In this document: piece by piece, positions 1 to 25,858 of the stretch
Layout: every line of letters begins with the position of its first letter
How positions within the stretch are numbered: position 1 is the stretch's first letter
Virus record (IMG/VR): IMGVR_UViG_3300006947_002508
Span: 1-25,858 of that record
Reading direction: 5' to 3' (one strand)
Origin: a virus
DNA: 25,858 nt
Notes under the pieces: model-generated
Databases searched by the model: none
What the model was told of the DNA's origin: nothing
What the model saw: the letters and a program-made list of their open reading frames with translations, nothing else
Position numbers and translations under genes: made by a program

Positions 1-662
1 AAAATGAAGAAGATGTACAAGAATACTTAGAGACAACTACAGCACAAATCTGTATGTCTCATTTAGAAGTAAACGGTGGTGAAGTATCACCAGGACATTT
101 TCATGGTGGTGGAACACCAGTAGCATGGTTAAGTCGATTCGAACAAGTATATTCAGGTCACTTTCATACTAAATCAGTAATTCAAAACATCAAATATCTA
201 GGAGCTCAAATGGAGTTTACTTGGAATGATTTTGGTGACGATAAATATTTTCATGTCTTTGATACAGAGACAAGAGAGATAGAGGCAATTAACAATCCTC
301 TAAAAATGTTTCATAAAGTATTCTATGATGATACTGATGAAACATTAATGACTATTAAGAAGAAAGACTTTAGTCATTTAAAAGATACATTCGTAAAAGT
401 AATTGTTACGAATAAAAATGAACCATACTGGTTTGATGTTTTTGTAGAAGGAATTATCAAAGCTGGTCCGGCAGACTTGAAGGTTGTAGAAGACCATAGT
501 AATTTAGATATTCTAAATGAAGATGAGTTAGTTGGCGAAGCTGAAGATACATTAACAATTCTTACAAAACACATTGACAGTTTAAATATAGAAGGAGATA
601 AATCTGAATTAGATGCATTGATGAAGTCATTGTATGCTGAAAGTTTAGATATTTTAGTATGA
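1..662 (+). CDS. 47: Recombination endonuclease subunit gp47 (Mre11/SbcD-like), 5'-partial
   Basis: This is the C-terminal part of the T4 gp47-type nuclease, the Mre11/SbcD-like partner of gp46 that resects DNA ends for recombination-dependent replication. The frame is open from base 3, upstream of the first ATG at 54, so the gene begins outside the window and 54 is an internal Met. Visible are the late phosphoesterase motifs HFHGGG and SGHFHTKS, followed by the segment with NIKYLGAQMEFTW and YFHVFDTET. This matches the metal-binding GHFH motif and downstream strand order of T4 gp47. T4 gp47 is about 340 residues, and roughly 220 are present here. The acidic C-terminal tail after the nuclease domain is typical of the capping region. 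The stop overlaps the next start (ATGA). The gp46 gene lies two small genes downstream, which supports the call. Confidence 0.88.
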   Translation, partial: NEEDVQEYLETTTAQICMSHLEVNGGEVSPGHFHGGGTPVAWLSRFEQVYSGHFHTKSVIQNIKYLGAQMEFTWNDFGDDKYFHVFDTETREIEAINNPLKMFHKVFYDDTDETLMTIKKKDFSHLKDTFVKVIVTNKNEPYWFDVFVEGIIKAGPADLKVVEDHSNLDILNEDELVGEAEDTLTILTKHIDSLNIEGDKSELDALMKSLYAESLDILV

Positions 663-937
663 TAAATATAATACAATTCAATAGCGGTGAAATGATAATC
701 GCTGATTTACAAGATAATCATGAAATAGTGAATCCACTATTCATACATCAACAAGCACAAGAAGGGTCAGGACCAAAGATAAACTTATATCCTTACAATA
801 TTTTAGGACAAGGTAACATTACTTTGAATCCACAGAATATTGTGTGGACAGTTAAACCTGAACAAAAACTTCTTAATCAATATGAAGAGATGTTCAAAAC
901 AATCATCACACCACCAACACAAAAAATTATAACATAA
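659..937 (+). CDS. Conserved T4-like phage protein between gp47 and gp46 (Sm-like?)
   Basis: A 92-residue protein with no signal peptide or membrane segment. The pattern is an N-terminal strand with NSGEMIIADL, a central segment with NLYPYNIL, then a strand ending in IVWTVKPEQKLLNQYEEMF. It resembles a small protein that is widespread in marine myoviruses and has a similar layout: a KSGEDVIAD-like start, an LFPW-like middle and a VV.IV.P...L...Y end. That family looks Sm/LSm-like to me, but the fold is an inference from memory. The start overlaps the gp47 stop (ATGA), so it is probably translationally coupled. Its place between the two subunits of the recombination nuclease suggests an early or middle role in DNA or RNA metabolism, but the function is unknown. 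Confidence 0.7.
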   Translation: MINIIQFNSGEMIIADLQDNHEIVNPLFIHQQAQEGSGPKINLYPYNILGQGNITLNPQNIVWTVKPEQKLLNQYEEMFKTIITPPTQKIIT

Positions 938-951
938 TAACGGATTTGAAT

Positions 952-1158
952 ATGGATTATGAAATTTACGATGGTGTCTTTGTGTCAGAAGGACACACAT
1001 TAGAATACTTCTTTGCACCAGATGACACTTGTATAATTCGAGAAAGATATAGAGGTGGTACACAGGAACCACACAACACTCATACACGAGTCAGTTGTAG
1101 TGATGGTCTAATCCATCAGAATAAGTTTAAGGAATTGGGATATGATAAAGTTTCATAA
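952..1158 (+). CDS. Small hypothetical protein between gp47 and gp46
   Basis: A 68-residue protein starting at ATG 952. The frame can be extended to a TTG at 946, but ATG is the more credible start. It is polar and soluble, with no transmembrane stretch. It contains EGHTLEYFFAPDDTCIIRERY and two separate cysteines that do not form a zinc knuckle. It overlaps gp46 by 17 bases, in line with the packed operon. I do not recognise a family. It is kept because it fills the only gap between two coupled genes and has codon use like its neighbours. Confidence 0.6.
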   Translation: MDYEIYDGVFVSEGHTLEYFFAPDDTCIIRERYRGGTQEPHNTHTRVSCSDGLIHQNKFKELGYDKVS

Positions 1159-2854
1159 AGTAAGATTTAAAAACTTTCTATCTACAGGTAATGAATTTAC
1201 AGAGATAGATTTATCAAGAAAAAAGACAAGTCTTGTAATCGGAGCAAACGGTTCAGGAAAGTCAACAATGTTAGATGCTTTGACATTCGGCTTATTTGGT
1301 CGTGCTTTTAGAAAGATACCTAAGACAGCTTTAATCAATTCAATCAATCAGAAACATACAGTTGTAGAAGTAGAGTTCTCTATAGGTAGAAATCAATATA
1401 GAATTCATAGAAGTATCAAACCGAATAAGTTTGAGATATACTTGAACGGTAAGTTCATGCATCAAGATGCTGCAGTAAGAGATATGCAATCAATCTTAGA
1501 ACAACAAATTCTTAAACTAAATTATAAATCGTTTACACAGGTTGTTGTGTTAGGTAGTTCAACATTTACACCGTTCATGCAATTGAACACACCAGAGAGA
1601 CGAGCTATTATTGAAGACATACTTGATATACAAGTCTTTTCAGTAATGAATGATTGTCTCAAACAGAGAACTGCTACATTAAGAAATGAACTTAGTGAGA
1701 TTAAACATAACATTCAGATCGGTGAGTCGAAGATAGAAAGTCAAGAAGAAGCTATGAAAAGACTTGAAGAGAATCGTGAAGAGATGATCGATAAACTTAG
1801 TAAAGATATCAAAGAACACGAAGACCAATCACTTGACTATAAAACAAATATCAAAGTCAACATGGATGAACTGGGATCCTGTCATACTAAAATTAATGAT
1901 GAAAGTGCTGTAAGAAAGAATCTACAAGAACTATTAAGTGATGAAAAAGGATTTGAGTTAGAGAGAAGAAAGTTCATGAAAGAATTATCTTTCTATGAAT
2001 CTAATGATGAATGTCCGACATGTAAACAAGACATTGAGTCAGAACATAAAAATCATATATGTGATGATACAACTACAAATATAAAAGTCCTTGATAAACA
2101 ATTATCAGAAAGAAGTATAAGTATACAAGAAATAAATACTAGACTTGATGAAATATCAGAAGTTTATAAACAAATTAATCTATTACAGATCAATATGCAG
2201 AAAGAACAAAATCTTGTTGATACTAATGAAAGATACATTAAGAAAATTGAATCACAAATTAGAGACTTAGAAGCTCAAGAACATACTGAAGGTGATAAAG
2301 GACAATTAGATAAGTATAGAAAAGCTTTAAATACATTACAAGGTATGGAAGCTAATTTAGTTGATAAGAGACACTACTATGACTTAGCTGAGATATTGTT
2401 AAGAGATGGTGGGATCAAGACTAAAATAGTTCGACAGTATCTACCGATAATGAATAAGTTGATTAACAAGTATCTTGCAAGTATGGAGTTTTTTGTACAG
2501 TTTGAACTTGATGAAGAATTCAATGAAGAAATCAAATCAAGATATAGAGATAATTTTACATACTCATCATTTAGTGAAGGTGAGAAAATGAGAATAGATT
2601 TATCACTTCTATTCACTTGGAGATCGATTGCTAAGTTAAAGAATTCAGTCAATACAAACTTACTGATTCTTGATGAAGTATTCGATAGTTCACTTGATGA
2701 AGGTGGTACAGACGAATTCTTAAAAATACTACATACACTTGATGATAATACAAATACATTTATCATATCACATAAAGGTGAGAGTATGAATGAAAAGTTC
2801 AATAACATAATTGAATTTGAAAAAGTAAACAATTTTAGTAGAATAAAAAAATGA
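1142..2854 (+). CDS. 46: Recombination endonuclease subunit gp46 (SbcC/Rad50-like ATPase)
   Basis: The 570-residue length is close to T4 gp46 (about 560). It is an SMC-like ATPase that pairs with gp47 to process double-strand ends for recombination and recombination-primed replication. The Walker A motif GANGSGKST is at residues 34-42. Long charged coiled-coil segments flank a zinc hook, CPTCKQ, with C291 and C294. The ABC signature FSEGEKMRIDL begins near residue 477, and the Walker B segment LLILDEVFDSSLDEGG has D511 and E512. This is the full Rad50 domain order, so the gene appears intact. The start overlaps the preceding small gene by 17 bases and the stop overlaps the next start (ATGA). 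Confidence 0.95.
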   Translation: MIKFHKVRFKNFLSTGNEFTEIDLSRKKTSLVIGANGSGKSTMLDALTFGLFGRAFRKIPKTALINSINQKHTVVEVEFSIGRNQYRIHRSIKPNKFEIYLNGKFMHQDAAVRDMQSILEQQILKLNYKSFTQVVVLGSSTFTPFMQLNTPERRAIIEDILDIQVFSVMNDCLKQRTATLRNELSEIKHNIQIGESKIESQEEAMKRLEENREEMIDKLSKDIKEHEDQSLDYKTNIKVNMDELGSCHTKINDESAVRKNLQELLSDEKGFELERRKFMKELSFYESNDECPTCKQDIESEHKNHICDDTTTNIKVLDKQLSERSISIQEINTRLDEISEVYKQINLLQINMQKEQNLVDTNERYIKKIESQIRDLEAQEHTEGDKGQLDKYRKALNTLQGMEANLVDKRHYYDLAEILLRDGGIKTKIVRQYLPIMNKLINKYLASMEFFVQFELDEEFNEEIKSRYRDNFTYSSFSEGEKMRIDLSLLFTWRSIAKLKNSVNTNLLILDEVFDSSLDEGGTDEFLKILHTLDDNTNTFIISHKGESMNEKFNNIIEFEKVNNFSRIKK

Positions 2855-3078
2855 AAACATATATACATGTAAATCAACATAAGATTCGTGCTAACTTGAA
2901 ACATGGTACTAACGAAGCTGTTATTACTATTAAAGAAGGTGCAATGAATACTTATTGTCACGAAGTTCAGATTAACGGACCTAGTGTTGTAAGATACGGT
3001 GAGAACGGAGACAAGATTCTAGCATGTGGTGCAAGAGTTGTAATAGAAACAGAAAGTGAAGTAGAGGTTTTGAGATGA
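2851..3078 (+). CDS. Conserved marine T4-like phage protein of unknown function
   Basis: A 75-residue soluble protein beginning MKTYIHVNQHKIRANLKHG. It has HEVQINGPSVVRYG in the middle and ILACGARVVIETESEVEV at the end. The YIHVNQHKIRANLKHG start and the CGARVWIET-like end are a pattern I associate with a small hypothetical protein common in cyanophages and related marine myoviruses. No catalytic motif can be assigned. It overlaps both neighbours by ATGA, lying between gp46 and peptide deformylase, so it is translated as part of that operon. Confidence 0.75.
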   Translation: MKTYIHVNQHKIRANLKHGTNEAVITIKEGAMNTYCHEVQINGPSVVRYGENGDKILACGARVVIETESEVEVLR

Positions 3079-3605
3079 TAGTAAAAAATATAAAAGAATT
3101 AAGAGAAGTTGCCAAACCATTCGATTTCAAAAATCCAGTAGTAGACCCATTTGTCTTAGTTAAAGAACTTAAAGAAGCAATGTTTACACATAACGGTCTT
3201 GGTGTATCTGCTAATCAGTTAGGATATGATGCAAGAGTATTTGCTATGAGAGGAGAAACGAAAGAGGATTCTCTAATATGTTTCAATCCAGTTATTGAAG
3301 AGTATTCAGAAAACATGAATACTATGGAAGAAGGATGTTTATCAATCCCAGATGTATATGCTAGAGTTGTAAGACCTGCAGAAGTATCTATTACTTTTCA
3401 GAATGAATTACAAGAAGACAAGAAAGAAACAGCAGATGAATTAACCGCTCGAGTATATCAACATGAGATGGATCATTTAAATGGTATCTTGTTTGTTGAT
3501 AGAATAGGTCCATTAGCACGAACAAGAGCATTTGAAAAAGCTAAAAAGATTCAGAAAATGAGAGCTAGAGGTAAAGAAAAGTTTAAATTTAGATATTCTC
3601 TATGA
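3075..3605 (+). CDS. def: Peptide deformylase
   Basis: A 176-residue peptide deformylase, which removes the N-formyl group from new proteins in the cytoplasm. All three family motifs are present: GLGVSANQ at residues 41-48 (family GxGxAAxQ, with Ser in place of the second-last Ala), EGCLS with metal ligand C88, and QHEMDH with H130, catalytic E131 and H134. It has full length, with a short basic C-terminal tail. Deformylases recur in marine phages and are thought to favour processing of short-lived host or phage proteins; that role is established for some cyanophages and only inferred here. The gene is coupled on both sides by ATGA overlaps. Confidence 0.95.
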   Translation: MIVKNIKELREVAKPFDFKNPVVDPFVLVKELKEAMFTHNGLGVSANQLGYDARVFAMRGETKEDSLICFNPVIEEYSENMNTMEEGCLSIPDVYARVVRPAEVSITFQNELQEDKKETADELTARVYQHEMDHLNGILFVDRIGPLARTRAFEKAKKIQKMRARGKEKFKFRYSL

Positions 3606-4186
3606 TAAATGATGTTAAACTTTCTGAATGTATAAAGACTTATAAAAATGTCTTAGCAGAAGATTGGTGTGAAGATTTAGTTAATTATTTCAATGCTAGT
3701 AAGCGCCAGGAAACACGAGATCATAGAAAAGAAGCTTCAGAAATGCAATTGATCGGGGATCCTAGACCTGATGCAATAGACTATTCAAAAGAACTATTTG
3801 AAAAACTATATCCGTTAGGAGTTAAATATGAAAAATATCTACACTCTCTATGTCCTGAGGACTATAAACCTTATGACAGGCCTCTAACGAGCATCTGTAA
3901 GACAGGATTTCGTTCTCTACAGGTACAAAAATACACACCAGAAGACAAAGGATACTCAGCTGTTCATGTAGAATCTGGTACAGAACATTACAAAAAATAT
4001 TTAGCAGTCATTCTTTACTTGAATGATGTTGAAGCTGGTGAGACACTTTTCCCAATGTGTGGAAAGTCAATAGTACCAGAAATAGGTAAAGTAGCGATAT
4101 GGCCTGCAGGTCTACCATTTTACCATTGTGGTCTTAAATCTAAGACTCCAAAATATATCCTCACAACCTGGTTCGAATTTATCTAA
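3602..4186 (+). CDS. 2-oxoglutarate/Fe(II)-dependent oxygenase (prolyl-hydroxylase type)
   Basis: A 194-residue double-stranded beta-helix oxygenase. The C-terminal half holds the metal site: H122 and E124 in AVHVES, distal H175 in FYHCGL, and K184 in KYILTTW as the likely 2-oxoglutarate anchor. The strand LAVILYLNDVEAGETLFP matches the core of phage and bacterial P4H-like enzymes. The first motif is HxE rather than the usual HxD; an H-x-E variant is common in marine phage members of this family as I recall them. The substrate is unknown and could be a protein residue or a nucleobase. It is the last gene of the block, ending just before the promoter region at 4188. Confidence 0.85.
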   Translation: MINDVKLSECIKTYKNVLAEDWCEDLVNYFNASKRQETRDHRKEASEMQLIGDPRPDAIDYSKELFEKLYPLGVKYEKYLHSLCPEDYKPYDRPLTSICKTGFRSLQVQKYTPEDKGYSAVHVESGTEHYKKYLAVILYLNDVEAGETLFPMCGKSIVPEIGKVAIWPAGLPFYHCGLKSKTPKYILTTWFEFI

Positions 4187-4187
4187 C

Positions 4188-4217
4188 TTGCAACCGCATG
4201 TACTTTTTTGTTATACT
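4188..4217 (+). promoter_or_regulatory. Promoter P1 of a repeated family, distal copy
   Basis: The -35-like TTGCAA (4188-4193) and the -10 TATACT (4212-4217) are separated by 18 bases. The spacer (CCGCATGTACTTTTTTGT) resembles the other three family members. The downstream leader, with ATAATAAAGAAATAA, is a diverged copy of the P2 leader but has no ATG. It is the first of two tandem copies upstream of the VWA gene. Confidence 0.6.
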
Positions 4218-4269
4218 ATAGTATATAGTGATTAATAATAAAGAAATAACTACTAAAGAGTTAAACTAC

Positions 4270-4299
4270 TGGAAACCAGTGGTACACTTTTGTTATACT
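4270..4299 (+). promoter_or_regulatory. Promoter P2 for the VWA protein gene
   Basis: TGGAAA (4270-4275), an 18-base spacer and TATACT (4294-4299). Bases 4281-4331 are identical to 6677-6727 upstream of the AAA+ ATPase gene, so the leader and the ribosome binding site AAGAGGTAAAT are part of the repeated module. It lies 33 bases upstream of the start codon at 4333. Confidence 0.72.
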
Positions 4300-4331
4300 A
4301 TGTACATAGAGTTGATAATAAAGAGGTAAAT
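4281..4331 (+). repeat. 51-bp exact direct repeat, copy 1 (promoter and leader module)
   Basis: This copy matches 6677-6727 base for base. It spans the promoter spacer, the -10, the transcript leader and the Shine-Dalgarno region. Upstream of the repeat the two sites share only the -35 region approximately. Confidence 0.9.
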
Positions 4332-4332
4332 T

Positions 4333-6642
4333 ATGATTCAGACAAAAAATTCAAACAAAGATATTCTTGCTAAGTTGATGGCAACAGAGAATATTACAGT
4401 TATTCACAAATCAGTTCCGACAGCTTATTTTGATGTAAAATCAAGAACACTATGTTGTCCTATAATGAAAGAAGACATGTCTTCAGAACTATATGATTTG
4501 TTTATGGGTCACGAAGTATCTCATGCTTTGAATACTCCAGTTGACGGATGGCATGACAAAGTATCTGATAAAGGTCAAACATACAAAGGTTACTTAAACG
4601 TTATTGAAGACGTAAGAATCGAAAAAATGATTAAAGCTAAATATCCTGGTCTTAGAAAAAGTTTCTATACAGGTTATAGTGAACTTACTTCTATGAACTT
4701 CTTTGGTACTAAAGGTAAAGATTTACAAGAACTTAATTTAATTGATAGAATCAATCTATCTTACAAAATTGGGTCATTCGCACAAATAGAATTTTCTCAA
4801 GACGAACAAGTTTACATTGATAGATGTGAATCACTAGTTACTTTCGAAGATGTTCTAAGTTTAGCTGATGATTTATTTGATAGACAGAATAAAGAAAATG
4901 AAAACAATATAGAGTCAATGACTCAACAAGATATTGAAGACTTACTTGAAGAGTTTGGAGTTGAAGAAGAAGACAATGATACTGAAAATATGAGTGTTGA
5001 AACTGAAGAAGGTGAAAACGATTCAGACGAAGAAGGAGCAGATGCTAATTCAGCTGGTGGAGACGATTCAGATAGTTCAGGAGATTCAGAAGGTGAAACT
5101 AAAGATTCAGAGACAGGTGAAAAATCAGATTCAGAAACAAGTAAAGAAGGAAGTGAAGGTGCTCTAGGTAAGACTCCTGAAGAACAACTTTTAGACGAAC
5201 TAAACAAAGCATCGACTGATGAAGAGTTTAGAAAAAATGAAGAAACACTTCAAAACAAAGAAGAGTCTTACTATACTGAACCTTGTTACAATGAGATCAA
5301 AGGTAGAATTCATTATGAGAATTTCATAGTTCCTTCTACAAAGATTCAAGAACATTTTGATAATGCTAAACCTTATAATGATAACATCAAAAAAACAGTT
5401 AAGAAATTTACAGACGATAACAAGAAAATTATCGGTTACATGGTTAAAGAATTTGAAATGAAGAAAGCTGCAGCGTCTTACAATAGAAGTTGGAATGCAA
5501 AGTCAGGTGAAATTGATATGAATAAATTAGCTTTCTACAAACTTAAAGAAGACATATTCAATAGAGTTCAAGTTTCTCCAGAAGGTAAAAGTCACGGAAT
5601 CGTTATGACGATTGACTGGTCTGGTTCAATGTCTGGTTCTGTAGCATCGACTATCGAACAAGCAACATTACTTTCAATGTTTTGTAGAAGACTTGCGATA
5701 CCTTTCAGACTGTTTGCTTTTAGTGACATGTATCTTAGAAGAGATTGTGAAGAGAGAATGAATATATTAGATACAGATGATTATGAAACTGAAACTAGAA
5801 AAAGAGATGAGTACTTTCAAACAAGAACTTTCGGCAAAGTAGTTTATAATGAAAAACTGGATTCTGATTCTAAGTGGCATCTTGGTGAGCTTTCTTTATT
5901 AGAAGTTTACAATGAAAAAATGTCTAATAGTGAATTCACTAAATCAATGGAGAACTGGTTTCAACTAGCAGCTTCAGTCGACTCAAGATACAGATATAGT
6001 CAAGACTATAAAGAAGTGACTGAGTATGATGAAAATTGGAACAATCCATATATGTTGAGTCTAAGTGGAACTCCTCTTGATGCGACTATTCTTGCAATGA
6101 GAGATTATATGATTGATTTCAAAAAAGAGAATAACTTAGACATCACTAGTTTTATTGTCTTATCAGATGGTGCTAGTCATAGAACATTTACAGGAAGAAA
6201 TCCTTATATTCTAGATAGAAAATTAAACAAGACTTTCAAACTAGAAAATAAATATGGAAGAACTACTCACGGATTATTAGAATGGTTAAAAGAAACAGCT
6301 GACTGTAGAACTATCGGGTTCTTCATTTCAAGTTGTACAGGTAGTCAAATTGCTTGGGAAGCAGAAACATTCTGTGCTCCTAAGATAGATGCTTATGGTT
6401 CAGAGATGGATACTAAGAGAAAAGAATTCAATAAGTTGTCAACAGCGTTTACAGACGGTTGTTATGACTTAGCAATATTGATCAATCAAAAGAAAATATC
6501 AATAGATACTAATCTTGATGAGATTGATGTTGAAGTCGGTGCTAATAAAGGAGCTTTGAAAAGAGCTCTTGTAAAAGCAGGGAATAACAAAATGCAACAA
6601 AGGGTTATCTTGAATCAGTTTGTGGGACAAATGGCAGTATGA
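4333..6642 (+). CDS. CobT-like VWA protein with an N-terminal HExxH metallopeptidase-like domain
   Basis: A 769-residue protein in three parts. The N-terminal domain has GHEVSHALNTP, with H60, E61 and H64 of an HExxH motif, followed by NVIEDVRIEK, whose glutamate is a candidate third zinc ligand. Next is a low-complexity linker rich in Asp, Glu and Ser (about residues 195-300). The C-terminal VWA domain has MIDAS residues D428, S430 and S432 in DWSGSMSG, a later SGTPLDATIL carrying the MIDAS Thr, and IVLSDGASH. The acidic linker before a VWA domain recalls cobaltochelatase CobT. The neighbouring MoxR/CobS-type ATPase is the expected partner. The protease-like domain argues for a protein-remodelling or proteolytic complex rather than cobalamin synthesis. 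Expression is driven by tandem promoters P1 and P2. Confidence 0.82.
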   Translation: MIQTKNSNKDILAKLMATENITVIHKSVPTAYFDVKSRTLCCPIMKEDMSSELYDLFMGHEVSHALNTPVDGWHDKVSDKGQTYKGYLNVIEDVRIEKMIKAKYPGLRKSFYTGYSELTSMNFFGTKGKDLQELNLIDRINLSYKIGSFAQIEFSQDEQVYIDRCESLVTFEDVLSLADDLFDRQNKENENNIESMTQQDIEDLLEEFGVEEEDNDTENMSVETEEGENDSDEEGADANSAGGDDSDSSGDSEGETKDSETGEKSDSETSKEGSEGALGKTPEEQLLDELNKASTDEEFRKNEETLQNKEESYYTEPCYNEIKGRIHYENFIVPSTKIQEHFDNAKPYNDNIKKTVKKFTDDNKKIIGYMVKEFEMKKAAASYNRSWNAKSGEIDMNKLAFYKLKEDIFNRVQVSPEGKSHGIVMTIDWSGSMSGSVASTIEQATLLSMFCRRLAIPFRLFAFSDMYLRRDCEERMNILDTDDYETETRKRDEYFQTRTFGKVVYNEKLDSDSKWHLGELSLLEVYNEKMSNSEFTKSMENWFQLAASVDSRYRYSQDYKEVTEYDENWNNPYMLSLSGTPLDATILAMRDYMIDFKKENNLDITSFIVLSDGASHRTFTGRNPYILDRKLNKTFKLENKYGRTTHGLLEWLKETADCRTIGFFISSCTGSQIAWEAETFCAPKIDAYGSEMDTKRKEFNKLSTAFTDGCYDLAILINQKKISIDTNLDEIDVEVGANKGALKRALVKAGNNKMQQRVILNQFVGQMAV

Positions 6643-6665
6643 ATTTTACTATCATTTCTCAAAAC

Positions 6666-6695
6666 TTGAAACCGCAGGTACACTTTTGTTATACT
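6666..6695 (+). promoter_or_regulatory. Promoter P3 for the AAA+ ATPase gene
   Basis: TTGAAA (6666-6671), an 18-base spacer and TATACT (6690-6695). The 51-base module 6677-6727 is identical to that of P2. The start codon at 6733 follows the AAGAGGTAAATAAATT leader. Confidence 0.75.
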
Positions 6696-6727
6696 ATGTA
6701 CATAGAGTTGATAATAAAGAGGTAAAT
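6677..6727 (+). repeat. 51-bp exact direct repeat, copy 2 (promoter and leader module)
   Basis: Identical to 4281-4331. It places the VWA gene and its AAA+ partner under the same promoter, leader and ribosome binding site. Confidence 0.9.
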
Positions 6728-6732
6728 AAATT

Positions 6733-7926
6733 ATGACGAAAATAAATATAACAGCACAACACGAGAAGTTCATTGACGGAGCGGCATTAGTCTATCCAGG
6801 TCAGAGTGAGTTTTCGAAATCACAAATTAAAAAGGTTTGTTCGGAGACAGGATGTCCGAATCCTTCATGGTTACAGAAACCAGCTTTCAGAGTAGGTCAC
6901 GGAACTTACTCAATGGAAATGGCTGGAGTATCAGTTGCTTCGAACATTACAACAATTCCGGTTACTACAGGTTCTATATCAGCACCGACATTAGTTCAAT
7001 CAGATGTTGTGGTCATTCCTGAAATGATTAAAGAGTTTGTCCCTTTCGGACATTATACAGACCTTAAGAACATTATAAGTTCTGGATTATTTTTCCCGGT
7101 CTTTATAACAGGTCTTTCAGGAAACGGTAAAACAATGATGTGTGAACAAATTTGTGCGAAACTTAAAAGAGAATGTTACAGAGTTAATGTTACAATCGAA
7201 ACTGATGAAGACGATTTGATCGGTTCAAATACACTAGTTGACGGTAACATAGTTTTCAGAGAAGGACCAGTACTTAAAGCAATGAGAAAAGGTGCAGTTC
7301 TTTTGATTGACGAAATTGATTTAGCGTCTAACAAAATTATGTGTTTACAATCGATCCTTGAAGGATCAGGTTACTTGAACAAAAAGACTGGTGAGTTTAT
7401 CAAACCGGCTGAAGGATTTACAGTTATCGCAACAGCGAATACGAAAGGTAAAGGTTCAGACGATGGAAGATTTATCGGAACTAATGTTCTGAATGAAGCT
7501 TTCTTGGAAAGATTCTCAATCACAATGGAACAAGAATATCCTAGTAATGCAATTGAGAAAAAAATTCTTGTCAAAGAATTTGAGAAACTCGGTATTACCG
7601 ATGGTCTGGAGTTTGCAACTAACTTGGTTACTTGGGCTGATGTTATCAGAAAGAGTTTCTATGAAGGTGCAATTGACGAACTGATTTCTACAAGAAGACT
7701 AGTTCACATTACTCAAGCTTTCAAAATGTTTGAAGACAGAATGAAGTCAATTGAAATGTGTGTCGCAAGATTCGATTCAGAAACTAAAGCAACGTTCTTA
7801 GACCTTTACACTAAAGTTGATGCAGACGCTCAACCTGGTGAAGTTATTGACGATATTGACTTATCTAAAAGTGGAATTGAGTCTGACGATTTCTACACAC
7901 CGAATAATGAAGAAACAAATTTTTAA
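6733..7926 (+). CDS. MoxR/CobS-like AAA+ ATPase
   Basis: A 397-residue AAA+ ATPase. Residues 1-110 form an N-terminal region without a motif I recognise (it includes HEKFIDGAALVYPGQ and ETGCPNPSWLQKP). The ATPase core follows, with Walker A GLSGNGKT (G127-T134), Walker B LLIDEIDLAS (D193, E194), sensor-1 region FTVIATANTKGKG, and an arginine-finger region with NEAFLERF. The TIETDEDDLIGSNT segment and pore-loop region resemble CobS and MoxR enzymes. Such ATPases work with VWA-domain partners, and the preceding gene encodes one under an identical promoter. Marine phage homologues are often labelled cobS and read as cobalamin genes. The local context favours a remodelling machine instead. The gene ends just before a terminator. 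Confidence 0.85.
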   Translation: MTKINITAQHEKFIDGAALVYPGQSEFSKSQIKKVCSETGCPNPSWLQKPAFRVGHGTYSMEMAGVSVASNITTIPVTTGSISAPTLVQSDVVVIPEMIKEFVPFGHYTDLKNIISSGLFFPVFITGLSGNGKTMMCEQICAKLKRECYRVNVTIETDEDDLIGSNTLVDGNIVFREGPVLKAMRKGAVLLIDEIDLASNKIMCLQSILEGSGYLNKKTGEFIKPAEGFTVIATANTKGKGSDDGRFIGTNVLNEAFLERFSITMEQEYPSNAIEKKILVKEFEKLGITDGLEFATNLVTWADVIRKSFYEGAIDELISTRRLVHITQAFKMFEDRMKSIEMCVARFDSETKATFLDLYTKVDADAQPGEVIDDIDLSKSGIESDDFYTPNNEETNF

Positions 7927-7940
7927 AAGTTATACCTCGA

Positions 7941-7971
7941 TTCTCCGTTCTGAAAAGGGCGGAGGATTTTT
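7941..7971 (+). terminator. Rho-independent terminator after the AAA+ gene
   Basis: The stem CTCCGTTC (7943-7950) pairs with GGGCGGAG (7957-7964), with two G-U wobbles, around the loop TGAAAA. It is followed by TTTTT at 7967-7971. It separates the AAA+ operon from the late-type promoter that follows. Confidence 0.8.
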
Positions 7972-7987
7972 ACTATCATTTTTGGAG

Positions 7988-7997
7988 ACATAAATAC
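7988..7997 (+). promoter_or_regulatory. T4-late-type promoter (ACATAAATAC)
   Basis: ATAAATA at 7990-7996 matches the core of the T4 late -10 element TATAAATA except the first T. The same ten bases follow the other terminator at 21411-21420. It lies right after the terminator and upstream of the small genes, tRNA and GroES-like gene. Confidence 0.6.
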
Positions 7998-8001
7998 TAG
8001 T

Positions 8002-8100
8002 ATGAGATATATCAGTAAATTAGTTAACAGATTCTTGGAGTGGTCTTTTCAAAGAACTGCTGATAAGATATCTAGGAGAAATAGAAAATACCATGAGTGA
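8002..8100 (+). CDS. Possible 32-residue basic peptide
   Basis: This reading frame starts at ATG 8002 (MRYISKLVNRFLEWSFQRT...) and ends at 8100, overlapping the next gene by 8 bases. The peptide is basic and could form an amphipathic helix, with a cluster of Arg and Lys near the end. The ATG lies only five bases after the ATAAATA element, so a transcript from that promoter would be nearly leaderless. That counts against efficient translation from this promoter. It is listed as tentative. Confidence 0.35.
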   Translation: MRYISKLVNRFLEWSFQRTADKISRRNRKYHE

Positions 8101-8356
8101 ATTTGATCACATAGTACAAAAACAACGAGACATGATGAAGGCTGAAGAGTGGGCATTGAAAGTTAAATCCTTACATGCACATAGTCTAACATCAATGTGG
8201 TATGATACACGAAATCATGATGGGTCTGTAATGGATACAGAATATAATGATGGTGTTGTCGAAAGAGAAATAAGAAAGACAGGTGAAATCGTTTACTTCG
8301 GTACAAGATTACACGGTGATGATTTACTTAACGACTACTATAGAAACGGACAATGA
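8093..8356 (+). CDS. Hypothetical protein
   Basis: An 87-residue polar protein beginning MSEFDHIVQKQRDMMKAEEW. It contains SMWYDTRNHDGSVMDTEYNDG and ends LLNDYYRNGQ. There is no signal peptide, membrane helix or metal motif. An AGGAGA sequence lies about 13 bases upstream of the start. I do not recognise a family. It lies in a run of short genes downstream of a late-type promoter. Confidence 0.6.
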   Translation: MSEFDHIVQKQRDMMKAEEWALKVKSLHAHSLTSMWYDTRNHDGSVMDTEYNDGVVEREIRKTGEIVYFGTRLHGDDLLNDYYRNGQ

Positions 8357-8367
8357 GAGAGACAGAC

Positions 8368-8505
8368 ATGGATTATTTAACATACTTAAATGCTACAGTA
8401 CCCTATACAGGTGGTGCTAATGTACAAGGAGTAATAGTCATGGCATTATTTACTTTACTTACAATGTTCGCTATAGCACAAGAAATTAATAATAGGAGAA
8501 AATAA
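8368..8505 (+). CDS. Small single-span membrane protein
   Basis: A 45-residue protein. A short polar N-terminus (MDYLTYLNATVPYTGGAN) is followed by one hydrophobic helix (VIVMALFTLLTMFAIA) and a positively charged tail, NNRRK. This suggests a membrane peptide with the C-terminus in the cytoplasm. The stop overlaps the next start (TAATG). The next gene also encodes a one-helix membrane protein, so the two may act together. The function is unknown. Confidence 0.6.
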   Translation: MDYLTYLNATVPYTGGANVQGVIVMALFTLLTMFAIAQEINNRRK

Positions 8506-8663
8506 TGAGTTTATTTCATCTACCAATGGTAATAGCAGAGTTTGCATTTAATGCAATATTTTGGGGTACATTATTGTACTTAGGAATGGCTTGGGTAATA
8601 GAGGTAGCAATACCTGTTACTAAAGAAAAGTTCAACGAAAAGTTTAAAAATAGGGGGTCTTAG
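8505..8663 (+). CDS. Small single-span membrane protein
   Basis: A 52-residue protein with a hydrophobic stretch from about residue 8 to 37 (including AIFWGTLLYLGMAWVIEVAI) and a basic C-terminal tail (KEKFNEKFKNRG). It has a clear Shine-Dalgarno, AGGAGA at 8494-8499, and overlaps the preceding membrane-peptide gene by one base. The tandem pair and the downstream late-type context suggest a membrane role during late infection. No family is recognised. Confidence 0.6.
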   Translation: MSLFHLPMVIAEFAFNAIFWGTLLYLGMAWVIEVAIPVTKEKFNEKFKNRGS

Positions 8664-8670
8664 AACCTCG

Positions 8671-8750
8671 GGTAGCGTGGAGAGATAACTATACAAAGAG
8701 CACAATTTACCTCTACTCTTGTAGTATGACAATACTCTCCATCGCGCCAG
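8671..8750 (+). ncRNA. Possible structured RNA element in a 101-base gene-free gap
   Basis: The gap 8664-8764 contains nested complementarity. TGGAGAG (8678-8684) pairs with CTCTCCA (8735-8741), and the helix continues past a one-base bulge with GCG (8675-8677) and CGC (8743-8745). Inside it, CAA-A-GAG (8694-8700) pairs with CTCTTG (8716-8721). There is no T run, so it does not look like a terminator. It does not fold as a tRNA. It could be a regulatory or processing element between the membrane-peptide genes and the zinc-ribbon/tRNA unit. Confidence 0.35.
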
Positions 8751-8764
8751 ATTAATTTATAACA

Positions 8765-8950
8765 ATGAAAAAAATAGAATTCACACAAAACCTCGGTCCT
8801 GGAAAATGTTCCAAGTGTGGAATTTTCATTGAAGAGAATGTTAAGATGTTTGTGGCAACGAACTTAACAGGAAGACCGAGTTTAACAAAGGAACAACTAG
8901 TAATGGTTGAACCTGAGTTTTGTGAAACATGTCACGCCAAGCTGGTTTAG
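8765..8950 (+). CDS. Small zinc-ribbon protein overlapping the tRNA
   Basis: A 61-residue protein with two CxxC pairs, CSKC near residues 15-18 and CETC near the C-terminus. Together they form a likely four-cysteine zinc ribbon. The spacing between the pairs, with a hydrophobic VKMFVATNLTG strand between them, fits a single small domain. Its last codons and stop (TAG, 8948-8950) lie inside the first ten bases of the tRNA-Thr gene. Translation through the tRNA 5' end would therefore precede or compete with tRNA processing. The role is unknown; it may bind nucleic acid. Confidence 0.65.
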   Translation: MKKIEFTQNLGPGKCSKCGIFIEENVKMFVATNLTGRPSLTKEQLVMVEPEFCETCHAKLV

Positions 8951-9016
8951 CTCAGTTGGTAGAGCAACTGATTTGTAATCAGTAGGTCGACAGTTCGAAC
9001 CCGTCAATCAGCACCA
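8941..9016 (+). tRNA. trnT: tRNA-Thr (anticodon UGU), CCA encoded
   Basis: A full cloverleaf is visible. The acceptor stem pairs GCTGGTT with AATCAGC (one G-T pair). The D arm is GCTC/GAGC with AGTTGGTA in the loop. The anticodon stem is ACTGA/TCAGT with loop TTTGTAA, giving anticodon TGT. The T arm GACAG/CCGTC carries TTCGAAC, with one A-C mismatch. The 3' ACCA is encoded. It reads ACA, a frequent Thr codon in this AT-rich sequence. The 5' end overlaps the zinc-ribbon gene, and the GroES-like gene begins 17 bases after the CCA. Confidence 0.93.
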
Positions 9017-9032
9017 TTTTTAAGGATATAAT

Positions 9033-9302
9033 ATGAGTAAGATAAAACCATTACACGACAAAGTAATAATCAAAAGAGAAGACAAAGAACAAACAACTGA
9101 AAGTGGTATTATACTTTCAGGTGAGATACAAGTTAAACCATTACAGGGATTAGTTGTAGCAGCAGGACCAGATGCTTTAGATGTTAAATATGGTGACTAT
9201 GTTATGTTCGCACAAGGTGGTGATGAAGTCATCTTAGAAGGTGAGACTTACCTTATGATAAGTGAGAGTTTAATTCTAGGTGTTTTAGAAAAAGCAAAAT
9301 AG
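9033..9302 (+). CDS. GroES-like co-chaperonin (functional analogue of T4 gp31)
   Basis: An 89-residue Cpn10 protein. It begins with IKPLHDKVIIKRED and has a short mobile-loop region with TTESGIILSGE, then GLVVAAGP, YGDYVMFAQGGDEVILEGETYLMISE and a final strand ILGVLEK. These are the standard GroES landmarks. It likely caps host GroEL, as T4 gp31 does for folding of the major capsid protein; that role is inferred. The ribosome binding site AAGGA (9022-9026) lies just after the tRNA CCA, so tRNA and chaperonin are probably on one transcript. Confidence 0.9.
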   Translation: MSKIKPLHDKVIIKREDKEQTTESGIILSGEIQVKPLQGLVVAAGPDALDVKYGDYVMFAQGGDEVILEGETYLMISESLILGVLEKAK

Positions 9303-9304
9303 AA

Positions 9305-9334
9305 TTGACACCAGTGGTACACTTTTAGTATACT
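9305..9334 (+). promoter_or_regulatory. Promoter P4 of the repeated family
   Basis: TTGACA (9305-9310), an 18-base spacer and TATACT (9329-9334). The spacer CCAGTGGTACACTTTTAG is nearly the one in P2. This is the copy closest to the bacterial sigma-70 consensus. Transcription would start near 9341, which makes the ATG at 9357 the better start for the next gene. Confidence 0.75.
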
Positions 9335-9356
9335 ACTAACAATGAGAAAATATATT

Positions 9357-9626
9357 ATGAAAACAAACAATCCTTTAAAGGAATTTTTACTTGAACAAAA
9401 TGAAATGTTAAATGGTATTCAAAAGAAATACTTATTTGATAATGGATATGGAGCTTCAGTAATTAGACATGACGGTTCGTATGGAGTAAAAGAAGGTCTA
9501 TGGGAACTAGCAGTTCTTGGACTTGACGGTGAGTTAGATTACTCAACTAAAATTACATCTGATGTACTTCCAAGATTATCTTGGAGACAGGTTCATTCAA
9601 CATTAAGACAGATACAAACACTATGA
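9357..9626 (+). CDS. Conserved T4-like phage protein of unknown function
   Basis: An 89-residue protein. It has the core FDNGYGASVIRHDGSYG, then LWELAVLGLDGELDYSTKIT, a pattern I associate with a small hypothetical protein found in many marine and enteric myoviruses. An ATG at 9342 would add five residues, but promoter P4 would start transcripts near 9341. GAGAAAATATATT just before ATG 9357 looks like the real leader; a nearly identical leader precedes the FolE start at 15972. The stop overlaps the next gene (ATGA). Confidence 0.72.
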   Translation: MKTNNPLKEFLLEQNEMLNGIQKKYLFDNGYGASVIRHDGSYGVKEGLWELAVLGLDGELDYSTKITSDVLPRLSWRQVHSTLRQIQTL

Positions 9627-10120
9627 ACATCTTTTATCTATCAGACAATCCACAAGAAGCAGCTCTAATGCACAACGATAAACATTGTGTCAAGATGATA
9701 TTGGAGTCAGCTCAAATGTTAGGAACAGCTCATAGAGTTTTAGATGGTGATGAAAAGTGTAATAACTTGTTCATGTATAAAGAAGCTCATAAGAATCATC
9801 CAAGTACAAAATGGGTCAGAGAGAATGTATATAACTATACATGGTTATTTGATTTGTTTGAAGCGTTGTGTGATGAATACACATATAGATATGACAAAGC
9901 TCATGCAACCGATTTACAATTAAGAGAAGTGTTAAGAGAAATGCCTCTTCACATTCCTATGATGAATACACGATTTACAGAACCGCCTCAATGTATGCCA
10001 GACGAATATAAATGTCTGGATACAGTTGAAGCATATAGAAAATATTACTTAGGTGAGAAAAGTCACTTTAGTAGTTGGAAGAAAAGACCAACACCAACAT
10101 GGTACCAAAATGGAATTTAA
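9623..10120 (+). CDS. Conserved marine phage protein of unknown function
   Basis: A 165-residue protein starting MNIFYLSDNPQEAALMHNDK, followed by HCVKMILESAQMLGTAHRVLDG and later HPSTKWVRENVYNYTWLF. The C-terminal region contains EAYRKYYLGEK and KRPTPTWY. The conserved His, Lys, Glu and Gln pattern at the N-terminus recurs in proteins of cyanophages and other T4-like phages, and suggests an enzyme. I cannot assign an activity. The frame is open further upstream, but ATG 9623 overlaps the previous stop in the ATGA manner used throughout this genome and matches the family N-terminus. Confidence 0.75.
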   Translation: MNIFYLSDNPQEAALMHNDKHCVKMILESAQMLGTAHRVLDGDEKCNNLFMYKEAHKNHPSTKWVRENVYNYTWLFDLFEALCDEYTYRYDKAHATDLQLREVLREMPLHIPMMNTRFTEPPQCMPDEYKCLDTVEAYRKYYLGEKSHFSSWKKRPTPTWYQNGI

Positions 10121-10442
10121 ACCACATCATTATAGACCTTTAATAGATTGTCTAACAATTAGAGAATCAGAGATTGAAGGATTGGGACTACATGCACTTG
10201 TAGACATACAAGCAGGAGTTTATCTTGGAGAGACACACATATTTGAACAATCAAGACATGAATGGATAAGAACACCTTTAGGTGGATTCATTAATCATTC
10301 TGATGAACCTAATTGTTTTCTTAATATCAATAACAGTCATCATCAAGGTGAACAAAAAGAGTTATACGCTGTAAGACCTATAATGTCTGGTGAAGAACTT
10401 ACCTTGTTTTATACGACAAGTCATTACAATGACGCAAAATAA
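10110..10442 (+). CDS. SET-domain protein (putative lysine methyltransferase)
   Basis: A 110-residue compact SET domain. The visible motifs are ESEIEGLGLHALVDIQAG at the N-terminal part (compare the S..GxGlfA...I..G start of SET domains), GGFINHSDEPNCF (the NHS..PNC motif that helps bind S-adenosylmethionine), and ELYAVRPIMSGEELTLFY (the a.rdI..GEEL..Y motif with the catalytic-site Tyr). It has no pre-SET or post-SET cysteines. ATG 10110 overlaps the preceding stop and is chosen over the upstream frame extension. The substrate is unknown; it may be a host or phage protein. Confidence 0.8.
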   Translation: MEFKPHHYRPLIDCLTIRESEIEGLGLHALVDIQAGVYLGETHIFEQSRHEWIRTPLGGFINHSDEPNCFLNINNSHHQGEQKELYAVRPIMSGEELTLFYTTSHYNDAK

Positions 10443-10614
10443 TACACCAACAAATAGTAAAAGATGGCAAGACTCGTCTGATGGTTGGGTTAAAACTATG
10501 ACCGAATCAAAAGAGAAGAAGGAGTCCACACGGATTCTAACTTGTGATCACGGTGATTTTGATTGGTGTGAAGTTTGTAAGTATGACGAGAACGGAGCTG
10601 CTTATGACATCTAA
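10429..10614 (+). CDS. Small hypothetical protein with a Cys/His cluster
   Basis: A 61-residue protein starting at ATG 10429, which overlaps the SET-domain gene by 14 bases. The N-terminal half is polar (RWQDSSDGWVKTMTESKEKK). The C-terminal half has CDHGDFDWCEVC, a C-x-H and C-x2-C arrangement that could hold one zinc ion. I do not recognise a family. The next start overlaps its stop by 11 bases. Confidence 0.55.
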   Translation: MTQNNTPTNSKRWQDSSDGWVKTMTESKEKKESTRILTCDHGDFDWCEVCKYDENGAAYDI

Positions 10615-10828
10615 ACAATGGCATGGTGGTAAAGGTAGTAAAGTCAGAAACTCGGATCAAGATACATACGCAGATAACTGGGAAAAAATATTCGGTAAGA
10701 AAAAACCTGAAACAAAAGTTAGAAAGACTACACCCAAACATGCACAAACAAAAATACAAAAAGATAAGACTAAGTACGATAGGAAAGTACTTGACAATAC
10801 AGATAACTCTGATATAATAGATACATGA
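10604..10828 (+). CDS. Small conserved phage protein with a GGKGS...NWEKIFG motif
   Basis: A 74-residue, strongly basic protein beginning MTSKQWHGGKGSKVR and continuing QDTYADNWEKIFGKKK. The GGKGSxxR then Y..NW..IFGK pattern is shared by small hypothetical proteins in many marine T4-like phages. The remainder is Lys/Thr-rich and probably disordered. Start 10604 is chosen because the conserved motif begins there. Its 3' end contains the sigma-70-type promoter for the next gene. Confidence 0.65.
   Translation: MTSKQWHGGKGSKVRNSDQDTYADNWEKIFGKKKPETKVRKTTPKHAQTKIQKDKTKYDRKVLDNTDNSDIIDT
10791..10818 (+). promoter_or_regulatory. Sigma-70-type promoter before the DUF3310-like gene and gp45
   Basis: A consensus TTGACA (10791-10796), a 16-base spacer and a consensus TATAAT (10813-10818) lie inside the end of the preceding gene. 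The expected start is about 10825, which is the A of the next gene's ATG. Its transcript would therefore be leaderless for that gene and would feed gp45, gp44 and the deazaguanine cassette. Confidence 0.68.
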
Positions 10829-11133
10829 GTTTGAAAAAAGAAATAGATTACAAGTTTAGTGAAGGTCAGTTGAGTCAGGAGTTGAAAGACTATATTGATT
10901 CTACTTACAACCAACACTATGCTAAAACTAAATTTCAGGCGACTGAATTTATCGTTGACGGAGGACACGGAGAAGGATTCTGTATAGGAAACATTCTCAA
11001 GTATGCTCAAAGATACGGTAAGAAAGATGGCTATAATCGTAAAGACCTTATGAAGGTATTACATTATGGTATAATAGCACTACATGTGCATGATTTAAAT
11101 AATGGAGAAAGTGAATCAAATGAAACTAAGTGA
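10825..11133 (+). CDS. DUF3310-like protein
   Basis: A 102-residue soluble protein. The central part reads GFCIGNILKYAQRYGKKDGY followed by RKDLMKVLHYGI. This matches the GN.iKY..Ry.kK.g..DL.Ka..Y pattern of DUF3310 proteins, which occur widely in phages near replication genes. The biochemical function is not established, to my knowledge. The start codon coincides with the predicted start point of the promoter at 10791-10818, so leaderless translation is possible. Its end overlaps gp45 by 14 bases. Confidence 0.75.
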   Translation: MSLKKEIDYKFSEGQLSQELKDYIDSTYNQHYAKTKFQATEFIVDGGHGEGFCIGNILKYAQRYGKKDGYNRKDLMKVLHYGIIALHVHDLNNGESESNETK

Positions 11134-11788
11134 CAACACACTAAACCTGTTGAATAATTTTTCAACAATCAATTCCGGTATAACAGTTAAGGCTGGGAAT
11201 GAAATAACAACTGTATCTGCAATGAAGAATATCTTTGCAAAAGCAGTAGTAGACGAAACATTCGAAACTGAACATTCAATCTATGACTTATCAGAGTACT
11301 TAGGAGCTGTATCATTATTTGATGCACCAGACTTTGCATTCAATGGTGAATCAGTTGATGTGACAGAGGGAGATAATACAGTTAAGTATTTCTATGCAGA
11401 CCCTCAAATGGTTATATCACCACAAAAAGATATTACAATGCCAGAAGCAGAAGTCAGTTTTGACTTAGATAAAGATGTACTAGGAAGTTTATTGAAAGCT
11501 TCATCAGTATTGTCTTTACCAGACATGGTATTGTCAAGTGACGGAATAACAGTTCAGTTAACTGTAAAAGATAAAAAGAATGCTACTTCAAATGTATACA
11601 GTAGAACAGTTGCTCAAGGTAACGGTTCAACATACGAAATGTTTTTAAGAATGGATAATATCAAAATTCTTAGTGGAGACTATACAGTATTTGTATCATC
11701 AAAAGGAATAGCTCACTTTACTAACAGGAACTTAGCAGTAGAATACTTTATTGCATTGGAACCTGATTCATCTTACAATGAAGCTTAG
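11120..11788 (+). CDS. 45: DNA polymerase sliding clamp gp45
   Basis: A 222-residue clamp, close to T4 gp45 (228). The N-terminus MKLSDNTLNLLNNFSTINSG aligns with the T4 start MKLSKDTTALLKNF and its INSG segment, which fixes the start at 11120 rather than the ATG 18 bases upstream. Further landmarks are IYDLSEYLGAVSLF, a YADPQMVISP segment like the ADPSTVVAP of T4, a middle MDNIKI...DYTVFVSSKG, and the C-terminal VEYFIALEPDSS like the VVALEADS of T4. It is the processivity ring for gp43 polymerase and, in T4, an activator of late transcription. The next gene is its loader. Confidence 0.93.
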   Translation: MKLSDNTLNLLNNFSTINSGITVKAGNEITTVSAMKNIFAKAVVDETFETEHSIYDLSEYLGAVSLFDAPDFAFNGESVDVTEGDNTVKYFYADPQMVISPQKDITMPEAEVSFDLDKDVLGSLLKASSVLSLPDMVLSSDGITVQLTVKDKKNATSNVYSRTVAQGNGSTYEMFLRMDNIKILSGDYTVFVSSKGIAHFTNRNLAVEYFIALEPDSSYNEA

Positions 11789-11790
11789 TA

Positions 11791-12729
11791 ATGAAAGAAG
11801 ATTTTTTATGGGTTGAAAAATACCGTCCTCGAACTATATCAGATTGTATTCTACCAGTAGAAACAAAAAAGATATTTCAAGATTTCGTAGATAACAAAGA
11901 GATTCCGAATCTACTATTATGTGGTACTGCAGGTGTAGGTAAAACTACAGTTGCAAAAGCACTATGTAATGAACTAGATGCAGACTTCGTGATGATTAAT
12001 GGTTCTGAAGAAAGAAACATTGATACTCTAAGAGTCAAGATTAAATCTTTTGCTTCTACTGTTTCATTGAGTGGTGGACCGAAGATAGTTATTCTAGATG
12101 AAGCAGATTATCTTAATCCACAATCAACACAACCAGCACTAAGAGGATTCATAGAAGAGTTCTCTAGAAACTGTAGATTCATATTTACTTGTAATTACAA
12201 GAACAGAATAATATCACCATTACATTCAAGATGTAGTGTTGTTGACTTCACAATAGAATCACAACAGAAACCACAGATGGCTAGTGGTATCTTTCAGAGA
12301 ATAAATACAATTCTAAAAACAGAAAATGTTGAATACAACGAACAAGTTGTAGCAGAGTTGATCAATAAGTTCTTTCCAGACTTTCGTAGAATCTTAAATG
12401 AACTACAAAAGTATTCAACATCAGGTAAGATTGACAGTGGTGTCTTGGCGAATCTTGATGATGAAAATCTTAATGAAGTTATCGGGTTCATTAGAGACAA
12501 AGAGTTCTCAAAAATGAGAAAGTGGGTTGCTATGAATATACATAATGATCCTCAAGCAATATACAGAAAAATATACGATAGTCTGTTTACACGAATGGAA
12601 AACTCAAGTATACCACAAGCAATTATTATATTGAGTGACTATACTTACAAGAGTGCATTTGTTGCAGATCAAGAAGTCAACATGGTAGCATGTATGACAG
12701 AATTAATGATGGAGTGTAAACTAAATTGA
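11791..12729 (+). CDS. 44: Clamp loader large subunit gp44
   Basis: A 312-residue AAA+ clamp loader, close to T4 gp44 (319). It starts with WVEKYRPRTISDCILP. Walker A GTAGVGKT is at residues 45-52, Walker B ILDEADYLNP follows, and the SRC motif is present in PLHSRCSVVDF. A C-terminal helical collar region with FPDFRRILNELQKY completes it. With gp62 it loads gp45 onto DNA. In T4 the gp62 gene follows directly; here gp62 is found about 5.8 kb further on, beyond the deazaguanine cassette. The stop overlaps the TTG start of the QueD gene. Confidence 0.93.
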   Translation: MKEDFLWVEKYRPRTISDCILPVETKKIFQDFVDNKEIPNLLLCGTAGVGKTTVAKALCNELDADFVMINGSEERNIDTLRVKIKSFASTVSLSGGPKIVILDEADYLNPQSTQPALRGFIEEFSRNCRFIFTCNYKNRIISPLHSRCSVVDFTIESQQKPQMASGIFQRINTILKTENVEYNEQVVAELINKFFPDFRRILNELQKYSTSGKIDSGVLANLDDENLNEVIGFIRDKEFSKMRKWVAMNIHNDPQAIYRKIYDSLFTRMENSSIPQAIIILSDYTYKSAFVADQEVNMVACMTELMMECKLN

Positions 12730-13163
12730 AATATCAAGTAGTAAAAACATACGGTAATAGTACAGGACATTCTTGTGCTTTTAGACAGTACAAAGCAACA
12801 AGTCATTGTAGACTTATTCATGGTTATGCTTTAGGGTTTGAAATAACATTCGAATCAGAAACATTAGATGAAAGAAATTGGGTTATAGATTTTGGTGACT
12901 TAGGTGTGTTAAAAGGATTTCTTAAAGATACCTTTGATCATACAACAGTTGTATCAATAGATGATCCAGAGATTGAATCGTTCAGAGAATTAGAAAGTAA
13001 AGGTCTTATAAGACTGATTGAAATGCCTCATGTAGGTTGTGAAGCTTTCTCAAGAGAAGTCTATGACTTTTGTGTAGACATGTTTCAAGATGACAGAGTC
13101 AGAGTTAAATCTGTTAAAGTATTTGAACATGGAAGTAACGCAGCAGTATACGGAGATATGTAG
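12726..13163 (+). CDS. queD: QueD-like 6-carboxytetrahydropterin synthase
   Basis: A 145-residue PTPS-family protein. QueD converts 7,8-dihydroneopterin triphosphate to 6-carboxytetrahydropterin, the second step towards 7-deazaguanines. The landmarks are H15 in TGHSCAFRQ, C28 and H32 in SHCRLIHGYAL, WVIDFGDL, a DHTTVVSIDDP segment and a C-terminal VFEHGSNAAVY. A known alphaproteobacterial branch shares the SCAFRQ...SHCR..HGYAL pattern. The usual HGH is HGY here, so one zinc ligand may be replaced, perhaps by H27. The start is TTG: it overlaps the gp44 stop, and no ATG lies upstream of the conserved N-terminus. Confidence 0.88.
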   Translation: MKYQVVKTYGNSTGHSCAFRQYKATSHCRLIHGYALGFEITFESETLDERNWVIDFGDLGVLKGFLKDTFDHTTVVSIDDPEIESFRELESKGLIRLIEMPHVGCEAFSREVYDFCVDMFQDDRVRVKSVKVFEHGSNAAVYGDM

Positions 13164-13165
13164 AA

Positions 13166-13666
13166 GTGATTGTCAAACTAATTTATGGAACTGAAACAGG
13201 ATTTACTCATCAAATAGGTGAGGATATAATCAGACATTTAAATCCAGAGATTCATCACTTGATTAAAGTTGATGAAACAGAAGAAACAGATTGGAAAGCA
13301 GACTTATTAATATTGGGTGCTCCAACATGGTTTGACGGTGAAATGAGTGATGATTGGAATGACTTCTATAATTCATTTAAAGAGATTGACTTTACAGGAC
13401 AAACAGTTGCTATCTATGGTCTTGGTGATCAAGTCGGTTACGGTAAAAACTTCGTTGACGGTTTAGGGTTATTAGCAAGACCTGTATTAGAAGCTGGTGG
13501 AAGAGTTATCGGATATACAAGTACAGATGGATTCAACTTCGAAGAATCAAATGGTTTAGTTAATGACAATACATTTTATGGTATGGCGATAGACGAAGAC
13601 AACGAACCAACTAAATCTCCATGGAGAATAATGGATTGGGTAAAACAACTTAAAGAAGAATTATGA
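13166..13666 (+). CDS. fld: Flavodoxin (long-chain type)
   Basis: A 166-residue flavodoxin, the length of long-chain FldA. The FMN phosphate loop YGTETGFT is at residues 7-14. GAPTWFDGEMSDDW carries the first flavin-stacking Trp, and GLGDQVGYGKNFVDG forms the second flavin loop. The C-terminal half ends in RIMDWVKQLKEEL. The start is GTG, three bases after the QueD stop. It lies directly before and coupled to QueE (ATGA). Flavodoxin is the electron donor for the radical-SAM enzyme QueE in E. coli as I recall, so this protein probably supplies electrons to the phage QueE. That link is inferred from position. Confidence 0.93.
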   Translation: MIVKLIYGTETGFTHQIGEDIIRHLNPEIHHLIKVDETEETDWKADLLILGAPTWFDGEMSDDWNDFYNSFKEIDFTGQTVAIYGLGDQVGYGKNFVDGLGLLARPVLEAGGRVIGYTSTDGFNFEESNGLVNDNTFYGMAIDEDNEPTKSPWRIMDWVKQLKEEL

Positions 13667-14550
13667 TTGAAAAAGAATACGCATACTCAGAAATCTTTGA
13701 TTCAATTCAAGGTGAAGGACACTATACAGGTAGACCAACTGCTTGGTTACGTTTCTTTCTATGTAACTTACAATGTAATGGATTCGGACAAGATGATCCG
13801 ACTAAACCAGAGACATATAAACTACCATACAAGGACTTTGATTTAATTGAAGTGAACAGAATGGAAGACCTACCGGTATGGGAATACGGTTGTGACAGTT
13901 CTTACTCATGGTCTAAGAAGTTTAAACACTTACAACACATAGGTACTTCAGAAATGATTGCTGATAAGGTCAGAGAATCATTTACAAATCAATACAATGA
14001 CGGTAAATGGTTAGAGAGACACATGTGTTTTACAGGTGGTGAACCAATGATGAAACATGCTCAACAATGTACAGTTGAAATCATGGAACGATATATTAAT
14101 GAGAGAGACTTTCCAAAGTTTGTTACTTATGAGACTAATGGTACACAATTACTTAGAAACGAAACTCTTAACTTCTATCAAGATTATCGTGACAGATGGG
14201 GTGGAGAATGTTTCATTTCATGTAGTCCGAAATTATGGAATGTAGCTGGTGAAACAAACAAAAGAGCAATCAGACCAGAGATTGTTAAAGACTATGCAAT
14301 GATGACAGATTCAGGACAACTAAAGTTTGTTGTGAACGGTACAGATGCATGTTGGAAAGAATTAGAGGAAGCTATAGAAGCTTTCAGAGACCATGGAGTA
14401 CATTGGCCAATATGGATTATGCCTGTTGGAGCAACTGTAGAAGGTCAAAAATTATTAGACGGTGATGTAGCAAGAGAAGCTTATCTTCGTGGATACAATG
14501 TAAGTGCGAGAGTTCATACTTACTTGTGGGGAAATTTAATAGGAGTATAG
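13663..14550 (+). CDS. queE: QueE-like 7-carboxy-7-deazaguanine synthase (radical SAM) with an interrupted cluster motif
   Basis: A 295-residue radical-SAM enzyme for the ring contraction of 6-carboxytetrahydropterin to 7-carboxy-7-deazaguanine. It opens with the QueE signature EIFDSIQGEGHYTGRPTAW. The Fe-S cysteines are C34 and C38 in FFLCNLQCNGF, and the third is best placed at C77 in GCDSSYSW, the equivalent of the family's WCDT. That gives CX3CX38C instead of CX3CX2C, with the insertion bearing LP...DLPVWEY. CFTGGEP is the SAM-binding motif, followed by VTYETNGTQ and ISCSPKLWNVAGE. Similar inserted forms occur in alphaproteobacteria as I recall. It is preceded by flavodoxin and followed by QueC. 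Confidence 0.88.
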   Translation: MIEKEYAYSEIFDSIQGEGHYTGRPTAWLRFFLCNLQCNGFGQDDPTKPETYKLPYKDFDLIEVNRMEDLPVWEYGCDSSYSWSKKFKHLQHIGTSEMIADKVRESFTNQYNDGKWLERHMCFTGGEPMMKHAQQCTVEIMERYINERDFPKFVTYETNGTQLLRNETLNFYQDYRDRWGGECFISCSPKLWNVAGETNKRAIRPEIVKDYAMMTDSGQLKFVVNGTDACWKELEEAIEAFRDHGVHWPIWIMPVGATVEGQKLLDGDVAREAYLRGYNVSARVHTYLWGNLIGV

Positions 14551-14551
14551 A

Positions 14552-15253
14552 ATGGATAAAGTATTAGTAGTATTAAGTGGTGGATTAGATTCGTCAGTAG
14601 TGACAATGATGTTGTGTGATCAATATGGGTCAGAGAATGTACATGCAGTAACTTTTGATTATAATCAAAAACAGAAATTAGAGATTGAGAAAGCATCTTC
14701 ATTATGTAAAGAGTTGAAAGTAGAACATACAGTTCTTGACTTATCAGTTCTTGGTGAGATAGCTCGACCAATGTCAGCAAACATATCAGATACAGATATA
14801 GAGATGCCTAACATCAAAGAGGTCTTAGGTGATCCTCAACCAGTTACTTATGTACCTTTCAGAAACATGATTTTACTATCATTGTCATTGTCTCATGCTG
14901 AAGTACAAGGTTGTAATAAAGTATATACAGGTTTACAAGTTCATGATGAATACGGATATTGGGATACGACACAAAAGTTTGTAGACTCAATGAATGTAGT
15001 TGCAGGACAAAATAGACAACATGCAGTAGAAATACTAGCACCATTTAGTCAGATGTCAAAAGCAGATGAAATTGATGTTGCTATTAAACTAGGTAAGTTT
15101 GATTTACTTAAACATACATTGACATGTTATAATCCTCAAGGTGTAGTATCTTGTGGTAAGTGTCCATCATGTGCAGAGAGGATAATGAACTTTATGAAAG
15201 TTGGTAGAAAGGATCCTATTCCATATGATATTGATATAGACTGGAGAGTATAA
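14552..15253 (+). CDS. queC: QueC 7-cyano-7-deazaguanine (preQ0) synthase
   Basis: A 233-residue ATP-dependent enzyme that converts 7-carboxy-7-deazaguanine to the nitrile preQ0 through an amide intermediate. The PP-loop SGGLDSS is at residues 9-15. Next come AVTFDYNQKQKLEIEKA and the conserved VPFRNMILLSLSLSHAE (compare VP.RN...L). A C-terminal zinc site with CYNPQ...CGKCPSCAER supplies the four cysteines. It has full length and all family motifs. It sits one base after the QueE stop and is followed one base later by a class II glutamine amidotransferase, a pairing that recalls Gat-QueC fusions. Confidence 0.95.
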   Translation: MDKVLVVLSGGLDSSVVTMMLCDQYGSENVHAVTFDYNQKQKLEIEKASSLCKELKVEHTVLDLSVLGEIARPMSANISDTDIEMPNIKEVLGDPQPVTYVPFRNMILLSLSLSHAEVQGCNKVYTGLQVHDEYGYWDTTQKFVDSMNVVAGQNRQHAVEILAPFSQMSKADEIDVAIKLGKFDLLKHTLTCYNPQGVVSCGKCPSCAERIMNFMKVGRKDPIPYDIDIDWRV

Positions 15254-15254
15254 T

Positions 15255-15920
15255 ATGTGTGCAATATTTGGAAGTAAAGACAAAGAAAAGTTCTTAGAAT
15301 TAGCAGAACTAAATCAATACAGAGGTAAAGCATCTCATTCAGTATCAATGTTTACAACAAGTAACTTTGAGAACTATGATAATTTATCACTTACAAAACA
15401 TGTAATGACATCTAAGAAACACGGATTATTCAATTCACAGATTGTAGATGAATTTACAGAAGACGATAAGTCTCATTGGACAACATATTATCTCGGTCAT
15501 GTACAAGCACCAACTACAGATAATAAATCAGACATTCATCCGTCTGAAATTGTAGGTGACTTACTATGGCACAATGGTATCATTAAAGACTACCAAGTAA
15601 CTGATTGGAAAAGAAAGTATGGATTACTTAATTGGGACACAGGATTACTACATAGACATTTCATCTTAGGTGGTGACCTAAATAACATTGACGGTACATT
15701 TAGTTGTGCAAGATACGAATACGGACCTGGAGCATTGACTCTATTCAGAAATGAAATTAGTCCATTATTTTTTGATGACGATTTGAATATCTCGTCAACA
15801 GAATTCGATAACTCATTAGAAACTGAATCAGGAGTTCAGTATCTAATGGACATTCGAAGAAGTGAACTCGAACCTATGAAAAGGTTTGAAACAAAAGAGA
15901 ATCCTTATTATTTCGGTTGA
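15255..15920 (+). CDS. Class II glutamine amidotransferase-like protein (Gat)
   Basis: A 221-residue Ntn-hydrolase. It starts MCAIFG, so removal of Met would expose Cys2 as the catalytic nucleophile. YRGKASHS, LGHVQAPT and LLWHNGIIKDY correspond to the glutamine-site blocks of class II amidotransferases (RG.dd, GH.R.., HNG.I.N). It stands alone, with no synthetase domain. Gat domains fused to QueC are known from archaea and some phages, where they are linked to archaeosine-type (formamidine) 7-deazaguanines. The adjacency to queC suggests the same chemistry from separate proteins, which is inference. The folE promoter overlaps its stop codon. Confidence 0.8.
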   Translation: MCAIFGSKDKEKFLELAELNQYRGKASHSVSMFTTSNFENYDNLSLTKHVMTSKKHGLFNSQIVDEFTEDDKSHWTTYYLGHVQAPTTDNKSDIHPSEIVGDLLWHNGIIKDYQVTDWKRKYGLLNWDTGLLHRHFILGGDLNNIDGTFSCARYEYGPGALTLFRNEISPLFFDDDLNISSTEFDNSLETESGVQYLMDIRRSELEPMKRFETKENPYYFG

Positions 15921-15945
15921 CGGAAACTGGATTCTATTATATAAT
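15917..15945 (+). promoter_or_regulatory. Sigma-70-type promoter for folE
   Basis: TTGACG (15917-15922) overlaps the stop of the amidotransferase gene. It is followed by a 17-base spacer and a consensus TATAAT (15940-15945). The leader then gives GGAGAAATATATT before ATG 15972. It allows folE and the downstream genes to be transcribed separately from the start of the cassette. Confidence 0.75.
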
Positions 15946-15971
15946 AGATATATACATTGGAGAAATATATT

Positions 15972-16628
15972 ATGAAAACAGATAGAAAACTTGGTAGACA
16001 AGTACAAGAATATCTAATTGAGAATGGTGTTGAAACACCTATCGTTGAGAGTAATCTCAACAAAGAAGAAAAGATCGACCTTATCAGAGAGAACATGGAA
16101 ATTGTTATTGATGTCTTAGGTCTTGATAGAGAAGACGATTCAATATCAGGAACAGCAGACAGAGTAGCTAAGATGTATGTATCAGAACTATGTTCAGGTT
16201 TATCTTATAACGAGTTTCCAAAGGTTTCGGTCTTTGATAACAAAATGGGATATGACCAAATGGTCGTCCAGAAAGACATTACTTTCCATTCAATGTGTGA
16301 ACATCACTTTGTAAACTTTAACGGGTTTGCACAAATAGCTTACATACCAAATGATAAAGTTGTTGGACTTTCTAAACTAAATAGAATTGTAAACTTCTTT
16401 GCTCGAAGACCACAAGTACAAGAAAGATTGACTGAACAAATATTCTATGCACTTAAACACATCTTGAATACAGATAACATTGCTGTTCTTATACAAGCAG
16501 AACATCTTTGTGTCAAGTCAAGAGGTATCGGTGATCAATCATCAGGAATGACTACATCTAAGTTAGGTGGATTCTTCTTCGATAAATCTTCAGTAAGAAG
16601 TGAATTTATGAGTCTAGCAAACAGATGA
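15972..16628 (+). CDS. folE: GTP cyclohydrolase I (FolE)
   Basis: A 218-residue GTP cyclohydrolase I, which makes dihydroneopterin triphosphate from GTP, the entry step of the 7-deazaguanine pathway. The zinc ligands are C109 and H112 in FHSMCEHHFVNF and C180 in AEHLCVKSRGI. VGLSKLNRIV and RRPQVQERLTEQI form the remaining active-site blocks. An in-frame TTG at 15957 would extend it, but ATG 15972 with the GGAGAAATATATT leader is the likely start. The same leader design precedes the gene at 9357. The stop overlaps the transglycosylase start (ATGA). Confidence 0.95.
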   Translation: MKTDRKLGRQVQEYLIENGVETPIVESNLNKEEKIDLIRENMEIVIDVLGLDREDDSISGTADRVAKMYVSELCSGLSYNEFPKVSVFDNKMGYDQMVVQKDITFHSMCEHHFVNFNGFAQIAYIPNDKVVGLSKLNRIVNFFARRPQVQERLTEQIFYALKHILNTDNIAVLIQAEHLCVKSRGIGDQSSGMTTSKLGGFFFDKSSVRSEFMSLANR

Positions 16629-17917
16629 ATTTCGAATATGTAGTGTCAGGATTGACAATGGGAATTGATGATTTATATTATAATGAAACAGTAGCTGCAC
16701 CATATATTAACCACATGAATCAGAAGATTGTTGACTTAGATGCTAAGCATGACAATCAGAATTTATCATTACTCTATAATGCACATCAAGAAAGAAAACA
16801 CGGTGTGACTATGACAGATACAATGCCAGATTCTTGGCATAGACTATTTGCTGATTCAGGTGGATTACAAATGGCTCGAACATCAAAAGGAATAACTGAT
16901 GAACTAAAAGATAAAGTTTATTATCATCAAGCAAAATATTGTGATGTAGCAATGATATTTGATGAGATACCGATTGAGTTTGATTTATCAATGGTCGGTG
17001 GTAACAATATGAAAGCAACTCTTAACGGTAGAAGATTTGACAGAAGTGATATTAAAAGATCAGCTCTTGCAACATTAGAGAACTGTAAAAGACAAATAGA
17101 AGTCTTTAAAGAGTGTGACTCTAAAGCAAAGATGATGTTAATATCACAAGGTCAAACAGTAGAAACTTATAAAGAATACATTGAGTTGATATGTAACGGT
17201 TTGTCAGATGATGAAATCGATATGTTTGTATGTGGAGTAGCACCAAGTTCATTATGTAATGGTAACTCATTCGCACATAGATGTGAAATGATTTACGCAA
17301 TGAAAGAATATGAAATACCAGATGTCATTAAAAATAATGTACATTTATTAGGTGTAGGTAATCACGAAGCATTGTCTCCGTTTTATCTATCTCCTGATTA
17401 TTTTAGTTTCATAGAAAATCTTTCTTATGATTCTTCTTCACATGCATCATCTTGGTTTTATTCAAGATACAGAGACAAGAACTTCAAAGCAATTGATGTA
17501 GATGTTGTGAACAGGTCTAAGAGAGGTCTATCACAAATTCATCATGAACAATTATTACCAATCATCAACGAATTATTTGATATTGATGGTAAGACATTTA
17601 GAGACTTTGGAATCAATAGTCCGATGCAGTTGATCAATGATTCAACAAAATGGTCAGTAGAGAATACTTCTGGTGACAGAAGGTTCTGGAAAGAAACAGA
17701 TTCAGGAATTGCTGGGAAACATTTAGCTCCATGGTTTTGGGTGACTAATACAGTAGGTAATTTCATGACAGAATTACAAAGGAGAATTGAGAATCCTGTA
17801 GATAATACAGGTCTTGGTTCAGTAACAAACTATGACGAGTTCTTAAAGAACTGGTTATCAAGACAGAGAGCACCTGCCAAAGTTCCAGAACATTGGCCAG
17901 GAATATTAGACGTATGA
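16625..17917 (+). CDS. dpdA: DpdA-like (TGT-type) 7-deazaguanine transglycosylase
   Basis: A 430-residue TIM-barrel protein of the tRNA-guanine transglycosylase superfamily. FADSGGLQMAR carries D77, matching the DSGGFQ base-binding Asp of TGT. HLLGVGNHEALSPF matches the barrel GVG region, and YDSSSHASSW carries D269 at the position of the catalytic Asp. The CxCxxC zinc site of tRNA TGT is not seen in the C-terminal part. That loss, the phage setting and the complete precursor pathway favour DpdA, which swaps guanine in DNA for a 7-deazaguanine, over a tRNA enzyme. The C-terminal region (about 330-430) contains HLAPWFWVTNTVGNFMTEL and is not assigned. It is coupled to folE upstream and to a 39-residue gene downstream. 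Confidence 0.82.
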   Translation: MNFEYVVSGLTMGIDDLYYNETVAAPYINHMNQKIVDLDAKHDNQNLSLLYNAHQERKHGVTMTDTMPDSWHRLFADSGGLQMARTSKGITDELKDKVYYHQAKYCDVAMIFDEIPIEFDLSMVGGNNMKATLNGRRFDRSDIKRSALATLENCKRQIEVFKECDSKAKMMLISQGQTVETYKEYIELICNGLSDDEIDMFVCGVAPSSLCNGNSFAHRCEMIYAMKEYEIPDVIKNNVHLLGVGNHEALSPFYLSPDYFSFIENLSYDSSSHASSWFYSRYRDKNFKAIDVDVVNRSKRGLSQIHHEQLLPIINELFDIDGKTFRDFGINSPMQLINDSTKWSVENTSGDRRFWKETDSGIAGKHLAPWFWVTNTVGNFMTELQRRIENPVDNTGLGSVTNYDEFLKNWLSRQRAPAKVPEHWPGILDV

Positions 17918-18033
17918 AAATAAAAATAGAACTAGAAGTAGACACTAACGAAGACTTAGACGAAAAAGACGCGTTACTAGATTTACTAGAAACAATAAAA
18001 ATAAAACTAAGTGGTGAATACTATGAAGACTAA
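17914..18033 (+). CDS. 39-residue acidic peptide
   Basis: A short frame starting MKIKIELEVDTNEDLDEKD and ending SGEYYED. It overlaps the DpdA stop (ATGA) and the phosphoribosyltransferase start (by 11 bases), so it fills the gap in a fully coupled operon. The strand-then-helix pattern with many Asp and Glu suggests a small folded or partner-binding peptide. No family is recognised. Retention between two coupled genes is the main support. Confidence 0.5.
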   Translation: MKIKIELEVDTNEDLDEKDALLDLLETIKIKLSGEYYED

Positions 18034-18484
18034 GAATGAGAAGATATATTATGAATGGTCTGATTATGTAAAAGATATAAAGGCAACTGATTGGATTAAA
18101 TGTGATCATGTTATTGGTATCTATCGTGGAAGTCTTGGTATGGCATCACACATATCAAATGTAAGAAATGTACCAATGTCAATCATTGGATTTCAGACTA
18201 GAGACGGTGATGACAAAAAACCTTATTGGATTCATAATGTAATGACAGACAAATCGTTTGTGAATGAATCGACAATATTGATTGTTGATGATATATACGA
18301 TAGTGGACATACAATGAATTCTGTTATTGATTTCGTAAAATCATCAAGTCCGATGGATTCAAGTCGATACGATACACCACCAAATGTATTAGGTTATTGT
18401 CTATTCGGTAAAACAAATGCTAAAGATATAGTATACTCAAATCTACATGACGGTTCATGGATTGTATTTCCTTGGGAAGACTAA
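18023..18484 (+). CDS. Type I phosphoribosyltransferase
   Basis: A 153-residue phosphoribosyltransferase of the purine-salvage type. The PRPP-binding loop STILIVDDIYDSGHTMNS has D89-D90 and the SGHT turn, and HVIGIYRGSLGMASHI is the PPi-loop region. The last part ends in WIVFPWED, like the WVVFPWE end of xanthine-guanine type enzymes. GTG codons at 18011 and 18014 give a longer frame, but ATG 18023 is preferred. It is the last gene before gp62, at the end of the deazaguanine cassette. It could salvage guanine displaced by the transglycosylase, which is inference only. Confidence 0.85.
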   Translation: MKTKNEKIYYEWSDYVKDIKATDWIKCDHVIGIYRGSLGMASHISNVRNVPMSIIGFQTRDGDDKKPYWIHNVMTDKSFVNESTILIVDDIYDSGHTMNSVIDFVKSSSPMDSSRYDTPPNVLGYCLFGKTNAKDIVYSNLHDGSWIVFPWED

Positions 18485-18859
18485 ATGAATCCATTTGATT
18501 ATGTAAATTCAGTAACGTATACGAAAAAAGATATCATGAATGAACTCAATGAGAAGGACTATGCTCCTTTCATAGTGAATCGTTCTCTATCGTATCATCA
18601 AGATTGTGTACTGTACGCAAATGAAATGAACAAACATTTCGACATATCTCATAAACTACAATATCATTATTTACTAAATAGTATTAGAAAGAGAAAAAGG
18701 TTTGCCAAATGGTCTAAACCTCAATTAGCTGACGATTTGAGTATCGTTATGGAATACTATGTAGTTTCCCGAGAGAAAGCTGAAGAATATCTAAGGATAT
18801 TAACAACAAGAGAAATCGGGATTCTAAAATTACGAATGAATAAAGGTGGTGTGAGATGA
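18485..18859 (+). CDS. 62: Clamp loader small subunit gp62
   Basis: A 124-residue protein that I recognise as the marine T4-like form of gp62, which is shorter than the 187 residues of T4. Landmarks are MNPFDYVNSVTYTKKDIM, PFIVNRSLSYHQDCVLYANE and RKRKRFAKWSKP, which recur in cyanophage gp62 proteins. It joins four gp44 subunits to form the loader for gp45. The adjacent regA gene (ATGA overlap) supports the call, since 62 and regA are neighbours in T4. It is separated from gp44 by the whole deazaguanine cassette. Confidence 0.85.
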   Translation: MNPFDYVNSVTYTKKDIMNELNEKDYAPFIVNRSLSYHQDCVLYANEMNKHFDISHKLQYHYLLNSIRKRKRFAKWSKPQLADDLSIVMEYYVVSREKAEEYLRILTTREIGILKLRMNKGGVR

Positions 18860-19254
18860 GTTATGACATAGAAAATATGTTAGAAATTTCATTCAATGAA
18901 AATGATGACTTTCTTAAAATAAGAGAAACATTAACAAGAATCGGTGTAGCTTCAAGAAAAGATAGAACTCTCTATCAATCATGTCATATACTACATAAGA
19001 GAAGTAAGTACTATCTAGTACACTTTAAAGAACTATTTGCATTAGACGGCAAAGATTCATCAATTTCAGAAAATGATTTAGCAAGAAGAAATGCAATCGC
19101 TAGGTTACTAGAAGAGTGGAAATTACTAAAGATTGTTAAACCAGAACAAGCAGCAACTCCCTTGGCTCCAATGAGTCAAATTAAAGTCTTACCTCATAAA
19201 GAGAAAGATGAATGGAAGTTAGTAGCTAAGTACAATATCGGAGTGTCAAAGTAA
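18856..19254 (+). CDS. regA: Translational repressor RegA
   Basis: A 132-residue RegA protein. DDFLKIRETLTRIGVASRKD and LYQSCHILHKRSKYYLVHF align closely with T4 RegA (DFLKVKETLTRMGIANNKD and LYQSCHILQKK). HKEKDEWKLVAKYNIG matches the T4 C-terminus HEWKLVPKYTIG. RegA binds near the start codons of early mRNAs, including those of clamp and clamp-loader genes in T4, and represses translation. In T4 the polymerase gene 43 follows; here an unrelated ATP-grasp gene follows and no polymerase is in the window. Confidence 0.95.
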   Translation: MSYDIENMLEISFNENDDFLKIRETLTRIGVASRKDRTLYQSCHILHKRSKYYLVHFKELFALDGKDSSISENDLARRNAIARLLEEWKLLKIVKPEQAATPLAPMSQIKVLPHKEKDEWKLVAKYNIGVSK

Positions 19255-19260
19255 AATCTG

Positions 19261-20640
19261 ATGAAGAGTCTAAAAGAATTTGGCTCATTTCTAAATGAAG
19301 CTAAAACTGAAGAGAAATATCGACTTCTATTAATATCTGCCGAACTCGGTGATAAAGCTGTTACAGCTCAACGAATGGAAGACGAAGCTAAGAAGTTAGG
19401 TTACGAGTTCTATGTAACAAAAATGTCAGGTACTTACATCCGTAGGTCAGATGAAGGCGTCTGGACAGTTCACAAGGAAGGAGACGACAAAGGATTCGTA
19501 GTTGATTCCTCTGATACAGTTTGCTTTGTTCGTGGTACACCTGAACGAGATAGTTGGTTAGACTTAATATCACAATTAGAAAGAGCAGGTATACCTATTG
19601 TAAATAGTAGAGAATGTATGGAACTAGCTTCTGATAAATATCGTACTTACTTAAGATTACAAGAATACGGTCTAACACAACCTAAGACAGTTCTACTTCC
19701 TAAAGAAGAACAGATGGAACAAGCTGTAAAAGAGTTAGAAACAGATTACCCAATCATAATGAAAACACTTAGAGGTTCTAAAGGAGTCGGTGTATTATTC
19801 ATAGAGTCTGAAAGAGCTCTAATTTCATTAGTTCAGTTATTATTTAAACAAGATAAGAGTGCTGATTTACTAATTCAAGAATATAAAGAAACAAAATTTG
19901 ATGTCAGAGTATTAGTTCTCGGTGGTAAGATTATTGCTACGATGCAGAGAGATGTATTAGAAGGTGATTTCAGAAGTAATTATTCACAAGGTGCTAAAGT
20001 AAAGACTTATAATCTAACCGATCTAGAGATAGAACAATGTCTAAGAGCAGCGAAAGCAATTAACGGTCAGTTTACAGCTGTAGACTTTATTCCTTCAGAT
20101 GATACTGAAAAAAATCCTCCGTTCATATTAGAAGTTAATAGTTCACCAGGGACAGAAGGTATCGAAGAAGCTAATGATATGAATATCGTTAAAATTGTAT
20201 TACAACATTTTAATAAAAAATCTACAAGATATACAGTACCTTCAGAATGTGGTTGGGAAGAGATAGTCGACTTAGGTCATTTCGGAACAGTTACAGCTAA
20301 ATTTGATACAGGTAACTATAAATATCCTGTAATGCATGCTGAAGACATTAAAGTCACAGGTGGTAAGGTTACATTCAATAATGGACATAAGACAGTCACA
20401 ACAAAAGTTAAAGGTTCGTATGTATCAGTTACAGGTGGTGGAGAAGATGAAAGACTTCTTATTGAAGATGAATTCTCATTCGCAGGTAAAAACTATGGTA
20501 TAGTTCAATTCGGACTAGACGATAGAAGTAGAATGGGTACAGATGTTCTTTTAAATAGAAAGATAATGTCAAGATTAAATGTCATTGTTAATCCTCAAAG
20601 AAAATATGTAGTTACTACACCATATCAAAAAGAAGTATAA
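19261..20640 (+). CDS. ATP-grasp (RimK-like) ligase fused to a retropepsin-like domain, with a capsid-targeting-like N-terminus
   Basis: A 459-residue fusion. Residues about 20-310 form a RimK-type ATP-grasp ligase: the glycine-rich loop IMKTLRGSKGVGVLF, the ATP-site segment LIQEYKETKFDVRVLVLGGKI (in two parts), and the metal site FILEVNSSPGTEG. Residues about 330-455 resemble the RimK-associated aspartic-protease-like domain: VDLGHFGTVTAKFDTGN with D349, and VQFGLDDRSRMGTDVLLNR. The N-terminus MKSLKEFGSFLNEAK resembles the T4 capsid-targeting sequence MKTYQEFIAEA, with a possible prohead protease site after E13 (LNE|A). The substrate is unknown. It occupies the place where gene 43 follows regA in T4. 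Confidence 0.8.
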   Translation: MKSLKEFGSFLNEAKTEEKYRLLLISAELGDKAVTAQRMEDEAKKLGYEFYVTKMSGTYIRRSDEGVWTVHKEGDDKGFVVDSSDTVCFVRGTPERDSWLDLISQLERAGIPIVNSRECMELASDKYRTYLRLQEYGLTQPKTVLLPKEEQMEQAVKELETDYPIIMKTLRGSKGVGVLFIESERALISLVQLLFKQDKSADLLIQEYKETKFDVRVLVLGGKIIATMQRDVLEGDFRSNYSQGAKVKTYNLTDLEIEQCLRAAKAINGQFTAVDFIPSDDTEKNPPFILEVNSSPGTEGIEEANDMNIVKIVLQHFNKKSTRYTVPSECGWEEIVDLGHFGTVTAKFDTGNYKYPVMHAEDIKVTGGKVTFNNGHKTVTTKVKGSYVSVTGGGEDERLLIEDEFSFAGKNYGIVQFGLDDRSRMGTDVLLNRKIMSRLNVIVNPQRKYVVTTPYQKEV

Positions 20641-20819
20641 TGAAACAAGAAAAGATATTACAAGTAGTCAACCTCGCTCCTAGTGAAGATATAATAGAAA
20701 AACTAGTAGAAGTACATCCTATGAAACAAATCTTTTGGGCTAGTATTGTTCAAGTTTGTGTTTTTGGATTTATGTTGATGTCATTCGCTACAATAAATTT
20801 ATTTTTAGAAATACTGTAA
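20640..20819 (+). CDS. Small tail-anchored membrane protein
   Basis: A 59-residue protein. The N-terminal half is polar (MKQEKILQVVNLAPSEDIIEKL). It is followed by one hydrophobic helix of about residues 31-56 (including IFWASIVQVCVFGFMLMSF) that reaches nearly to the C-terminus. The ATG overlaps the last base of the preceding stop (TAATG). A late-type promoter follows 16 bases after its end. No family is recognised. Confidence 0.6.
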   Translation: MKQEKILQVVNLAPSEDIIEKLVEVHPMKQIFWASIVQVCVFGFMLMSFATINLFLEIL

Positions 20820-20835
20820 AATACGAGTTTACTGT

Positions 20836-20843
20836 TATAAATA
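20836..20843 (+). promoter_or_regulatory. T4-late-type promoter TATAAATA
   Basis: A perfect match to the T4 late -10 element, in a gene-free gap of 51 bases. It is followed by the strong ribosome binding site AAGGAGAT (20860-20867) and ATG 20871. It probably drives the 55-residue membrane protein and the IscA-like gene late in infection. Confidence 0.72.
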
Positions 20844-20870
20844 TATATTCATACCTATAAAGGAGATAAT

Positions 20871-21038
20871 ATGAAAATGATAGAATGGATTAAGGCTAGA
20901 TTAGCCGAAAGAACATCATGGGACGGAGCAACTATTGTCGCAGTGTCGATACTAGTATTACTTGGTGCACCTGTAGTAGAACTACTTGCGTGGCCAGCTT
21001 TAGTATATGGACTTTGGACACTTTATTCAGAAGAATAA
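20871..21038 (+). CDS. Small membrane protein
   Basis: A 55-residue protein. A basic and acidic N-terminal helix (MKMIEWIKARLAERTSWDG) precedes a hydrophobic region (ATIVAVSILVLLGAPVVELL and AWPALVYGLWTLY) that could form one long or two short membrane helices. It has a strong Shine-Dalgarno (AAGGAGAT) and lies 28 bases after a consensus late promoter, so high late expression is likely. It is a candidate for a lysis-associated or envelope protein. The family is not recognised. Confidence 0.7.
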   Translation: MKMIEWIKARLAERTSWDGATIVAVSILVLLGAPVVELLAWPALVYGLWTLYSEE

Positions 21039-21041
21039 GTA

Positions 21042-21365
21042 GTGATTATTGAGTTGACTGATGAAGCTATCATAAAGCTTCAAGAAAAAACCTCCAAAGC
21101 TAAAAACCCGAATATTAGAATTGGAGTAACCGGTAGTGGTTGTAGTGGTTACGCGTATGTCTTCGATTTTCTACAAGGAGAACCGACAGTTGATGATTTA
21201 GAAGTCGATTATGGTACTTTTAAACTATGGACTAACGAAGAATCAGTTCCTTTTTTACAAGGAATGCAATTAGACTATCAATATCATGGTATCAATGAAG
21301 GTTTTACATTCATAAACCCTAATGCTTCGGCATATTGTGGTTGTGGAGAGTCTTTTACGATATAA
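21042..21365 (+). CDS. A-type Fe-S cluster carrier (IscA/HesB-like)
   Basis: A 107-residue HesB/IscA-fold protein. The three cluster-binding cysteines are C34 in GSGCSGYAY and C99 and C101 in YCGCGESF, at the family spacing. LQGMQLDYQYHGINEGFTFINP is the conserved strand region before the CGC tail. It carries [2Fe-2S] or [4Fe-4S] clusters to apo-enzymes in the cytoplasm. HesB-like genes are known in marine phages. The phage's own cluster-dependent QueE is a possible client, but the predicted late expression makes that uncertain. The start is GTG, three bases after the previous stop. The gene ends just before a terminator. Confidence 0.92.
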   Translation: MIIELTDEAIIKLQEKTSKAKNPNIRIGVTGSGCSGYAYVFDFLQGEPTVDDLEVDYGTFKLWTNEESVPFLQGMQLDYQYHGINEGFTFINPNASAYCGCGESFTI

Positions 21366-21382
21366 ATACACAATTAGACGAG

Positions 21383-21410
21383 AAAGGACTCAAAGTTGAG
21401 TCCTTTTTTT
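21383..21410 (+). terminator. Strong Rho-independent terminator
   Basis: AAAGGACTCA (21383-21392) pairs perfectly with TGAGTCCTTT (21397-21406) around an AAGT loop, and is followed by Ts up to 21410. It separates the IscA-like gene from the curli operon. Confidence 0.92.
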
Positions 21411-21420
21411 ACATAAATAC
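21411..21420 (+). promoter_or_regulatory. T4-late-type promoter (ACATAAATAC) for the curli-like operon
   Basis: ATAAATA at 21413-21419 matches the late -10 core. The ten bases are identical to 7988-7997, and in both places they follow a terminator. AGGAA (21432-21436) and ATG 21446 follow at normal spacing. Confidence 0.65.
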
Positions 21421-21445
21421 AAGTGTAATACAGGAAACATAAATT

Positions 21446-21760
21446 ATGGATATATTAGGATTGATAGCAGAAGTTGGAGCTCCAATAGCAGGAGCGTTAG
21501 TTATGGGATTCTTTATCTTTCTTGTTTTGAAACAAATACTAGACGGAGTTGTTGATGACATCAAAACATTGACTTCTTTTTGTAAAATGTTAGAAGACAG
21601 AGCAAGAGTCGGCAGTAATGAGTTAATAAAGATTGATTTGTTAGTAGGAAGTGCGTTGAATTTGACACCTGACATAGATAGAATAGCAAGAGCTGAGAAC
21701 TTTAGAACAAACGAGAAAGGTATACCTCAGAATGTTAAACTAGATGTGAGGAGAGACTAA
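21446..21760 (+). CDS. Membrane-anchored protein, first of a tandem paralogous pair
   Basis: A 104-residue protein. A short N-terminus and one membrane helix (about residues 8-35, including PIAGALVMGFFIFLVLKQIL) are followed by a helical soluble region with TSFCKMLEDRARVGSNELIKI. It resembles the next protein in layout and in spaced residues (GxPI...L.MG.FI...K.I.D...I.T). The shape, one N-terminal helix then a coiled region, recalls BhlA/UviB holin-like proteins, but similarity to them is only suggestive. It is the first gene after the late-type promoter. Confidence 0.7.
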   Translation: MDILGLIAEVGAPIAGALVMGFFIFLVLKQILDGVVDDIKTLTSFCKMLEDRARVGSNELIKIDLLVGSALNLTPDIDRIARAENFRTNEKGIPQNVKLDVRRD

Positions 21761-22074
21761 TGGACGGTACAGACGCATTAGCTCAAGCAATAAGTGATTT
21801 CGGATTTCCGATCATCATGTCCTTAGGTATGGGATATTTTATATATTTTATCTGGAAATATATAACCGATAAATTGGAACCAGAGATAGAAACTATGCAT
21901 TATGCACTGATAAAGTGTATTGATGCTAATCGAATGTTAGACAATGATATGATACGACTACAACAAAAAGTTAAAGTTGTATTAGAGTATCGTGAAAGAC
22001 AGGAAGTAATAGAGGACGCTAAAGAAAAAGAAGCTTTAGCAGAAGTGAAAAATGTTAAAAAGGGTAAAAAATAA
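21760..22074 (+). CDS. Membrane-anchored protein, second of a tandem paralogous pair
   Basis: A 104-residue protein. The membrane helix covers about residues 15-35 (FPIIMSLGMGYFIYFIWKYI) and is followed by a charged coiled-coil region (LDNDMIRLQQKVKVVLEYR, then many Glu and Lys). It is paralogous in layout to the preceding protein. It has a good Shine-Dalgarno, GAGGAGA (21748-21754), and its start overlaps the previous stop by one base. The 3' end overlaps csgF by 23 bases. Its role could be holin-like or an inner-membrane partner of the secretion cluster; neither is proven. Confidence 0.7.
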   Translation: MDGTDALAQAISDFGFPIIMSLGMGYFIYFIWKYITDKLEPEIETMHYALIKCIDANRMLDNDMIRLQQKVKVVLEYRERQEVIEDAKEKEALAEVKNVKKGKK

Positions 22075-22579
22075 ATCGTTAATTGCAATTAGTTGTCTGA
22101 TGTTTTCTTTAATGTTACAATCAGATGAACTAACACACAACTTTAAAAGTCCGAGTTTCAGTGGTATAGGTATTTCAGCACATTATCTTACTATTGAGAA
22201 CCAAGAGAAGTCAAGAAAGGATGCTATTCAAGAAAAAATCGAATCAGCATTATTAGCAGCAGAGAGAGAACTCGAAAATTCAGTCATGGCAAAATTCATG
22301 AGGAATTTAGAGAGTAGAATCTATGCTCAGCTTAGTAAACAATTAGTAGAAAGTTTATTTAAAACATGTGATTTAATAGCTAATCCAACATGTACTCAAT
22401 CAAACTTCGGTAGTTTTACATTAGAAGGTAATACTGTATCGTATCTAAGAACAACATGTGATACATCTGCAATGGAAGGATGTACATTAGGTGAAGAAGT
22501 TATTATCTTAACAGTAACAGCTACAGACGGAACAACAACGACAATTACAATACCTGTAGGAAATGGTAATTTTGGATAG
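22052..22579 (+). CDS. csgF: CsgF-like curli assembly protein
   Basis: A 175-residue exported protein. A signal peptide (KRVKNKS then LIAISCLMFSLMLQS) probably ends near S24. The mature N-terminus DELTHNFKSPSFSGIGISAH matches the CsgF start (F.f.NPnFgG), the part that inserts into the CsgG pore. A helical middle with NLESRIYAQLSKQLVESLF and C-terminal strands with TATDGTTTTITIPVG match marine alphaproteobacterial CsgF proteins as I recall them. It contains four cysteines (mature region) absent from E. coli CsgF, perhaps disulphides. It likely anchors curlin-like fibres at the CsgG channel. csgG follows directly. Confidence 0.85.
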   Translation: MLKRVKNKSLIAISCLMFSLMLQSDELTHNFKSPSFSGIGISAHYLTIENQEKSRKDAIQEKIESALLAAERELENSVMAKFMRNLESRIYAQLSKQLVESLFKTCDLIANPTCTQSNFGSFTLEGNTVSYLRTTCDTSAMEGCTLGEEVIILTVTATDGTTTTITIPVGNGNFG

Positions 22580-22583
22580 AAGT

Positions 22584-23507
22584 ATGAGAACATCTCTTCT
22601 TATAACATTTGCCTTGTTAATGAGTAGTTGTGCTTCAATAGTACCATTGAATGGTATTAGTGATACTAATTGTGTAAGTATTGTAGAGTGTGCTGAAGAA
22701 CCGATAACAATAGAACTTCCTACACATGAGAAGTTATTGAATTTACCACCAGCAAAAGAAAAACCTGTTATTGCTGTGTATAAGTTTACAGATCAAACAG
22801 GTCAGAGAAAACAAAAAGGTAACGCAGCAATGTTTAGTACAGCTGTGTCACAAGGTACAGCAACAATGTTAATAGATGCATTGAAGACCGCTGGTGATGG
22901 AACATGGTTCAGAGTCGTTGAGAGAGTTGGTTTAGATAACTTAACTAGAGAACGTCAGATTGTAAAGAACACTAGAGCAGCATATGAAGATTCAACTAAG
23001 TTGGCTCCTATGTTGTTTGCAGGAATTATTTTAGAAGGTGGAATTATTGGTTATGATACTAATATTGAAACCGGAGGAAGAGGAGCGAGATATCTTGGTA
23101 TAGGAATGCAACAAGCCTATAGAAGAGATATTGTAGTCGTTCACTTAAGAGCAGTCAGTACATTGACTGGTGAGATTATATTAAATGTACAAACATCAAA
23201 AACTATATTGTCGGTAGCGACAGGATTTGATGTTTTTAAGTTTGTCGAACTTGATACTCAATTAGTTGAGATAGAAGACGGTATGACAGAAAATGAAAGT
23301 GTAACTAGAAGTGTTAGGTCAGCGATTGAAGCTTCTGTTTACGAATTAATTCTTCAAGGAGATGAAAAAGGATTTTGGAATATCAATTGGCCAATTACTG
23401 AAAAGGTAATTAAAGATCAGATAACAAAAGTCTTTGATGAAAAAGATGTTGTTCTTGTTGAAGAGACAATAATAGAAGAGGAAAATAAAAATGAAAATAA
23501 TGAATAA
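22584..23507 (+). CDS. csgG: CsgG-like curli secretion channel lipoprotein
   Basis: A 307-residue outer-membrane lipoprotein. The signal peptide MRTSLLITFALLMSSCAS places the lipidated Cys at C16. Landmarks shared with E. coli CsgG are PVIAVYKFTDQTGQRK, FSTAVSQGTATMLIDALK, WFRVVERVGLDNLTRERQI, GGRGARYLGIGMQQAYRRD, LRAVSTLTGEIILNV and TSKTILSVATGFDVFKFVE. The family forms a nine-subunit pore that exports unfolded curlins. In the constriction the E. coli Phe56 is kept, while Tyr51 and Asn55 appear changed. A non-conserved segment follows the lipobox, and the C-terminus is acidic. ATG 22584 is chosen because the lipoprotein signal starts there. Confidence 0.95.
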   Translation: MRTSLLITFALLMSSCASIVPLNGISDTNCVSIVECAEEPITIELPTHEKLLNLPPAKEKPVIAVYKFTDQTGQRKQKGNAAMFSTAVSQGTATMLIDALKTAGDGTWFRVVERVGLDNLTRERQIVKNTRAAYEDSTKLAPMLFAGIILEGGIIGYDTNIETGGRGARYLGIGMQQAYRRDIVVVHLRAVSTLTGEIILNVQTSKTILSVATGFDVFKFVELDTQLVEIEDGMTENESVTRSVRSAIEASVYELILQGDEKGFWNINWPITEKVIKDQITKVFDEKDVVLVEETIIEEENKNENNE

Positions 23508-24219
23508 ATTATTATTTCTTATATTATGTACACCAACTTTATTATGGGCTGTCGGTGCTAATGATAACGAAATCAAGATAGACCAGGCTGGTGACACATT
23601 AACATTAACCATTGACCAGATCGGTTATGGTAATAAGTTATGTGGAACTATAACCTCTGGAGCTTGTAACGCAGCAATGGTATTAACAGGTACTTCACTT
23701 AATGTAAATATTGATATGATCGGTAACTTGAATAAGATTTACGGACCTGTAATTCTTGATCAGTCTACTTTGAGTATTAATATGGCAGGTTCTAGTAATT
23801 CATGGGATTGGACAGTCGGAGCTTCAGGTTCTGCAGATTCATCTAATTTACTAACAACCATACAAGGAAGTTCTAATACTATGGATTTGAATTGGGGAGC
23901 AGCACAGTCTAGTGAAAGATTAGACTTTGACTTAGATGTAACAGGTAGTTCAAATGTATTTACTACTGTAATTGAAGTTGACGATGCTCGATATGATGTT
24001 GATGTCACAGGTAGTTCAAATGATGTGAACACTAGTCAGACAGACGGAGCTTACAATAAGATTGATTTAGAATTAATTCAATCTAATGGAAACATTGATA
24101 TTGTACAGAGTTCAGGTTCTTGTCCGAGTGGAGTTAGTTCATGTTATAGTGAAATAATAGCGGACTTTGATAGTGAAAATGCTACGATTAATATTAAACA
24201 AAAAGATACTGGCGATTAA
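23491..24219 (+). CDS. Curlin-repeat protein (CsgA/CsgB-like)
   Basis: A 242-residue exported repeat protein. The signal peptide MKIMNKLLFLILCTPTLLWA ends at A20. The mature part is a chain of short strands with turns: LTLTIDQIGYGNKL, LNVNIDMIGNLNKI, INMAGSSNSWDW, TIQGSSNTMDL, LDVTGSSNVFTT and VDVTGSSNDVNT. The alternating hydrophobics, Q.G..N turn and repeated GSSN fit curlin-type beta-solenoid repeats that assemble into amyloid fibres. Three or four cysteines are unusual for a curlin. It directly follows csgG (17-base overlap) and is the likely substrate. Its 3' end overlaps the FecR-domain gene by 41 bases. Confidence 0.82.
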   Translation: MKIMNKLLFLILCTPTLLWAVGANDNEIKIDQAGDTLTLTIDQIGYGNKLCGTITSGACNAAMVLTGTSLNVNIDMIGNLNKIYGPVILDQSTLSINMAGSSNSWDWTVGASGSADSSNLLTTIQGSSNTMDLNWGAAQSSERLDFDLDVTGSSNVFTTVIEVDDARYDVDVTGSSNDVNTSQTDGAYNKIDLELIQSNGNIDIVQSSGSCPSGVSSCYSEIIADFDSENATINIKQKDTGD

Positions 24220-25339
24220 TCTTTGTCTATTATCGACTTTAGTATTTGCAGATGATATAGGTGATATAGTTGAACATAGTGGTAACTCTGGAATAGTCCG
24301 AGAAGGAAGTAAGGAAGTTATCTCTGGTTCAGTTGATGAAGATATATTCTTCAAAGACTCTATAGAAACAGCAACAGGTAGAATGAAGATAGAGTTCGTT
24401 GATGAAACGAAACTATCTCTAACTGAACATACAGAAGTCATAATAGATGAGTATTATTTCGATAAAGACCCTTCAAAGTCTAGAATGGCTATGAAGTTTG
24501 TGTCTGGTACTGCAAGATTTACTACAGGTAAATTAGGATTAGTACCTAAAGAAAATATTATCATAACGACTCCAACAGCAACGATTGGTGTTCGAGGGAC
24601 AGATTTTACGACTAGTGTTGACGAACTCGGAAGGAGTTTAGTTATTCTTCTTCCAGACGCAGATTGCGGATTTATGGAAATCTGTACTCCGTCAGGTGAG
24701 ATAACAGTTACCAATGAAGCAGGTACAGTTATTTTAAACGAAGCTTTTCAGGCTACTATGGTGAGTAGTATATCTACACCACCTGTTCAACCTGTTAAGT
24801 TAGAAAACATAATGAATTTAGATATGATTGATAATATGTTTATCGTGTCACCACCGGAGAAGATAAAGAATGCACAAGCTGAAGAGTCAACTGGAACTAG
24901 TAGTTCTGATAGCGGTATTCTCGATTTCAATGATCTTGATATAGATTATCTTAAAGAAGACTGGGATGATGGAGAAGAAAGTTTAGAGTTTACAGAACTC
25001 GATATGGACTTACTAGATGTCGATTTTCTTCAAGATGTATTAGTTACAATTGAAGAAGTTAATATATTAAAAAGAAGTACAAGATCAAATAATTCTGCAG
25101 AAGGTGGAATAATTGAAGGTACTTCATTGGGATTCGATAAAGAATCACAATACAACACAATCATTGATTCATCAATGGGACAAATATGGTTCTATAGAGA
25201 TGTCAATGGTCTTATAGATATTAGAGTCCCTGTTGAACAGGGAACACGAATAGAGAGTGAAAATGAAGGTAAAACAAATCTTATTTTGGTTAATGACGGT
25301 GAGTCCGTTGTTATTATCATTAAACAGTCTGGCGGATAA
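24179..25339 (+). CDS. Exported FecR-domain protein between two curlin genes
   Basis: A 386-residue protein. The signal peptide MLRLILNKKILAINLCLLS continues to TLVFA, with cleavage after A24. The FecR domain (about residues 45-150) shows GRMKIEFVDETKLSLTEHTE, RMAMKFVSGTARFTTGKL and the hallmark ITTPTATIGVRGTDF. The middle is acidic, with repeated Leu-Asp units (FNDLDIDYLKEDWDDGEES, ELDMDLLDVDFLQDVL). The C-terminus ends VVIIIKQSGG, like a curlin-repeat strand. No sigma-factor or TonB partner is nearby, so iron signalling is unlikely. A wall-binding or fibre-associated role is plausible but not shown. ATG 24179 is chosen over an upstream TTG because it gives a clean signal peptide. Confidence 0.85.
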   Translation: MLRLILNKKILAINLCLLSTLVFADDIGDIVEHSGNSGIVREGSKEVISGSVDEDIFFKDSIETATGRMKIEFVDETKLSLTEHTEVIIDEYYFDKDPSKSRMAMKFVSGTARFTTGKLGLVPKENIIITTPTATIGVRGTDFTTSVDELGRSLVILLPDADCGFMEICTPSGEITVTNEAGTVILNEAFQATMVSSISTPPVQPVKLENIMNLDMIDNMFIVSPPEKIKNAQAEESTGTSSSDSGILDFNDLDIDYLKEDWDDGEESLEFTELDMDLLDVDFLQDVLVTIEEVNILKRSTRSNNSAEGGIIEGTSLGFDKESQYNTIIDSSMGQIWFYRDVNGLIDIRVPVEQGTRIESENEGKTNLILVNDGESVVIIIKQSGG

Positions 25340-25858
25340 TAAAAACTCCGTTATAGTTGGTCAGGTGTCTGGTGCATCAACGGATAACTTGAATCTAAGT
25401 ATTGAACAGATTGGTTACAACAATAAAGTTAATCTTAAATTAGCTCACAACAACAACGCATTACTATTCAAACAAACTGGTAACAATAACGAAATTAGTT
25501 GGGTACCTCAATGGGGTCAACAAAGTAGTGGTGATTTAGACGGTGCTAGTAACTCATTACATTTCGAACAAATGTGTACACGAGGAGTCGGTAACTGTAA
25601 TAAGTCAGACATTCAGATGCATATCTATGGTGATTCTAATAGTGTTCGTTGGGGTCAAGGTCTGTTTTTAACAGGTGCAACGGATACAACATTCGCTAAT
25701 GATGGTGATGAAGGTGGTGGTCATACTCTAAACTTAGATATCCATGGTAGTAATAATTCATTATCGGGGTATCAACGAAATGGTAATGCTAATCTATATT
25801 CATCACATACTGCTACCGTATATTTTTACGTAAAAATATACGGTAGCAGTATGTGATG
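25263..25858 (+). CDS. Second curlin-repeat protein, 3' end unreliable
   Basis: An exported repeat protein with signal peptide MKVKQILFWLMTVSPLLLS followed by LNSLA (cleavage near A24). The repeats include LNLSIEQIGYNNKVNLKL, LLFKQTGNNNEISW, QMHIYGDSNSVRWGQG and LNLDIHGSNNSLSGYQ. LSIEQIGYNNK is very close to LTIDQIGYGNK in the first curlin, so the two are paralogues, perhaps fibre subunit and nucleator. The first 77 bases, including the whole signal peptide, overlap the end of the FecR-domain gene in another frame. A TGA at 25854-25856 lies inside a perfect palindrome at the window edge and is probably artificial, so the gene is treated as truncated. Confidence 0.78.
25801..25858. repeat. Perfect 58-bp palindrome at the window edge (probable fold-back artefact)
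   Basis: Bases 25801-25829 are the exact reverse complement of 25830-25858, with no spacer. The palindrome ends at the last base of the window and lies within the second curlin gene. A natural hairpin would need a loop and would seldom be perfect over 29 base pairs. An end-of-contig fold-back is the simplest reading. Confidence 0.9.

Follow-up and report, generated by a model that had tools for sequence, protein, structure and literature searches.

A curli-type secretion and fibre module behind a late-type promoter in a T4-like viral contig

Introduction

Why would a phage carry the genes of a secreted surface fibre? Pelagiphages with such a curli-type, or type VIII secretion system (T8SS), module are widespread in the ocean. 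CsgF and CsgG have been reported in pelagimyophages, with "sibling capture" proposed (PMC7029224); the complete module, including FecR, a second curlin, an adenylate cyclase, and a "histidine kinase", has been described (PMC9599517); and a role in lysis has been proposed in a study that saw no clumping in infections by phage Melnitz (PMC9004378).

Here we address this question with one IMG/VR virus record of a marine T4-like phage, IMGVR_UViG_3300006947_002508, positions 1-25,858 (the whole 25,858-nt stretch is called the window below), in which the curli cluster occupies 21446-25858. A sequence-only reading of the window had noticed a late-type promoter followed by genes for curli-type secretion and fibres, and this observation is confirmed. 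The module is real, well conserved, and already published for related phages; we add late-promoter statistics, a curlin-like tail and a likely signalling partner for the FecR-domain protein, evidence that the CsgF plug is kept, and a correction of the kinase label. With the shared curlin tail, the pairing of FecR with a CHASE2 cyclase, and the late promoter, what was loosely called an "auxiliary" cluster can be taken apart into testable pieces, and two published readings are argued against—FecR as an iron regulator, and CsgG and CsgF as uncoupled proteins.

Layout of the cluster

The cluster runs along the plus strand with overlapping gene ends throughout, and encodes two small transmembrane (TM) proteins, CsgF, CsgG, curlin A, a FecR-domain protein, and curlin B (Table 1). 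The sequence-only reading had named five proteins on one strand with overlapping ends, which holds for 22052-25829, and its CsgF, CsgG, and FecR assignments are backed by Pfam profile matches (PF10614, PF03783, and PF04773); the extent of the cluster needed correction, since two additional small TM-protein genes upstream move its start to 21446. The window closes at 25801-25858 with a perfect 29-nt inverted repeat lacking a spacer. The terminal copy is probably an assembly artefact, and curlin B is therefore treated as truncated.

Table 1. Features at the curli-type locus of the window.
Feature	Position	Strand	Evidence
Intrinsic terminator at the end of the preceding Fe-S-type gene	21380..21409	+	13-bp stem, -16.6 kcal/mol, z -5.5, T-rich 3' side
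Late-type (T4 gp55-like) promoter element CATAAATA	21412..21419	+	26 nt before first ATG; position conserved
Small one-TM coiled-coil protein 1	21446..21760	+	phrog_18771, E 2e-21
Small one-TM coiled-coil protein 2, paralogue of protein 1	21760..22074	+	phrog_18771, E 4e-24; alignment
CsgF-like exported protein, FKSPSFSG plug motif and C-terminal beta region	22052..22579	+	PF10614, E 4.3e-7
CsgG outer-membrane lipoprotein channel	22563..23507	+	PF03783, E 8e-53; PDB CsgG, E ~4e-44
Exported curlin-repeat protein A of 242 aa with INIKQ at its C-terminus	23491..24219	+	Curlin_rpt in orthologues; AF2 model
Exported FecR-domain protein	24179..25339	+	PF04773, E 1.2e-12; PupR signalling domain fold; tail
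Exported curlin-repeat protein B, cut short at 3' side by the end of the contig	25257..25829	+	HMM label; Curlin_rpt in orthologues
Perfect inverted copy of 25801-25829	25830..25858	+	likely assembly artefact

Relatives and origin

The gene order small TM, small TM, CsgF, CsgG, curlin, FecR, curlin, cyclase is kept with rare gaps in 70 IMG/VR loci, scored wherever the contig is long enough. The window follows this pelagiphage order, the final cyclase being supplied from the relatives, where a CHASE2-cyclase gene comes directly after curlin B; the window lacks it because the contig ends first. The locus is almost certainly a copy of the pelagiphage module. Pelagibacter phage HTVC008M has the same eight genes in this order on the same strand; however, its CsgG is only 46% identical to that of the window, its late element stands directly before csgF, and its second curlin (curB) carries a PA14 domain. 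Methylophilales phage Melnitz also shares the order, with CsgF, CsgG, two curlin repeats, FecR, and the cyclase annotated, but differs in CsgG (42% identity) and in host class. The gene content is thus not new, given these two phages and the full module in PMC9599517; the earlier mention of curli-type genes in pelagiphages was correct (HTVC008M, PMC7029224, PMC9599517), and the paired curlins around a FecR gene, to which the sequence-only reading drew attention, are real, conserved in order, and already published (PMC9599517).

Among bacterial systems, E. coli curli (csgBAC-csgDEFG) share CsgG, CsgF, and curlin repeats with the phage module, which differs in having no CsgE, in its extra FecR, cyclase, and TM proteins, and in its much diverged curlins. 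Two Caulobacteraceae MAG contigs (L084 and L085), with bacterial neighbours, carry csgF-csgG-curlin-curlin-FecR-CHASE2 cyclase genes, the FecR protein here ending in INVTQ; unlike the phage loci, this operon has adjacent curlins and no small TM genes. The Caulobacteraceae CsgG falls inside the phage clade (support 95/89), and the operon may have passed from virus to bacterium, although the AU test does not reject a monophyletic phage group (p 0.21). One further CsgG match, a 1.5-kb unverified sequence labelled Salmonella phage (L003), was set aside.

A late-type promoter

The terminator and ATAAATA element that had been noticed ahead of the cluster both stand—the terminator by its folding score (Table 1), the element by its conserved place across loci. 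Taken singly, one ATAAATA (21413-21419) is no more than would be expected by chance in a window so rich in AT. Of 57 distinct upstream regions, however, 46 have N-ATAAATA no further than 40 nt from an in-frame ATG of the first gene (shuffles 1.2, maximum 5), whereas each internal operon gene has it in only 0-2 loci. In HTVC008M, whose record annotates a late sigma factor, the late element is found at 10 of 35 genes for structural and curli proteins, including csgF itself, and at 0 of 23 replication genes. A TATAAATA-type box near the start and an association with late genes, as in T4-type late promoters, are both seen here, and a sigma-70 promoter scan stayed at chance level. The module is very probably transcribed late, as one operon.

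One spacing of the element greatly outnumbers the others. Exactly 5 nt separate it from the ATG in 25 of the 46 loci; genome-wide in HTVC008M, TAAATA-N5-ATG occurs 12 times, against at most 3 for permuted hexamers; and in six more records 20 of 58 TATAAATA..ATG pairs, counted by eye, have this spacing. The sample comprised HTVC008M (L001, L075-L077), loci L005-L074, and the records behind L024, L050, L064, L031, L048, and L038; the Melnitz structural region has no such spacing. As the T4 late box sits about one helical turn upstream of the transcription start site (PMC2988020), this geometry would place the mRNA start at the start codon, and we infer that many pelagimyophages make leaderless late mRNAs, of which we found no description in the literature searched. 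For the window itself, the predicted mRNA leader is about 20 nt long.

The CsgF-CsgG channel

The window CsgG aligns with E. coli CsgG structures and has an LMSSC-A lipobox, and the CsgF match to its Pfam profile lies above the cut-off. In solved structures, a plug segment of CsgF occupies the CsgG barrel. The corresponding motif, F-x-x-P-x-F-x-G, is present in 56/56 phage CsgF proteins, as F-K-[NS]-P-[SA]-F-[SN]-G with G in place of K in one copy; the window's FKSPSFSG aligns with FRNPNFGG of E. coli CsgF, with a weak profile match to the solved CsgF chains (E 0.14). The constriction Phe is kept in nearly all phage CsgG proteins. Conservation on both sides favours a working CsgG-CsgF channel, and argues against the suggestion that the two proteins may have become uncoupled, made for Melnitz in PMC9004378, where csgA and csgB were also held to be missing. 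No csgE-like gene had been seen in the window, and PF10627 is indeed absent from all seven records tested; CsgE is not strictly essential for curli (PMC7029224) and is missing from alphaproteobacterial modules, as CsgD is from pelagiphages (PMC9599517).

The two small TM proteins upstream of csgF, about 90-115 aa with one hydrophobic helix each, correspond to genes published as "histidine kinase" in the pelagiphage module (PMC9599517). None of 21 relatives matches a kinase domain, which together with their size speaks against this label. A holin identity was also considered and dropped, the only match being a sub-threshold one to YvrJ in a single member; BLAST of the phage collection outside these phages gave one marginal match.

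The curlin-repeat proteins

The claim of two paralogous curlins holds at the level of the family. On their own, the window copies stay below threshold—curlin A reaches Curlin_rpt only at E 0.11, and the curlin B fragment has no Pfam match—but curlin A orthologues match in 16 of 20 cases (best 8.6e-6), those of curlin B reach 1.8e-9, and the two profiles are homologous (hhalign probability 99.5). The proteins carry 4.5-4.9 curlin motifs each, against 0.3-0.5 after shuffling, and curlin A is nearly fixed in length (242 aa in 27 loci). The AF2 model of curlin A is confident and all-beta with a solenoid-like strand pattern (pLDDT 83, pTM 0.78), but has no PDB match at E<0.001. PA14 domains are often glycan-binding. 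In HTVC008M, curB (L001:10638-11963, annotated "hypothetical protein") combines curlin repeats with a PA14 domain at its N-terminus (2.7e-6), and a domain of this type suggests a role in adhesion.

The FecR-domain protein and its probable cyclase partner

The FecR reading frame is best started at the ATG at 24179. With few residues before its hydrophobic segment, the protein has no cytoplasmic N-terminal anti-sigma region; a signal-peptide-like start is followed directly by the FecR domain and then by an acidic linker predicted to be disordered (~236-308), and the C-terminal part is rich in beta structure and ends in IIIKQ. The model is of moderate overall quality (pTM 0.51). By structure search the FecR domain resembles two cell-surface domains, the signalling domain of PupR (E 2e-4) and the anchoring domain 5ix9, to which the sequence match is weak.

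The C-terminal tail links this protein to the curlins. A phi-x-phi-x-Q ending is found in 42/43 FecR proteins, 48/48 curlin A proteins, and 38/41 curlin B proteins, compared with 3/212 other ORFs; it is scarce among FecR-domain proteins of curli-free bacteria (about 2 of 16 others have it, with the curli-linked Caulobacteraceae one set aside). Against the curB profile the FecR tail gives an hhalign score of 19 (best of 20 shuffles, 13), which is weak beyond the motif. Compared profile to profile with curlin A, the FecR C-terminus scored no higher than shuffles, so we make no claim of homology to a full curlin repeat.

The cyclase keeps both of its metal-site motifs in 41/41 complete copies. 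Of 83 strong CHASE2-cyclase matches in 190 alphaproteobacterial genomes, 29 have a FecR domain within 5 kb, where 0.5 would be expected; only one such pair, that of Caulobacteraceae, has CsgG nearby, so the pairing is broader than its link to curli. The extracytoplasmic CHASE2 domain is likely the partner of FecR, by analogy with those Alphaproteobacteria that have the pair without curli. We found no paper describing these pairs in the literature searched. Alphaproteobacterial FecR-domain proteins adjoining CHASE2-cyclase genes (L166-L185) often occur with very large open frames. Domains that bind cNMP are absent from 40/41 genomes of the SAR11 family, which may not be the window's host, and from five phage records, leaving a cAMP output with no obvious receptor there.

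Proposed function

We put the probability at roughly 55% that the locus is a late fibre-export module with a FecR anchor or sensor. Going by its protein family, CsgG would form a channel in the outer membrane, with CsgF as its plug and cap, through which the two curlin-type proteins would pass to build a surface fibre. The FecR protein would be a minor fibre-linked component; its folded domain would be held in the periplasm while the acidic linker and curlin-like tail enter the export path, and so could anchor the fibre or report its assembly. An infected cell would then bear fibres, and would hold on to its neighbours or keep other phages out. Tethering specifically is a tentative suggestion, as is, somewhat less so, the anchor or sensor role of FecR. 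Counting against the overall reading are the unclumped Melnitz infections (PMC9004378), the missing CsgE, the failure of the curlin A model to find a confident PDB match, the scarcity of cNMP-binding domains in the SAR11-family genomes and phage records, and the weakness of the FecR tail match beyond its motif.

One alternative is that CsgG triggers lysis as a late pore in the outer membrane, by depolarising or perforating the envelope, the curlins being passengers or gone (PMC9004378). The late promoter, the lack of a CsgE gate, and the absence of clumping in Melnitz would all suit such a pore; however, unneeded passengers should decay, yet both curlins, FecR, and CsgF remain in order in nearly all loci that are long enough, the CsgF plug motif is invariant, and curlin A hardly varies in length. 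Lysis is for these reasons quite unlikely to be the role. The retained plug, constriction Phe, and curlin tails, together with the HTVC008M PA14 domain, favour a fibre-exporting apparatus, and judged on such sequence features export is probable rather than a bare pore. The sequence-only reading, in which the phage installs its own channel and exports amyloid-like repeats late in infection, is therefore supported in its channel, fibre genes, and late promoter, while the perforation role that it offered is disfavoured by the conserved parts.

A fibre coat that mainly blocks superinfection, as proposed in PMC9599517, draws on the same molecular evidence as fibre export with a FecR anchor or sensor, but late expression comes late for exclusion, and the PA14 domain on one curB (in one isolate, HTVC008M) suits binding better than shielding; we regard it as unlikely. 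Highly improbable is a nutrient-import channel in which FecR would regulate in response to iron (PMC7029224, PMC9599517). That the protein has a FecR domain is not in doubt, but it has a curlin tail and no anti-sigma region, and in the bacteria sampled, where cyclase neighbourhoods were counted, FecR-domain genes pair with cyclases. A fibre-linked periplasmic anchor or sensor is more likely than an iron regulator because of the curlin-like tail, the PupR-type fold, and the FecR/CHASE2-cyclase pairs that occur without curli. A bolder and rather doubtful version would make FecR a plug-and-sense subunit—its domain below CsgG, the linker through the channel, the tail joining or nucleating the fibre, and the CHASE2 cyclase reading the state of FecR. 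If this were true, FecR/CHASE2 would be a general bacterial monitor of surface structures, captured by phages along with curli.

Other features of the window

The rest of the window is T4-like, with gp46/gp47, sliding clamp, clamp loader, RegA, GroES-like, and CobS-like genes; a tRNA-Thr (TGT) gene (8941-9016) lies between the CobS-like and GroES-like genes. A RimK-like ATP-grasp ligase is encoded at 19261-20640, with a C-terminal region weakly similar to a putative ATP-dependent zinc protease family. The stretch 12726-17917 holds PTPS/QueD-like, flavodoxin, QueE-like, QueC-like, weak amidotransferase-like, and GTP cyclohydrolase genes, ends after the last of these with a 430-aa protein of phrog_10773, and is possibly a 7-deazaguanine pathway for DNA modification.
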